Below, in pieces: positions 1 through 64,000 of a stretch of DNA of 64,000 bases. This DNA is from Calorimonas adulescens. GTDB taxonomy: Bacteria > Bacillota > Thermoanaerobacteria > Thermoanaerobacterales > UBA4877. A model generated the notes under the pieces. It was given only the letters and a program-made list of their open reading frames with translations, searched no databases and was not told the DNA's origin. The stretch spans positions 1-64,000 of the forward strand of contig NZ_VTPS01000004.1 of the NCBI RefSeq assembly GCF_008274215.1, read 5' to 3'. The translations under genes and the position numbers were made by a program. Position 1 is the first letter of the stretch, and each line of letters begins with the position of its first letter.

Positions 1-1
1 A

Positions 2-145
2 CCTTCGAGGAAACTGGAGAGCAAATACTACAAGACCTGGGAGGAGTACAAGGCATTGAATCCTGAGGTGTCGGATTTTGGAGCGTCAAAACTTCAGGGT
101 CTTGAGGAAACCGTCTTCCAATATCTAATGTATTTATTGATATAA
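2..145 (+). CDS. C-terminal end of an unrecognised protein (truncated by window start)
   Basis: An open frame runs in from the window edge and stops at TAA 143-145, giving the last 47 residues of a protein. The stretch is hydrophilic with a WEEYK segment and ends in a short hydrophobic tail. I do not recognise the family and cannot prove it is coding. It reads in the same direction as the MFS gene that follows, separated by 125 bases of AT-rich DNA. The frame could be fortuitous. Confidence 0.35.
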   Translation, partial: PSRKLESKYYKTWEEYKALNPEVSDFGASKLQGLEETVFQYLMYLLI

Positions 146-270
146 AACATAAAACAACAAAATCACGGACGTTAAATTTTAATATAAAAATAATTTGTCA
201 TTTTTCCCAGTGTAAAACGTTGATGTTCCTAATTTTTTAAATTAATAATATATGGAAAGGAGCATCGTGA

Positions 271-1497
271 ATGATGAATAATAACGCTCAGCAGTCATCT
301 TCATACCGCTGGGTTATCCTGACGATTGCTTGTTTGGCGACATTTATCGGGAGCTATGCGCAGTATCAGATCCCTGCCCTCGCATATAAGCTTATCCCTG
401 CCTTCAACCTTTCTTCGTCGCAGTATGCCAGTATCCTTTCGGCTCCCATGCTGCCTGCTGTATTTTTCAGCATTGCGGCAGGTGCAATGGCCGACCGTTT
501 CGGCGTAAAGAAAGTAGTGTCAGTGGGATTCATATTTGCTATAATAGGCATAACTTTCCGCTTTGCAGCCACAAACTTTTGGGAGATGTTAATACTGATG
601 GCTATGGCAGGATGCAGTTCAGCCTTTTTGAACGCCAATATCTCCAAGCTGTTGGGAGCGTGGTTTCCGCCAGAGCAAATTGGCACCGCCATGGGAGTTG
701 TTCTGGCTTCCGCCACCATTGCTATGGCTGTAGGTACTGCCACATCTGCCATGTTTCCATCTATGAGAAGTGCTTTCATAACCGCAGGTGTGATCTGTGT
801 GATAATCGCCGCACTCTGGGTGTTATTCATAAAGGATAAGCCCGAAGGTGCACCGGATATGCCGAGCATGCCTGTGGCTAAATACATCGGTGTGGCAGCC
901 AAAAGCAGAAACATCTGGCTTGTGGGAATAACTATGATGTTCATCATGGGCGCAATGATGGCTCTTTCCGGTTTTCTCCCTAATGCGCTTCATGCAGTGA
1001 GGGGGTTGGACCCCGTAAAAGCAGGCTTTGCAGCATCACTGGGAAGTTGGGGAGGATTGGCTGGCAGCATTTTAGGCCCTGTGATTTGTGATCGTCTGGG
1101 TCGTATGAAACCATTTCTTGTAATATCAGCCATCCTAGCGGCAGCTGGCACTTACTATGCTTGGCAGGCGCCTCTAGGAGCAGTTATGTGGATTTTGTTC
1201 ATTATCAATGGCTTTGTGGGGGCGGCTATTTCTCCACTGCTGATGTCTTTCCCCATGTTATTGCCAGAAATCGGCCCGGTTTATGCCGGAAGCGCCGGGG
1301 GTTTGATTGCCACCATGCAGCTCATTGGTGCATTCTGCATTCCAACATTTATTATAGCCCCTATTGCAGGTACAAATTTTTATATTATGTTTGGCCTTGC
1401 AGGGTTAAGCTTTTTAATGGCTGCGGTTGTAATAATGTTCCTGCCCGAGCTGGGCGTGAAAGCTCGTGCAAAATCAGATCCAGACTCCTCTCACTAA
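271..1497 (+). CDS. MFS transporter, substrate unknown
   Basis: A 408-residue integral membrane protein of the major facilitator superfamily. The hydrophobicity pattern fits 12 transmembrane helices. The loop after helix 2 carries the MFS signature in the form GAMADRFGVKK (about residues 71-81), and a related DRLGR stretch lies in the second half (about 274-278). It should move a small solute across the cytoplasmic membrane. It resembles the anion/cyanate-type MFS branch in overall feel, but I cannot assign a substrate. The start follows AAAGGAG at 256-262 with 8 bases spacing; a second ATG follows directly. A terminator separates it from the DUF1638 gene, so the two are probably transcribed independently. 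Confidence 0.85.
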   Translation: MMNNNAQQSSSYRWVILTIACLATFIGSYAQYQIPALAYKLIPAFNLSSSQYASILSAPMLPAVFFSIAAGAMADRFGVKKVVSVGFIFAIIGITFRFAATNFWEMLILMAMAGCSSAFLNANISKLLGAWFPPEQIGTAMGVVLASATIAMAVGTATSAMFPSMRSAFITAGVICVIIAALWVLFIKDKPEGAPDMPSMPVAKYIGVAAKSRNIWLVGITMMFIMGAMMALSGFLPNALHAVRGLDPVKAGFAASLGSWGGLAGSILGPVICDRLGRMKPFLVISAILAAAGTYYAWQAPLGAVMWILFIINGFVGAAISPLLMSFPMLLPEIGPVYAGSAGGLIATMQLIGAFCIPTFIIAPIAGTNFYIMFGLAGLSFLMAAVVIMFLPELGVKARAKSDPDSSH

Positions 1498-1515
1498 TGC
1501 ATAAACAAGGAGTGA

Positions 1516-1544
1516 AGAAGCCAGAAATGTCCTTTCTGGCTTCT
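1516..1544 (+). terminator. Hairpin terminator after the MFS gene
   Basis: A 12-bp perfect stem (1516-1527 with 1533-1544) closes a five-base loop 19 bases after the MFS stop codon. The T-rich tail is interrupted, with a longer T run at 1559-1566. Confidence 0.7.
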
Positions 1545-1634
1545 CTATTAAAACATCTGTTTTTTTAACAGGATTTATTGTCATTATTCAAATATAAAGA
1601 TAACTCTCATTTTGAAAAAAAGTAAATTCATTTT

Positions 1635-1663
1635 TTGAAATTAGTGGCCTATTGACGTATAAT
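1635..1663 (+). promoter_or_regulatory. Predicted sigma-A promoter of the DUF1638 gene
   Basis: TTGAAA (1635-1640), a 17-base spacer and TATAAT (1658-1663) stand 32 bases before the start codon of the DUF1638 gene. Confidence 0.65.
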
Positions 1664-1695
1664 AGAATTATAAACAACATTAAGGATGTGAAAGC

Positions 1696-2376
1696 ATGAG
1701 AAATGTCATCATTGCTTGCCAGACGCTTTACGATGAATTAAATCTGGCCGTCAATGAAACTCATTGTGAGTACCCAGTGGTATGGGTGAGCTCTGAGTAT
1801 CATAGTGATCCCAATCGTCTGAGGTCAAAATTGCAGCAGGAAATCGATGCACAGAACGGATTCGACAACATATTGTTTGCATACGGGTTTTGCGGTAATG
1901 CTGTAATAGGTCTGAAAGCCTCTACTGCAAACCTGATTTTTCCCAAAACCGATGACTGTATTTCAATGCTCCTTTCCAAACCAGAAGAGAAATATGAACG
2001 CATGAAAGAAACTTACTTTTTGACCAAAGGCTGGATAGAAAACTCAAAGAGTTTGTTGAATGAATATCTGAATGCCGTGAATCGTTATGGAGAAAAAAGG
2101 ACGAAAAGAATATTTCAGATTATGTTAAAACATTACAATAAATTGATGCTCATTGACACGGGTGCTTATAATGTAGCCGATTATTGGGATAGGGCAAAAA
2201 AAATAGCTGGAATTGCAGATCTGGAATTGTTTACGGGGAAAGGCAACCTATGGCTGTTGAAAAAATTATTGACCGGCCCCTACGATGATGATTTTATTAT
2301 TATTGATAAAGGTCAAACAGTCAATACAGCAAGTCTGGGATATGTTTATGATAGAAATACTTACCAGGATCTATAG
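1696..2376 (+). CDS. DUF1638 domain protein
   Basis: A 226-residue soluble protein that I match by eye to the DUF1638 family. It carries the family-like block YGFCGNAVIGLKA (about residues 63-75), then a P-x-x-DDCI segment and a YFLTKGW segment. From established knowledge, DUF1638 proteins often lie beside corrinoid-dependent methyltransferase genes, but no biochemical role is settled. No corrinoid protein or methyltransferase is visible here; the MFS gene upstream and a decayed ORF downstream are the only neighbours. The start is supported by GGATGTG seven bases upstream and by its own promoter. A role in methyl-group metabolism is only an association. Confidence 0.7.
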   Translation: MRNVIIACQTLYDELNLAVNETHCEYPVVWVSSEYHSDPNRLRSKLQQEIDAQNGFDNILFAYGFCGNAVIGLKASTANLIFPKTDDCISMLLSKPEEKYERMKETYFLTKGWIENSKSLLNEYLNAVNRYGEKRTKRIFQIMLKHYNKLMLIDTGAYNVADYWDRAKKIAGIADLELFTGKGNLWLLKKLLTGPYDDDFIIIDKGQTVNTASLGYVYDRNTYQDL

Positions 2377-2485
2377 TAGAGGTATACAGCTAAAAAATTT
2401 GTCGCTACACTTGATTTTTTGCTTTGTTTAATACTTTTTTGATATAATTTTTCCATTGTTTATAAGGGAAAATCCAATGGCATAG

Positions 2486-2770
2486 AATTCCAAAAGAGGG
2501 GAACACTATGCTATTTTTTCTTTCGGGAAATATATATTCTGTACGCAAAATACACAGGTGGATTTTATCCCAATGGAAAAAGCCATGCGGGAACTTGGCA
2601 TAAATCAGTCTGACCTGGACAATATAGAAGATATAAAAAATCTTGATCGGCCTTAGCAAATACAGGCAGTTAAGGCAATTAACAAAGTGGCTGCTAATCC
2701 TCTGCCTCAAACAGAGGGTGGCTACGGTAAACCTTTGATAGTGGTGGATATTGACAAAATAAATGTGTAA
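2486..2770 (+). pseudogene. Decayed or TAG-interrupted ORF, unrecognised
   Basis: One frame stays open from 2486 to 2770 apart from a single TAG at 2654-2656, and codon composition on both sides looks coding (M-E-K-A-M-R-E-L-G-I before the stop, G-Y-G-K-P-L-I-V-V-D after). There is no good start codon with a ribosome binding site. It lies between the DUF1638 gene and the proline T-box leader, whose promoter overlaps its 3' end. I read it as the remnant of a lost gene. I cannot name the family. Confidence 0.35.
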
Positions 2771-2779
2771 TGGTAAACT
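2751..2779 (+). promoter_or_regulatory. Predicted promoter of the proline T-box/proS transcript
   Basis: TTGACA (2751-2756), a 17-base spacer and TAAACT (2774-2779) lie just ahead of the T-box leader. Confidence 0.6.
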
Positions 2780-2804
2780 ATCTTAACAAATAATATATCA
2801 AATG

Positions 2805-3012
2805 CGGTGAAGGGGAATAGTATAAACCTGTCGGGCATACAGAGAGCTGGCTGTTGGCTGAGATGCCGGCTGCCTATGGTTTTGAACCCACCCTGGAGCA
2901 GGAAGCGATGAGCTTTCCCGGATATCCGTTATATATTTAAGTGGGCTTTTGCCAATAAGGGTGGTACCGCGGAACCTTCCGTCCCTGTGAGGGGTTGGAG
3001 GGTTCTTTTTTT
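2805..3012 (+). ncRNA. T-box riboswitch leader, proline-type
   Basis: The leader has the T-box core AAGGGTGGTACCGCGG at 2957-2972. Its TGGT (2962-2965) would pair with an ACCA acceptor end, matching the A discriminator of bacterial tRNA-Pro. A terminator follows, pairing about 2972-2980 with 2996-3004 around an inner CCCT/AGGG stem and ending in a run of T (3004-3012). Candidate proline specifier triplets lie in the segment 2884-2893, where CCC at 2887-2889 follows a GAA. Uncharged tRNA-Pro should favour the antiterminator and raise expression of the two downstream ProRS-related genes. The specifier choice is inference; the T-box itself is clear. Confidence 0.9.
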
Positions 3013-3030
3013 AAAGAAAAGGAGGATATT

Positions 3031-4473
3031 ATGGAGGAGAAAAATCAGTATTTAAAAGAGATTACCCCAATGGATGAGGATTTTTCTCAATGGTATATTG
3101 ATACCATATTGAAGGCAGAACTGGCTGATTATTCTACAGTAAGGGGTTGTATTGTCTTCAGACCATATGGCTATGCTATATGGGAAAACATGCAGCAGCT
3201 TTTAGACAGACGCTTTAAAGAAACAGGGCATAAGAATGCATATTTTCCACTGTTCATCCCCGAATCTCTCCTTCAAAAGGAAGCAGAGCATGTGGAAGGG
3301 TTTGCGCCTGAGGTGGCATGGGTTACCCATGGGGGCAGTGATGAATTGGTGGAGAGGCTTGCCGTAAGGCCGACGTCGGAAACTATAATATGCAGCATGT
3401 ATTCAAAGTGGATAAAGTCGTGGAGGGACCTACCAGTCCTGATAAATCAGTGGGCAAATGTAGTCAGATGGGAAAAGAGTACCAGACCGTTTTTAAGGAC
3501 ATCAGAATTTCTATGGCAGGAGGGGCATACAGCCCACAGGACAGAAGAAGAGGCCGAGGAAGAGACACTGAGGATGCTTGAGGTTTACAGGGACTTTGTG
3601 GAGACTGAGCTGGCTATACCTGTGATAAAGGGTAGGAAAACTGAGAATGAAAAGTTTGCTGGGGCATTGAGGACATATACCATTGAGGCTCTTATGAAGG
3701 ACGGTAAGGCACTTCAGGCCGGCACATCCCATAACCTTGGGCAGCACTTTGCAAAGGTGTTTGATATACAATATTTAGACACAGATGGACAGCTAAAGTA
3801 TGTTTGGCAGACATCATGGGGTGTTTCAACGAGGCTCATTGGGGCACTGATCATGGTCCACGGGGATAACAAAGGTCTTAAAATACCGCCGCGGATAGCC
3901 CCTGTACAGGCAATAATAATACCTATACCTGGACAGGAAAGTGAAAAGGTGTTTGAAAAGGCTAAGGAACTATCTGCGGGGCTTAATAGCAGATTCCGTG
4001 TGGAAGTGGACTTTAATGATGAAAAGACCCCAGGATGGAAATTCAGTGAATACGAGATGAAAGGTGTGCCTCTAAGGATTGAGATTGGTCCAAGGGATGT
4101 AAAGAATGACCAGGTGGTCTTAGTTAGAAGGGATACCGGTGAAAAGATGGTTATATCCCAGGATGCTCTGGATGTGAAAATTGGAGAGGTACTTGAGGAC
4201 ATACAGAGGAATATGTTCACTCAGGCAAGGGCTTTTGTGGAGAAAAATACGAGAGAAGTTCATAGTTTTGATGAGTTTAAAGAGACAATAGAAAATAAAA
4301 AGGGTTTTGTAAAGGCAAATTGGTGCGGGAGTACTGAATGTGAGCTTGCGATAAAAGATGAGACCATGGCCACCATAAGGTGTATACCATTTGAAGGTAG
4401 TGAGCCTGATGGTGGGTGTGTGCACTGTGGCAATAGGGCTACCAAAAAGGTAATTTTTGCAAGGTCATATTGA
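3031..4473 (+). CDS. proS: Prolyl-tRNA synthetase, archaeal/eukaryal-type (ProS type 3)
   Basis: A 480-residue class II aminoacyl-tRNA synthetase that joins proline to tRNA-Pro in the cytoplasm. The protein has the compact layout of the archaeal/eukaryal-like branch: catalytic core with RPTSET (motif 2 region), TRPFLRTSEFLWQEGHTAH and the GTSHNLGQ/W-G-x-STR (motif 3) region. An anticodon-binding domain and a C-terminal zinc-like domain with paired cysteines follow, ending in the typical Ala-Arg-Ser-Tyr. The INS editing domain of bacterial ProRS is absent, as usual in this branch. The start at 3031 follows AAGGAGG; an upstream in-frame ATG lies inside the terminator stem and is rejected. The stop overlaps or abuts the next gene, which encodes a second ProRS-related protein. 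Confidence 0.96.
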   Translation: MEEKNQYLKEITPMDEDFSQWYIDTILKAELADYSTVRGCIVFRPYGYAIWENMQQLLDRRFKETGHKNAYFPLFIPESLLQKEAEHVEGFAPEVAWVTHGGSDELVERLAVRPTSETIICSMYSKWIKSWRDLPVLINQWANVVRWEKSTRPFLRTSEFLWQEGHTAHRTEEEAEEETLRMLEVYRDFVETELAIPVIKGRKTENEKFAGALRTYTIEALMKDGKALQAGTSHNLGQHFAKVFDIQYLDTDGQLKYVWQTSWGVSTRLIGALIMVHGDNKGLKIPPRIAPVQAIIIPIPGQESEKVFEKAKELSAGLNSRFRVEVDFNDEKTPGWKFSEYEMKGVPLRIEIGPRDVKNDQVVLVRRDTGEKMVISQDALDVKIGEVLEDIQRNMFTQARAFVEKNTREVHSFDEFKETIENKKGFVKANWCGSTECELAIKDETMATIRCIPFEGSEPDGGCVHCGNRATKKVIFARSY

Positions 4474-4475
4474 TT

Positions 4476-5894
4476 ATGTATATGAACATGTCAGAGATAG
4501 TACCAATGCCTCTTAAGGATGTTTCTAAAAGCCTGGGTGATGATACAGTCAGGCTCATGGTAAGGGCCGGCCTTGTGAGGAAGGTCAGTGCTGACTCTCT
4601 TTTGTATATGCCCTTGAGTATCAAAGTGATTAGAAAGATTATCAATCGGATACTGAAATACTACTGTAGTGCACATGAAGTAATGCATGGCGGCCTTGAT
4701 GAGAAGAGGTCCATCTCGTTTTTTAAGGTTTTAAAAAACGAGATGGACCTGTATCAGATTGCATTTTATTCCCTTTGCGGCGATGAGCTGACTGTATATT
4801 TTAAGGAAGAAAATTCAGGGGTGTATTTACCTGAATTTATTCGAGAGTATGTCCAAAAGGTTGAAAATAGTGCAGTTTATGTTTCCACGAATGAGACGGG
4901 CCATATGAGATTTCTCAGTTGTCCTGAATGTGGCAGACTTTATGACCCTCACAATATAGAGATTAGTATGGAAGCAGGCATACCTGATTCTGCAACTGAC
5001 ATGATGGAGATATATACTCCGGGTGCTACTACTATAGATAAGCTCTGTAAGTGTTTGGATATTATACCTGAAATGACCGTTAAGACCATGATATATGAGA
5101 CAGAGAGGCAAAAGGAAAAGTATTATTATGCAGTAATGGTAAGGGGTGACAGGACGATATCAGAAGAAAAATTGAAAAAGGCTCTGGAGGCAGACAGGGT
5201 TGGCCTGGCCGATGAATCCGTGGTGAAGTCTATAACAGGCTCACCACCGGGGTTTTGTGGGCCTGTGGGCATAAATGTGCCGATAATTGCGGACCTTGAG
5301 ATAAGCCATATGGATAAAATGGTTGCTGGTGCCAATAAGCTTGACACCCATATTGTAGGTTGTACACCGGGGAGGGATTTCCAGGTTGAGAGGTACTTTG
5401 ACCTGAGATGTGGTACAGAAGGAGATAAATGCCCTGTCTGCAGTTGTGGGTTAAGGACTGTCAAGGGGTATGTAGTCATGCAGAAAGACGAGCCTTATGA
5501 GGGTGTGTGCAGCTTTACCTATCATCTGGGACGCATCCTGCAGAGCATTGTGAAAAATGGAATGGATGAATATGGTATCAGGTGGCCCAGGGGATTGGCC
5601 CCATTTGATGTGGCGATAGAGGTAACCTCGCCAGGGAATAAATTTCTTGTGGATGAGGCAAACAGCATCAAGAGGTTACTTGAAAGAGATTTTGATGTTT
5701 TGTATGATGATAGAGACATGGGGCTTAGGGCACGGCTGGTAGATATAGACCTTCTTGGCATTCCAAAGACTGTAATAGTCACTGATAAGACCAATGAAAT
5801 AGGCAGGTATGAACTGAGGTATAGAAGAGGAGAGTCAAAGTTTGTTGAGAGGGATAGGCTTTTAGAAATACTGAATAGTCGTGGGCTTCAATGA
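4476..5894 (+). CDS. ProRS paralogue with intact INS editing domain and degenerate catalytic core
   Basis: A 472-residue relative of bacterial-type prolyl-tRNA synthetase. Residues about 5-60 match the ProRS N-terminus (L-x-R-A-G-x-x-R-K and the PLxxKVIRKI helix). The expected GPTHEE, RPR and motif 2 region is missing, replaced by about 100 unrelated residues. The INS editing domain (about 180-305) is complete: VKTMIY with K203, the loop GSPPGFCGPVG at 255-265 and H292, equivalent by eye to the lysine and histidine important for Ala-tRNA(Pro) hydrolysis. Motif 3, normally GCYGIGVSR, reads FTYHLGRIL. The anticodon-binding end is intact through YDDRD. It cannot plausibly make prolyl-adenylate; trans-editing of tRNA-Pro mischarged by the upstream editing-less ProS is the natural inference. 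Start choice (TTG 4470, ATG 4476, 4482 or 4488) is uncertain. Confidence 0.85.
   Translation: MYMNMSEIVPMPLKDVSKSLGDDTVRLMVRAGLVRKVSADSLLYMPLSIKVIRKIINRILKYYCSAHEVMHGGLDEKRSISFFKVLKNEMDLYQIAFYSLCGDELTVYFKEENSGVYLPEFIREYVQKVENSAVYVSTNETGHMRFLSCPECGRLYDPHNIEISMEAGIPDSATDMMEIYTPGATTIDKLCKCLDIIPEMTVKTMIYETERQKEKYYYAVMVRGDRTISEEKLKKALEADRVGLADESVVKSITGSPPGFCGPVGINVPIIADLEISHMDKMVAGANKLDTHIVGCTPGRDFQVERYFDLRCGTEGDKCPVCSCGLRTVKGYVVMQKDEPYEGVCSFTYHLGRILQSIVKNGMDEYGIRWPRGLAPFDVAIEVTSPGNKFLVDEANSIKRLLERDFDVLYDDRDMGLRARLVDIDLLGIPKTVIVTDKTNEIGRYELRYRRGESKFVERDRLLEILNSRGLQ
4707..4750 (+). repeat. Perfect 20-bp inverted repeat inside the ProRS paralogue
   Basis: Bases 4707-4726 and 4731-4750 are exact reverse complements separated by GGTT. 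The arms encode residues about 78-92, exactly where the catalytic core stops resembling ProRS. The RNA would form a very stable hairpin with a U-run in one arm. Confidence 0.95.
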
Positions 5895-6026
5895 TATGAT
5901 GAATTCAAAGCCGACGCTGGATTTCATTGAATTTATTGAGATAACTTGTTGGGCATAAAACTATAGTGGGAAACATAATTAAGGGTTTGTTTTTGGTGTC
6001 TGAGATTCTTGTTCATTTTCATTTAC

Positions 6027-6035
6027 TGTTATAAT
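6027..6035 (+). promoter_or_regulatory. Extended -10 promoter of the small-gene pair
   Basis: TGTTATAAT is an extended -10 element (TGn plus TATAAT at 6030-6035). No strong -35 is visible. It would give a leader of about 60 bases before the ATG at 6105. Confidence 0.5.
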
Positions 6036-6058
6036 CAGTAATATTTTATTGAGTATAT

Positions 6059-6104
6059 AAACCACCCTGATTACACAAAATAAATGTGGAGGAGGGTGGT
6101 TTTT
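6059..6104 (+). promoter_or_regulatory. Leader hairpin covering the ribosome binding site
   Basis: A 10-bp perfect stem pairs 6059-6068 with 6093-6102. The 3' arm contains AGGGTGG, a second GGAGG (6088-6092) lies at the loop edge, and five T residues run directly into the ATG at 6105. The structure could hide the ribosome binding site or act as a terminator-like attenuator. Confidence 0.6.
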
Positions 6105-6371
6105 ATGTCTATAATAACAGTCAATCTTGGCGATTTTAATCCGGTAATGGATGGTGTAATTGTAAAGAGGGTAGTGGAAAATGCTTCAGATGAGGATGAA
6201 ATTGTTATAAACATAGACAGCAATGATGCAGTGGATGCATATAATATCTATAGTATACTGGAGAGTGGCGGCTATGAATTCCTTCCAAAGACATCAGACA
6301 ATGGAAGAACATATAAGATAATGGCCCGTAAAAGGAGGACCTCTGATGACAGACCAAAAGGACTTGAGTAG
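6105..6371 (+). CDS. Small protein of unknown function
   Basis: An 88-residue soluble protein starting MSIITVNLGDFNP. The pattern of short beta strands and a central helix (NAVDAYNIYSIL-like segment, about residues 34-50, then a GGYEF turn) with a lysine/arginine-rich end is faintly like the TusA/SirA fold, but the CPxP motif is absent and I do not assign it. An upstream in-frame ATG at 6084 lies in the hairpin loop without a ribosome binding site, so 6105 is preferred. The next small gene overlaps its end by 26 bases, so the two are translated together. Confidence 0.65.
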   Translation: MSIITVNLGDFNPVMDGVIVKRVVENASDEDEIVINIDSNDAVDAYNIYSILESGGYEFLPKTSDNGRTYKIMARKRRTSDDRPKGLE

Positions 6372-6531
6372 AAAAAACAAGAGGAGCATTACACCTGAGA
6401 ATGCCTTCGGCGAATTTGTACCTACCCTTCATAAGTGGGTCATGCCCAATGTAATGAGACAAAGGGCTAAATACATGAAAGAGATCTCTGCAGAGAAAAA
6501 TCCCGGTGCAGATGCTGACACAAAAGCGTAG
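6346..6531 (+). CDS. Small basic protein of unknown function
   Basis: A 61-residue basic protein starting MTDQKDLSRK, with a central FVPTLHKWVMPNVMRQRAKYM segment split over residues about 24-44 and a polar tail. No known domain is visible. AAAGGAGG stands 7 bases before the ATG and supports real translation. It overlaps the preceding 88-residue gene by 26 bases and is followed by a hairpin that uses its last codons. Confidence 0.6.
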   Translation: MTDQKDLSRKNKRSITPENAFGEFVPTLHKWVMPNVMRQRAKYMKEISAEKNPGADADTKA

Positions 6532-6549
6532 GTAAACCTGCGCTTTTGT
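6520..6549 (+). terminator. Hairpin at the end of the small-gene pair
   Basis: A 9-bp stem (6520-6528 with 6541-6549), a G/T mismatch and three more pairs close a TAAA loop. The stem includes the stop codon of the 61-residue gene. There is no long T tail, so efficiency is uncertain. Confidence 0.5.
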
Positions 6550-6622
6550 ACGATTAAAAGAGATACAATGTGACTGAGGAAAATATTCAGTTAAAATAGG
6601 TTAATTTTTAAATATCACAGGC

Positions 6623-6651
6623 TTTACATGTAAAAAATGGTGGGTTAAACT
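6623..6651 (+). promoter_or_regulatory. Predicted promoter of the ctsR operon
   Basis: TTTACA (6623-6628), 17 bases and TAAACT (6646-6651) place the start of transcription at the edge of the CtsR operator. Confidence 0.5.
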
Positions 6652-6660
6652 AAAATTGAA

Positions 6661-6677
6661 AGTCAAAGAAAGTCAAA
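6661..6677 (+). promoter_or_regulatory. CtsR operator
   Basis: AGTCAAAGAAAGTCAAA is a full match to the CtsR direct-repeat consensus (RGTCAAANANRGTCAAA). It lies 20 bases before ctsR and just downstream of the promoter, so CtsR should repress its own operon until heat or protein stress releases it. Confidence 0.93.
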
Positions 6678-6697
6678 GGCAGTAAAGAGGTGAAATG

Positions 6698-7174
6698 ATG
6701 GCAAGGCTTAGCGACATTATAGAAAACTTCATAAAGCAGATGTTAGAAGAAAGTGGGAACAATTTTGTTGTGATACAGCGAAATGAGCTTGCCAACTATT
6801 TTAGATGTGCGCCGTCGCAGATAAACTATGTACTGGAGACAAGGTTCACTTATGAAAGAGGTTATTATATAGAGAGTAAGAGAGGCGGCGGTGGATATGT
6901 AAGGATATTTAAAGCTGACGTTGATGAAGACCACTACCTTCTGCAGATGTTGTCTCAGAAGATGGGTGACAGCATGGATCAGCAGACCGCATATGCATAT
7001 ATAGATGGCCTCCTTGAGCAAAACATATTGGACGAAAAGATACACAACATATTTAAAAATGTTGTGAGCGACAGGACATTAAATCTAGATCCCGAGATCA
7101 GGGATAGTATAAGGGCAAATATTGTTAAGACGATATTTTTGACCTTAATTAAGTTTTGCAATGAAGATGCGTAG
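6698..7174 (+). CDS. ctsR: Transcriptional repressor CtsR
   Basis: A 158-residue DNA-binding repressor of class III heat-shock genes. The N-terminal winged helix contains the RGGGGYVRI wing (about residues 61-69), the glycine-rich tip that reads the CtsR box and acts as a heat sensor in characterised relatives. The C-terminal part is helical and is the dimer region. Of two adjacent ATG codons, the second fits the AGAGGTG site better and gives the usual MARLSDIIE start. It heads ctsR-mcsA-mcsB-clpC and has its own operator just upstream. In Bacillus, McsB phosphorylates CtsR and ClpCP removes it. Confidence 0.96.
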   Translation: MARLSDIIENFIKQMLEESGNNFVVIQRNELANYFRCAPSQINYVLETRFTYERGYYIESKRGGGGYVRIFKADVDEDHYLLQMLSQKMGDSMDQQTAYAYIDGLLEQNILDEKIHNIFKNVVSDRTLNLDPEIRDSIRANIVKTIFLTLIKFCNEDA

Positions 7175-7185
7175 GAGGGATGGGT

Positions 7186-7743
7186 ATGCTCTGTGAAAGG
7201 TGCGGGAAAAATCCTGCAACTGTGCATTATACTCAGATTGTGAATGGTGTTAAGTCTGAAGCTCATCTATGTTCAGAGTGTGCTAAAGAGGTAGGTGCTA
7301 CATTTGGTGGCAATCTACAGGGTATGATGTCCGGGTTTATGCCATTTGTTTTTGGCAACAATTTCTTTACTGAACCATTTGGACCCGGCAGCTTTCTTTC
7401 AGGTTTTATGGACTGGGGAATGTCTCCCGGAACAGTAGAGGAGGAACTGAGATGTGAATATTGTGGCCTATTGTATTCTCAATTTAAAAAGACAGGTTTT
7501 CTGGGATGTCCTAAATGCTACTCTACTTTCAGGGAGAGGTTAAATCCTCTTATAAGGCGGGTCCATGGTAGTTCAAACCATGTGGGCAAAGTACCTCGGA
7601 GAAAAGGTGGTAACCTCAGGATTAAGAGAGAGATTGAGGAACTCAGGGCGCAGCTTGATGAAGCGGTCAAGAAGGAGGAATTTGAAAAAGCTGCTGAGCT
7701 GAGAGACAGAATAAAGGACCTTGAAAAGAAATTAAAGGGATAG
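7186..7743 (+). CDS. mcsA: McsA, zinc-binding activator of McsB
   Basis: A 185-residue cytosolic adaptor. The N-terminus has two CxxC pairs (CERC near residue 3 and CSEC near 29), and a second zinc site is formed by CEYC and CPKC in the middle. The C-terminal 35 residues form a UVR-type helical hairpin (E-x-A-A-x-x-R-D-x-I), the motif that contacts Clp proteins. It stimulates the arginine kinase McsB. The start at 7186 fits the TAGGAGG site; the earlier in-frame ATG at 7180 is too close. It ends two bases before mcsB. Confidence 0.95.
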   Translation: MLCERCGKNPATVHYTQIVNGVKSEAHLCSECAKEVGATFGGNLQGMMSGFMPFVFGNNFFTEPFGPGSFLSGFMDWGMSPGTVEEELRCEYCGLLYSQFKKTGFLGCPKCYSTFRERLNPLIRRVHGSSNHVGKVPRRKGGNLRIKREIEELRAQLDEAVKKEEFEKAAELRDRIKDLEKKLKG

Positions 7744-7745
7744 AG

Positions 7746-8792
7746 GTGTTTGACGTGAGTTGGTTTGATGAAAAGGGGCCGGAGGGGGATGTGGTACTAA
7801 GCAGTCGTATAAGACTTGCCAGAAATTTTGAAGATTTGCCATTTCCTGATATAATAAGTGTAGAACAGTCGCAGGTTGCTATCAAAAGATGCAAAGAGGC
7901 ATTGCTGGATAAGGGTTCATCACTTTCCCCACAGCTTCAGTTTTTAGACCTGAAAGCCATGGATGATACAAGCCGCCAGGCGTTGGTGGAAAAACACCTG
8001 ATCAGTCCTGATCTTGCGAGGAATTATAGTAAGGGTGGACTTATATTAAAAAATGACAACTCTGTGTCTATAATGATAAATGAGGAAGACCATATCAGAA
8101 TTCAATGCTTTGCAGCTGGGTTAAACCCTGAGGCAGCATGGGATATTGCTGATAAGATTGATGACCTTTTAGAAGAGAATGAATCTTTTGCCTTTGACGA
8201 GGAGCTTGGTTATATAACAGCATGTCCCACCAATGTAGGTACGGGCTTGAGGGTTTCAGTGATGATGCACCTTCCTGCACTGGTCAAGACAGGGAATATA
8301 AACAATGTGATTGAAAATATTAATAAACTGGGAATAACGGTAAGGGGAATATATGGAGAAGGGACACAGGCCTTAGGAGACATCTTTCAGATTTCCAATC
8401 AGGTAACCCTGGGCAGGTCTGAGAGGGACATTATTGGTAATATAAGGGGCCTTGCTATGGAGATACTGAATGCTGAGCGTTCAACTATAGAGGCCTTGCT
8501 AAAAAGTTCAAAGTTACAGATAGAGGATATGGTATACAGGGCATTTGGGCTTTTATCAAATGCCAGAGTACTGACATCAGAAGAAACTTTAAGGCTGCTT
8601 TCGGATGTAAGGATGGGTGTGAATATGGGTATGATTGACGTTCCAATTACAGTGCTCAATAAGCTTTTGATAATGACAAGGCCAGCAAATCTGCAACTTA
8701 TGTGTGGCAGAAGGCTGGAGCCTTATGAGAGGGACATAAAGAGGGCAGAATATGTAAAAGAAATTTTAAAAACTCAAAGTGGAGGTGTGTAA
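7746..8792 (+). CDS. mcsB: Protein-arginine kinase McsB
   Basis: A 348-residue kinase of the guanido-kinase fold that phosphorylates arginine side chains, marking proteins for ClpCP. Visible features are the SSRIRLARN block near the start, the [14 protein letters not shown] block with the catalytic cysteine (about residues 160-173) and the nucleotide-binding [17 protein letters not shown] region (split about 198-214). Length matches the family. The start is either GTG 7746 or GTG 7755; both have a GA-rich site upstream. It sits between mcsA and clpC in the standard stress operon. Confidence 0.95.
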
Positions 8793-8794
8793 AA

Positions 8795-11236
8795 ATGATG
8801 TTTGGTGGTAGATTTACAGAGAGGGCCCAGAGGGTATTGATTCTTGCCAATGAAGAGGCTAAGGCTTTAAACCACAATTATGTGGGTACTGAGCATATCC
8901 TGCTTGGGCTTTTAAAAGAAAATGAGGGTGTGGCTGCACAGGCTCTCCACAGCCTTGGCGTGCAGTTTGACGATATAAGGGATAGGATAGAGAGCCTTAT
9001 CGGACGGGGAACCATGCCTGTGGATGTTATTGGTTATACGCCGAGGGCAAAGAGGGTTTTGGAACTGAGTTTTGTGGAGGCACGCAGGTTGGGGCATAAC
9101 TACGTTGGGACGGAGCATATTCTCCTTGGTCTGTTAAGAGAAGGTGAAGGTGTAGCTGCACGGGTGTTGATGGAGATGGGTGTGGACCTAAACAGGGCGA
9201 GGGATGAAGTGATGAAGCTGCTCTCGCAGGAACCCGGCGGTCAGGCAAAACAGGGGAGGGCATACGGCAATACTCCTAACCTTAACCAGTATGGTAGAGA
9301 CCTTACCGAAATGGCAAGAGACGGTAAATTGGACCCGGTGATAGGGAGACAAAAAGAGATAGAGAGGGTTATACAGGTACTCTCAAGACGTACTAAAAAT
9401 AATCCCTGCCTCATAGGTGACCCTGGGGTTGGAAAAACAGCTATAGCTGAGGGCCTGGCCCAGCAAATAGTTGCCGGTAACGTGCCGGAGATTTTAAAAG
9501 ATAAGAGAGTTGTTACCTTAGACCTCTCTGCTATGGTAGCAGGTGCCAAATACAGAGGAGAATTTGAGGAAAGGCTGAAAAATGTCATAAATGAGGTTAT
9601 TAAGGCACAGAATGTGATACTGTTCATAGATGAGATGCATACGATAATAGGAGCAGGTGCGGCAGAGGGTGCTATTGATGCCTCAAATATATTAAAGCCG
9701 GCACTGGCCCGTGGCGAGATACAGGTGGTAGGTGCCACTACTGTAGACGAGTATAGAAAATATGTGGAAAAGGATGCTGCCTTAGAACGCAGATTTCAGC
9801 CGATAATGGTTGAAGAGCCTACTGTTGAGGAGACGATAGAAATCCTGAAAGGCTTAAGGGACAGGTATGAGGCACATCATAGGGTAAAGATAACTGACGG
9901 TGCTTTGGAGGCTGCAGCAAAGCTTTCTGCCAGGTATATAACCGACAGGTTCCTGCCAGACAAAGCCATAGACCTTATTGATGAAGCTGCATCTCGTGCC
10001 AGACTGCAGACCTATGTAGCTCCACCAGAAATCAAAGAGCTGGAAGAAAAGCTAAGCGACCTTGAAAAGGAAAAAGAAGCTGCTATAAGTGCTCAGGAAT
10101 TTGAAAAGGCTGCGAGGATAAGGGATGAGGAACAGAAAGTAAAGCAGGAGATAGAAGACCGTAAGAAGGAATGGACAGCAAGGACGATGTCGGAGGACAA
10201 ATGTGTGACAGAAAGTGATATAGCATATATTGTTTCCACATGGACGGGCATACCTGTAAAGAGCCTGACTCAAGAGGAATCAGACAGGTTATTAAACCTG
10301 GAGAAGATACTGCATGAGAGGGTAATAGGTCAGGATGAGGCAGTAGATGCTGTGGCCCGTGCTATAAGGAGGGCAAGGGTAGGTCTAAAAGACCCTAAAA
10401 GGCCTATTGGTTCGTTCATCTTTTTGGGACCAACGGGTGTGGGTAAGACAGAGCTGGCAAAAGCCCTTGCTGAGGCTATGTTTGGCGATGAGAATGCTAT
10501 AATAAGGCTTGACATGTCTGAGTATATGGAGAGATTTAGCGTCTCCAGACTCATTGGTTCGCCTCCAGGATATGTGGGATATGATGAGGGAGGGCAGCTT
10601 ACAGAGAGGGTAAGAAGGAAACCCTATTCTGTTGTGCTTTTTGATGAGATAGAAAAGGCTCATCCTGATGTGTTCAATATACTGCTGCAAATTTTGGATG
10701 ATGGAAGGCTGACAGACGGGCAGGGCAGAACTGTGGACTTCAAAAACACTGTAATTATAATGACATCAAACGTTGGCGCAGAAACCATCAAAAAACAGGA
10801 GAGCATAGGTTTTACAGTAAAGGAAGAAGAAGGCTTAAGCGACTATGAAAAGATGAAGGAAAAGGTCTTAGAGGAGCTTAGAAGGACCTTCAGACCTGAA
10901 TTTTTAAACAGGGTTGACGATGTGATTGTGTTCCGTCAACTAACCCTTGATGACTTGAGAAAGATAGTTGAATTGATGCTCAAGGATGTAAATAAGAGGA
11001 TACAGCAAAATAACATCACCTTGGAGTTTATGCCTGAAGCCATGGAGTATCTGGCCAAAGAGGGCTTTGACCCAACGTATGGGGCCAGGCCGCTCAAAAG
11101 AGCCATACAGAAGCACGTAGAAGATGCCCTATCAGAGCTTATGTTAAGAGGCGAGGTAAAGGCAGGGGATTCTGTACTGGTGACTGTGGAAGATGGAAAA
11201 CTGATTTTCAGAAACAAACAAAAACTGAATGTATAA
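8795..11236 (+). CDS. clpC: AAA+ unfoldase ClpC
   Basis: An 813-residue ATPase that unfolds substrates for the ClpP peptidase. Two Clp-N repeats cover residues 1-145 ([13 protein letters not shown] occurs in both). AAA module 1 has Walker A GDPGVGKT near 209, a coiled middle domain with a UVR-like segment lies at about 415-470, and AAA module 2 has [11 protein letters not shown] near 546 plus the clamp-loader-like C-terminal domain. The MecA/McsB-binding regions are therefore present. The ribosome site GGAGGTG lies 7 bases upstream. It is the last gene of the ctsR operon and is followed by a terminator. No ClpP gene lies in the window. Confidence 0.98.
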
Positions 11237-11323
11237 TAGCTTTATAAAATACATCAGAGGACTTAAATTTTTAATACAGGGGCTGTCCTTTGGTTGACAG
11301 ATATTGTGCCGTTTGTACTTTGT

Positions 11324-11356
11324 GGTCCTTCAGGTTACGCTGAAGGACCTGTTTTT
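11324..11356 (+). terminator. Terminator of the ctsR-clpC operon
   Basis: A 10-bp perfect stem (11324-11333 with 11340-11349), loop GTTACG and a T run (11352-11356) lie between clpC and radA. Confidence 0.85.
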
Positions 11357-11369
11357 AAGGGGGATAATC

Positions 11370-12737
11370 ATGGCAAAAGAGAAAAGCTCATATGTATGTA
11401 TAGAATGTGGCTATCACTCATCTAAGTGGATGGGGCGATGTCCTTCATGCAACAGTTGGAACACGATGATAGAAGAAAAGCATGAGGATGAGAAAAAAAC
11501 GACGAAAGACCTGAAACTAAAACAGGAAGAGCTTCCCGTATCCCTGGTAGACATTGATTCATTACCTGAAGAGAGAACGAAGACTGGCATAGAGGAATTT
11601 GACAGGGTATTGGGTGGTGGACTTGTAAAAGGGTCACTCGTGCTTGTTGGAGGCGACCCGGGTATAGGTAAATCTACCCTAATTCTTCAAGCAGCGATAA
11701 AGCTTGCCAGCAGCGGCCATAAGGTGCTTTATTTGTCTGGAGAGGAGTCAGTAAATCAGATAAAGATGCGTGCAAAGAGGATAGGTAGGCAGTCAGAGAA
11801 TCTTTTTGTCGCTTCAGAGACTCGATTTTCAAAAATAGAGGGCATGATTGAGTATATAGCCCCAGAATTTCTCATAATTGACTCAATTCAGACCATGTAT
11901 GATTCAGAGCTAAATACATCTGCAGGTAGTGTAAGTCAGATAAAGCTGGTTACTTCCAGGTTGATGGGCATAAGCAAGAGCAATGGCATTACCACCATGG
12001 TGATAGGACATGTCACAAAAGAAGGGGTGTTGGCGGGGCCGAGGGTTTTAGAACATATGGTGGATACAGTGCTCTACTTTGAAGGGGACAGGTCGGGAAG
12101 CTACAGGGTGATAAGGGCGGTTAAAAATCGCTTTGGTTCTACCAACGAGGTGGGACTCTTTGAAATGGACGAAAATGGCCTTGAGTCTATAGACAACCCC
12201 TCTGAGATACTTATTGGTCAAAGGAGTGATTCACCTGGCTCTGTTATCAGCTGTGCGATGGAAGGGACCAGGCCCCTATTAGTTGAGATACAGGCCCTTG
12301 TTACGCCAACAATTTTTGGGATGCCGAGGAGGATGGTAAACGACCTTGACTACAACAGGTTTTTAATGGTCGTAGCGGCACTGGAAAAACAGGTTGGCTT
12401 AAAAACACAGAGTCAGGATATATATGTAAATGCTGTAGGGGGGTTGAAACTTTCTGAGCCGGCACAGGATTTGAGTATAGCTGTTGCAATAGCCTCCAGC
12501 TATAAGGAAAGACCGGCAGACCCCTATACCCTTGTTGTTGGTGAAATTGGTCTTACCGGTGAGATACGCAGCATCAGCAATGTAGAGAGCAGGATAAAGG
12601 AGGCCAGAAGAAGCGGCCTGAAAAGGGTGGTAATTCCGCAAATGAACAGGAATAAAATCAAACCTATCGACAGCATTGAAATAATAGGGGTAAAAACCTT
12701 GAGCGAAGCCTTAAAACTTGCCTTTAAGGAAAACTAA
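11370..12737 (+). CDS. radA: DNA repair protein RadA
   Basis: A 455-residue RecA-like helicase/branch-migration factor for recombination repair. An N-terminal zinc finger (CIECGYHSSKWMGRCPSC, residues about 10-27) is followed by a RecA core with Walker A GGDPGIGKST (about 94-103), the RadA-specific KNRFGS motif (about 251-256) and a C-terminal Lon-like domain from about 285. The start after AAGGGGGATAATC is clear. The gene ends in a 4-base tail-to-tail overlap with a minus-strand gene. disA, its common neighbour in Firmicutes, is absent here. Confidence 0.97.
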   Translation: MAKEKSSYVCIECGYHSSKWMGRCPSCNSWNTMIEEKHEDEKKTTKDLKLKQEELPVSLVDIDSLPEERTKTGIEEFDRVLGGGLVKGSLVLVGGDPGIGKSTLILQAAIKLASSGHKVLYLSGEESVNQIKMRAKRIGRQSENLFVASETRFSKIEGMIEYIAPEFLIIDSIQTMYDSELNTSAGSVSQIKLVTSRLMGISKSNGITTMVIGHVTKEGVLAGPRVLEHMVDTVLYFEGDRSGSYRVIRAVKNRFGSTNEVGLFEMDENGLESIDNPSEILIGQRSDSPGSVISCAMEGTRPLLVEIQALVTPTIFGMPRRMVNDLDYNRFLMVVAALEKQVGLKTQSQDIYVNAVGGLKLSEPAQDLSIAVAIASSYKERPADPYTLVVGEIGLTGEIRSISNVESRIKEARRSGLKRVVIPQMNRNKIKPIDSIEIIGVKTLSEALKLAFKEN

Positions 12738-13129
12738 AGCATATTGAAGGTTCCCAGGGTGGTGAGTTTATCATATTCCTCAAGCATATTATCATAAAGA
12801 TTGATATTTAATAAATTGCAAAGAGCTGCAAGGTAAAAAAGGTGATTTTGCAGTTCCTGGTTTATAACCTCCCTGCATTCGTCGCATAGCTCTCCACTCA
12901 GGTGAGAGCTGGTGAAATTGGAAATTTCAGTTATATCAATATCAGGAGGTATCTCCTGCTTTTGTGCTTCTATCTTGATGCAGCCGCAGACAGTGACGGC
13001 TTTGGCTACCGCCCTGCCTATCCTGGCATCGGTTTCCTGCAGTTTTGTAAGTACATCAAGTATGCTCTTATGTCTGAAAAGGACTTCATTAACAGTATTT
13101 TGGAAATCGTCAACGATAATGTCTTTCAT
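12734..13129 (-). CDS. Conserved clostridial protein beside radA, function unknown
   Basis: A 131-residue cytosolic protein, the only convincing minus-strand gene here. It starts MKDIIVDDFQNTV behind a perfect AAGGAGG site on the minus strand, continues with a helical R-H-K-S-I-L-D-x-L-T-K-L-Q-E block, a T-V-C-G-C segment, a C-D-E-C-R-E-V block and ends LTTLGTFNML. I recognise it as a family that commonly accompanies radA in clostridia, sometimes labelled DUF1573-like or MazG-like; I do not assign an activity. The four cysteines could bind metal. Its stop overlaps the radA stop by four bases. Confidence 0.8.
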   Translation of the reverse strand: MKDIIVDDFQNTVNEVLFRHKSILDVLTKLQETDARIGRAVAKAVTVCGCIKIEAQKQEIPPDIDITEISNFTSSHLSGELCDECREVINQELQNHLFYLAALCNLLNINLYDNMLEEYDKLTTLGTFNML

Positions 13130-13323
13130 AATGTTCCTCCTTGTGAAACCTATTAATGTTATTATATTTTTTAAATATGGCTGTGTCAATAAGGGGTAGT
13201 GTGAATGTGGTATAAGTTATTATGATTTTAAGTTCCGATAAATATTCTATTAAAACGATGGAAAATTATATGAAGAATATCCAAAATAAACATTTTATTT
13301 TACTATTAACGGTTATAAAAATT

Positions 13324-13332
13324 TGGTATAAT
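13324..13332 (+). promoter_or_regulatory. Extended -10 promoter of the PIN/TRAM gene
   Basis: TGGTATAAT is an extended -10 element 28 bases before the TTG start; the -35 is weak. The same TGGTATAAT occurs before ispD and the cysE leader. Confidence 0.55.
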
Positions 13333-13360
13333 GAAAATAATAGAAGTGGAGGTGATATGC

Positions 13361-14464
13361 TTGCTCAGAAGGATAGTAAGGATTGCATTATTTTTAGTTG
13401 GTCTGGGCCTTGGGTATGAAATAGCTTTGGGGTTGTTATGGATATTTAATTTTCAGGATTTCTTTACGTTCTCATTATCTAATAATCAGCAGTTATTCTT
13501 TATAGGACTTATAATGTTGGGATGCGGTACGGCTTTATATTTATCCTCACCACGGATTATAAAGTGGTCAATAGATATTGCAGAATGGATGGATTCATCA
13601 CTGCAGAAGGTACCTACTAACGAGATTTTAGTTGGGATAATGGGACTTATAGTAGGGCTTATTATAGCCAACCTGGTAAGTACACCCTTTAGGTTGGTGC
13701 CAGTAATCGGAATTGTTGTTACCGTTATATTAAACATTGTGCTCGGGTATGTGGGTGTTGTGGTTGCTGTCCATAAAAAAGATGAGCTTTCAAACATGTT
13801 TTCGTTTTTGAAGAAGATGAACAAGGAGAAGCTCAAACCTGAAGACAGAATTCAGCCAAAGGTATTGGATACCAGTGTTATAATAGACGGCAGGATTCTG
13901 GATATATGCAAAACAGGTTTTATAGAAGGAAATATCATTATTCCAGGCTTTGTCTTAGAGGAACTGAGGCATATTGCAGATTCGTCTGATACTTTAAAAA
14001 GAAATAGAGGTAGAAGAGGTCTTGATATATTAAACAAAATGCAAAAAGAGCTCAATGTAAAAGTAGAAATAAATGAGAGAGATTTTCCTGAAATTGCAGA
14101 GGTAGACCTTAAGATCTTGAAGCTTGCCCAGGTAATTGGTGGCAAGGTAGTAACCAACGACTATAATCTCAATAAGGTAGCAGAGTTTCAGGGTGTCAGT
14201 GTTTTGAATATAAATGAACTATCCAATGCAGTAAAACCTGTGGTACTTCCTGGTGAAGAAATGGTTGTGCAGGTTATAAAGGATGGGAAAGAATCCGGCC
14301 AGGGGATAGCATACTTAGACGATGGCACCATGATTGTGGTTGACGGAGGTAAAAAATACATTGGAGACACACTTGAGGTTGTAGTGACAAGCGTGCTTCA
14401 AACTGCAGCTGGAAGGATGATATTTGCAAAGCCAAGGATAAATATACAGGAAAAAGCAATATAA
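13361..14464 (+). CDS. Membrane PIN/TRAM domain protein (YacL-like)
   Basis: A 367-residue protein with about four N-terminal membrane helices (residues 1-140), a PIN nuclease-like domain (about 165-290, with VLDTSVIIDGRI, E of EELRHIAD, and TNDYNL acidic positions) and a C-terminal TRAM RNA-binding domain. It is anchored to the membrane and likely acts on RNA; activity of the family is poorly known. The TTG start at 13361, with GGAGGTGA upstream, gives the typical MLRRIVRI start. The position between radA and ispD matches yacL of Bacillus. Confidence 0.93.
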   Translation: MLRRIVRIALFLVGLGLGYEIALGLLWIFNFQDFFTFSLSNNQQLFFIGLIMLGCGTALYLSSPRIIKWSIDIAEWMDSSLQKVPTNEILVGIMGLIVGLIIANLVSTPFRLVPVIGIVVTVILNIVLGYVGVVVAVHKKDELSNMFSFLKKMNKEKLKPEDRIQPKVLDTSVIIDGRILDICKTGFIEGNIIIPGFVLEELRHIADSSDTLKRNRGRRGLDILNKMQKELNVKVEINERDFPEIAEVDLKILKLAQVIGGKVVTNDYNLNKVAEFQGVSVLNINELSNAVKPVVLPGEEMVVQVIKDGKESGQGIAYLDDGTMIVVDGGKKYIGDTLEVVVTSVLQTAAGRMIFAKPRINIQEKAI

Positions 14465-14539
14465 CAGTCATTTTTAAGGCAAGGATTGATATTGTTCTGC
14501 GTGCTGTAAAGCAGTCATTATAGAATTATATAATACCGA

Positions 14540-14572
14540 GGGGACATATCTCATGATATGTCCCCTGCTTTT
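14540..14572 (+). terminator. Terminator after the PIN/TRAM gene
   Basis: An 11-bp perfect stem (14540-14550 with 14555-14565), loop TCAT and a TGCTTTT tail. Confidence 0.75.
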
Positions 14573-14573
14573 A

Positions 14574-14582
14574 TGGTATAAT
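14574..14582 (+). promoter_or_regulatory. Extended -10 promoter of ispD
   Basis: TGGTATAAT directly follows the terminator tail and would start transcription within about 15 bases of the ispD start codon. Confidence 0.5.
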
Positions 14583-14602
14583 GTTGTTCGGTGGTGAGTA
14601 TA

Positions 14603-15283
14603 GTGAAAAATACTGCTATTTTACTTGCGGCAGGAAAGAGCTTGAGGATGGGGACTGGGTTTAATAAGACACTTATTGAAGTCGATGGCAGGCCTCTGTT
14701 ATGGTATTCATTGAGGATACTTGAACAGTGTGAGCTTATAGATGAGATAGTGCTCGTGGTACAAAGAGACATGGTAGGGTATGTGGATGATTACATAGTA
14801 AAAGGTTATGGATTTAAAAAGGTGAGCAGGATAGTGGAGGGCGGAAGTGAAAGGCAGTTTTCGGTTTTCAATGGACTATCGGCCGTGGAGTATGCTGATG
14901 TTGTTGTTGTTCATGATGGGGCCAGGCCGCTTATAACAGAACAAATGATAAGAGATGTAATAGAGGTTGCATATGAGGTGGGGGCCACTGCTGTTGGTGT
15001 ACCCCTAAAAGACACTGTAAAGGTTATAGGCGAAAACAATATGGTAAAATATACACCGGACAGGAGAAGCCTCTGGGCTATACAGACTCCTCAGGCCTTC
15101 AGATTTGAGATATTAAAAGATGCACATGAAAAGGCAATAGAGGAAGGGTATGTAGCAACCGATGACTGTGCCCTTGTAGAAAAGATAGGAAAATCCGTAA
15201 AAATAGTAGAGGGAGACTACAAAAACATAAAGGTCACCACCCCCGAAGACCTTGTTATACTTGAAGCCCTTATAAGCATATAA
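14603..15283 (+). CDS. ispD: 2-C-methyl-D-erythritol 4-phosphate cytidylyltransferase
   Basis: A 226-residue enzyme of the MEP isoprenoid pathway that joins CTP and methylerythritol phosphate. The N-terminal nucleotide-binding block AILLAAGKSLRMG, the HDGARPL motif (about residues 101-107), the TPQAFR segment and the late TDD triplet are all present. Length is normal. The preferred start is GTG 14603 behind GGTGGTGAG; an upstream GTG at 14591 would place the site inside the gene. ispF, its usual partner, lies one gene further on. Confidence 0.96.
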   Translation: MKNTAILLAAGKSLRMGTGFNKTLIEVDGRPLLWYSLRILEQCELIDEIVLVVQRDMVGYVDDYIVKGYGFKKVSRIVEGGSERQFSVFNGLSAVEYADVVVVHDGARPLITEQMIRDVIEVAYEVGATAVGVPLKDTVKVIGENNMVKYTPDRRSLWAIQTPQAFRFEILKDAHEKAIEEGYVATDDCALVEKIGKSVKIVEGDYKNIKVTTPEDLVILEALISI

Positions 15284-15450
15284 TGTATGTGTAATTGAGC
15301 TAATCTGCTGCCGCAAAACTGATGTAATTGTAGATGCATTGTGGTGAAGTATATGGATATATAACGATTACAAAATGTACGGTTATACTTTTAATGTTAT
15401 GTATAATACACAAACGACAGAAATCTCAGCAGAATTTATGGGGTGGTCTT

Positions 15451-16662
15451 ATGAAACCGGTAATAATTGTCCCTGGTCTTTACGCTTCCATACCAAATCC
15501 GCTTGCGAAAAATGGATACAGTTTAGGTTTCAGTGAGAGGTTTTATGGACCATTGATCGATGGGCTTACCTCAATGGGTTATGTCATGGACAAAGATCTT
15601 TTTGTCGCCTGTTACCCATGGTGGGAAAATATAAGGTTTATCTCTTCAAAATTTCTTGTGCCTATGATTGATACAGCAAAAAATGCATGTAAGTGTGATG
15701 ATGTTATCCTTATATGCCACAGCATGGGTGGGCTGGTTGCCAGGGACTATATACAGGATAATGGCTATAGAAATGATGTGGATAAACTTATAATGCTTGG
15801 CACTCCTAATGCTGGTTCTGCCAATGCATACTATGCATGGGAGGGTGGGGACCTGGCACCGACACCTGACTTTGACCCGTTAAATATATTTTATAAGGCT
15901 TTTGTGTGGATGATATCAAGGCAGCATCTTTTACCACATCCTAAGGATGTGATAAGAAATCATATAAAGTCAATTAAAGAACTTATGCCTGTAAGGGAAT
16001 ATGGTAACTATATTTTTACCTATAAAAATGGTGAGATAGATTTTATCCCTATAAGGGAAATGAAAGAAAAAAACGACTATCTTGCGGAATTAAACAAAAG
16101 ATTTGATATCCTTGAGGAAAGGTGCAGGCTTTATCTTTTTGGGGGAACGGGTCACTATACCAATGAGTATATACAGGTATCATCAAAGAAGGATAAGTGC
16201 TGGGAGGATGGTAAGCCTGAGGGGGTGGTCAGGAATTTGGAAGGAGATGGTACAGTCCTTTTAAAGAGTTTGAGGGTAAAGAGCAATGCCATAGAGGTTA
16301 AGAGCCTTCATACGGACCTTATGGGAAAGGCGCTGGAACAGATTTCTAAGATTCTAAATATCAACTATAAGGGACACTTTGAGACGGAAAAGATAGATAA
16401 TTATCTCAGCATTATTGTCCCTAAGGGGGTTGACCTGTATGAAGATGTTGAGGATTTAAAATTTAGTAAGGTTACAATATATGACAGATTCGACTGGTAT
16501 CTGATGTTTAATGTGAAAAAAAGGGATTACAGATTCAGGATAAGGGAAAATCTACCTGTATCAGATATTTTTATTGATACAATGAAGAATGGTGTTAATG
16601 TGTATAAAGAATATAGAAGGACTACATCGGAATTTGTAATAAAGGGTGAGGATATAAATTGA
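15451..16662 (+). CDS. Lipase-like alpha/beta hydrolase
   Basis: A 403-residue alpha/beta-hydrolase. It opens with the oxyanion-hole type PVIIVPGLYAS, has the nucleophile elbow CHSMGG with S91, and offers D266 (GDGTV) and H287 (SLHTDLM) as the rest of a catalytic triad. The layout resembles lecithin:cholesterol acyltransferase-like or PGAP1-like lipases. No signal peptide is seen, so it is probably cytosolic. The last 70 residues are an extra beta-rich part. The start follows GGGGTGG; upstream in-frame ATG 15334 has no site. Its stop overlaps the TTG start of ispF by four bases, so the two are co-translated. The substrate is unknown. Confidence 0.8.
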   Translation: MKPVIIVPGLYASIPNPLAKNGYSLGFSERFYGPLIDGLTSMGYVMDKDLFVACYPWWENIRFISSKFLVPMIDTAKNACKCDDVILICHSMGGLVARDYIQDNGYRNDVDKLIMLGTPNAGSANAYYAWEGGDLAPTPDFDPLNIFYKAFVWMISRQHLLPHPKDVIRNHIKSIKELMPVREYGNYIFTYKNGEIDFIPIREMKEKNDYLAELNKRFDILEERCRLYLFGGTGHYTNEYIQVSSKKDKCWEDGKPEGVVRNLEGDGTVLLKSLRVKSNAIEVKSLHTDLMGKALEQISKILNINYKGHFETEKIDNYLSIIVPKGVDLYEDVEDLKFSKVTIYDRFDWYLMFNVKKRDYRFRIRENLPVSDIFIDTMKNGVNVYKEYRRTTSEFVIKGEDIN

Positions 16663-17153
16663 GGACTGGTATAGGTTATGATTCACACAGGATGGTAGAT
16701 GGGCGTAAGCTTATCCTGGGAGGTGTTGAGATACAATATCAGAAAGGACTTTTGGGGCATTCTGATGCCGATGTTTTGATCCATGCAGTAATTGATGCTA
16801 TGTTCGGGGCAGCATCTATGGGGGATATAGGTGATCACTATCCTGACTCTGATGAGCGATATAAAGACATATCGAGTATGATCCTGCTCAAAGACGCATA
16901 CAGGCTTATTAAAGAGAATGGCTACAAGGTAGTAAATATTGACTCGGTTATCCTCTGTGAGAGCCCAAGATTAAGGGATTATATACCAGCCATGAGACAC
17001 AATATAGCAGGTATACTTGAGATACCTGACAATGCGGTCAGCATAAAGGCAAAGACCAACGAGGGCATGGGCGATATAGGTCGCGGCGATATGGTTGCTG
17101 CTATGGCTACAATACTTCTTGCAAGCGATAATAAGAAATTTCCTCTATATTGA
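16659..17153 (+). CDS. ispF: 2-C-methyl-D-erythritol 2,4-cyclodiphosphate synthase
   Basis: A 164-residue trimeric MEP-pathway enzyme that forms the cyclic diphosphate. Metal ligands are visible in GYDSHRM (D8, H10) and the following LGHSDADVLIHA block; the D-I-G-D-x-Y-P-D segment and the late K-A-K-T-N-E-G-M-G motif are intact. It uses a TTG start overlapping the lipase stop. The terminator hairpin begins inside its final codons. Confidence 0.96.
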   Translation: MRTGIGYDSHRMVDGRKLILGGVEIQYQKGLLGHSDADVLIHAVIDAMFGAASMGDIGDHYPDSDERYKDISSMILLKDAYRLIKENGYKVVNIDSVILCESPRLRDYIPAMRHNIAGILEIPDNAVSIKAKTNEGMGDIGRGDMVAAMATILLASDNKKFPLY

Positions 17154-17167
17154 GGAAATTTTTTATT
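17136..17167 (+). terminator. Terminator overlapping the end of ispF
   Basis: A 10-bp stem (17136-17145 with 17152-17161) with loop TATATT and a T-rich tail spans the stop codon. Confidence 0.8.
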
Positions 17168-17243
17168 TAATAGCAGGAAATTCAAGACATATGTAGAAAT
17201 TATATAGATGTAAGACAACAGATATCTTATGGAGGTGTTAGTT

Positions 17244-20200
17244 ATGGGTTTTAAAAAAATTTTTAGTTTTGCCCTTATATTTGTTCTTGTTGTCTCCATG
17301 GTGACCTTTGGAGAGGTATCAGGTGTTGCGGCTCAGAAAAATGTTAATTTGACTATTCTGGCCACATCAGATATTCACGGACACATATACCCATGGGACT
17401 ATGACCAGGCAAAACCGGCGGATTATGGCCTGGCCAAGGTTTACACCATTGTTAAAAGCGTAAGGGCAGAAAACCCCAATACCATCCTCGTGGATAACGG
17501 CGACCTTATACAGGGAACACCGCTTGTCTCCTATTACAACTCCCAGATACTGTCCGGTAATAAAGACTTTACATATCCCATGATTGATGTAATGAATATG
17601 ATGGGTTATGACTCAATGACCCTGGGCAACCATGAATTCAATTTTGGCCTTGACGTACTCAACAAGGTAATATCCGATGCAAAATTCCCTGTTCTGTCGG
17701 CAAATATTTACAAAGAGGACGGGACAAACTTTGTAAAGCCGTACACCATAAAAGATGTTGGTGGTGTTAAGGTCGGTATACTTGGGCTTACCACAAAGAC
17801 CATACCAGAGTGGGAAAATCCAGATAACTATAAGGGCCTCAAGTTTAATGACATAGTAGAGGAAGGCAAAAAGTGGGCCAAGGTGCTTAAGGATGATGAA
17901 AAGGTGGATTTTATACTGGCAGTTGTGCACTCGGGCATAGAGTCACCGACAGATATCATCCCTGAGAACCAGGTCAAGGCCCTTGCAGAGAATGTACCGG
18001 AAATTAATGCCATAGTAGCAGGGCACACACACTCAAACATACCAAATCAGGTAATAAACGGAGTTACAATAACTGAACCAGGCAGATGGGGTGAGTATTT
18101 ATCCAGGATAGACGTGGAACTCACCAGTGATGGTGCAGGGTATAGGATAGCAAATATAACAAGCAATACCATTTCTACAAAGGATGTTGAACCGGCACAG
18201 GAGGTCCTGGATCTGGCAAAACCATACCATAACCAGACCTTGAACTACATTAATACTAAGATAGGCACAGCGACCGATGATTTTGCGCCTGTGGATGAAA
18301 TAAAAGGAATTCCTACGGCGCAGATTAAGGATACGGCTTTGATAGATCTTGTGCAGAAAGTACAGATGTATTACGGTAAAGCGGATGTGTCCATGGCAGC
18401 CATGTTTAACCCCAATGGCATAATCAAGAAGGGTGATATTACCATCAGGGATATTTCCGGCCTGTATATATATGAAAACTATTTATATACCATTGAGGTT
18501 ACAGGTAGGCAATTGAAGGACCTTATGGAATGGTCAGCTAAATATTACAACCAGTACAGGCCCGGCGATGTAACTATAGGTTTTAACAAGGATGTACCAG
18601 GATATAACTATGACATGTTTGAGGGTGTAGACTATAAGATTGATATATCGAAACCTACAGGAGAGAGAATTGTGGACTTGAAGTTCCATGGTAAGCCCGT
18701 GACTGATGATATGGTGTTAAAGCTGGCTATAAACAACTACAGGTTTAACGGCGGCGGTGGGTTTATGAAGGCGGCCGGAATAACTAACCCAAAGGTGCTT
18801 TTTGATTCTCAGAAAGAGATGGGCGACAATGGCCAGATAAGGAACCTTATTATAAGCTATATTAAAGAAAAGGGCACCATATCTCCTGAAGTAAACAATA
18901 ACTGGTCCATAACTGGGGCTAACCTTGATAGCTGGGCCAGGCCATATGTCATTGACCTTGTTAACATGGGCATTATGGATACAGGGAAAAATAATTCTGT
19001 AGCTATCAATGTAAATGATGAGGTCACAAGGGGCGAATTTATAAAAACTCTGGTCAGGGCTATGGGATATCAGCTTCCTGCCGTAGAGTCTTCCAGCTTT
19101 ACAGATGTGGATAAGGAACTCGCACCTTATGTAGAAGCTGCACTTAAAAATGGGGTCACCAATGGGATAAGCGATACCCTGTTTGGCACAGATATGAAGA
19201 TAACCAGGGAACAGGCTTTCTCCATGCTCATGAAAGCCCTGAATCTTAAAGATAATGGTGAAAACCTCGGGTCCTTTAAGGATGCAGACAAGGTAAGCGA
19301 GTGGGCTAAGGGATATATCAGCTCTGCAATTGGACTTGGTATAGTAAAGGGTTCGGATGGAAACTTAAATCCAGTTTCTAACATTACCCGTGGCGAAATG
19401 GCTTCCATGATCGACAACTTCATAAAGAATATAAAACCTGTAACACTGTTATCAATTAATGACTTTCATGGACAGCTAAAGGAATCGGGGAGTAATATAG
19501 GAATAGCCAAAATGGCTGGATATTTAAAGTCTAAAAAGGCAACAAATCCTAACAGGACTCTTGTACTCAGTGCTGGAGACAACTATCAAGGCAGCGCTGA
19601 GTCAAACCTGCTGTACGGTGAACCGGTAAACCAGGCTATGAATATGATAGGGTTTGACGCTTCAGCCATTGGAAACCATGAATTTGACTGGGGTATTGAC
19701 AAGCTTAAAGGGTGGATTAATACAGCAAAGTTCCCATTCCTGGCAGCAAACCTGTATGACAGGTCTACTGGCAAACCGGTAGATTGGGCAAAGCCATACA
19801 CTATTGTTGAAAGGGATGGGATAAAGATAGGCATAATTGGCCTTTCTACTCCTGAGACTGCATATAAGACCAAACCTGACATAGTGGCACCCTATGAGTT
19901 TAAAGACCCTATCGAGGTTACAAGGGAGTATACGAAGATATTAAAAGATAATGGAGCAGATATAATTGTGGTGCTGTCCCACCTTGGGACTGACCAGGAT
20001 AAGGATGGTAACATAACAGGTGAGGGGGCAGAACTGGCGAAGGTATCTGATGTGGATGCCATCATAACAGGCCATACCCATAAGACTGTAGCAGGAAAGA
20101 TAAATGGTATACCTGTTGTCCAGGCTTACTACAACGGACGTTCGGTTGGCGAGATAACTCTATACTATTATGTTCCATTACAGAAGGTAGTTGCATCCAC

Positions 20201-20972
20201 TGTAAAGGTAAATGGTAATCTCTCAAAAGAAACCATTGCCCCTGATAAGGATGTGGCGGCAATGCTTGATGACTACCTGAAAGATGTTGCACCACTGCTG
20301 AATGAGGTCATAGGTAAGACTGATGTAGACCTGGAGCACGATAAGGGACACCTTTCTCTGCTGGGTGAATGGACGGCGGATATTATGAGGGAAGCATCCG
20401 GAGCTCAGATAGCATTCCAGAATGGTGGCGGGCTCAGGACCAGCATACCAAAAGGTGATATCACTGTTGGTAAAATGTACGAGGTAATGCCTTTTGATAA
20501 CACCCTCTATACCTTTGATATGACGGGGGCACAGATCAAAGAGGTACTGGAACATGGCATAATGAACACCAACGTTGGATGGGTTCAGTTTGCCGGACTT
20601 ATAGTAAAGTATGACTCTACAAAACCGGAGGGTGAAAGGGTAGTAAGCATGACCCTGTCTGACGGTACTCCGGTGGAGATGGATAAGGTTTATAAAGTTG
20701 TCACCAATGATTTTATGGCTACGGGTGGAGACAATTATATGACATTCACTAAGGCACAGAACGGGAAAGACACAGGTATACCTGTAAGGGAAGCCATGAT
20801 AAAGGCTATAAGGGACCTCACATCGGCAGGTAAGACATTATCACCTGAATATGAAGATAGACTGATAGATGTCTCAAAGACTGTAAGCTTTAGAACTCCG
20901 GTTTTTACCGGAGTTTTTTTTTATGGGGAAAAACCTATTGCATTAATGAGATATATCTGGTATAATTCATAG
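17244..20972 (+). CDS. Surface-anchored double nucleotidase/phosphodiesterase with internal SLH triplet (YfkN-like)
   Basis: A large exported protein, 1242 residues as read. A signal peptide covers residues 1-30. Module 1 (about 35-560) is CpdB-like: SDIHGHIYP, GNHEF near 128, GHTHSNIP near 258, then a 5'-nucleotidase C-terminal domain. Three SLH motifs (about 562-725) follow. Module 2 (about 732-1195) is UshA-like: NDFHGQ, GNHEFDWG near 810, GHTHKT near 943, FQNGGGLR near 1058. It should hydrolyse extracellular cyclic and mononucleotides while bound to cell-wall polymer. SLH repeats in the middle, not at an end, are unusual. The last 25 or so codons cross a terminator and the next promoter, so the real end is probably near 20884-20893, with a frameshift. 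The start is set by GGAGGTG. Confidence 0.9.
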   Translation: MGFKKIFSFALIFVLVVSMVTFGEVSGVAAQKNVNLTILATSDIHGHIYPWDYDQAKPADYGLAKVYTIVKSVRAENPNTILVDNGDLIQGTPLVSYYNSQILSGNKDFTYPMIDVMNMMGYDSMTLGNHEFNFGLDVLNKVISDAKFPVLSANIYKEDGTNFVKPYTIKDVGGVKVGILGLTTKTIPEWENPDNYKGLKFNDIVEEGKKWAKVLKDDEKVDFILAVVHSGIESPTDIIPENQVKALAENVPEINAIVAGHTHSNIPNQVINGVTITEPGRWGEYLSRIDVELTSDGAGYRIANITSNTISTKDVEPAQEVLDLAKPYHNQTLNYINTKIGTATDDFAPVDEIKGIPTAQIKDTALIDLVQKVQMYYGKADVSMAAMFNPNGIIKKGDITIRDISGLYIYENYLYTIEVTGRQLKDLMEWSAKYYNQYRPGDVTIGFNKDVPGYNYDMFEGVDYKIDISKPTGERIVDLKFHGKPVTDDMVLKLAINNYRFNGGGGFMKAAGITNPKVLFDSQKEMGDNGQIRNLIISYIKEKGTISPEVNNNWSITGANLDSWARPYVIDLVNMGIMDTGKNNSVAINVNDEVTRGEFIKTLVRAMGYQLPAVESSSFTDVDKELAPYVEAALKNGVTNGISDTLFGTDMKITREQAFSMLMKALNLKDNGENLGSFKDADKVSEWAKGYISSAIGLGIVKGSDGNLNPVSNITRGEMASMIDNFIKNIKPVTLLSINDFHGQLKESGSNIGIAKMAGYLKSKKATNPNRTLVLSAGDNYQGSAESNLLYGEPVNQAMNMIGFDASAIGNHEFDWGIDKLKGWINTAKFPFLAANLYDRSTGKPVDWAKPYTIVERDGIKIGIIGLSTPETAYKTKPDIVAPYEFKDPIEVTREYTKILKDNGADIIVVLSHLGTDQDKDGNITGEGAELAKVSDVDAIITGHTHKTVAGKINGIPVVQAYYNGRSVGEITLYYYVPLQKVVASTVKVNGNLSKETIAPDKDVAAMLDDYLKDVAPLLNEVIGKTDVDLEHDKGHLSLLGEWTADIMREASGAQIAFQNGGGLRTSIPKGDITVGKMYEVMPFDNTLYTFDMTGAQIKEVLEHGIMNTNVGWVQFAGLIVKYDSTKPEGERVVSMTLSDGTPVEMDKVYKVVTNDFMATGGDNYMTFTKAQNGKDTGIPVREAMIKAIRDLTSAGKTLSPEYEDRLIDVSKTVSFRTPVFTGVFFYGEKPIALMRYIWYNS
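20894..20922 (+). terminator. Terminator of the nucleotidase gene
   Basis: An 8-bp perfect stem (20894-20901 with 20908-20915) and nine T residues (20914-20922) form a textbook terminator, although the nucleotidase frame reads through it. Confidence 0.88.
20938..20966 (+). promoter_or_regulatory. Promoter of the cysE-cysS T-box transcript
   Basis: TTGCAT (20938-20943), 17 bases and TATAAT (20961-20966) with an extended TGG. It overlaps the annotated tail of the nucleotidase ORF. Confidence 0.7.
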
Positions 20973-20994
20973 TAAATTAGTATGAATTAAATGC

Positions 20995-21218
20995 AATGAA
21001 GAGGTTGAGTAGGTACATCGAGCCCCTAAGAGAGGGACTGTCACCGGCTGAGAGCAGGCCCGGGCCACTGGATGTATTCGAATTGCACCTTTGAGCATCA
21101 CCCCAGAACATGAGTATGGTGTGGCGTCAGCTACGTTATAGCTTCGAGTGAAGGCGTCAGTCTGCCTTAACAAGAGTGGAACCGCGGTAAACCCGTCTCT
21201 TAGGAGATGGGAATTTTT
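20995..21218 (+). ncRNA. T-box riboswitch leader, cysteine-type
   Basis: The leader has the specifier TGC at 21084-21086 (GAATTGCACC context) and the T-box AACAAGAGTGGAACCGCGG around 21169-21187. Its TGGA would pair with UCCA, matching the U discriminator of tRNA-Cys. A terminator follows (21192-21199 with 21204-21211 and T run). Uncharged tRNA-Cys should permit read-through into cysE and cysS. Confidence 0.95.
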
Positions 21219-21237
21219 ATTTTATGGAGGTTTTATC

Positions 21238-21816
21238 ATGAGATTTTTCACATCGATTATGGAAGATGCTAAGAATATACAGAAGAAAGACCCGGCAGCA
21301 AAGAGTATCCTGGAGGTATTTCTTTGTTATCCGGGGCTTCATGCCCTTATATTCTACAGGATTTCCCATTTCTTCTATATACATCATTGGTATATTACAG
21401 CCAGGATAATATCTCAGTTTGGCAGGTTCTTTACAGGTATAGAGATTCATCCCGGTGCAAAGATAGGCAGGAGGCTATTCATTGACCATGGGATGGGCGT
21501 GGTTATAGGTGAAACTGCAGAAATAGGTGATGATGTTACAATATATCATGGTGTGACATTGGGCGGCACAGGACATGAAAATGGTAAAAGACATCCAACA
21601 ATCGGCAATAATGTTGTAATAGGTGCCGGTGCTAAGGTGCTGGGCAGTTTTAAGGTTGGAGACAATTCCAAGATTGGGGCTGGGGCTGTTGTATTGGAAG
21701 AAGTTCCGCCAGATTCTACAGTTGTCGGGATTCCTGGACACATTGTAAAAAAAGATGGAATTAGGGTTGAGATAGATGATATAATAAATAAAGAAAAGAT
21801 ACGTGACCATATATAA
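21238..21816 (+). CDS. cysE: Serine O-acetyltransferase
   Basis: A 192-residue enzyme that makes O-acetylserine from serine and acetyl-CoA, the first step to cysteine. It has a short N-terminal helical domain and a left-handed hexapeptide-repeat domain ([19 protein letters not shown] to the GAGAVV turn) with the active-site histidines in IDHGMG and YHGVTLGG. It is of the short bacterial type. GGAGG lies seven bases before ATG 21238. Its control by a cysteine T-box fits the role exactly. A 230-base spacer with an IS scrap separates it from cysS. Confidence 0.95.
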
Positions 21817-21906
21817 TTGATTATGGCAATTGTTGATGCAGTGCTTGCAAATCATGCATATGATATGAGAGGCAACAATAAAGCAAATTAGTGTTTCTAT
21901 TAGCGA

Positions 21907-22010
21907 GCATAGGGTAGATATGGCTTCTCATGTATACGGCAAATTAGTGGTGGCCGGTAAAGCTAAAATGCAAGCTGCAGTAATCGGCGTTTGGATGTTA
22001 TTGATATGTT
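21907..22010 (+). pseudogene. Possible scrap of an IS110-family transposase end
   Basis: Between cysE and cysS one frame reads H-V-Y-G-K-L-V-V-A-G-K-A-K-M-Q-A-A-V-I-G-V-W-M-L-L, which resembles the C-terminal Y-x-x-L-x-x-x-G-K-x-K-x-x-A-x-x-A-V-x-R-K-L-L segment of IS110 transposases. Only about 35 codons remain and no ends are visible. The rest of the 231-base spacer (21817-22047) shows nothing else. Confidence 0.35.
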
Positions 22011-22047
22011 GTCGCAGGTTTATTGTACCGAAGAAAGGAGAGAGGCT

Positions 22048-23436
22048 ATGCAAATATACAACACCATGACGGGGAAAAAGGAAGAATTTGTGCCATTGAT
22101 GGATAAGAGGGTGGGGATGTATGTATGTGGACCCACAGTATATAATTTTATTCACATCGGCAACGCCAGATCTTTTATTGTGTTTGATTTAGTCAGAAGG
22201 TACTTGGAATATAAAGGATATGATGTGACCTATGTTCAGAACTTTACTGATATAGATGATAAGATGATAAAGAGAGCCAATGAAGAGAGCATTTCGGTAT
22301 TTGAACTGGGCGAAAGATTTATAAATGAGTATTTCAAGGATGCTGATGCACTGGGTATAAAGCGGGCTACTGTACATCCAAGAGCCACACAGGTGATTGA
22401 CAGTATAATTGAGTTTATATCCGACCTTGTTGCTAAAGGCTATGCCTATCAGACAGATGACGGTGTCTATTTTAGCGTGGAAAAGTTTGATGGTTACGGA
22501 AAGCTGTCAAAGAAAAATATTGAGGATCTGATTTCTGGTGCTAGGGTTGATGTAAATGAAAGGAAGAAGAACCCACTGGATTTTGCACTATGGAAGGCTG
22601 CAAAACCTGGCGAACCCTGCTGGGAAAGCCCATGGGGGAAGGGCAGGCCGGGATGGCATATTGAATGCTCTGTCATGTCCTCTAAGTACCTTGGGAACAG
22701 CTTTGACATACATGGTGGTGGGCCAGACCTGGTCTTTCCACATCATGAGAATGAGATTGCCCAAAGTGAAGCTCGGAACGGTACAGTTTTTGCCAGATAC
22801 TGGATGCATGCGGGTTATCTTAATATAAACAACCAGAAAATGTCTAAATCACTTGGTAACTTCTTTACTGTAAGAGAAGTCCTGCAGAGATATGACCCGA
22901 TGGTGGTTAGATTTTTTATGCTTTCATCGCACTATAGGAGCCCGATAAACTTTAGCTTTGAGCTTCTGGATCAGACTGCAGGTGGACTTGATAGGATAAA
23001 AAATGCACTTATAAGGCTTAATGGGCTCAAGGGCCAGGCCGGAGACACCTCCGCTGATTTTTCTGTGAGAGAGGCTGTTCAAAAAGAAAAGGATAGGTTC
23101 ATTGCGTCCATGGACGATGACTTTAATACTGCTGAGGCGATATCTAATATTTTCAATATTGTAAGCATAGCAAATTCGAGGGTTGATGAAGGCAGTGGCC
23201 AGGCCTTGATAAAATTTGTATCAGGCACCATTTGCGAGTTGCTGGGTGTACTTGGCATCACCTTCAACCTAAATGCTGACATGCTGGATGAAGAAATAGA
23301 GTGTCTAATTAAAGAAAGACAGGAAGCAAGGGCGAGGAAGGACTTTAAAACTGCCGACAGGATACGGGATGAGTTAAAAGAAAGGGGTATAATTCTGGAG
23401 GATACCCCTCAAGGGGTAAGATGGAAAAGAAAATGA
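22048..23436 (+). CDS. cysS: Cysteinyl-tRNA synthetase
   Basis: A 462-residue class I synthetase charging tRNA-Cys. It shows the zinc-ligand CGPTVYN, the HIGNAR signature, GWHIECSVM and HHENEIAQSE zinc ligands and KMSKS (about residues 264-268), followed by the helical DALR-type end. The start follows AAAGGAGAGAG. It is presumably transcribed from the T-box controlled cysE promoter. Its end overlaps mrnC by 16 bases. Confidence 0.97.
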   Translation: MQIYNTMTGKKEEFVPLMDKRVGMYVCGPTVYNFIHIGNARSFIVFDLVRRYLEYKGYDVTYVQNFTDIDDKMIKRANEESISVFELGERFINEYFKDADALGIKRATVHPRATQVIDSIIEFISDLVAKGYAYQTDDGVYFSVEKFDGYGKLSKKNIEDLISGARVDVNERKKNPLDFALWKAAKPGEPCWESPWGKGRPGWHIECSVMSSKYLGNSFDIHGGGPDLVFPHHENEIAQSEARNGTVFARYWMHAGYLNINNQKMSKSLGNFFTVREVLQRYDPMVVRFFMLSSHYRSPINFSFELLDQTAGGLDRIKNALIRLNGLKGQAGDTSADFSVREAVQKEKDRFIASMDDDFNTAEAISNIFNIVSIANSRVDEGSGQALIKFVSGTICELLGVLGITFNLNADMLDEEIECLIKERQEARARKDFKTADRIRDELKERGIILEDTPQGVRWKRK

Positions 23437-23813
23437 TTGGACAAAAGGCTAGCCATATACCTTCACTGGCCCTTGCGTACCTTGGTGATTCAATTTACGA
23501 GGTCTTTATACGAAAATACCTCATATCCGAAGGCATTATGGATGTTAACACACTTCATAAAGAGACAGTAAAGTATGTTAATGCTGTATCCCAGGCGGTT
23601 TTTCTATCAAAACTGGAAGGATTTCTGACAGAAGAGGAAATGGATGTGGTTCGGAGAGGGAGAAATGCGAAGATAAATACGAAGCCGCAAAATTGTGATA
23701 TTCAGGATTACAAACGTGCGACAGCACTGGAAGCATTAATTGGTTATCTTTTCATAAATGAGAGACTGGATAGAATTGACGAGATTATGAAAAAAATAAT
23801 ATCATATGCTTGA
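23421..23813 (+). CDS. mrnC: Mini-ribonuclease III
   Basis: A 130-residue RNase III-like nuclease without a double-stranded-RNA-binding domain. Its homologue in Bacillus matures the ends of 23S rRNA. The catalytic signature ALAYLGDSIYE (about residues 17-27) and the later E-A-L-I-G-Y-L block are intact. It starts within the end of cysS (AAGGGGT site) and is followed by thyX after 12 bases. Confidence 0.95.
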   Translation: MEKKMIGQKASHIPSLALAYLGDSIYEVFIRKYLISEGIMDVNTLHKETVKYVNAVSQAVFLSKLEGFLTEEEMDVVRRGRNAKINTKPQNCDIQDYKRATALEALIGYLFINERLDRIDEIMKKIISYA

Positions 23814-23825
23814 GGGGATGGTACA

Positions 23826-24482
23826 ATGGATATACAACTGATAAATAAGACACCAGACTTTTTGAAAGTTATATGGCTTGCGGCCAGGACATGTAAAAGC
23901 CCTAAAACCCCACAGGAACTCTGGCAGGAGGATCAATCCCGGGAAGAGATGGAAAGGATTGCTGACAACATAATAAGATCAGGTCATACCAGTGTTTTAG
24001 AGCACTGCTATGTTACATATGCTGTTGCAGGGGTCTCAAGAAGTTTGCTGGCACAGTACACGAGACATAGGATTGGCATAAGTATATCAGTCCAGTCACA
24101 GAGGGCGGTCTCTGAGAGGTCAGACAGAAACGGTGGAATGTTTGATGCTGTCATACCACATACGATAGAACAAAATGAAAAGGCTAAAGAGATATTTGTC
24201 TCTCAGCTAAGGTCATTGCAGGAGTGCTATGACAGGTTGTCAGAACTCAATATAAATAAAGAGGATGCCAGGTTTATTTTACCCAATGCAGCAGCCACCA
24301 ACTTTGTCACCACATTAAATTTGCGTTCACTCATGGATGTATATGAGAAAAGAGTTACCGTTCCAGGGGCACAGTGGGAGATTAAAGAGATGATACAGCG
24401 TTTTGCGGATATTATATGTAATGAAGAACCGTGGCTGAGAAAATATTTTTTAAAAAGTGAAACCACAAAGGTGGAAAATTAA
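23826..24482 (+). CDS. thyX: Flavin-dependent thymidylate synthase
   Basis: A 218-residue FAD enzyme that methylates dUMP to dTMP using methylene-THF and NAD(P)H. Visible are SGHTSVLEHCYVTY, and the ThyX signature region starting R80-H81-R82. The usual spacing is RHR-x7-S, but here the sequence RHRIGISISVQSQR puts the matching serine at x8 (S91), and the following tyrosine of typical SQRY is alanine. The late N-x-R-S-L segment (NLRSLMDVYEKR) is present. It lies between mrnC and rlmB, where Bacillus has no such gene. Confidence 0.93.
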   Translation: MDIQLINKTPDFLKVIWLAARTCKSPKTPQELWQEDQSREEMERIADNIIRSGHTSVLEHCYVTYAVAGVSRSLLAQYTRHRIGISISVQSQRAVSERSDRNGGMFDAVIPHTIEQNEKAKEIFVSQLRSLQECYDRLSELNINKEDARFILPNAAATNFVTTLNLRSLMDVYEKRVTVPGAQWEIKEMIQRFADIICNEEPWLRKYFLKSETTKVEN

Positions 24483-24562
24483 TATGGATCACAAATCTGC
24501 TGGGATTGCTCACATAATAATAATGAATTGTTACAGCAAAAACTTAGAAGGATTGATATAAG

Positions 24563-25333
24563 ATGATAAAAGAAGAAGGCATAATAGCAGGCAGGAATCC
24601 TGTCCTTGAAGCTTTAAAATCAGGTATAGAGATAAATAAGATAATAATTTCTGACAATGAAAAGCAGGGAATCATGAAAGAAATAATTGGCAGAGCGAGA
24701 GAAAAGGGCATACCTGTGGAAATGGCCAATAAGAAGAAGCTGGACTCCATTACAGAACTTAATCATCAGGGTGTTGTTGCCATGTCCTCACCTGTTAAAT
24801 ATATGAATATCGATGATATATTTGACTATGCCAACAAAAGAGGTGAGGATCCCCTTCTGGTGGTTCTGGATGGCATCCAGGACCCGGCCAACCTTGGCTC
24901 AATCATAAGGACATCTGAGGTGTTGGGGGCGCATGGGGTGATAATCCCCATGCACAGAAGCGCAGGCATCACCGCTGCAGTATCAAGAATATCAGCTGGC
25001 GCAGTATATCACCAGAGGATAGCAAGGGTGGCGAACATTTCTCAAGCCATTAAAGAGATGAAAGAGCGTGGACTGTGGGTTGCTGCCTGTGACATGAACG
25101 GTGAAATATATTATGGTAAAGACCTTACTGGGCCTATCGCATTGGTGATAGGCGGGGAGGGCAAAGGGGTTTCCAGACTTGTTAGAGAGAATTGCGACTA
25201 TGTCATTAGTATACCAATGTATGGCAAGATAGGTTCTCTTAATGCAAATGTTGCGGCAGCTATAGTTATGAGCGAGGTTGTGAGACAAAGGTGCATGAAA
25301 AATGGCAGAATATCTGATAGTAGACGGTTATAA
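24563..25333 (+). CDS. rlmB: 23S rRNA 2'-O-methyltransferase RlmB-type (SpoU family)
   Basis: A 256-residue SPOUT methyltransferase. It has an N-terminal substrate-binding domain (IAGRNPVLEAL) and a knotted catalytic domain with the three SpoU motifs: D-G-I-Q-D-P-x-N-L-G-S-I-I-R (about residues 104-117), VIGGEGKGVSRLV (about 196-208) and IPMYGKIGSLNANVAAAI (about 216-233). It is expected to methylate a ribose in 23S rRNA, although the exact guanosine is not provable from sequence. The next gene starts inside its end. Confidence 0.93.
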   Translation: MIKEEGIIAGRNPVLEALKSGIEINKIIISDNEKQGIMKEIIGRAREKGIPVEMANKKKLDSITELNHQGVVAMSSPVKYMNIDDIFDYANKRGEDPLLVVLDGIQDPANLGSIIRTSEVLGAHGVIIPMHRSAGITAAVSRISAGAVYHQRIARVANISQAIKEMKERGLWVAACDMNGEIYYGKDLTGPIALVIGGEGKGVSRLVRENCDYVISIPMYGKIGSLNANVAAAIVMSEVVRQRCMKNGRISDSRRL

Positions 25334-25823
25334 CATAATAAACTCATGGCCTGAACTTATAGATTTAAGTAATGTTAGTCTGGAAGCGGCAAGAGATAAG
25401 CTGATTGAGATAATGTCAAATTATCAGGGCTATACCGGAATAAGGGTTATAATAGTATTTGATGCCCATTATGTAAAAGGTAGTGTGGAAAAGCATATAT
25501 ATTTAAATGGCATGGAGGTTGTTTATACAAAAGAGGGTGAGTCGGCAGACCATTATATAGAAAAGCTGGTACATCGTATAAGCAGCAATCATACCATACG
25601 CGTGGCTACCTCTGACTGGATAGAACAACAGGTTGTGCTGGCAGGTGGTGGTGTTAGGGTGTCAGCGTTAGAGCTTTTAAAGCTGGTTGAGAACACAAAT
25701 AGAAAGATTAATAGAGATATTAAAAACAATGAATTAAAGAATACAACCACGCTGACAGACAAATTGGACCCTTGTGTCTATGAAAAGCTTGAGAAGATAA
25801 GAAGAAACGCTAATAATGCTTGA
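25302..25823 (+). CDS. NYN-domain ribonuclease-like protein (YacP/Rae1 family)
   Basis: A 173-residue PIN-like NYN-domain protein. The N-terminal YLIVDGYNIINSW block, VFDAHYVKG and ATSDWIEQQ acidic positions mark the family. In Bacillus, Rae1 (YacP) is a ribosome-associated mRNA endonuclease. The start overlaps rlmB by 32 bases. Genomic position between rlmB and sigH is the same as in Bacillus. Confidence 0.93.
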   Translation: MAEYLIVDGYNIINSWPELIDLSNVSLEAARDKLIEIMSNYQGYTGIRVIIVFDAHYVKGSVEKHIYLNGMEVVYTKEGESADHYIEKLVHRISSNHTIRVATSDWIEQQVVLAGGGVRVSALELLKLVENTNRKINRDIKNNELKNTTTLTDKLDPCVYEKLEKIRRNANNA

Positions 25824-25848
25824 CTGATTTTGAACCGATAGTTATAAT
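25820..25848 (+). promoter_or_regulatory. Promoter of sigH
   Basis: TTGACT (25820-25825), 17 bases and TATAAT (25843-25848). Confidence 0.72.
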
Positions 25849-25891
25849 AGTTATAAATGATGCCTTTAGATAAAAGGTGGAGGCGATATAT

Positions 25892-26530
25892 GTGAAGCCT
25901 GGGGCCCAGATTAAAACAGTTACTGAATTTGATTCAATGGAGGATGAGGATGTAGTAGTTGAGGCTCAGCAAGACAACGATAAGGCTTTGGAATACATCA
26001 TTAATAAGTACAAGAGTTTTGTAAAGTCAAAGGCTCGTTCCTATTTTCTGATAGGTGCAGACAGAGAGGATATTGTACAGGAAGGGATGATAGGGCTATA
26101 CAAAGCAATAAGAGATTTTAAAGCTGACAAGCTTTCATCATTCAGGGCGTTTGCAGAACTGTGTATTACAAGACAGATTATCACAGCGATTAAAACGGCA
26201 ACAAGACAGAAGCACATACCCCTGAATTCATATGTCTCGTTGAACAAGCCGCTTTATGACGAGGAATCGGATAGAACGCTCATGGATATAATAGCGGAGG
26301 GTAAAATCTCTGACCCTGAAGAACTGGTAATAAGCAATGAAGAATTTAATAATATAGAGTGCAAGATGGGGGAGATATTAAGCGATTTAGAGTGGGAGGT
26401 ACTGACATCATATCTTCAAGGCAAATCCTATCAAGAAATTGCAGCCACACTCGACAGGCATGTTAAATCGATCGACAATGCACTTCAAAGAGTAAAGAGA
26501 AAACTTGAAAAATATATTGATGCGGAATGA
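25892..26530 (+). CDS. sigH: RNA polymerase sigma factor SigH
   Basis: A 212-residue sigma-70 family factor. Region 2 contains the EDIVQEGMIGLYKAIRDF helix (about residues 58-75) and region 4 ends in a helix-turn-helix SYQEIAATLDRHVKSIDNALQRVKRK (split about 180-205). In Bacillus and clostridia this factor drives entry into sporulation. The ribosome site GGTGGAGG overlaps an earlier GTG (25877), so GTG 25892 is preferred. It has its own promoter and is followed by a tRNA gene. Confidence 0.94.
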   Translation: MKPGAQIKTVTEFDSMEDEDVVVEAQQDNDKALEYIINKYKSFVKSKARSYFLIGADREDIVQEGMIGLYKAIRDFKADKLSSFRAFAELCITRQIITAIKTATRQKHIPLNSYVSLNKPLYDEESDRTLMDIIAEGKISDPEELVISNEEFNNIECKMGEILSDLEWEVLTSYLQGKSYQEIAATLDRHVKSIDNALQRVKRKLEKYIDAE

Positions 26531-26546
26531 TTTATTTTTTTACTTA

Positions 26547-26575
26547 TTGACATATTTGTAGTGATATAGTAAAAT
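26547..26575 (+). promoter_or_regulatory. Promoter of tRNA-Thr and tuf
   Basis: TTGACA (26547-26552), 17 bases and TAAAAT (26570-26575) lie 24 bases before the tRNA. Confidence 0.75.
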
Positions 26576-26598
26576 TAAAAATCGGGTTAGTTGTTCAA

Positions 26599-26674
26599 GC
26601 CCATGTAGCTCAGTCGGCAGAGCGTCGCCTTGGTAAGGCGGAGGTCACCGGTTCAATCCCGGTCATGGGCTCCA
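26599..26674 (+). tRNA. tRNA-Thr (anticodon GGT)
   Basis: The 76-base cloverleaf has a 7-bp acceptor stem (GCCCATG with CATGGGC), anticodon loop TTGGTAA, T-loop TTCAATC and an encoded CCA end. The tuf gene follows 95 bases later with no terminator between, so they are probably co-transcribed. Confidence 0.97.
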
Positions 26675-26769
26675 TTTAGTCAAATATAGATTTGGAGGCT
26701 AATTAAGAAAATTGGCCGTTTTATATATAATTTTAAAATAATTATGTTATACATAGAGGAGGAAAAAAG

Positions 26770-27987
26770 ATGGCAAAAGCGCATTATGAAAGAACGAAGC
26801 CCCACGTAAATATAGGTACAATAGGCCATGTAGACCATGGCAAGACCACACTTACCTCAGCGATAACGATGGCGTTAGCAGTTGAGGGCAAAGCCCAGGC
26901 GAAAGCATATGACCAGATAGACAATGCGCCTGAAGAGAAAGCGAGAGGAATCACAATAAACACAGCCCATGTAGAGTATGAGACAGAGAAGAGGCACTAT
27001 GCCCATGTTGACTGTCCGGGACATGCTGACTATGTAAAGAACATGATAACAGGTGCTGCCCAGATGGATGGTGCCATACTGGTTGTATCAGCAGCAGACG
27101 GGCCGATGCCGCAGACGAGAGAGCATATACTCTTAGCGAGGCAGGTAGGGGTACCATATATAGTAGTATTTTTAAACAAAGCTGACATGGTAGACGATCC
27201 AGAGCTCATAGAGCTGGTAGAGATGGAAGTCAGGGACCTATTAAATGAATATGAATTTCCCGGAGACGAGATACCGATAGTGGTAGGGTCAGCCTATGAA
27301 GCCATGGAAGCCCTTATAAAGAACCCCAACATAAAAAGGGGAGAGAATCAGTGGGTAGACAAGATATGGGAATTAATGGATGCAGTAGACGAATATATAC
27401 CCACACCACAGAGGGATATAGATAAGCCATTCCTGATGCCAATAGAAGACGTATTCACCATCACAGGCAGAGGCACAGTGGTAACAGGGAGAGTAGAGAG
27501 GGGCAAGATCAAAGTAGGAGACGAAATAGAGATAGTAGGATTAATGAATGAGAGCAAGAAGACAGTAGTAACAGGATTAGAGATGTTCAGGAAGACCTTG
27601 GACGAAGCTCTGGCAGGGGACAACATAGGAGCGCTGTTAAGAGGCATACAGAGGACAGAGGTAGAGAGAGGGCAGGTATTAGCAAAACCAGGCAGCATAC
27701 ACCCACACACAAAATTTATAGGTCAGGTATATGTACTCACCAAAGAAGAGGGTGGGAGGCACACACCATTTTTCAACGGATACAGGCCACAGTTTTACTT
27801 TAGGACAACAGATGTCACTGGAGAGATAAAGTTACCAGAGGGTGTAGAAATGGTAATGCCTGGGGACAACATCAACATGGAAGTGACATTGATAACACCA
27901 ATAGCGATTGAAGAAGGATTAAGGTTTGCCATAAGAGAAGGTGGCAGAACAGTAGGTGCCGGTGTTGTCGGAAGTATAATTGAATAA
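26770..27987 (+). CDS. tuf: Elongation factor Tu, copy 1
   Basis: A 405-residue GTPase that brings aminoacyl-tRNA to the ribosome. G1 GHVDHGKTT (about residues 19-27), [16 protein letters not shown] and the GRGTVVTGR start of domain 2 are intact. The DNA is identical to the copy at 47567-48784, including the AGGAGGAAAAAAG ribosome site; identity ends abruptly on both sides. This copy lies alone after tRNA-Thr and before a terminator. Confidence 0.99.
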
Positions 27988-27997
27988 GAGCGATTGG

Positions 27998-28027
27998 GGA
28001 CCAGGTAAGCCTGGTCCTTTGTTATTT
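27998..28027 (+). terminator. Terminator after tuf copy 1
   Basis: An 8-bp perfect stem (27998-28005 with 28010-28017), loop TAAG and TTTGTTATTT. Confidence 0.85.
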
Positions 28028-28036
28028 AAAGTTTTG

Positions 28037-28065
28037 TTGACAATAAAAAATATTTATGGTAAATT
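28037..28065 (+). promoter_or_regulatory. Promoter of rpmG-secE-nusG-rplK-rplA
   Basis: TTGACA (28037-28042), 17 bases and TAAATT (28060-28065) with a TGG extension. Confidence 0.7.
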
Positions 28066-28159
28066 TAATGAGTAACGGTGTAAAAGAAGGAAATCCGTCC
28101 TTAATGCTGAATATATCTGTTATAAACCGCGTGTAATTTTATATTTGGGGGTGTTTTTA

Positions 28160-28312
28160 ATGCCGAGGGTAAGGGTTACTCTGGAGTGTACTGAGTGTCA
28201 CCAGAGAAATTATAATACTACTAAAAATAAAAAGACCCATCCTGATAGAATGGAATTAAAGAAATACTGCAGATTTTGCAGACATCATACTTTGCATAGG
28301 GAAACAAAATAG
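28160..28312 (+). CDS. rpmG: Ribosomal protein L33
   Basis: A 50-residue 50S protein starting [13 protein letters not shown]. The two CxxC pairs (CTEC at 10-13 and CRFC at 37-40) make it the zinc-binding C+ form. GGGGGTG precedes the ATG. It opens the secE-nusG operon as in Bacillus. No zinc-free paralogue is visible in the window. Confidence 0.97.
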
Positions 28313-28337
28313 TTTGATGAGGATGTGAATAAAGTTT

Positions 28338-28544
28338 ATGGCCAATAATGGTGGAGGTATAAAATCTATAAGCAACTTTTTCCATGATGTAAGGGCAGAA
28401 CTTCGCAAGGTTACATGGCCAGACAGGTCTACAGTCAGGACATATACCATGGGAGTAATTTTAATTATTGCCCTCTTGGGGTTATTCATTTTTCTGGCTG
28501 ATTCAGTGTTTGTAACACTCTTAAACTGGATTTTGAGTTTGTAA
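28338..28544 (+). CDS. secE: Preprotein translocase subunit SecE
   Basis: A 68-residue single-span membrane protein of the SecYEG channel. The amphipathic D-V-R-A-E-L-R-K-V-T-W-P helix (about residues 17-28) precedes one membrane helix near the C-terminus (about 38-60). Length is normal for Firmicutes. The ribosome site is weak and distant. Its stop lies 18 bases before nusG. Confidence 0.95.
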   Translation: MANNGGGIKSISNFFHDVRAELRKVTWPDRSTVRTYTMGVILIIALLGLFIFLADSVFVTLLNWILSL

Positions 28545-28562
28545 ATGGATGGAGGGTATCAT

Positions 28563-29102
28563 ATGTCGTTTTTGGACATTGTTGATACCGATAAACCTCG
28601 GTGGTATGTGGTTCATACCTATTCTGGATATGAAAATAAGGTCAAGGCAGATTTGGAAAAGACAGTGGAAAATCGTGGCCTGCAGAATATCATATATGAC
28701 ATTAAAGTGCCAGAAGAAGAGGTTATTGAGATCAAAGATGGCAAAAAGAAAACTGTTAAACGAAAAATATTCCCTGGTTATGTTCTCATTAAAATGAAAA
28801 TGAGTGATGACTCGTGGTATATTGTTAGAAACACAAGGGGTGTTACAGGGTTTGTAGGACCTGGGTCAAAGCCAGTACCACTTACTGATGCGGAAGTCAA
28901 AGCCTTAGGTATAAAAGAGGCCATTCCCTCAGTAGAATTTAGTGTGGGGGACAATGTTAGAGTGACTGCTGGCCCACTGGCGAATTTTATAGGTAGGGTT
29001 GAAGAGATTGAAATGGAGAAACAAAAGGTCAAGGTGTTAGTTTCTATGTTTGGAAGAGAAACACCTGTAGAATTGGATTTTATACAAATCCAGAAGATAT
29101 AA
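28563..29102 (+). CDS. nusG: Transcription termination/antitermination factor NusG
   Basis: A 179-residue protein binding RNA polymerase. The NGN domain begins at WYVVHTYSGYE (about residues 13-23), includes FPGYVLI, and a C-terminal KOW domain begins near VGDNVRVTAGP. The true start is ATG 28563 after GGAGGG; the ATG at 28545 overlaps the secE stop and puts the ribosome site inside the gene. Confidence 0.97.
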   Translation: MSFLDIVDTDKPRWYVVHTYSGYENKVKADLEKTVENRGLQNIIYDIKVPEEEVIEIKDGKKKTVKRKIFPGYVLIKMKMSDDSWYIVRNTRGVTGFVGPGSKPVPLTDAEVKALGIKEAIPSVEFSVGDNVRVTAGPLANFIGRVEEIEMEKQKVKVLVSMFGRETPVELDFIQIQKI

Positions 29103-29124
29103 GACATGTTAAGGAGGTGCGCAT

Positions 29125-29550
29125 ATGGCAAAAAAAATCACAGCATTTGTGAAGCTACAAATCCCAGCTGGCAAAGCAACGCCAGCGCCGCCTGTAGGTC
29201 CGGCGCTAGGCCAGCATGGAGTTAATATAATGGGTTTTTGCAAAGAGTTTAACGAAAGGACAGCAAGTCAGGCGGGTCTTATTATACCGGTTGTTATAAC
29301 AGTATATGCGGACAGGTCGTTTTCTTTTATCACAAAAACGCCTCCAGCTTCTGTGTTATTAAAAAGAGCAGCAGGTATAGAGAGCGGTTCTCCGGAACCC
29401 AACAAGAAGAAAGTGGCTAAGGTAACGTGGGATAAAATCAGAGAGATAGCCGAGCTCAAAATGCCTGATTTAAATGCAGGTAGCATTGAAGCAGCGATGA
29501 AAATGATTGCGGGTACAGCAAGAAGCATGGGGATTGAGGTTGTAGAGTAA
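29125..29550 (+). CDS. rplK: Ribosomal protein L11
   Basis: A 141-residue 50S stalk-base protein. It starts [20 protein letters not shown] and keeps the [15 protein letters not shown] block (about residues 22-36), where thiostrepton-type drugs and RelA signalling act. AAGGAGGTG precedes the ATG. It is followed by rplA. Confidence 0.99.
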
Positions 29551-29599
29551 GCATTAAGTGGGAGGGGTTTCCCGATATTACCACATAAGGAGGATAAAT

Positions 29600-30295
29600 A
29601 TGGCAAAGAGAGGTAAAACCTATCTTCAAAGTTTGTCAGAATATGATAAGACAAGATTATATGATGCAAAGGAAGCTCTGGAAATAGTTTTAAAGACAGC
29701 AAAGGCGAAGTTTGATGAGACCATAGAGTTATCTATAAGATTGGGTGTTGACCCAAGACATGCAGACCAGCAGGTTAGAGGTACAGTTGTCCTGCCTCAT
29801 GGCACAGGTAAATCCAAAAAAGTGCTTGTACTTGCGAAAGGTGATAAGGCAAGGGAGGCGCAGGAAGCTGGAGCTGAGTTTGTTGGTGCTGAAGAGATGC
29901 TTGAGAAAATTGAGAAAGAAAACTGGTTTGACTATGATGTTATAATTGCCACGCCTGATATGATGGGAGCGGTTGGTAGACTAGGTAGAGTACTTGGGCC
30001 AAAAGGGCTTATGCCAAATCCAAAGTCTGGGACTGTTACATTTGATGTTGCTAAAGCTGTAAGCGAGGTAAAGGCAGGTAAGATAGAGTATAGGGTAGAC
30101 AAGACAGGCATAGTGCATGTGCCAATTGGCAAAAAATCCTTTGGGGTAGATAAATTGTTTGAAAACTACCAGACTATTATGGAGGCTATTATAAAGGCAA
30201 AACCTGCTGCTGCAAAGGGCCAATATATAAAGAGCGTTGTCCTTTCATCTACCATGGGACCTGGCGTAAAGGTGGTACCGCAGAGGGCAGCATAA
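29600..30295 (+). CDS. rplA: Ribosomal protein L1
   Basis: A 231-residue 50S protein of the L1 stalk, aiding release of deacylated tRNA and, in many bacteria, repressing its own mRNA. It shows the two-domain pattern with [12 protein letters not shown] and the MPNPKSGTV signature. The ATG after AAGGAGG at 29600 is chosen over an upstream in-frame start at 29558. Confidence 0.98.
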
Positions 30296-30328
30296 AATTG
30301 CAATTTTGCTGGTCTGTCAAATTTATAG

Positions 30329-30357
30329 TTGACATATGAGATATTATATACTATAAT
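30329..30357 (+). promoter_or_regulatory. Consensus promoter of the L10 leader-rplJL transcript
   Basis: A perfect TTGACA (30329-30334), 17 bases and perfect TATAAT (30352-30357). Confidence 0.85.
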
Positions 30358-30469
30358 AGCCAATTGTGTGGTGCTATTATTGATTGACCGCAGTAAGTTT
30401 CTGGGTGTGTTGTTATGTTATATGCTGCCACTAATAGTAGATTTATTTATTACAGTAAAATTAATATTG

Positions 30470-30568
30470 AAGATTGACGACCGTAGACAGTAGGTGGCGT
30501 ACTGCGTAAATCCTACCGAGGTTGTGCCGATAAATAGAGGCCTTCCATGTCTATGGGAGGCCTTTTTT
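30470..30568 (+). ncRNA. Ribosomal protein L10 leader with attenuator
   Basis: The leader before rplJ shows the usual L10(L12)4-binding type sequence and ends in a hairpin (30538-30546 with 30555-30563, one G-T pair) followed by six T residues. The complex should bind its own leader and favour termination when in excess. The remainder of the 302-base gap holds the promoter and an unstructured 5' part. Confidence 0.85.
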
Positions 30569-30597
30569 CATATAATAAACCCCAGGAGGTGAGATGA

Positions 30598-31122
30598 TTG
30601 AGTAAGACCCGTGAGGAAAAATCGCAGATAGTAGAACAGTTAAAGGAAAACTTTCAGAAGGCTCAATCTGTGATTTTGACAGATTACAAGGGGTTGACAG
30701 TAGAAGATGAGACTGCATTGAGAAAAAAGTTTAGAGAAGCGGGAGCTAAGTATGAGGTCATAAAGAACACCCTTGCTGAAAGAGCAGCAAAAGAAATAGG
30801 GATAGAAGGAATTGAAAATTTTTTGACTGGTACAACTGCTGCGGCATATGGGTTTGACGATCCGGTAACCCCTGCGAAAATTTTGGCAGAATATGCTAAG
30901 GAGCACGAACAAATCAAGGTTAAAGGCGGTATTGTCAACGGTAAAGTTGTAGGGATTGATGAAATAAATGTCCTTGCCGAGCTACCGCCAAAGGAGCAAC
31001 TCATTGCAAAGATGCTGGGAAGCATGCAGGCACCTATATTTGGTCTTGCTGGTGCACTCTCAGGTATCCTCAGAAAGTTGCTTTATGCTTTGAATGCAAT
31101 TTCTGAGGCTAAGAAAGCTTAA
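30598..31122 (+). CDS. rplJ: Ribosomal protein L10
   Basis: A 174-residue stalk protein that anchors the L7/L12 dimers. It starts at TTG 30598 behind AGGAGGTGAG; the ATG four bases upstream is out of frame and stops at once. The [16 protein letters not shown] block is typical, and the C-terminal helix that carries L12 is present. The L10 leader lies directly upstream. Confidence 0.97.
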
Positions 31123-31150
31123 TGAAAAATTATTAAGAGGAGGAACAATA

Positions 31151-31525
31151 ATGAGCAAAGAAGAAATATTGGAAGCTATAAAAGGTATGACTGTTTTGGA
31201 ACTTGCAGATCTGGTAAAGGCATTAGAGGAGGAATTTGGTGTATCTGCTGCAGCCCCTGTAGCTGTTGCTGCAGCTCCGGCTGCCGCTGCTGCAGCTCCG
31301 CAGGAGGAGGAAAAGACAGAATTTGATGTAATTCTTAAAGATGTTGGTGCAGAAAAGATAAAGGTAATCAAGGTTGTAAGAGAATTAACCAACCTTGGTT
31401 TAAAAGAGGCTAAGGATCTTGTTGATAATGCTCCAAAACCTGTCAAAGAAGGGGTAAGCAAGCAGGAAGCTGAAGAAATAAAAGCTAAGTTTGCTGAGGT
31501 TGGAGCTACAGTCGAGATAAAATAA
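31151..31525 (+). CDS. rplL: Ribosomal protein L7/L12
   Basis: A 124-residue stalk protein that recruits translation factors. N-terminal dimer domain ([17 protein letters not shown]), an alanine-rich hinge (about residues 36-55) and the C-terminal domain with [20 protein letters not shown] (split about 75-94) are complete. ATG 31151 follows AGAGGAGG. A strong terminator follows, so transcription does not obviously continue into rpoB. Confidence 0.99.
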
Positions 31526-31545
31526 ATTTAAGAGATATGACATGC

Positions 31546-31573
31546 AAAAAAAGGGCTGATTCAGCCCTTTTTT
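31546..31573 (+). terminator. Terminator after rplL
   Basis: A/T-flanked palindrome GGGCTG/CAGCCC (31553-31558, 31562-31567) with A7 before and T6 after; could work on both strands. Confidence 0.88.
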
Positions 31574-31712
31574 GTTGTATATGTATAAATTTATTGTTGA
31601 TGATCTTTAAAAAATATCATTGTAACTTTTCTAACTCTTTACGGTGATGTTTTATTATGATGATTTACAAGGCGCCATTATCGTAAAATAACCACAGCTA
31701 AACAAGACTACA

Positions 31713-31741
31713 TTGATTTTTGATAAAGAATCTCATATAAT
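31713..31741 (+). promoter_or_regulatory. Promoter of the MarR-ABC operon
   Basis: TTGATT (31713-31718), 17 bases and TATAAT (31736-31741). Confidence 0.7.
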
Positions 31742-31778
31742 ATATTTAGTAAACCAAATATTTAGGGAGACAAATTAT

Positions 31779-32222
31779 ATGTATTCAGAAGACATTATCG
31801 AATTGGAGATGCTTTTTCGGGAAATAAACCATAAGATAAATCTTTGTACCCGATGTTATCTCAATGAAAAAGGTATAACCATGTCGAGGTTTTGGGTGAT
31901 GAATAAGCTATCATTCGATAAGCCCATTACCATGAAAGACCTTCAAAAGAAATTGCTCCTGGCCCCTGCAACTTTAACGGGGCTTATAGATAATCTTGTG
32001 GATGACAAACTTGTAAAAAGATGGAGAGATAATGTCGATAGAAGACTGGTTTATCTTACCCTAACAAAGGAAGGCCAAGAGTTATTAAATGATATTCTGC
32101 AGTATCGTGCTTCAATATTTATGGATTCGCTAAAAGATATTGAAGCACTGAATATTGAAGGTCTAAATCATGATTTAGCTCTTATATTAGACCGACTAAA
32201 TAAAAAATTCGACAGAGAATAG
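31779..32222 (+). CDS. MarR-family transcriptional regulator
   Basis: A 147-residue winged-helix regulator. The helix-turn-helix covers about residues 48-72 (PITMKDLQKKLLLAPATLTGLIDNL, split) and the wing is the R-x-x-D-x-x-D-R-R-L-V-Y-L segment typical of MarR proteins. It probably represses itself and the ABC exporter genes next to it in response to a small ligand. ATG 31779 follows AGGGAGA. It heads the accessory block between rplL and rpoB. Confidence 0.9.
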   Translation: MYSEDIIELEMLFREINHKINLCTRCYLNEKGITMSRFWVMNKLSFDKPITMKDLQKKLLLAPATLTGLIDNLVDDKLVKRWRDNVDRRLVYLTLTKEGQELLNDILQYRASIFMDSLKDIEALNIEGLNHDLALILDRLNKKFDRE

Positions 32223-32295
32223 TGTCACAGTTTTAGAGGTTCTTTCTTATCATATCCGACACTTATAAAGAACTTTTATGGGAGGAACTGTTTTC

Positions 32296-33096
32296 ATGCC
32301 ATATTCCATAGAGGTAAAGGATTTAAGGAAACGCTTTGGAGATTATGATGCCGTAAACTGTATCAATTTTAACATTCATGAAGGGGAAGTTTTTGCATTG
32401 CTTGGGCCGAACGGTGCAGGTAAAACCACCACCATCCGCATGATAACCACTCTTTTGCCTCCTACCTCAGGTGAGATAAAGATCGAAGGCTTTGATATAA
32501 AGAAGCATGGAACTTTTATCCGAAGATTGATAGGATATGTACCCCAGGCCCTTTCAGCTGATTCCACTTTGACGGGCTATGAAAATCTTTTATTTATCAC
32601 AAAGTTACTGCGCCTACCAGCCAGAGAGCGGGAAGAAAGGATAAGATATGTTTTAGACATATTGAATTTAAAAGATGCAGCAAATCGGTTGGTGAGAGAA
32701 TATTCCGGGGGGATGGTGAGAAGGCTTGAAATAGGCCAGGCCATTATCCACAGGCCAAGGATATTAGTCTTGGATGAGCCTACGGTAGGCCTTGACCCTG
32801 TTGCAAGGCATAACGTATGGGACGTTCTCAATATATTGCGAAGGGAAACCAGCCTTACTATATTGATAACCACCCACTACATGGAAGAAGCGGAAACAAT
32901 CTGCAATAGGGTTGCCATTATGAACAGGGGCCATATAGCGGCATTGGGTACGCCCGATGAGTTAAAGGCCATGACAGGAAAGTCTGATGCCACTCTTGAA
33001 GATGTATTTACATTCTTTACAGGCAATCAACTGGAGACAGGAGGGAGCTTTAATGAAATACGTCAAATCAGAAGACGAATCCAACGTTTTAATTGA
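32296..33096 (+). CDS. ABC transporter ATP-binding protein (DrrA/CcmA-type)
   Basis: A 266-residue ATPase. Walker A GPNGAGKTT (about residues 38-46), signature YSGGMVRRLEI, Walker B VLDEPTVGLDP and the switch histidine in TTHYMEE are present, plus the short C-terminal tail ending in a L-E-D-V-F-x-x-F-T-G motif typical of drug/daunorubicin-type exporters. GGGAGGA supports ATG 32296. The permease gene overlaps its end by 44 bases, so the two form one exporter. Confidence 0.95.
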   Translation: MPYSIEVKDLRKRFGDYDAVNCINFNIHEGEVFALLGPNGAGKTTTIRMITTLLPPTSGEIKIEGFDIKKHGTFIRRLIGYVPQALSADSTLTGYENLLFITKLLRLPAREREERIRYVLDILNLKDAANRLVREYSGGMVRRLEIGQAIIHRPRILVLDEPTVGLDPVARHNVWDVLNILRRETSLTILITTHYMEEAETICNRVAIMNRGHIAALGTPDELKAMTGKSDATLEDVFTFFTGNQLETGGSFNEIRQIRRRIQRFN

Positions 33097-33895
33097 AGAA
33101 AAGCTATTGGGGAAGTCGATTATATCAAATTTTGAGGCATATATGGCCAATTCACTTACTATTGCTGAAATAGAAATAAGAAAATTAAGACACGATCCCA
33201 CAGAGCTTTTTACCCGAGCCATTCAACCGGTCCTTTGGCTGGTGATATTCGGCCAGGCTTTTTCCAAGGTGCGCGCCATACCTACTGGTAATGTAAACTA
33301 CCAGACATTTATGACACCTGGGATTTTGGCCCAGTCAATGATGTTTATCTCAATTTTTTATGGCTTGAGCATTATATGGGATAAGGATCAGGGTATACTT
33401 CAAAAACTTATAGCCCTACCCGTGCCTCGACCAGCCTTTGTGACCGGTAAAGCTTTTGGCGCCGGTGTAAGAGCTATAAGTCAGGTTGTGATCATACTGC
33501 TACTTTCGTTGCTTTTGAGGATAAATTTGCATTGGAGCATACTCGGCATATTTATGAGCATAATCACCATAATTTTTGGTGCCATAATATTCTCGTCTCT
33601 GTCTATGGCCCTTGCAGCCATAGTAAAAAACAGGGAAAGATTTATGGGCATTGGCCAGGTTATAACTATGCCGTTGTTTTTTGCCAGTAATGCCATATAT
33701 CCCATATCAATCATGCCCCACTGGCTGCAGATACTTGCCCGAATAAACCCTTTAAGCTATATAGTGGAGCTCTTAAGGGGCTATCTGCTAAATGGTTATG
33801 TGCAAAATGCAGGATTTGATTGGTTTATCGTGATAATGGTGACTGTTATCATACAACTTATCGCTGCATATTTGTATCCAAAGATAGTAACGTAA
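33053..33895 (+). CDS. ABC-2 type permease
   Basis: A 280-residue membrane protein with about six helices of the ABC-2 family. It starts MKYVKSEDES behind GAGGGAG, has a soluble N-terminus, a T-P-G-I-L-A-Q-S-M-M-F block, a K-L-I-A-L-P-V-P-R coupling segment and the late N-P-L-S-Y-I-V-E-L-L-R motif. With the ATPase it should export a hydrophobic compound or drug; the substrate is unknown. Confidence 0.93.
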   Translation: MKYVKSEDESNVLIEEKLLGKSIISNFEAYMANSLTIAEIEIRKLRHDPTELFTRAIQPVLWLVIFGQAFSKVRAIPTGNVNYQTFMTPGILAQSMMFISIFYGLSIIWDKDQGILQKLIALPVPRPAFVTGKAFGAGVRAISQVVIILLLSLLLRINLHWSILGIFMSIITIIFGAIIFSSLSMALAAIVKNRERFMGIGQVITMPLFFASNAIYPISIMPHWLQILARINPLSYIVELLRGYLLNGYVQNAGFDWFIVIMVTVIIQLIAAYLYPKIVT

Positions 33896-33959
33896 GTTTG
33901 AGTCTAATCTTAAAATATTGAGGTGAGGAGGTAAAATCTATCTTAAAAATTCCCTAAAA

Positions 33960-34390
33960 GGTGTCTTGATAATATGGAGGCAAATGTATGAAAAAATAGA
34001 CACCACACTAAAAGTCGACATGACAAACCTTTCAACAATACTCTCATACCAAAAAGCACCAAGAACTTAAAAGAGATGGAGCTGAATTTAATATCAGCCG
34101 TTAGACAGTAATGAACACACTAAGAAAAACCCACAACCTTCAAACTTATGAAAAACCGAATGCAAAGAAAAAAAGAAATCCTATATATAAAAGCTGATGA
34201 AGACCATATCCATCTTATAATTTTCATGAATTTACGGTGAAGAAAAAAGAGAAGACACATGAAAAGATGTTTGAGAATACATTACAAATTATCCATGACA
34301 AAAGCCATGTAAAATGTATATGCACATCAGGAAACCAATACCCACATAATATTTATACCTTTTCAAAAAAGCTTGAATACCTGAGATAAA
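33960..34390 (+). pseudogene. Decayed ISLre2-like (UPF0236) transposase
   Basis: No intact ORF covers this stretch, but fragments read S-R-stop-T-V-M-N-T-L-R-K (stop TAG 34102-34104) and, in another frame, K-E-I-L-Y-I-K-A-D-E-D-H-I-H-L (from about 34172). The second closely recalls the LYIEADEDHVALQ core of ISLre2 transposases. At least one nonsense mutation and one frameshift separate them. I find no clear terminal repeats. Together with AT-rich flanks it accounts for most of the 623-base gap between the permease and nadE. Confidence 0.62.
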
Positions 34391-34401
34391 CGCTACAGCC
34401 T

Positions 34402-34430
34402 TTGAAAGTGGACTTAATATCTAATATAAT
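34402..34430 (+). promoter_or_regulatory. Promoter of nadE
   Basis: TTGAAA (34402-34407), 17 bases and TATAAT (34425-34430). Confidence 0.75.
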
Positions 34431-34518
34431 GTATAATAAAGCAGAGTAAAAGGAGAGGAACAGCACAGGGCAGCTCTCTTTTATAAAAAATAACAATATG
34501 GAAAAGGAATGAAAAGAA

Positions 34519-36477
34519 ATGGTGGAAAGTTTTGGCTTCATAAAGGTAGCATCTGCATCTCCGGTACTTAAAGTGGCCAACACGGATTATAATATTTGTG
34601 AAATAGAAAAGTTAATGCGGGAGGCTGACGCAAGAGGTGCACGCATAATAGCCTTCCCTGAATTATGCATAACAGGATATACCTGCAATGACCTGTTTCT
34701 GCAAAAGCAATTGTTAGAAAGGGCTAAAGGCGCACTTTTTGAGCTGTCGTCGAAAACTAAGGACCTGGATATTCTGGCAGTAGTAAGTTTACCTCTTTTG
34801 ATAGATCAAAGGCTTTATGACTGTGCGGCGGTAATTCAAAGAGGACAAATCCTGGGTATAGTCCCCAAGATATTTTTACCTAATTACAAGGAATTTTACG
34901 AAAAAAGATGGTTTACATCAGGTTATGAGATAAGCAGGGAGGCTTCGGAGATAAGGCTGTGGAGCAGAACTATACCCTTTGGTAATCTGCTGTTTAAAAA
35001 TGAGGAATATGACATAACCTTGGGAATAGAAATATGTGAAGATCTATGGGCCACAATTCCACCAAGTTCATATCTTGCTCTAAGTGGGGCAAACATTATC
35101 GTCAATCCATCTGCAAGCAATGAGCTGGTAGCCAAAGCAGAATACCGGAGAAAACTCATAGAGCAGCAGAGTGCTAGGTGCATCAGCGGGTATATCTATG
35201 CAGGAGCCGGAATATATGAATCCAGCACTGACCTGGTGTTTAGTGGTCACTGCCTGATAGCGGAAAATGGTATTATCCTGGAAGAATCGAAAAGATTTAA
35301 CAGAGGGAATACCATTATCTATTCGGAAATTGATGTCGACCGGCTCTCAGCCGAAAGGCAGTTTAACAAGACTTTTGCGGACAACTATGATATGGAAACT
35401 GACCGTAGGAGATTTAAAGTGGTGGAGTTTGAGTTTACTAGAAAGCTTATAGCAGATGCCGACAATTTTGACAGAAAAGTCCATCCATATCCCTTTGTTC
35501 CGTCCGATCCTGATACCGTTGACAGAAGGTGTGAGGAGATCTTCAATATCCAGACAGCAGGCCTTGCCAAGAGGATTGAACATACAGGAGCAAAGAAAGC
35601 TGTAATCGGCATTTCCGGTGGACTAGACTCCACGCTGGCGCTTCTTGTTACAGTAAAGACTTTTGACCTGCTGGGCATTTCACGGCAAAACATCGAGGCC
35701 ATCACCATGCCCGGTTTTGGGACCACAGATATGACCTACAACAATGCCGTCGAATTGATGAAGCTATTGAATGTAAACATGAGGGAAATCGATATAAAGC
35801 CCGCATGCCTTCAACATATGAAAGATATAGGTCACGACCCCGAAGTGCATGATATAACCTATGAAAATCTCCAGGCCCGGGAAAGAACCCAGATTCTAAT
35901 GGATATAGCCAACAAAGTGGAGGGCCTTGTGGTGGGGACGGGAGATTTGTCGGAACTGGCTCTGGGATGGGCCACTTATAATGGCGACCATATGTCCATG
36001 TATTCGGTAAACTGCGGTGTTCCTAAGACACTGGTGAGATTTTTGGTCAAGTGGATAGCAGATAATGTTGTAGAGGAAAATACCAGAAAGGTCTTGTATA
36101 AAATCATTGACACACCCATAAGCCCGGAGCTTTTGCCCCCGGATGAACAGGGAAGAATACGTCAGAAAACTGAGGACAAAGTGGGACCTTACGAACTTCA
36201 CGATTTTTTCCTCTTCTATGTGGTGAGATACGGCATGGCCCCAAGAAAAGTATTATTTTTGGCCAATATGGCCTTTAAGGATAAATACGAACCGAAAACA
36301 ATAAGAATGTGGCTTAAAAAATTCTACCATAGATTCTTTTCACAGCAGTTCAAACGCTCAGCCCTGCCGGATGGCCCCAAAGTTGGCAGTATAAGCCTTT
36401 CCCCTCGAGGTGACTGGCGCATGCCCAGTGATGCCGACAGTGCTATCTGGATAAAAGATCTTGAAGGGCTGATGTAA
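34519..36477 (+). CDS. nadE: Glutamine-dependent NAD+ synthetase
   Basis: A 652-residue two-domain enzyme making NAD+ from deamido-NAD with ammonia taken from glutamine. The N-terminal nitrilase-like glutaminase has the triad E in FPELCITGY (near 48), K in PKIFLPNY (near 115) and C in EICEDLW (near 173). The C-terminal synthetase has the P-loop SGGLDSTLAL (near 368), GTGDLSELALGW and the long family tail. It has its own promoter. It belongs to the block inserted between rplL and rpoB and is not a usual neighbour of RNA polymerase genes. Confidence 0.96.
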   Translation: MVESFGFIKVASASPVLKVANTDYNICEIEKLMREADARGARIIAFPELCITGYTCNDLFLQKQLLERAKGALFELSSKTKDLDILAVVSLPLLIDQRLYDCAAVIQRGQILGIVPKIFLPNYKEFYEKRWFTSGYEISREASEIRLWSRTIPFGNLLFKNEEYDITLGIEICEDLWATIPPSSYLALSGANIIVNPSASNELVAKAEYRRKLIEQQSARCISGYIYAGAGIYESSTDLVFSGHCLIAENGIILEESKRFNRGNTIIYSEIDVDRLSAERQFNKTFADNYDMETDRRRFKVVEFEFTRKLIADADNFDRKVHPYPFVPSDPDTVDRRCEEIFNIQTAGLAKRIEHTGAKKAVIGISGGLDSTLALLVTVKTFDLLGISRQNIEAITMPGFGTTDMTYNNAVELMKLLNVNMREIDIKPACLQHMKDIGHDPEVHDITYENLQARERTQILMDIANKVEGLVVGTGDLSELALGWATYNGDHMSMYSVNCGVPKTLVRFLVKWIADNVVEENTRKVLYKIIDTPISPELLPPDEQGRIRQKTEDKVGPYELHDFFLFYVVRYGMAPRKVLFLANMAFKDKYEPKTIRMWLKKFYHRFFSQQFKRSALPDGPKVGSISLSPRGDWRMPSDADSAIWIKDLEGLM

Positions 36478-36544
36478 AAATCAGAGAAGGGGAAGAGGTT
36501 TTCGTTACAATTTACTTTATTTTTAACAGCCTTTTTAGCGGTTA

Positions 36545-36780
36545 ATATGTTTTTTCAAGGGATCTTCAATCAGTCGGTAACGCCTTACTTTATACTGTGT
36601 AGATTTTTGGAAACGCAGTTTCCTTTGTTCTCATGCCCTCTCAATAGGGCAATTATTTTTTTACCTCTGCCGCCAAATTTGAGGATATTTATCGGTGTTT
36701 AAAGGCAGGTGAGTTTTTGGCATATTATGCCCATGGCGTCTATCTTTTTTATGAGCTTTGAACTACTTGGCGCGATTCAC
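36545..36780 (+). pseudogene. Possible decayed membrane transporter end (MATE-like)
   Basis: Broken frames read M-F-F-Q-G, then Q-S-V-G-N-A-L-L-Y-T-V, then hydrophobic stretches with I-I-F-L-P-L and H-I-M-P-M-A-S, a pattern reminiscent of the C-terminal half of MATE exporters. Stops and shifts interrupt it. The match is by eye and weak. The 472-base gap from nadE to rpoB otherwise holds a terminator and a promoter. Confidence 0.3.
36634..36662 (+). terminator. Terminator between nadE and rpoB
   Basis: A 6-bp stem TGCCCT/AGGGCA (36634-36639 with 36646-36651) is followed by ATTATTTTTTT. Confidence 0.6.
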
Positions 36781-36792
36781 CTAAAAATTTAT

Positions 36793-36821
36793 TTGACTTC
36801 ATTGACACCTTATGATAATAT
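36793..36821 (+). promoter_or_regulatory. Candidate rpoB promoter
   Basis: TTGACT (36793-36798), 17 bases and TAATAT (36816-36821). GATAAT at 36814 and a second TTGACA at 36802 make the exact register uncertain. Confidence 0.45.
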
Positions 36822-36949
36822 ATTAAGATGCATTATTGTCCTTTTTTGTAAGTGTGGTATAAAAAGAGTAATTACTGTGAATAATACCAGTAATAGTACT
36901 CAATGGTTTTGCCTATGAGAGCACAAATATATTAAGGGGTGAATGTTGG

Positions 36950-39900
36950 ATGGTACATCCTGAAAAGGTAGGCAAAAGGACTCGCATGAGCTTCTCTAAG
37001 ATCAATGAGGTTTTGGATATGCCAAATCTTATTGATGTTCAAAAAGATTCATATAAATGGTTCCTGGAAGAGGGCCTGAGGGAGGTTTTCAGGGATGTCT
37101 CACCGATAGAGAGTTTTACCGGGAATTTATCTCTTGAATTTATTGACTATTCTTTAGACGAAAATCCCAAATATTCTATCGAGGAATGTAAGGAGCGAGA
37201 TGTCAATTATGCGGCTCCTTTGCGAGTAAAGGTTCGACTTACTAACAAGGAGACAGGTGAGATTAAGGAACAGGAAATTTTTATGGGAGATTTTCCACTA
37301 ATGACTGATAGTGGAACATTTATAATTAATGGTGCTGAAAGGGTTATTGTCAGTCAGTTGGTGAGATCCCCAGGACCGTATTATGTAGCTGAAGAAGACA
37401 AGACAGGTAAGAAAATTTATTCAGCCACGCTTATTCCCAACAGGGGTGCATGGCTGGAATATGAGATAGACCAGAACAATGTATTTTCGGTGAGAATTGA
37501 TAAAACAAGGAAATTACCTGTAACTGTTTTTTTGCGTGCACTGGGCTATGGGATGGATACCCAGATCATAGACCTGCTTGGAGATGATGAGAGGATTAAA
37601 GCGACAATAGATAAGGATAATACTAAGAATGAAGAGGAAGGACTTTTGGAGATATACAGGAGGTTGAGGCCTGGAGAGCCGCCAACTGTTGATGGTTCTA
37701 AGGCGCTTATTAATTCTTTGTTTTTTGACTCCAAGAGGTATGATTTAGCCAGGGTTGGCAGGTATAAGTTTAATAAGAAGTTGGCCCTTTCCTATCGTAT
37801 TATAGGACAAAAGGCAGCAGAGGATATTGTAAATCCACAAACTGGTGAAATCATAGTAAGAGAAGGAGAAAATATTTCCCGGGAAAAAGCTATGGATATT
37901 GACAACGCTGGTATAATCAGTATTAAAGTAAAAGCTGGGAACAAGGTAGCTATTGTCGTTGGCAACGGTACAGTTGACATCACCAAATATCCTATACCCT
38001 TTGACATAGAAAATATAGAGGTCAAGGAAAAGGTAAATTTAAGGGTATTAAAAGAAATATTAAAGCAGGCAACAAATCAAAAAGAGTTTGAAGAATTATT
38101 TAAGGAAAGGTATGAAGATCTTGTCCCTAAGTATATTACGAAAGAGGATATAGTCGCTTCCATATCCTATATTATTAATTTGGCTAACGGTATAGGTCAG
38201 GTTGATGATATAGATCATCTTGGTAACAGAAGGCTGAGAACAGTTGGTGAGCTTCTTCAAAATCAATTTAGAATAGGCATGGCCAGATTAGAAAGAGTAG
38301 TTAAAGAGAGGATGACAATTCAAGACCTTGATGTCGCCACACCTCAGGCTCTAATAAATATAAGGCCTGTAGTAGCGTCTATAAAGGAGTTTTTTGGCAG
38401 CAGCCAGCTTTCCCAGTTCATGGATCAGACTAATCCCTTGGCTGAACTTACACATAAGAGAAGGCTAAGTGCTTTAGGACCTGGGGGCCTGAGCAGAGAA
38501 CGTGCCGGATTTGAGGTTAGAGATGTTCATAATTCACACTACAGTAGAATATGCCCTATAGAAACTCCAGAAGGCCCTAACATTGGCCTTATTGGTTCTC
38601 TTGCCACCTATGCGCGGATTAACGAGTATGGATTTATTGAAGCTCCTTATAGAAAAGTTGATAAGAAAAATGGTACAGCGACTGATGAGATAGTATATAT
38701 GACTGCTGATGCAGAGGATGGGTATATAATTGCTCAGGCGAATGAGCCTTTAGACGAGAATGGACGCTTCATCAACGAAAAGGTAACGGCGCGGCATAGA
38801 GATGACATTATTCAGGTTTCTCCTGAAGAGGTAGACTTTATGGATGTATCTCCTAAACAGATAGTATCAGTCGCAACAGCTATGATTCCATTTCTTGAAA
38901 ATGATGATGCTAACAGGGCGTTAATGGGATCTAACATGCAGAGGCAGGCGGTTCCGCTCATTAGCCCAAGGGCTCCAATTGTCGGCACAGGCATTGAATA
39001 TAAGGCTGCAAAAGATTCAGGTTCGGTTATAGTGGCAAAGAACAGTGGTGTTGTTGAAAAGGTTACGGCAGATGAAATTGTTGTTAAGAAAGACAATGGT
39101 GAAAGGGAGATATACAGGTTATTAAAATTCAAAAGGTCCAATCAGGGTACCTGCATAAACCAGAGAGCAATTGTTAATAAAGGTGAAAGGGTAGAAAAAG
39201 GGGATGTAATTGCTGATGGTCCAGCCACAGATATGGGGGAAATAGCCCTTGGCAGGAACGTGCTGATAGCATTTATGCCGTGGGAGGGCTATAATTACGA
39301 GGATGCTGTGTTGATATCAGAAAAACTTGTAATGGAAGATGCATTTACATCCATACACATAGAAGAATATGAAGCTGAAGCCAGAGATACAAAGCTGGGA
39401 CCGGAAGAAATAACGAGAGAAATACCTAATGTTGGCGAGGATGCCATAAAAAATCTTGATGAAAGAGGAATAATACGCATTGGAGCAGAGGTTACAGCAG
39501 ACGATATACTGGTCGGTAAAGTAACGCCGAAAGGCGAAACAGAACTCACCGCTGAGGAAAGATTGCTGAGGGCGATTTTCGGTGAGAAGGCCAGAGAGGT
39601 TAGAGATACATCATTAAGAGTGCCTCATGGTGAAGGCGGAATAGTGGTAGATGTCAAAGTATTCACCAGGGCGAATGGTGATGAGCTGCCGCCGGGAGTA
39701 AACGAATTGGTCAGGGTTTATGTAGCTCAAAAACGAAAGATTTCTGTTGGAGACAAAATGGCAGGAAGGCATGGTAACAAGGGTGTTGTATCAAGAATTT
39801 TGCCTGTTGAAGATATGCCATTTATGCCTGATGGTACGCCTGTTGAGATTGTATTAAACCCATTGGGAGTTCCATCCAGGATGAATATTGGCCAGGTACT

Positions 39901-40669
39901 GGAGGTACACCTAGGTCTTGTTGCGAAGGCATTAGGGTGGCAGGTGGCCACACCGGTATTCGATGGGGCGAAGGAAGAGGATATAGTTGAACTGTTTAGA
40001 CAGGTGGGACTTCCTGAAGATGGGAAAATTACTCTCTATGATGGAAGGACAGGTGAACCATTTGAAAACAGGGTAACTGTGGGCTATATGTATATGCTTA
40101 AACTCCATCATCTTGTTGATGATAAAATGCATGCCCGTTCTACTGGTCCATATTCATTAGTGACACAACAGCCTCTTGGAGGAAAAGCTCAATTTGGTGG
40201 TCAGAGATTTGGAGAAATGGAGGTTTGGGCCTTAGAGGCATATGGTGCAGCCCATACTCTGCAGGAAATTCTGACTGTAAAGTCGGACGATGTGGTAGGT
40301 AGGGTTAAGGCGTATGAGTCAATTGTAAAGGGTGAAAATATTACTGAACCTGGTGTACCTGAATCATTTAAGGTATTGATCAAAGAACTTCAAAGCATGG
40401 CTCTCGATGTAAAGGTCCTAACTGAAGATAATAAAGAGATCGAATTAAAAGAGTTTGAAGATGAGGATGAAGAGACAAATGAGGAGCTGGATATTAACCT
40501 GGAAGGGCATGAAGATATCCCGACAGGTGTGCCGGCTTACTTAGATGATTACGCTCAAAATGAGGAAGAAAGTGAAGAGAGTGAGCATTTGGAATCTGAT
40601 GATATTGACCTCGATGAAGAAAGCTTTGATGATGACTTTCCCGGTTATGATATCGATGATGATTTTTAA
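36950..40669 (+). CDS. rpoB: RNA polymerase beta subunit
   Basis: A 1239-residue catalytic subunit. Conserved landmarks include the rifampicin region ([33 protein letters not shown], split about residues 485-517), with the usual sensitive-type residues, and the late [24 protein letters not shown] (split). The C-terminus carries an extra acidic tail of about 70 residues, over one third D/E, ending DIDDDF. The ATG follows GGGGT by nine bases. Upstream is an accessory block rather than rplL. rpoC follows after 39 bases. Confidence 0.99.
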
Positions 40670-40708
40670 AATATAAAAATTTTAAATTTAAGAAAGGAGA
40701 GAATCTCC

Positions 40709-43700
40709 TTGGCAGAAGCTTTGACGAGTTTTGATTCCATTAAAATAAGCTTGGCTTCACCAAACAAAATAAGAGAATGGTCGCATGGTGAAGTTAAAAA
40801 ACCAGAAACAATCAATTACAGAACCTTAAAGCCAGAAAGGGATGGTCTTTTCTGTGAAAGAATTTTTGGCCCAACAAAAGACTGGGAATGCCATTGTGGA
40901 AAATATAAAAGGGTAAGGTATAAGGGTGTAGTTTGTGATAGGTGCGGCGTAGAGGTTACAAGAGCAAAGGTGCGAAGAGAACGCATGGGACATATTGAGC
41001 TGGCGGCACCAGTATCACATATATGGTATTTTAAAGGCATTCCAAGCAGAATGGGGTTAATCCTTGACATGTCTCCGAGAGCTCTGGAAAAGGTACTGTA
41101 TTTTGTTTCTTATGTTGTACTGGACCCGGGTGACACCCCTCTTTCAAAAAAACAGGTTTTAAATGATAAGGAATATCATGATTATATTGATAAATATGGC
41201 AACCGGTTCAAGGCTGGGATGGGTGCAGAAGCGATAAAGGAGCTTCTTGCAGAAATAGACCTGGATAAGCTGTCCAAGGAATTGCGGAACGAATTGAAAA
41301 ATAGCACCGGTCAAAAGAGGGTTAGGATCCTTAGGAGGCTTGAAGTAGTGGAGGCATTCAGGCAGTCTGGTAACAGGCCCGAATGGATGATACTAGATGT
41401 AGTTCCTGTTATCCCACCAGACCTAAGGCCTATGGTACAGCTTGATGGTGGCAGGTTTGCTACATCGGATCTAAATGACCTATACAGAAGGGTAATAAAC
41501 AGAAACAACAGGCTAAAAAGACTGCTTGATCTTGGGGCACCTGATATAATAGTGAGAAATGAGAAACGAATGCTCCAGGAAGCTGTTGATGCACTTATTG
41601 ACAATGGTAGAAGAGGTAGACCAGTTACAGGTCCTGGCAATAGGCCATTAAAATCTCTTTCTGATATGCTGAAGGGTAAACAGGGTAGGTTTCGTCAGAA
41701 TTTGCTGGGCAAGAGGGTTGACTATTCAGGTAGGTCTGTTATAGTTGTAGGACCTGAGCTTAAATTTTATCAGTGTGGCCTACCGAAAGAGATGGCGTTA
41801 GAGTTATTTAAACCATTTGTAATGAGGGAACTTGTGAAAAAAGGCCTGGCCCATAATATTAAGAGTGCCAAAAGAATGGTAGAGAGGGTTCACCCTTCTG
41901 TATGGGACGTACTGGAGGATGTAATAAAAGACCATCCGGTGCTTTTAAACCGGGCACCAACTCTTCACAGGTTGGGCATTCAAGCTTTTCAACCAATCCT
42001 TGTAGAGGGAAGAGCGATAAAGTTGCATCCCCTTGTATGCACCCCGTATAATGCTGATTTTGATGGAGACCAGATGGCGGTCCATGTACCATTGTCTGTG
42101 GAAGCACAGGCAGAAGCAAGATTTATCATGCTGTCGGTGAATAATATTTTGAAACCGCAGGATGGTAAACCGGTTGTTGTTCCAACCCAGGATATGATCT
42201 TAGGAAGTTATTACCTCAGCATGGATAAACCAGGGGCAAAAGGTGAAGGAAAATATTTTGCCTCTTATGATGAGGCACTTATGGCCTATCAGAATGGTGT
42301 TATAGAACTGCAGTCAAAGATATTTGTCAGGGTCAAAAAAGTTATTAATGGTGAGGAAAGAAAAAAGATAATTGAAACTACAGTAGGCAAGTTGATAATC
42401 AATGAGGCTATACCTCAAGACCTGGGTTTTGTAGACAGGTCAGACCCAGAGAATCTGTTTAAACTGGAAATTGATAAAGTTGTGGATAAAAAACTTTTGG
42501 GTGCGATAGTTGACAGATGCTACAGGATCCATGGACCCACTGAAACTGCTGAAATGCTGGATAGAATTAAAGCCCTTGGATATAAATATTCCACTAAAGC
42601 TGCTATCACTGTGAGCGTATCAGATATGGAAATTCCATCGGCAAAAGCTGAAATATTAGCAGAGGCAGAAAAAAATGTTGACATTATAGAGAAGCAATAC
42701 AGAAGAGGTCTTATTTCTGCTGAAGAAAGATATGAGAGAATAATCGATGAGTGGAATGCTGCTACGGAAAAAGTAGGAAATGCTCTTATGGAAAACTTAG
42801 ATGAGTTCAACCCGATCTTTATGATGGCTAACTCCGGTGCACGAGGCAGCAGGGCTCAGATTACACAGCTTGCAGGAATGAGAGGTCTTATGGCAAATCC
42901 CACAGGTAAAATAATAGAGATGCCAATTAAAGCGAATTTCCGTGAAGGATTAAGTGCTCTCGAATTCTTCATATCAACTCATGGTGCAAGGAAGGGACTG
43001 GCAGATACAGCGTTGAGGACTGCAGACTCAGGATATCTTACAAGGCGTCTGGTAGACGTCAGTCAGGATGTTATAATAAGAGAAGATGACTGTGGTACCG
43101 ATGACGGCATATATGCAATTGAATTTAGAGATGGCAATGAAGTTATAGAAAAATTAGAAGATAGAATAATTGGCCGTGTTGCTGCTGAGGACGTCATTCA
43201 TCCTGAAACTGGAGAGATACTGGTTGCAAAAAATCAAGAGATAAAGGAAAAAGACGCTGAAAGAATTATATCAGCGGGAATAAAAAAGGTAAAAATTCGT
43301 TCTGTTCTCACATGCAAGGCAAGACATGGAGTATGTGCAAAGTGCTACGGTCGGAACCTTGCTACCGGTGATATGGTAAATATTGGTGAGGCGGTTGGAA
43401 TAATAGCAGCTCAATCGATCGGTGAACCTGGTACTCAGCTTACTATGAGGACATTCCATACAGGAGGTGTGGCAGGTGCAGACATAACCCAAGGTTTACC
43501 GAGGGTTGAAGAGCTGTTTGAGGCAAGAAAGCCAAAAGGTTTGGCCGTTATTAGTGATATCAATGGGATTGTTGCCGTATCGGATAGCAGGAAAAAGCGT
43601 GAGGTGACTGTATCCAACAATGAAACCGGTGAGTCCAAGACCTATCAGATACCTTACGGTGCGCGTTTAAAAGTATCAGACGGGCAATATATAGAGGCAG

Positions 43701-44257
43701 GTGATGAAATAACCGAGGGGTCGGTTTATCCTCAGGATCTCTTAAAGATAAAAGGGATAGAAGCTGTACAAAATTATCTCCTGCAGGAAGTACAAAGGGT
43801 ATACAGGTTGCAAGGCGTTGAAATAAACGACAAGCATATAGAGGTAATAATAAGACAAATGATGAGGAAAATTAAGATAGAGGAGCCCGGGGATACAGAC
43901 ATGTTGCCTGGGGATCTGGTGGATATATTTGCGTTCGAGGAAGCAAATCAGAAAGTAGTTGAAGCCGGTGGGAGACCAGCAACAGGTAAAAGGTCACTGA
44001 TGGGTATAACGAAGGCAGCACTTTCAACTGACTCTTTCCTCTCAGCGGCATCATTCCAGGAAACAACGAGAGTCTTAACTGAAGCAGCTATAAAGGGTAA
44101 GAGCGATCCTCTGCTTGGCCTTAAGGAAAATGTCATAATTGGAAAATTAATACCTGCAGGTACTGGGATGTCGAGATACAAAAATATTACAGTTAAACCT
44201 ACAAATGAATTAATAAGAGAAGAAGCCAGCATGACTGTTGACACAGTCAATATATGA
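40709..44257 (+). CDS. rpoC: RNA polymerase beta' subunit
   Basis: An 1182-residue subunit completing the active site. The N-terminal zinc site (CHCGKYKR with CDRCG, about residues 60-80), the catalytic [12 protein letters not shown] (about 449-460) and the second zinc site [19 protein letters not shown] (about 868-886) are intact. It starts with TTG behind AAGGAGA. The length is that of the Firmicute form without large insertions. Confidence 0.99.
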
Positions 44258-44300
44258 TGATAAAATAACTAAGTGTGCAGGTAGATGGGGGAGATTCTAT

Positions 44301-44549
44301 ATGCCTAACCGTTTAAAAACAGCAAAAAATAAATGCGTTGGGACTAAGCAAACCCAGAAGGCTATAGAAGCAGGATCGGCTGTTGTAGTATATGTGGCGA
44401 AGGATGCTGAGACTAAAGTGACAAGTAAAGTGATAGAGCTTTGTATGCAGAAGGGGATAGAGTGTGTCTTCGTCGATACTATGAGACAATTAGGGGAATT
44501 TTGCGGTATTGAGATTGGAGCAGCATCTGCTGCCATACTCAAAGATTGA
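44301..44549 (+). CDS. L7Ae-family ribosomal protein-like (YbxF/RplGB)
   Basis: An 82-residue RNA-binding protein of the L7Ae/L30e fold, which recognises kink-turns. The core reads A-I-E-A-G-S-A-V-V-V-Y-V-A-x-D-A-E and ends with the C-G-I-E-I-G-A-A-S-A-A segment. GGGGGAG sets ATG 44301; the longer frame from 44238 overlaps rpoC and is rejected. Location between rpoC and rpsL is the same as ybxF in Bacillus. Confidence 0.93.
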   Translation: MPNRLKTAKNKCVGTKQTQKAIEAGSAVVVYVAKDAETKVTSKVIELCMQKGIECVFVDTMRQLGEFCGIEIGAASAAILKD

Positions 44550-44552
44550 GCA

Positions 44553-44577
44553 TTACCCCTTCCTGTGGAAGGGGTAA
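44553..44577 (+). other. Stable hairpin between the L7Ae-like gene and rpsL
   Basis: An 11-bp perfect stem (44553-44563 with 44567-44577) has a TGT loop. T residues come only after eight more bases, so it may be an mRNA processing or stability element instead of a terminator. Confidence 0.7.
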
Positions 44578-44603
44578 AATTATGTTTTTAAGGAGGTGTA
44601 GAG

Positions 44604-44978
44604 ATGCCAACTATAAATCAGCTTGTAAGAAAGGGTAGAGAAGCAGCCCCCAGGAAATCTGACGCACCTGCACTGGAAGGAAACCCACAAAAAAGAGGGG
44701 TCTGTACAGTTGTAAAAACTACCACTCCCAAAAAGCCGAACTCTGCTTTAAGAAAGATTGCAAGAGTCAGGCTCACCAATGGTCAGGAGGTTACTGCTTA
44801 TATACCAGGTATTGGCCACAACCTGCAGGAACACTCAGTTGTTTTGGTGAGAGGTGGAAGGGTGAAGGACCTTCCTGGCGTCAGGTATAAAATAATAAGA
44901 GGAACACTTGATGCTGCAGGCGTGGCAAACAGAAAGCAAGCCAGGTCCCGTTATGGAGCCAAGAAACCTAAGAAGTAA
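44604..44978 (+). CDS. rpsL: Ribosomal protein S12
   Basis: A 124-residue 30S decoding-centre protein. It starts [13 protein letters not shown] and has [12 protein letters not shown] with wild-type lysine at the streptomycin position and the [24 protein letters not shown] loop (split). The site is AAGGAGGTG. It begins the str cluster. Confidence 0.99.
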
Positions 44979-44990
44979 GGAGGTTAGAGG

Positions 44991-45461
44991 ATGCCAAGAA
45001 GAGGCTATATAGCAAAAAGGGATGTACTGCCTGACCCGGTTTATAATGATAAGGTAGTGACAAAATTAATCAACAAAGTTATGCTCAGTGGAAAAAAGAG
45101 CATAGCTCAAAAGATTGTTTACGGGGCATTTGATATAATAAGAGAAAAGACAGGCAGAGATCCATTGGATGTTTTTCATGATGCAATGAATAATGTCATG
45201 CCTGTATTGGAGGTTAAGGCAAGGCGTGTAGGCGGTGCTACTTACCAGGTGCCAATGGAGGTAAGGCCTGAGAGAAGACAGTCGCTGGGTATAAGATGGC
45301 TGACTGAGTATGCAAGAGAAAGAAATGGTAAAAATATGATGGAAAAATTAGCCGCTGAAATATTAGATGCAGCAAATAACCAGGGTGCCAGTGTGAGGAA
45401 AAAGGAAGATACCCACAGAATGGCTGAAGCAAATAAAGCATTTGCACATTATAGATGGTAA
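44991..45461 (+). CDS. rpsG: Ribosomal protein S7
   Basis: A 156-residue 30S head assembly protein. [16 protein letters not shown] start and the [16 protein letters not shown] block are typical, and the C-terminus ends HYRW. AAGGAGG lies before the ATG, 12 bases after rpsL. Confidence 0.99.
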
Positions 45462-45485
45462 CCAGGTGGAAGGAGGATTATTTAA

Positions 45486-47555
45486 GTGCCTAGGCAGTTT
45501 CCGATAGAAGCAGTACGAAATATTGGTATAATGGCTCATATAGATGCAGGTAAGACCACCACGACAGAGAGGATCCTGTACTACACAGGTAAGCTTCACA
45601 AAATGGGAGAGGTGCACGAGGGGACGGCAACGATGGACTGGATGGTACAGGAACAGGAACGTGGCATTACTATAACATCTGCAGCTACTACCTGTTTTTG
45701 GAGAAATACGAGAATAAATATAATTGATACGCCAGGGCACGTGGACTTTACAGTTGAGGTAGAACGTTCACTGAGGGTATTAGATGGTGCTGTAGCTGTC
45801 TTCAGTGCCAAAGAAGGTGTTGAGCCACAATCTGAAACCGTATGGAGACAGGCTGATAAATACCATGTACCAAGAATAGCATATGTAAACAAGATGGATA
45901 TAATAGGCGCAGATTATTATAATGTTATAGAGATGATAAGAAACAGACTGAACGCAAACCCTGTTGCAATCAATATACCTATTGGCAAGGAAGACACATT
46001 CAATGCTATCATAGACCTGGTGTCAATGAAAGCATATTACTATGCTGATGATCTCGGAACTAAAATTGAAGAAAAAGAAATACCACAGGATATGATAGAC
46101 ATTGCTGAGGAGTACAGAACAAAGCTGATTGAAACAGCGGTTGAATTAGATGATGAACTTATGATGAAATATCTTGAAGGCGAAGAACTTTCAGAAGAAG
46201 AAATAAAGGCAGTAATCAGAAAAGGTACTGTTGAAAATAAGCTTGTACCGGTTTTATGTGGTACGTCTTACAAAAACAAGGGGATACAGCTCCTTCTAAA
46301 TGCCATTGTCGACTATCTGCCTTCACCAGTAGATCTGCCACCGGTAAGAGGAATTGATCCGGTGACAGGCGAAGAAGTAGAAAGGCATCCGTCTGACGAT
46401 GAGCCGTTTTCTGCTATTGCTTTTAAAATAATGGCTGACCCATACGTAGGGAAGTTGACATTTGCCCGTGTTTATTCAGGGACATTAAAAAATGGATCTT
46501 ATGTATATAATGCGACTAAAGGTAAAAGAGAAAGAGTTGGACGAGTGCTTTTGATGCATGCGAACCATAGAGAAGATATTGATATGGCTTATGCTGGAGA
46601 TATTATAGCAATAGTAGGGCTTAAGGATACTGTTACGGGCGATACCTTATGCGATGAGCTTAAACCTATTGTACTGGAATCGATGGAATTCCCAGAACCG
46701 GTTATCCACGTGGCAATAGAGCCTAAATCTAAAGACAGCCAGGATAGGCTTGGTGTATCACTGCAAAAATTATCTGAGGAAGATCCGACCTTCAGAACAT
46801 ATACAGATCAGGATACTGGTCAGACGATTATATCAGGTATGGGTGAACTGCATCTTGAAATTATAGTTGACAGGTTACAAAGAGAATTTCATGTAGAGTG
46901 CAATGTGGGTAAGCCACAAGTTGCATACAAGGAAACAATAAAGAAATCAGTAAAGAGTGAGGGTAAATTTATAAGGCAGTCTGGTGGTAGAGGTCAGTAT
47001 GGTCATGTATGGATTGAGCTTCAACCACTGGAAAGAGGAGAAAATTATGAGTTCGTGAACAACATTGTCGGTGGTGTCATACCAAAGGAGTATATACCAT
47101 CTGTTGATGCTGGCATTCAGGAGGCTATGCAGAGCGGTGTGCTCGGTGGTTATCCTGTAGTTGATGTAAGAGCGATATTATTTGATGGGTCATACCATGA
47201 GGTTGACTCCTCGGATATGGCGTTTAAGATTGCAGCGTCAATGGCTTTTAAAGAAGGCATGAAAAAAGCTGACCCTGTGTTATTGGAACCGATTATGAAG
47301 GTTGAAGTTGTCGTGCCTGAAGAATTTATGGGTGATGTCATTGGTGATATTAACTCTAGGAGAGGCAAGATAGAAGGAATGGAGATGCGTGCTGGCGCTC
47401 AGATAATAAGAGCGTATGTACCGCTTGCAGAGATGTTTGGGTATTCCACGGACCTTAGGTCAAGAACACAGGGACGAGGCACTTATTCTATGCACTTCAG
47501 TCATTATGATGAGGTGCCCAAAAATATAGCTGAAACGATATTAAAAGATAAGTAG
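45486..47555 (+). CDS. fusA: Elongation factor G
   Basis: A 689-residue translocase GTPase. P-loop [12 protein letters not shown] (about residues 17-28), GITITSAA switch I, DTPGHVDF and NKMD are intact, followed by domains II-V. It starts with GTG behind GGAAGGAGG. tuf copy 2 follows after 11 bases. Confidence 0.99.
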
Positions 47556-47566
47556 GAGGAAAAAAG

Positions 47567-48784
47567 ATGGCAAAAGCGCATTATGAAAGAACGAAGCCCC
47601 ACGTAAATATAGGTACAATAGGCCATGTAGACCATGGCAAGACCACACTTACCTCAGCGATAACGATGGCGTTAGCAGTTGAGGGCAAAGCCCAGGCGAA
47701 AGCATATGACCAGATAGACAATGCGCCTGAAGAGAAAGCGAGAGGAATCACAATAAACACAGCCCATGTAGAGTATGAGACAGAGAAGAGGCACTATGCC
47801 CATGTTGACTGTCCGGGACATGCTGACTATGTAAAGAACATGATAACAGGTGCTGCCCAGATGGATGGTGCCATACTGGTTGTATCAGCAGCAGACGGGC
47901 CGATGCCGCAGACGAGAGAGCATATACTCTTAGCGAGGCAGGTAGGGGTACCATATATAGTAGTATTTTTAAACAAAGCTGACATGGTAGACGATCCAGA
48001 GCTCATAGAGCTGGTAGAGATGGAAGTCAGGGACCTATTAAATGAATATGAATTTCCCGGAGACGAGATACCGATAGTGGTAGGGTCAGCCTATGAAGCC
48101 ATGGAAGCCCTTATAAAGAACCCCAACATAAAAAGGGGAGAGAATCAGTGGGTAGACAAGATATGGGAATTAATGGATGCAGTAGACGAATATATACCCA
48201 CACCACAGAGGGATATAGATAAGCCATTCCTGATGCCAATAGAAGACGTATTCACCATCACAGGCAGAGGCACAGTGGTAACAGGGAGAGTAGAGAGGGG
48301 CAAGATCAAAGTAGGAGACGAAATAGAGATAGTAGGATTAATGAATGAGAGCAAGAAGACAGTAGTAACAGGATTAGAGATGTTCAGGAAGACCTTGGAC
48401 GAAGCTCTGGCAGGGGACAACATAGGAGCGCTGTTAAGAGGCATACAGAGGACAGAGGTAGAGAGAGGGCAGGTATTAGCAAAACCAGGCAGCATACACC
48501 CACACACAAAATTTATAGGTCAGGTATATGTACTCACCAAAGAAGAGGGTGGGAGGCACACACCATTTTTCAACGGATACAGGCCACAGTTTTACTTTAG
48601 GACAACAGATGTCACTGGAGAGATAAAGTTACCAGAGGGTGTAGAAATGGTAATGCCTGGGGACAACATCAACATGGAAGTGACATTGATAACACCAATA
48701 GCGATTGAAGAAGGATTAAGGTTTGCCATAAGAGAAGGTGGCAGAACAGTAGGTGCCGGTGTTGTCGGAAGTATAATTGAATAA
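47567..48784 (+). CDS. tuf: Elongation factor Tu, copy 2
   Basis: The 405-residue product is the same as that of the first copy. My reading finds no base difference over the whole gene or over the 13 bases before it. Identity ends at once outside these limits: G versus T before AGGAGG, and G versus T after the TAA. This copy is in the classic str position, between fusA and rpsJ. Confidence 0.99.
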
Positions 48785-48832
48785 TATAAAACACCAGGCT
48801 ACGTGTATATGTAGTTTAAAGGAGGGACAATG

Positions 48833-49141
48833 ATGCCTAAACAGAAAATAAGGATACGTCTGAAAGCATATGATCATGTGGTATTGGATCAGTCAACTGA
48901 GAAAATTGTAGATACAGCGAGGAGGACAGGAGCTGAGGTTTCTGGACCAATACCCCTGCCGACTGAAAAGAGTATAATAACTATATTGAGAGCCCCGCAC
49001 AAATACAAGGATTCTCGTGAACAGTTTGAGATAAGGACGCATAAACGTCTTATTGATATACTGGACCCCACATCCAAAACTGTAGACGCATTAATGAGGC
49101 TGGATTTACCTGCAGGTGTGGACATAGAGATAAAGCTGTAA
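48833..49141 (+). CDS. rpsJ: Ribosomal protein S10
   Basis: A 102-residue 30S protein, also NusE of the antitermination complex. [11 protein letters not shown] start and the GPIPLPT block are typical. Of two adjacent ATG codons the second (48833) has correct spacing to GGAGGG. It opens the S10 cluster, 48 bases after tuf, without an obvious promoter. Confidence 0.98.
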
Positions 49142-49173
49142 AATGAAATTTTTATTAGCCAGGAGGTGGAGAC

Positions 49174-49809
49174 ATGAATAAGGGCATACTTGGTAAAAAG
49201 CTGGGCATGACTCAGATATTTGATAAGGATGGAAAAGCGATACCGGTTACAGTTGTTGAAGCAGGTCCATGTGTGGTGGTCCAGAAAAAGACTGTAGAGA
49301 CTGATGGATACAATGCAATCCAGGTTGGTTTTGGCAATGTCAAATTGAAAAGAGTCAACAAACCAATGATGGGACATTTTAAAAAGGCTGACGTAGAGCC
49401 GAAAAAATTCCTTAGAGAATTTAGGATAGATGATGTCAACAATTATAAAGTTGGGGATGTCATTAATGTCGATATATTTAAACCTGGTGACAGGGTAGAC
49501 GTCATTGGCACATCAAAAGGTAAGGGATTTGCTGGTGTCATTAAAAGATGGAATGCAAAGCGGGGACCAATGGCTCATGGCTCAAAGTACCACAGGAGGG
49601 TTGGTTCTATGGGTGGTAGCACGTATCCGGCTAGGGTGTTTAAGGGCAAACATATGCCGGGCCATATGGGAAATGAGAGAAAGACAGTCCAGAATTTAGA
49701 AGTAGTAAAAACCTACCCAGAGAAGAATTTACTAGTTATAAAAGGTTCAGTACCTGGCATAAGAGGTTCTTTGCTTTATATAAGAGACTCGATTAAGGTT
49801 ACCAGGTAA
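49174..49809 (+). CDS. rplC: Ribosomal protein L3
   Basis: A 211-residue 50S protein that starts 23S assembly. [11 protein letters not shown] start and the [11 protein letters not shown] loop near the peptidyl-transferase centre are typical. CAGGAGGTGGAG precedes the ATG. Confidence 0.99.
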
Positions 49810-49827
49810 TGGGAAGGAGGAAAGAAG

Positions 49828-50451
49828 ATGGCATTGGCCAAAGTATATAACACTAATGGCGAACAGGTGGGAGAAATAGAACTGAGCGATGAAATCTTTA
49901 ATGCACCTGTTAAAACAGAGGTCCTCCATGAGGTGGTCTTAAATTATCTTGCAAATCAAAGGCAAGGCACCCATGCTACCAAAACACGCGGTATGGTAAG
50001 GGGTGGTGGTAAGAAGCCATGGAGACAGAAGGGTACAGGTAGAGCAAGGCAAGGGAGCATTAGAGCCCCACAATGGATAAAAGGTGGTGTGGTGTTTGGG
50101 CCTCACCCGAGAAGTTACAGGTACAACCTGCCAAAGAGTTTAAAAAAGGTTGCATGGAAATCTGCATTGAGCTCTAAGTACAGTGAGAATAAGATAATTG
50201 TACTTGACAATCTTTTTATGGATAAACCTAAAACAAAAGAAATTATCAATATGTTAAACAACTTGGATGTTGATGATAAAGCTTTAATTGTACTTGCTGA
50301 CAGAAATGAAAATGTTTATAAATCCTCGAGGAATATACCCGGCGTAAAGACCACATATATAGGACAGTTAAATGTATATGACATATTAACTCATGACACC
50401 TTTATTATTACAAAAGATGCAGTGAATAAAGTGGAGGAGGTGTATTCCTGA
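49828..50451 (+). CDS. rplD: Ribosomal protein L4
   Basis: A 207-residue 50S exit-tunnel protein. The long tunnel loop is seen in [17 protein letters not shown] (about residues 53-69). The stop overlaps the start of rplW by one base. Confidence 0.99.
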
Positions 50452-50741
50452 TGGAACTCCATGATGTTTTGATAAGGCCGATTGTGACTGAAAAAACTAT
50501 GGAAATGATGGCAGAGAAGAAATATGCCTTTGTTGTAGATAGAAATGCCACAAAAACACAGATTAAAAATGCTGTTGAAAATATATTTGGCGTAAAGGTA
50601 GAAAAGGTATATACTGCAAATCGTATAGGAAAAGTAAAAAGAGTAGGTAGATTTGAGGGCAGAAGGCCAGACTGGAAAAGGGCAATAGTTAAACTTACAG
50701 CAGACAGTAAAGGGATAGAATTTTTTGAGGGACTAATGTAA
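50451..50741 (+). CDS. rplW: Ribosomal protein L23
   Basis: A 96-residue 50S protein at the tunnel exit, docking site for trigger factor and [14 protein letters not shown] (about residues 6-16) and a basic [18 protein letters not shown] segment are typical. GTGGAGGAGG lies within the rplD end. Confidence 0.99.
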
Positions 50742-50762
50742 TTCCTAAAGGAGGTTAAATGG

Positions 50763-51593
50763 ATGGCGATAAAGAAATATAAGCCGACCTCACCTGGAAG
50801 AAGGTTCATGTCTGTTAATACTTTTGATGAAATAACAAAGACTGAACCTGAAAAATCACTGGTAGTGAGTCTAACGAGTAAAGCGGGAAGGAACGTTTAT
50901 GGAAGGATTACCGTTAGACACAGGGGTGGTGGTCATAAGAGGCTTTACAGGATAATTGACTTCAAAAGGAATAAGTTTGGTGTTCCGGCTAAAGTTGCAG
51001 CCATTGAATACGATCCAAACAGGACAGCATATATAGCACTTTTAAATTATGCTGACGGAGAAAAAAGGTATATACTGGCCCCAGAGGGATTAAAAGTTGG
51101 AGACGTAGTGCAGTCAGGTGAAGGTGCAGATATAAAAGTTGGCAATGCATTAAAACTTAAAGATATGCCGGTAGGTACTGTTATCCATAATATTGAGCTT
51201 ATACCAGGAAAAGGTGGACAGCTTGTTAGGGCTGCAGGTTCTTCGGCACAGCTGCTTGCAAAAGAGGGTGCGTATGCGCAGGTACGTCTACCTTCATCGG
51301 AAGTTCGTTTGATACGCACTGAGTGTATGGCTACAATTGGGCAGGTTTCAAACATTGACCATGAAAATGTGACTATAGGAAAGGCTGGTAGGAGTAGATG
51401 GATGGGCATAAGACCAACGGTAAGGGGTTCCGTAATGAACCCAATTGATCATCCTCATGGTGGTGGTGAAGGCAAAGCGCCGATAGGGCATCCTGGGCCA
51501 GTAACTCCGTGGGGCAAACCAACTCTTGGCTATAAGACGAGGAAGAAGCATAAACCTTCTGATAAGCTTATAGTAAAAAGACGTAGCAAGTAA
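50763..51593 (+). CDS. rplB: Ribosomal protein L2
   Basis: A 276-residue 50S core protein. The [19 protein letters not shown] block (about residues 220-238), with the histidine close to the peptidyl-transferase centre, is intact. AAGGAGG precedes it. Confidence 0.99.
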
Positions 51594-51605
51594 GGGAGGG
51601 GTAAG

Positions 51606-51890
51606 ATGAGCAGGTCAGTTAAAAAGGGACCTTTTGTAAATGAAAAGCTGTTATCTAAGATAATCGAGATGAACAAAACCGGTGAAAAGAAAGTTCTGAG
51701 AACCTGGTCCAGAAGTTCTACTATTGTCCCGGAAATGGTAGGTCATACCATTGCTGTCCATGATGGAAGAAAGCATGTGCCTGTTTATATAACTGAGGAT
51801 ATGGTTGGACACAAATTGGGTGAGTTTGCTCCCACCAGGACTTTTAGAGGGCATGCAGGTTCGGAGAAGACAACAAAAATTAAAAAGTAG
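51606..51890 (+). CDS. rpsS: Ribosomal protein S19
   Basis: A 94-residue 30S head protein. [15 protein letters not shown] start, the [20 protein letters not shown] block (split) and [12 protein letters not shown] are typical. AGGGAGGGG precedes it. Confidence 0.99.
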
Positions 51891-51912
51891 CCAAAGGTGA
51901 GGAGGTATAAAG

Positions 51913-52245
51913 GTGGAGGCTAAGGCAATATTACGATATGCCAGAATTTCTCCAAGAAAGGTCAGAATTGTATTAGACCTTATAAGGGGAAAACAGATAG
52001 ACGAAGCAATGGCAATTCTGAAATACACGCCTAAGAGAGCTTCATATATGATTGAGAAGTTATTAAATTCAGCGGTGGCCAATGCTGAAAATAACTTTAA
52101 TATGAACAGGGATAAACTTTTTATTTCCAAAGCTTATGCCGACCAGGGACCAACTTTAAAAAGATACCTGCCGAGAGCCCATGGAAGGGCAGATGTTATA
52201 AGAAAGAGGACCAGCCATATAACTCTGGTTCTTGAAGAAAAGTGA
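51913..52245 (+). CDS. rplV: Ribosomal protein L22
   Basis: A 110-residue 50S tunnel protein. It starts with GTG behind GAGGAGG. The [18 protein letters not shown] helix and the tunnel loop ([20 protein letters not shown], split) are intact. Confidence 0.98.
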
Positions 52246-52260
52246 GAAGGAGGTACGAGT

Positions 52261-52923
52261 ATGGGTCAAAAGGTTAATCCCATTGGGTTTAGGGTAGGTG
52301 TGATAAAGGACTGGGACGCAAGGTGGTACGCTAAGGGCAATAACTTTGGTGATACGCTTATTGAGGACATAAAACTCAGGAACTATATCAAGGAGAAGAC
52401 ATTTGAGGCTGGAATCTCAAAAATTGAAATTGAGAGGGATGCCAATCGCATAAAGATAAATCTTCATACTGCAAAACCAGGTATCTTAATAGGTAAGGGC
52501 GGTGCAGGGATTGACGTTTTGAAGAAGTCACTAGAGCAAATGACGGGTAAGGTAGTTCTTCTCAATGTCATAGAAATAAAAAAACCTGAACTGGACGCTC
52601 AACTGGTCGCAGAAAATATAGCTTTTCAGCTTGAGAGAAGAATTTCTTTTAGAAGGGCAATGAAACAGGCCATGTCAAGAGCTATGAAAGCTGGAGCTAA
52701 GGGTATAAAAACATCAGTTTCTGGAAGGCTTGGTGGTGCTGAGATAGCAAGGACAGAAACGTATCATGAAGGTGTGGTGCCACTGCAGACCATTCGTGCA
52801 GACATAGATTATGGTTTTACAGAAGCTAAGACAACTTACGGAAGGATAGGAGTAAAGGTTTGGATTAACAAGGGCGAGGTATTACCTGAGCTGAAGAAGG
52901 AAGCGGCAGAAGGAGGAATGTAA
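52261..52923 (+). CDS. rpsC: Ribosomal protein S3
   Basis: A 220-residue 30S mRNA-entry protein. [11 protein letters not shown] start, KH domain ([12 protein letters not shown] near residue 80) and the [10 protein letters not shown]-like C-domain block ([11 protein letters not shown]) are intact. Confidence 0.99.
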
Positions 52924-52925
52924 TT

Positions 52926-53372
52926 ATGTTGATGCCCAAAAGGGTTAAATACAGAAAACCACACAGAGGTTCCGTCCCAAGTCCGGACTCTAAGGCTACA
53001 AGGGGCAATACCCTTACTTATGGAGAGTTTGGATTGCAGGCGTTAGAACCGGCATGGATAACATCTGCTCAGATTGAAGCTGCACGTGTTGCAATGACCA
53101 GGTATATCAAAAGAGGCGGGAAGGTGTGGATAAAAATTTTCCCTGACAAGCCTATAACCAAAAAACCGGCTGAGACAAGGATGGGTTCCGGCAAAGGTGC
53201 ACCTGAATATTGGGTTGCAGTTGTTAAACCTGGTAGGGTGTTGTTTGAGATTGGTGGTGTCAGTGAAGAGACTGCAAAGGAGGCTTTGAGACTGGCAAAG
53301 TATAAGCTTCCCATTAAGACCAGATTTATAAAACGTGAAGATGTGGGTGGTGAAAACAATGAAAGCCAGTGA
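52926..53372 (+). CDS. rplP: Ribosomal protein L16
   Basis: A 148-residue 50S protein near the A-site tRNA elbow. [11 protein letters not shown] start, [15 protein letters not shown] and the [13 protein letters not shown] block are typical. The usual short basic R-G-R-M-K-G-K-A segment near residue 14 is replaced by [11 protein letters not shown], about three residues longer and less basic. Ribosome site GAAGGAGGAATG. The end overlaps rpmC. Confidence 0.98.
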
Positions 53373-53556
53373 TATGAAAGAAATGACAAACAGTGAGTTA
53401 AATCAAAAGCTGTCTGAGTTGAAGGAGGAGCTCTTTAACCTGAGATTTCAACTGGCTACAGGTCAGCTGGAGAATACAAGCAGGATCAAAATGGTAAGAA
53501 AGGATATTGCGCGGGTCAAGACGATTTTAAGGGAACGCCAGATCAAAGTGGTTTAA
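53359..53556 (+). CDS. rpmC: Ribosomal protein L29
   Basis: A 65-residue two-helix 50S protein at the tunnel exit. [14 protein letters not shown] start and the F-N-L-R-F-Q-x-A-T-G-Q-L-E-N block are typical. ATG 53359 is preferred to upstream GTG/ATG codons because it gives the usual MKA start; the overlap with rplP is 14 bases. Confidence 0.97.
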
Positions 53557-53569
53557 AGGAGGTTAGTAT

Positions 53570-53830
53570 ATGGAGACAATAAGGGGTAAGCGCAAAGAGA
53601 GAATAGGCTTTGTGGTAAGCGATAAAATGGATAAGACAATAGTCGTAGCAGTAGAAGATAGGGTGCAGCATCCTCTTTACGGAAAGATTGTAAGAAGAAC
53701 CAAAAAGTACAAGGCTCATGATGAGAAAAATGAAGCGCATATTGGCGATAAAGTTCTTATTATGGAGACAAGACCTTTGAGCAAGGAAAAAAGGTGGAGA
53801 CTGGTTGATATAGTTGAAAGGGCAAAATAA
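53570..53830 (+). CDS. rpsQ: Ribosomal protein S17
   Basis: An 86-residue OB-fold 30S protein. [14 protein letters not shown] and the late [14 protein letters not shown] block are typical. AAGGAGG precedes the ATG. Confidence 0.98.
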
Positions 53831-53848
53831 TGAAAGGAGGACAATTCC

Positions 53849-54217
53849 ATGATACAACCACAGACGAGGTTAAAGGTTGCAGATAACACTGGTGCTAAAG
53901 AGATAATGTGTATAAGGGTCCTCGGCGGTCCAAACAGGAAATTTGGAAATATTGGTGATATAATAGTTGCTTCAGTTAAAAGTGCAACACCAGGAGGTGT
54001 TGTTAAAAAAGGTGATGTAATAAAAGCAGTTGTGGTGAGGTCTGTAAGCGGACTTAAGAGAAAAGATGGCACATTTATAAGGTTTGATGAGAATGCTGCG
54101 GTAATAATCAGAGATGATTTACAACCACGGGGTACACGTATTTTTGGACCGGTTGCCAGAGAGCTTAGGGATAAAAACTTTATGAAAATAATTTCTCTTG
54201 CGCCAGAAGTGCTTTGA
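53849..54217 (+). CDS. rplN: Ribosomal protein L14
   Basis: A 122-residue 50S subunit-interface protein. [18 protein letters not shown] start, RVLGG and the [13 protein letters not shown] block are intact. GAAAGGAGG precedes it. Confidence 0.99.
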
Positions 54218-54231
54218 TTGGAGGTGGCAAA

Positions 54232-54552
54232 ATGCCTAAGGTACATGTCAAAAAAGGAGATACCGTTGTCATTATATCTGGTGAGGATAAGGGAAAGAAA
54301 GGAAAAGTTTTAAAGGTGATACCGTCCGAGGGTAAAATACTTGTTGAGGGTATAAACCTGGTAACAAAGCACAAAAGACCGTCAGGTCAAAATCAGCAGG
54401 CAGGGATAGTCCATGAGGAAGCACCAATATATAGTTCAAAAGCTTTGATTTATTGCAACAATTGTGGGAAAGGTGTCCGGTATGGAAAGAAAATTCTCGA
54501 TGACGGTAAAAAAGTGAGATATTGCAAAGCTTGTGGCGAGAATTTAGACTGA
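54232..54552 (+). CDS. rplX: Ribosomal protein L24
   Basis: A 106-residue 50S assembly protein with a KOW domain ([20 protein letters not shown], split about residues 6-25) and a C-terminal CNNCGKGVR...CKACG zinc-ribbon-like part. ATG 54232 follows GGAGGTGG; the frame extends upstream into rplN without a site. Confidence 0.98.
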
Positions 54553-54565
54553 AAGGAGGTTTAAT

Positions 54566-55114
54566 ATGCCAATAATTCCTAGACTCAAAGAGAAATACTT
54601 GAACGAGGTTGTGCCTCAGCTTATGAATAGGTTTCATTATGACAATCCAATGCAGGTACCAAAACTGGAGAAGATTGTAATCAACTCTGGTGTGGGTGAG
54701 GGAAAAGAAAACCCTAAGGCACTGGACGAAATGGTAGAAGAGATTAAAATGATCACAGGACAAAAACCTGTCATAACAAAAGCAAAAAAATCCATAGCTA
54801 ACTTTAAGATAAGAAAAGGAATGCCTATTGGTGTTATGGTAACACTGAGGGGTAACAGAATGTATGAATTTGTCGACAAACTACTGAGTGTTGCACTTCC
54901 AAGGGTACGTGACTTTAGAGGAGTTTCGTCTAAGTCTTTTGATGGCCGAGGCAATTATACTCTTGGAATAAGGGAGCAGCTGATTTTTCCGGAAATAGAT
55001 TATGATAAGGTTGAAAAAATCAGGGGTATGGAAATAGTGTTTGTCACAACCGCAAAGAACGACGAAGAGGGTTATGAACTGTTAAGATTATTAGGAATGC
55101 CTTTTTCAAAATAA
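54566..55114 (+). CDS. rplE: Ribosomal protein L5
   Basis: A 182-residue 50S protein binding 5S rRNA and the P-site t[38 protein letters not shown] and [19 protein letters not shown] (about residues 113-131) are intact. Confidence 0.99.
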
Positions 55115-55126
55115 GGGAGGGATAAA

Positions 55127-55312
55127 ATGGCACGCAAAGCCTTAAAAATAAAACAGCAAAGACCTCAAAAGTATGCAACTAGAGAGTATAACAGGTGTAA
55201 GATATGTGGCAGACCGCATGCATATCTCCGTAAGTTTGGTATGTGCCGTCTTTGCTTCAGGAAGTATGCTCATGAGGGTATAATTCCTGGGGTCAAAAAG
55301 GCAAGCTGGTAA
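55127..55312 (+). CDS. rpsN: Ribosomal protein S14, zinc-binding type
   Basis: A 61-residue 30S protein of the short C+ form. CKIC and CRLC (about residues 24-27 and 40-43) bind zinc. Starts [12 protein letters not shown] after GGGAGGG and ends KASW as usual. Confidence 0.98.
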
Positions 55313-55331
55313 TAGGAAGGAGGTAAATCTA

Positions 55332-55727
55332 ATGGTTACAGATCCAATAGCCGATATGTTAACACGAATCAGAAATGCCAATATTGTTAGAATGTCAACA
55401 GTTGATATTCCGGCTTCAAATATAAAGAAAAGTATAGCGGAAATTATGTATAATGAAGGATTTATTGAATCCTATGAGATTGTAGATGATGGAAAGCAGG
55501 GTATAATTAGGATTAAGATGAAATACGGTCCTGATAAGGAGAGAGTAGTAAGTGGGCTTAAGCGGATAAGTAAACCGGGTTTGAGGGTATATGCCACAAA
55601 GGATCAGATACCAAAAGTATTGGGTGGCCTTGGAATTGCTATATTATCTACACCAAAGGGTGTAATAACTGACAAAAAAGCCAGACAGGAGGGTGTTGGA
55701 GGAGAGGTCCTCTGTTATATCTGGTAA
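55332..55727 (+). CDS. rpsH: Ribosomal protein S8
   Basis: A 131-residue 30S central-domain protein. [13 protein letters not shown] start and [20 protein letters not shown] (split), EVLCYIW end are typical. GGAAGGAGG precedes the ATG. Confidence 0.99.
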
Positions 55728-55744
55728 ACTAAGGAGGTGCTAAA

Positions 55745-56287
55745 ATGTCAAGGATAGGGAAAAAACCTATTGCCATCCCTCAAGGGGTTCAAGTTGATAT
55801 TTCTGAAAACAATATAGTGAGAGTTAAGGGCCCTAAAGGTGAGCTGACACAGGCTTTTAATAAGAATATGATTATAGAGAAGGCTGATAATGCTATATTA
55901 GTCAAAAGACCAGATGATAGTAAATTTAACCATTCCTTGCACGGACTTACCAGGACGCTAATTGCCAATATGATTGAAGGTGTAACGAAAGGTTATGAAA
56001 AGTCTCTGGATATTGTTGGGGTTGGTTACAGGGCTTCAAAACAGGGAAATAAACTCGTTTTAAATCTTGGATATTCTCATCCAATCGAGATTGAAGAGGA
56101 ACCGGGCATAGAGATTGCAGTAGATGGGAGCAACAAGATCATTGTAAAAGGGATAGATAAACAGCGGGTGGGCCAGGTGGCAGCCATGATTAGAGATAAA
56201 AGACGTCCTGATGTATATAAGGGAAAGGGTATCAGGTATACCGGTGAGGTTGTCAGGTTAAAAGAAGGAAAGACAGGCAAGAAGTAG
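55745..56287 (+). CDS. rplF: Ribosomal protein L6
   Basis: A 180-residue 50S protein near the factor-binding site. [12 protein letters not shown] start, VGVGYRAS and the [16 protein letters not shown] block are intact. Confidence 0.99.
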
Positions 56288-56303
56288 GAAGGAGTGATTG
56301 ACT

Positions 56304-56672
56304 TTGATAAATAAAGAGAGCAAGAATATAGGGAGAAAAATACGCCACAAAAGGCTGCGTAAAAAGGTTTTTGGCACTGCAGAGCGGCCGCGTCTTTCGG
56401 TTTACAGAAGCCTTAACAACTTTTACGTCCAACTAATTGATGATGAGGCTGGACATACAATGGCTTCAGTATCTACCTTAGAGCCTGAAATAAAATCGAA
56501 GATCACCAATGGTTCAAATAAAGAAAGCGCTGAAGTAGTAGGTAAATTAATAGCTAAGAGGGCACTGGAAAAAGGTATAAACAAAGTGGTATTTGACAGG
56601 GGTGGCTATAAATATCATGGAACAATAAAGGCATTGGCTGATGCTGCCAGAGAAGGTGGATTAGAATTTTAA
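56304..56672 (+). CDS. rplR: Ribosomal protein L18
   Basis: A 122-residue 5S rRNA-binding protein. The TTG at 56304 gives the usual MINKESKN start with eight bases to AAGGAGTG; the TTG at 56298 is too close. RPRLSVYRS and [24 protein letters not shown] (split) are typical. Confidence 0.97.
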
Positions 56673-56684
56673 AGGAGGGAAATT

Positions 56685-57179
56685 ATGCGAATTAATCCAA
56701 ACGGTTTAGAGTTAAAGGAAACCGTGATTTCGATGAACCGTGTTGCAAAGGTTGTGAAGGGTGGTAAAAATTTTCGTTTTAGTGTTTTAGTAGTCGTAGG
56801 AGATGGCAATGGCTATGTAGGAATTGGCACCGGGAAAGCTGCTGAAATACCAGAAGCAATACGGAAGGCCATAGAAGATGCCAAAAAAGCTCTTATTAAG
56901 GTACCAATTGTAGGCACAACCATCCCCCATGAGATTATAGGGGAGTTTGGTGCAGGCAAAGTGCTTTTAAAACCAGCTAAAGAAGGTACAGGTGTTATTG
57001 CAGGTGGTCCTGTGAGGGCACTTTTAGAGGCCGCTGGAATTAAAGATGTTAGGGCTAAGTCTCTTGGCAGTGACAATGCCAGGAATGTTGTAAATGCTGC
57101 GTTTGAAGGACTGAAGAAGTTAAAAACAGCTCAAGATGTAGCCAGATTAAGAGGTAAGGATGTAGTTGATGTAATATAA
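56685..57179 (+). CDS. rpsE: Ribosomal protein S5
   Basis: A 164-residue 30S protein for accuracy and mRNA unwinding. [22 protein letters not shown] (split), [15 protein letters not shown] and VIAGGPVRA are intact. rplO follows after 27 bases; no rpmD (L30) lies between, unlike the usual order. Confidence 0.99.
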
Positions 57180-57206
57180 CTCCGTGATTTCAAGGGAGGT
57201 GTCTGA

Positions 57207-57647
57207 ATGAATATACATGAGTTAAAGCCGGCTGACGGTTCGAGAAAGGGTAAAAAACGTGTGGGAAGAGGTATAGGTTCCGGTCATGGAAAGACTTCAA
57301 CAAGGGGTCATAAGGGTCAATACGCCAGGAGTGGTACGGGGATAAAACCCGGTTTTGAAGGCGGCCAGATGCCCTTGCAGAGAAGACTTCCAAAGAGGGG
57401 CTTTACCAATATCTTTAAGAAAGAATATGCTATAATAAATATTGAAGAACTCAATAACTTTGATACTGATACTGTAGTTACACCGGAATTGCTTATTAAA
57501 TATGGCAGAATAAAGGATATGAAAGATGGCTTGAAGGTCTTAGGCAACGGTGAGTTAAATAAGAAATTGATTGTAAGGGCTAACAGCTTCAGCAAATCTG
57601 CCATAGAAAAGATTGAAAGGGCAGGCGGAAAGGCAGAGGTGATTTAA
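57207..57647 (+). CDS. rplO: Ribosomal protein L15
   Basis: A 146-residue 50S protein. [22 protein letters not shown] (split about residues 17-38) and [17 protein letters not shown] are intact. GGGAGGTG precedes it; one base separates it from secY. Confidence 0.99.
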
Positions 57648-57648
57648 A

Positions 57649-58905
57649 TTGTTTTCAACTCTCTTTAACGCCTGGCATGTCAAGGATATAAGGCATAGAA
57701 TTTTGTTTACGCTTGGGATGATCCTTGTTTTTAGAGCTGGTTCACATATACCGGTTCCTGGTATAGATACCAATATCATCAAGCAAATGGTGAACAGTGG
57801 ACAATTGCTTGGATTTTTTGATGTTCTATCTGGTGGGTCATTCAGTAACTTTACTGTGTTTGCTTTAAGTATTACGCCATATGTTACAGCGTCAATTATA
57901 GTCCAGTTGCTTACTATAGCAATCCCATCATGGGAGCAAATGGCTAAAGCTGGAGAAGAAGGCAGAAAGAAATTAGCACAGTATACCAGATATGGCACGG
58001 TGGTGTTAGCCTTTATTCAAGCCATAAGTATGACCTATGGGTTAAGGGGAGCAGTGACAGAGGCAACAACTTTTAACTTATTATTAATTGCTCTTACCCT
58101 TACAGCAGGTACTGCATTTTTAATGTGGCTTGGCGAACAGATTAATGAGAAGGGGATAGGCAATGGCATTTCAATGATTATATTTGCCGGTATTATATCA
58201 AGAATACCAGCAATGTTTGTCACTACCTATCAATATGTTAAGGCTGGTACAACAAGTATCATTGGTGCTACAGTTTACTGGGTTGTAACACTTATCATGG
58301 TAGTAGCTATTGTGTATATAACAGAAGGACAAAGACGTATTCCCGTCCAATATGCTCGTAGACAGGTGGGAAGGAGAATGTATGGTGGTCAAAGCACTCA
58401 TCTACCGCTTAGGGTAAACCCTACTGGGATGATACCGATAATATTTGCTGTCTCTATACTGCAATTTCCACTGCAAATAGCAGCGTTTTTCCCTAACAGC
58501 GGTTATGCACACTTTATGAACACCTGGTTTAATACAGGTGGTGTGCTGTATAATATACTTGATGCGATTTTGATTGTCTTCTTTACATTTTTTTATGCTG
58601 CAGTTGTGTTTAACCCTGAAGATGTTGCCGAAAACCTGAAAAAGTATGGTGGTTTTATACCTGGTATAAGACCCGGCAAGCCAACATCTGACTATATAAC
58701 AAAAATTATGAACAGGTTAGTAATGGTTGGTGGTGTTTTTCTTGCGCTTGTCGCTGTTATACCGGTGATAGTAATGAAAATTACTGGCTTGAACCTTTAC
58801 TTCAGCGGGGCTGCTATTTTGATTGCAGTTGGTGTGGCCATGGATACTGTAAAGCAGCTGGAGGCTCAGCTAGTGATGAGGAATTACCAGGGTTTCTTGA
58901 AATAG
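57649..58905 (+). CDS. secY: Preprotein translocase subunit SecY
   Basis: A 418-residue channel protein with ten membrane helices. GSHIPVPGID start region, the FALSITPYVTASIIVQLL block and the cytosolic loop GQRRIPVQYARR are typical. It starts with TTG behind AGAGGTG and is translated right after rplO. With secE at 28.3 kb it forms the export channel. Confidence 0.99.
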   Translation: MFSTLFNAWHVKDIRHRILFTLGMILVFRAGSHIPVPGIDTNIIKQMVNSGQLLGFFDVLSGGSFSNFTVFALSITPYVTASIIVQLLTIAIPSWEQMAKAGEEGRKKLAQYTRYGTVVLAFIQAISMTYGLRGAVTEATTFNLLLIALTLTAGTAFLMWLGEQINEKGIGNGISMIIFAGIISRIPAMFVTTYQYVKAGTTSIIGATVYWVVTLIMVVAIVYITEGQRRIPVQYARRQVGRRMYGGQSTHLPLRVNPTGMIPIIFAVSILQFPLQIAAFFPNSGYAHFMNTWFNTGGVLYNILDAILIVFFTFFYAAVVFNPEDVAENLKKYGGFIPGIRPGKPTSDYITKIMNRLVMVGGVFLALVAVIPVIVMKITGLNLYFSGAAILIAVGVAMDTVKQLEAQLVMRNYQGFLK

Positions 58906-58917
58906 AGGTGTGTAAGC

Positions 58918-59568
58918 ATGAGATTGATTATAATTGGTCCACCAGGAGCAGGAAAAGGGACACAGGCTAAATTAATATGCCGTCATTTTGACATTCCCCA
59001 TATATCTACCGGTGATATGTTCAGAGAGAATATTATCGCCGCCACAGAAACTGGATTATTAGTTGATGAATATATAAAGAAAGGTCTTTTAGTCCCCGAC
59101 CAAATAGTAAACAGGATGGTAGAAGATAGGCTGTCCAATCCAGATGTCAATAAAGGTTTTTTGCTTGATGGCTATCCGAGGACAGTATCTCAGGCTGATG
59201 TGTTGCAGAGTTTTTTAACAAAAAACGGAAAAAAGTTAGATGCTGTGATTAACCTTAATATTTCCAGGGAAAAATTAATAAGTAGAATAGCTGGTAGAAG
59301 AATATGTGAGAATTGTGGCGCTTTGTTCAACGTCATCACTAGCCCGCCCAAAATAGAAGGCGTATGTGATAATTGTGGTGGCAGGTTAATACAGAGATCA
59401 GATGATGATGTGAATGTAGCAGCAACAAGAGTGGACGTATATATAAAAGAGACAAAACCTTTGATTGAATATTATAATGCACTGTCATTGCTTTATAATG
59501 TAGATGCTGACAACTCGATAGAAAAAGTATTCAGGGATATATGCAAAAAATTGGAGAGCGACAGGTAA
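58918..59568 (+). CDS. adk: Adenylate kinase
   Basis: A 216-residue kinase keeping ATP, ADP and AMP in balance. P-loop GPPGAGKGTQA (residues 7-17), DGYPRT and a LID with CENC and CDNC, making it the zinc-bearing Gram-positive form. Its stop directly abuts the map start. Confidence 0.99.
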   Translation: MRLIIIGPPGAGKGTQAKLICRHFDIPHISTGDMFRENIIAATETGLLVDEYIKKGLLVPDQIVNRMVEDRLSNPDVNKGFLLDGYPRTVSQADVLQSFLTKNGKKLDAVINLNISREKLISRIAGRRICENCGALFNVITSPPKIEGVCDNCGGRLIQRSDDDVNVAATRVDVYIKETKPLIEYYNALSLLYNVDADNSIEKVFRDICKKLESDR

Positions 59569-60315
59569 ATGATTATTATAAAGTCTGAAAGTGAAATAGC
59601 TTTAATGAGAAGGGCAGGCAAAATTGTAAAAGCGACACTGGATTTTCTGGAGGAACACATAAAACCTGGTGTTACTACGGAATTTTTAGATTCTATTGCT
59701 GAGGAATTTATTCTAAAACAAAATGCCTATCCGGGTTTTAAGGGATATGAAGGTTTTCCTGCCAGCATTTGTGCATCAATTAATGAAGAAGTAGTTCACG
59801 GTATCCCCAGTAGAGACAGAGTTTTAAAGGATGGAGATATAATAAGTATAGACATTGGGGCAATTTATGAGGGGTACTACGGAGATGCTGCAAGGACATT
59901 TCCTGTGGGAGAGATCAGCGATGATGCCAGAAAATTAATTGATGTAACAAAACAAAGCTTTTTTGAAGGTATTAAGTTTGCACGTACGGGTTATAGGTTG
60001 TATGATATATCTAATGCCATCCAGACGTATATTGTGAACAATGGTTATTCAGTAGTCAGGGACTATGTTGGTCACGGTATAGGTCGAGATATGCATGAGG
60101 ATCCTCAGATACCTAATTATGGGCCAAAAGGAAGAGGACCAAGGTTGCTACCAGGTATGGTCCTTGCCATTGAACCAATGGTAAATGCAGGAGATTATAA
60201 GGTTAAGACGTTGGGCAACGGATGGACGGTTATCACTGCAGATGGTAGCTTATCGGCTCATTATGAAAATACTATAGTAATAACTGAGGATGAACCTGAG
60301 ATTCTTACTTTATGA
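59569..60315 (+). CDS. map: Methionine aminopeptidase, type I
   Basis: A 248-residue metalloprotease removing N-terminal methionine. Metal ligands appear in [16 protein letters not shown] (two D), [12 protein letters not shown] (H), IEPM (E) and the last E of HYENT. It has no N-terminal extension. Start and adk stop touch without a gap. Confidence 0.99.
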
Positions 60316-60331
60316 TGATTGGGGGACTTTG

Positions 60332-60619
60332 ATGGACGGTATAGGTCTTAAGGTTGGCCAGGTCGTAAAATCTAAGGCTGGTAGAGATAAAGGAAAACTG
60401 TTTATTGTATTGAATGTAGAAGATCCTTATGCTTATATTGCTGATGGCTCTTTGCGCAAGGTGGAAAAGCCAAAAAAGAAGAAAATAAAGCATCTTATTA
60501 AGTATAATGTCGTAGACGAAAATATCAGGACAAAAATTTTAAATGGCAAAAAACCGACGAATACAGAGCTTTGTAAAAGTCTCCTTAACATCAACCTCAA
60601 TGATGTCTGTGAGGAATAA
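60332..60619 (+). CDS. KOW-domain RNA-binding protein
   Basis: A 95-residue protein of the L14e/L6e-like KOW type common between map and infA in Firmicutes. [21 protein letters not shown] (split about residues 6-26) is the KOW motif, followed by a basic KPKKKKIKH stretch. ATG 60332 follows GGGGGAC; the frame start at 60290 lies in map. Its exact role is not known. Confidence 0.9.
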
Positions 60620-60635
60620 AGGAGGTTTTGATAAT

Positions 60636-60854
60636 TTGTCCAAAGATGATGTAATTGAAATGGAAGGGACAGTGCTTGAAGCATTACCCAATGCCATGTT
60701 TCAGGTAAAATTGGAGAATGGTTATGTTATACTGGCACATATTTCTGGAAAGCTCAGAATGAATTTTATAAAAATATTGCCTGGCGACAAGGTCAAGGTT
60801 GAACTATCGCCATATGACTTGAGCAGAGGAAGAATTACGTGGCGCGCCAAATAA
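60636..60854 (+). CDS. infA: Translation initiation factor IF-1
   Basis: A 72-residue OB-fold factor for the A-site during initiation. Uses TTG at 60636, ten bases after [25 protein letters not shown] start and [10 protein letters not shown] end are typical. Longer frames into the KOW gene are rejected. Confidence 0.97.
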
Positions 60855-60869
60855 AGGAGGTAATAATTT

Positions 60870-60983
60870 ATGAAGGTTCGACCATCAGTAAAGCCAATGT
60901 GTGAGAAGTGCAAGGTTATAAAGAGAAAAGGTCGGGTTATGATTATTTGTGAAAATCCTAAGCATAAGCAAAAGCAGGGTTAA
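60870..60983 (+). CDS. rpmJ: Ribosomal protein L36
   Basis: A 37-residue 50S protein, [17 protein letters not shown] and onward. Zinc ligands C11, C14, C27 and H32 make it the C+ form. AAGGAGG precedes the ATG. Confidence 0.98.
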
Positions 60984-60995
60984 GGAGGTGTAAAG

Positions 60996-61364
60996 ATGGC
61001 AAGAATAGCAGGAGTTGATTTGCCAAGAGAAAAGAGGGCCGAGATAGGTCTCACATATATATATGGAATTGGACGTTCCAGGGCTAAAGAAATTTTAAAT
61101 AAAGCAGGTGTCAGTCCGGACATTAAAATAAAGGATATGACTGATGAAGAGGTAAACAGGTTAAGGGACATAATTGAGAAGGAATACAAGGTTGAAGGCG
61201 AATTAAGACGTGAGGTAGCACAGAACATTAAGCGACTGGTAGATATAGGATGCTACCGTGGGATAAGACATAGGAGAGGCCTTCCTGTAAGAGGACAGAG
61301 GACGAGGACAAATGCAAGGACAAGGAAGGGTCCTAAAAAGACTGTGGCTAAGAAGAAAAAATAA
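60996..61364 (+). CDS. rpsM: Ribosomal protein S13
   Basis: A 122-residue 30S head protein. [14 protein letters not shown] start, YGIGRSRA and [22 protein letters not shown] (split) are intact. Confidence 0.99.
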
Positions 61365-61376
61365 GGAGGGAATTTG

Positions 61377-61769
61377 ATGCCGACCAAGACAAGGAGAGCA
61401 CGTAAAAAACGTGAACATAAACATGTCGAAAGTGGTATAGCTCATATTCATTCAACATTTAACAATACAATAGTTACGATTACAGATATGGCAGGGAACG
61501 CCCTTTCATGGGCTAGCGCTGGTGGAGCGGGTTTTAAGGGTTCAAGAAAATCTACTCCATTTGCAGCCCAGATAGCTGCAGAGAATGCAGCAAAAGCAGC
61601 TCAGGAGTTTGGCCTTAAGTCGGTTGAAGTATTTGTAAAAGGCCCCGGAGCTGGAAGAGAAGCGGCAATAAGGGCGTTGCAGGCGGCAGGGCTTGAAGTT
61701 AATGCAATAAAGGATGTTACGCCAATACCTCATAATGGCTGCAGGCCGCCAAAACGCAGAAGGGTTTAA
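61377..61769 (+). CDS. rpsK: Ribosomal protein S11
   Basis: A 130-residue 30S platform protein. [18 protein letters not shown] and [17 protein letters not shown] end are typical. ATG 61377 has better spacing to GGAGGG than the TTG just before it. Confidence 0.99.
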
Positions 61770-61786
61770 GGAGGTGACGATATTTT

Positions 61787-62407
61787 ATGTCAAAAAGTAT
61801 AGGTCCATCATGTAAATTATGCCGCAGAGAAGGACAGAAACTCTTCTTAAAAGGAGATAAATGCTATACAGATAAGTGCCCGGTAGCCAGAAGGCCTTAT
61901 GCACCCGGCGAGCATGGCCAGAACAGAAAGAAGCTTAGTTATTATGGTACTCAGTTGAGAGAGAAGCAGAAGGCTAAGAGAGTATATGGAATAATGGAAA
62001 GACAGTTTAGAAGGTATTTTGAAGAGGCCGAGCGCATGAAGGGCATGACCGGCGATAATTTGTTCCATTTACTGGAGAGAAGGCTGGATAATGTGGTATA
62101 TAGAATGGGGTTTGCTTCATCCCGGGCTCAGGCCAGAGAGATGGTAAGTCATGGATATTTTAAGGTAAATGGCAAAAAGGTTGATGCACCAGCCTACAAT
62201 GTAAAGTTAAATGATGTGATAACCGTAGTTGAGAGACACAGGGATAACGAGACAGTAAAGGGTAATCTTGACATTCAAAGAACCATTCCAGCCTGGCTAT
62301 CTGTTGACAGAGATAAAATGGAGGGTATTGTTGTTGGTTTGCCTAAGAAGGAGGATATGGATATACAGTTTGAGGATCACCTTATAGTAGAGCTTTATTC
62401 TAAGTAA
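61787..62407 (+). CDS. rpsD: Ribosomal protein S4
   Basis: A 206-residue 30S assembly protein. Four cysteines (CKLC, and two further within DKCYTDKC, residues about 9-31) suggest the zinc-binding C+ form. The S4 domain ([19 protein letters not shown], about residues 93-111) is intact. Confidence 0.99.
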
Positions 62408-62451
62408 TGATGCCCTCGAAATTTTGCCAGCAATTAAGGAGGGTTATATAA

Positions 62452-63399
62452 ATGTTAGAAATAGAAAAACCAAAAATTGACAGGGCAGAGGTTTCTGAGG
62501 ATGGTTGCTACGGTAAGTTTATAATAGAACCTCTGGAAAGGGGATACGGCATAACTCTGGGTAATGCGTTGAGGAGGATAATGCTCTCATCATTGCCTGG
62601 GGCTGCTGTATCATCTATAAAAATTGATGGGGTGCTTCATGAGTTTTCAACAATACCTGGTGTAAAAGAAGATGTGGTAGAGATTATTTTAAATTTAAAA
62701 GAACTGGCAATTAAATTATATGGTTCAGAGGCAAAAATTGCCAGGATTGAGGCGGTGGGGCCGGGAGTTGTAACCGGTGGAGACATAAAGACAGATGGCG
62801 ATGTTGAGATTTTTAACACTGACCTGCATATAGCGACATTAGAAGAAAATGCTGTATTAAACATGGAGATTACAATAACACCTGGACGCGGCTATGTTAC
62901 AGCAGAGAGGAATAAAAAACAGGACCAGGCGATAGGGGTTATACCTGTAGATTCTATATATACTCCGGTCAAACGTGTGAATTTTAGTGTGGATAATACC
63001 AGGGTGGGACAGATTACAGACTATGATAGATTAACCTTAGAGGTCTGGACTAACGGTACATTGAAGCCTGATGAGGCTATCAGTCTTGCAGCTAAGATTA
63101 TGATTGAACATTTGAATTTATTTGTTGGGTTAACTGAAAAGGTTGATGAAATAGAAATTGTTGAAGAAAAGGAAGAGGACAAAAAGGACAAAGTCCTTGA
63201 CATGACCATTGAAGAGTTAGATCTTTCAGTGCGGTCATATAACTGCTTGAAGAGAGCTGGTATTAATACTGTTGAAGATTTGATTCAGCGCACAGAAGAG
63301 GATATGATGAAGGTGCGGAATCTCGGGAAAAAATCCCTTGAAGAGGTACAACAGAAGCTTGCACTTCTGGGGCTTAGTTTAAAGAAAAGCGATGAATAG
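62452..63399 (+). CDS. rpoA: RNA polymerase alpha subunit
   Basis: A 315-residue assembly subunit. N-terminal dimer domain ([20 protein letters not shown], about residues 32-51), linker rich in E/K and C-terminal DNA-binding domain ([26 protein letters not shown]) are intact. Confidence 0.99.
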
Positions 63400-63413
63400 G
63401 GAGGAGGTAAAAT

Positions 63414-63752
63414 ATGGGATATAGAAAGCTGGGAAGACCTTCTTCTCACAGAAGAGCCATGCTCAGGAACATGGTTACCTCGCTGCTGATGCATGACAGA
63501 ATAATTACTACAGAGACAAGAGCAAAAGAGGTTAGATCCCTTGCTGAACATATGATAACACTGGGGAAAAGAGGAGATCTGCATTCAAGAAGACAGGCTC
63601 TAGCGTTTATGATGGACGAGACCACAGTGAAAAAATTATTTGATGAAATAGCCCCCAAGTATGCAGAAAGAAATGGTGGTTACACTAGAATAATTAAACT
63701 TGGCAACAGAAGGGGTGACGGTGCACCAGAGGCAATAATAGAGCTTGTATAG
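63414..63752 (+). CDS. rplQ: Ribosomal protein L17
   Basis: A 112-residue 50S protein near the tunnel exit. [21 protein letters not shown] (split) and [10 protein letters not shown] are typical. It ends the alpha cluster; a strong terminator follows seven bases later. Confidence 0.99.
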
Positions 63753-63758
63753 TCCATT

Positions 63759-63795
63759 AAATAGGGATTAAGTCTTTCTTAATCCCTATTTTAAA
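63759..63795 (+). terminator. Terminator of the alpha cluster
   Basis: A 14-bp perfect stem (63759-63772 with 63778-63791), loop TCTTT, weak T tail. Confidence 0.85.
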
Positions 63796-63816
63796 ATTAT
63801 TTAAGAGGGTGTGCCA

Positions 63817-64000
63817 ATGGATGATGTTTTCATAGAGGTAAGAAATGTAGGATATGTATATGGGAAAGATAAAAAGCAAAAACCCGCTCTGCATGATATC
63901 AGTATAAGTATAAAAAAGGGTGAGTTTGTAGCTATCCTTGGGGAAAATGGTTCGGGTAAATCAACCTTTGCACGTCTTTTAAATGCACTTTTGATTCCTA
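63817..64000 (+). CDS. ecfA1: ECF transporter ATPase, N-terminal part (window end)
   Basis: The first 61 codons of an ATPase of the energy-coupling-factor transporters for vitamins and metals. Walker [10 protein letters not shown] (about residues 43-51) is seen. AGAGGGTG precedes the ATG. The position after rplQ matches ecfA1-ecfA2-ecfT of Firmicutes; the rest lies outside the window. Confidence 0.93.

Follow-up and report, generated by a model that had tools for sequence, protein, structure and literature searches.

Near the start of the window (the whole stretch of DNA analyzed here, 64,000 nucleotides), a T-box leader precedes two genes, one for a prolyl-tRNA synthetase (ProRS) of the archaeal/eukaryal type (ProRS-I) and one for a protein homologous to bacterial-type ProRSs (ProRS-II), which we call the relic. 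The features of the locus are as follows.

2798 to 2989, forward strand: T-box leader (Rfam RF00230, 115.2 bits, E 5e-27)
3031 to 4473, forward strand: proS-I, archaeal/eukaryal-type ProRS of 480 aa without an INS domain (TIGR00408)
4476 to 5894, forward strand: relic, a displaced bacterial-type ProRS apparently reduced to an editing protein of 472 aa (hhalign; catalytic motifs absent in 8/8 relics)
4476 to 4991, forward strand: N-terminal helices and eroded catalytic-core remnant of the relic, residues 1 to 172, its fastest-evolving part
4992 to 5480, forward strand: INS (tRNA_edit) domain of the relic, residues 173 to 335 (PF04073, E 2e-23)
5481 to 5891, forward strand: motif 3 remnant (motif lost), then the anticodon-binding domain of the relic, residues 336 to 472 (HGTP_anticodon, E 4e-7)

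The original prediction placed both genes under a common T-box, and the leader indeed belongs to RF00230: in addition to its family score of 115 bits, it carries a proline specifier, CCC, at 2887-2889 (context GAA-CCC-ACC) and a UGGU bulge at 2962-2965 that is complementary to the ACCA of tRNA(Pro). The tRNA(Pro) genes fetched from three genomes are of the bacterial type (C1:G72, A73), with an A73-CCA end and UGG or CGG anticodons. The proS-I product scored 630.9 bits against TIGR00408, the family I ProRS model (cutoff, 437), and contains tRNA-synt_2b, HGTP_anticodon, and ProRS-C_1 domains with PF04073 absent, as expected of the INS-less archaeal/eukaryal-type enzyme that had been proposed. 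In the window's genome (G000), no other gene was found that encodes a ProRS with all of its catalytic parts, and a search of that genome retrieved no bacterial-type ProRS besides the relic. The frame of the relic runs intact for 472 codons from an ATG at 4476, 2 bp past the proS-I stop, to a TGA at 5892-5894; an alternative ATG at 4482 better matches the start of most homologues.

A short stretch that looks coding but contains an in-frame stop (2575-2770), and that may be a gene remnant, lies between a DUF1638 gene (1696-2376) and the T-box. Elsewhere in the window, a second T-box (20987-21203), with a TGC (cysteine) specifier, is found upstream of cysE-cysS, and the printed N-terminal stretches of two EF-Tu genes (26737-27987 and 47552-48784) are identical.

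Motif loss and retention in the relic

Residues 3 to 463 of the relic aligned by hhalign with residues 1 to 556 of ordinary ProRS-II (E 1.4e-97), which establishes common descent, and all PDB matches to E 0.01 were ProRS chains, with no ProXp-ala entry among them. The earlier description of the protein as full-length thus stands for homology along its length but has to be qualified as to size: the relic is ∼100 residues shorter than ProRS, and the whole loss falls within the catalytic core. The relic is a member of the INS/YbaK superfamily (PF04073, 83.2 bits; cutoff, 25.5) and misses the NCBIfam cutoffs for ProRS equivalogs (202.9 versus 558 bits for PRK09194; 154.1 versus 306.7 for TIGR00409). 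A Pfam search of the protein found no class II core and no tRNA-synt_2b match; the HGTP_anticodon match covers residues 390 to 467. An AlphaFold2 model was set aside, as it was built from a two-sequence alignment and had a pLDDT of 35.

Eight relics were compared by motif with 51 ordinary bacterial ProRSs. The catalytic positions that are invariant in the 51 ordinary enzymes (GPTHEE, RDExRPRFGxxRxREFxMKD, and GxYGIGxxR) were deleted or replaced in 8/8 relics, so that class II motifs 1 to 3 and the TxE loop, by which ProRS-II is recognized, are absent throughout; in the window, motifs 1 and 2 and the GPTHEE loop are lost from residues 1 to 172. The loss of these landmarks had been predicted from the window's sequence, and the residues named at the same time as retained proved exact: Lys203, the catalytic lysine (in VKTMIY; codon 5082-5084), the GSPPGFCGPVG loop (residues 255 to 265), and His292 (codon 5349-5351). 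Lys203 aligns with Lys279 of ProRS, and the lysine is present in all relics. Other INS positions kept in the relics are TP 181-182, G259, G262-P263, D273, G285, N287, and D301. The anticodon-binding end is likewise intact, with the positions DDR..D..L.G.P kept in 8/8 relics (in the window, DDR at 411-413 and D423..LLGxP). In the relics of the window's family (f1), the anticodon-domain motif KFxDAD reads RLxDID or RLxDMD; anticodon recognition may therefore differ in this family.

The distribution of constraint is inverted relative to ordinary ProRSs. In 1,218 of 1,218 ordinary pairs, the core was more conserved than INS (mean gap, 0.20 to 0.25), whereas in nine of the ten relic pairs INS was the better-conserved part, the remaining pair being a tie. 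Between the relics of G000 and G001, for example, identity is 75% in INS, 47% in the core, and 52% in the anticodon domain. By a hand count, INS holds ∼32 of the 51 columns that are invariant among the eight relics; 9 lie on its N-terminal side and 10 on its C-terminal side. For the closest relic pair (G073/G279), dN/dS was 0.146 (95% interval, 0.104 to 0.202). This ratio and the inverted constraint indicate that the frame has been maintained while selection shifted from synthesis to the editing pocket, which bears out the earlier view that a frame open for more than 470 codons reflects selection. A functionless, decaying gene would be consistent with the long branches on which the relics lie and with the broken or lost copies in three species of one genus (see below). 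Such decay is highly improbable given open frames of 468 to 501 codons in eight genomes at identities down to ∼30%, a dN/dS whose upper bound is 0.20, and invariant columns concentrated in INS. For the intact copies, a pseudogene reading was rejected on dN/dS and the pattern of constraint.

Distribution and history of the gene pair

Relics were surveyed by 638 whole-genome searches covering several hundred genomes of the phylum, some of which were searched repeatedly. Intact relics were found in eight genomes of three families: f1 (G000 and G001), f41 (G073, G279, G431, G182, and G114), and f138 (G386). A family I ProRS directly precedes the relic in 8/8 genomes, and T-boxes, some scoring below the Rfam gathering threshold, lie upstream in 8/8; the association of T-box, ProRS-I, and relic is common to the three families, so the search for the pair in related genomes that had been suggested was positive. 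Scans of viral contigs and GTDB genome contigs retrieved no further relic.

Many broken frames had been named as evidence against the original prediction, and this evidence exists in part: the relic is broken or missing in 3/11 genomes examined at this slot across the three relic-bearing families, all in genus g109 of f41. There it is interrupted in G149, frameshifted in G256, and deleted in G429, and is thus dispensable in this genus. The interrupting element in G149 encodes a TnpB-like protein (IS605/IS200 type; L072 8600-9817 and L135 1-480) and also breaks the assembly. An apparent 300-aa short form in this genome was considered as an INS plus anticodon-domain mini-protein and rejected, because the TnpB-type insertion splits the gene at two contig ends. 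The frameshifted remains in G256 (L133 7276-7765) are followed by an insertion-sequence-like stretch at the contig end.

Elsewhere in the phylum, the ordinary ProRS gene of many families stands in the order rseP-ispG-proS-GT-mgtC-polC. The corresponding order is rseP-ispG-[ProRS-I]-[relic]-GT-mgtC-polC in f41 and f138 and rseP-ispG-[ProRS-I]-GT-mgtC-polC in f92 and f116. Because the relic of f41 and f138 occupies the ancestral proS slot, it is the displaced resident enzyme and not a fresh duplicate. The earlier term "paralogue" is therefore better replaced by "displaced former ProRS"; the window's genome has no other bacterial-type ProRS.

In the taxonomic order to which the window belongs, the ordinary ProRS gene follows ispF in a ctsR-mcsA-mcsB-clpC-radA-ispD-ispF-proS-gltX-cysE-cysS cluster. 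In G000 and G001, a 5'-nucleotidase/S-layer protein is encoded in this ispF-side slot and the T-box/ProRS-I/relic unit is located before ctsR. The window's 5'-nucleotidase, which has S-layer homology domains, is encoded at 17214-20972, between ispF and cysE, the site of the ordinary proS gene in relatives of the same taxonomic order. An LCAT/lipase-like alpha/beta hydrolase is encoded between ispD and ispF (15343-16659), and similar frames of 410 to 428 aa occur at the same place in relatives of the order (L152, L154, and L155).

On the simplest reading, f1 would have acquired the ProRS-I/relic pair as a unit and then lost its own ProRS. When separate origins of the f1 and f41 relics were considered, all relics fell on one side of a branch of the tree (98/98), with long branches involved; an alternative that unites the f1 relics with their own order withstood the AU test (p 0.17), and the ProRS-I tree does not settle the place of f1. 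A single origin of the relic would agree with these trees, long branches affecting them. We tentatively propose, at somewhat below even odds for the scenario as a whole, that horizontal transfer brought in a synthetase of another type, which displaced the resident one within its operon; that the displaced enzyme, its domains eroding, became a dedicated trans-editing enzyme that reads the anticodon; and that T-box, ProRS, and editor were later transferred together, as a self-contained cassette, to a different class, whose native ProRS was lost.

The relic as a putative trans-editing factor

Archaeal-type ProRSs misactivate alanine. The relic is probably a trans-editing factor for Ala-tRNA(Pro), a former bacterial ProRS surviving as a separate proofreading subunit. 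In this proposal, an archaeal-type ProRS without an editing domain, once acquired, would have taken over aminoacylation from the bacterial enzyme in certain anaerobes. ProRS-I would at times charge tRNA(Pro) with alanine; the product would dissociate and bind to the relic, which would recognize G35/G36 of tRNA(Pro) through its anticodon domain. With the CCA end placed in the INS pocket, formed by Lys203, His292, and the loop at 255-265, alanine would be hydrolyzed, while Pro-tRNA(Pro) and Ala-tRNA(Ala) would be spared. Uncharged tRNA(Pro) would co-induce proS-I and the relic through the T-box. The deacylase activity, specificity for alanine, and hand-over of tRNA in this scheme are what we infer; homology, motif loss, retention of the pocket and of the anticodon domain, selection on INS, the operon, and the history of the slot can be read from the sequences. 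By itself, the INS domain of Escherichia coli ProRS does not select tRNA(Pro) and needs the anticodon domain to do so; ProXp-ala, in contrast, recognizes the acceptor stem (PMC3973320). An editor derived from a cis-acting INS would therefore need an anticodon domain, as is seen in the relic.

The relic is the only INS-superfamily (PF04073) protein in G000, G073, G279, G431, G182, and G386. In G001 and G114 there is an additional ProXp-x/TTHA1699-like protein (in G114 by similarity to that of G001), of a kind with a different activity (PMC11295145). Relic-less sister genomes with ProRS-I in f116 and f92 often carry ProXp-ala-type proteins; that of G302 has 5vxb as its best phmmer match (E 1e-27), and closely similar sequences occur in G366, G404, and G208. 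An INS-family protein was absent from 8/34 sampled ProRS-I genomes. Editing is thus not obligatory with ProRS-I, and the association of ProRS-I with INS proteins is a tendency, not a rule.

Two further explanations were weighed. The main substrate of trans-editing could be tRNA(Pro) that carries a different wrong amino acid (cysteine, alpha-aminobutyric acid, or azetidine-2-carboxylic acid), since INS relatives vary in specificity (YbaK, Cys; ProXp-x, Abu) and G000 has no INS-family protein besides the relic. We consider this unlikely: the pocket matches that of the alanine-specific cis-INS, among others at the positions of Lys279, the conserved His, and the GxxGP loop, and a separate ProXp-x-like protein stands beside the relic in G001 and G114. 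The relic could also be mainly a nonenzymatic partner or regulator of ProRS-I, a HisZ-like tRNA-binding or stabilizing subunit in which INS conservation is secondary, as would be suggested by the conserved adjacency and 2-bp coupling of the genes and by the N-terminal helices and anticodon domain that the relic still has. This is very unlikely, as the strongest constraint falls on INS and the catalytic lysine rather than on putative interface regions and as sister ProRS-I enzymes work without a relic. At the level of sequence, several lines support the trans-editing function originally predicted. Homology to ProRS is full-length, 8/8 relics have lost the catalytic motifs and kept INS and the anticodon domain, and constraint is inverted. 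The relic is also conserved in a T-box operon whose other gene encodes a ProRS without INS, and in sister families ProXp-ala takes its place.

Among known systems, ProRS-II (TIGR00409, PRK09194; PDB entry 2j3l) resembles the relic over its full length, in domain order, INS pocket, and anticodon domain, and shares its chromosomal slot in f41 and f138. In contrast to ProRS-II, the relic lacks all class II aminoacylation motifs and ∼100 core residues and always stands beside a foreign ProRS. The closest analogue in architecture and logic is ThrRS-ed, the crenarchaeal Ser-tRNA(Thr) hydrolase (PRK14938), which likewise combines editing and anticodon domains, has no synthesis site, and accompanies an editing-less synthetase (PMC11295145). 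ThrRS-ed differs in amino acid, in domain of life, and in fold, its editing domain being the DTD-like one of archaeal ThrRS and that of the relic PF04073; unlike ThrRS-ed, the relic keeps part of the core, and its partner ProRS belongs to a type acquired horizontally. The free-standing Ala-tRNA(Pro) deacylase ProXp-ala (PDB entry 5vxb) shares the INS superfamily and the proposed reaction and replaces the relic in sister genomes, but it is a single-domain acceptor-stem reader, whereas the relic is derived from a cis-INS enzyme and has 472 aa with an anticodon domain. In the Anabaena ThrRS T1/T2 pair (PMC4787780), a synthetase subunit trans-edits for an editing-poor second synthetase on the same principle, although T1 is still an active ThrRS when zinc loaded and the loss of the site in the relic is permanent. 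Streptomyces ProRSx (PMC9437257) likewise comes from an additional bacterial ProRS gene that took on a different role, but unlike the relic it is an active synthetase, with a special tRNA as its substrate; in a review table of duplicated synthetases, it is the sole ProRS paralogue with a new function. The original prediction knew of no described example, and our full-text literature searches found neither a description of this kind of protein nor an INS-family counterpart of ThrRS-ed.

All free-standing INS proteins have been described as single-domain proteins (PMC11295145). The relic would depart from this rule as a trans-editor that retains the anticodon reader of a synthetase, and as such it would be a natural separation of ProRS editing from aminoacylation. 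This separation would allow a test of how reading of the anticodon enables editing at a site ∼70 Å away. More broadly, the relic suggests that proofreading can survive the replacement of a synthetase, with the old enzyme being kept as an editor instead of ProXp-ala being recruited.
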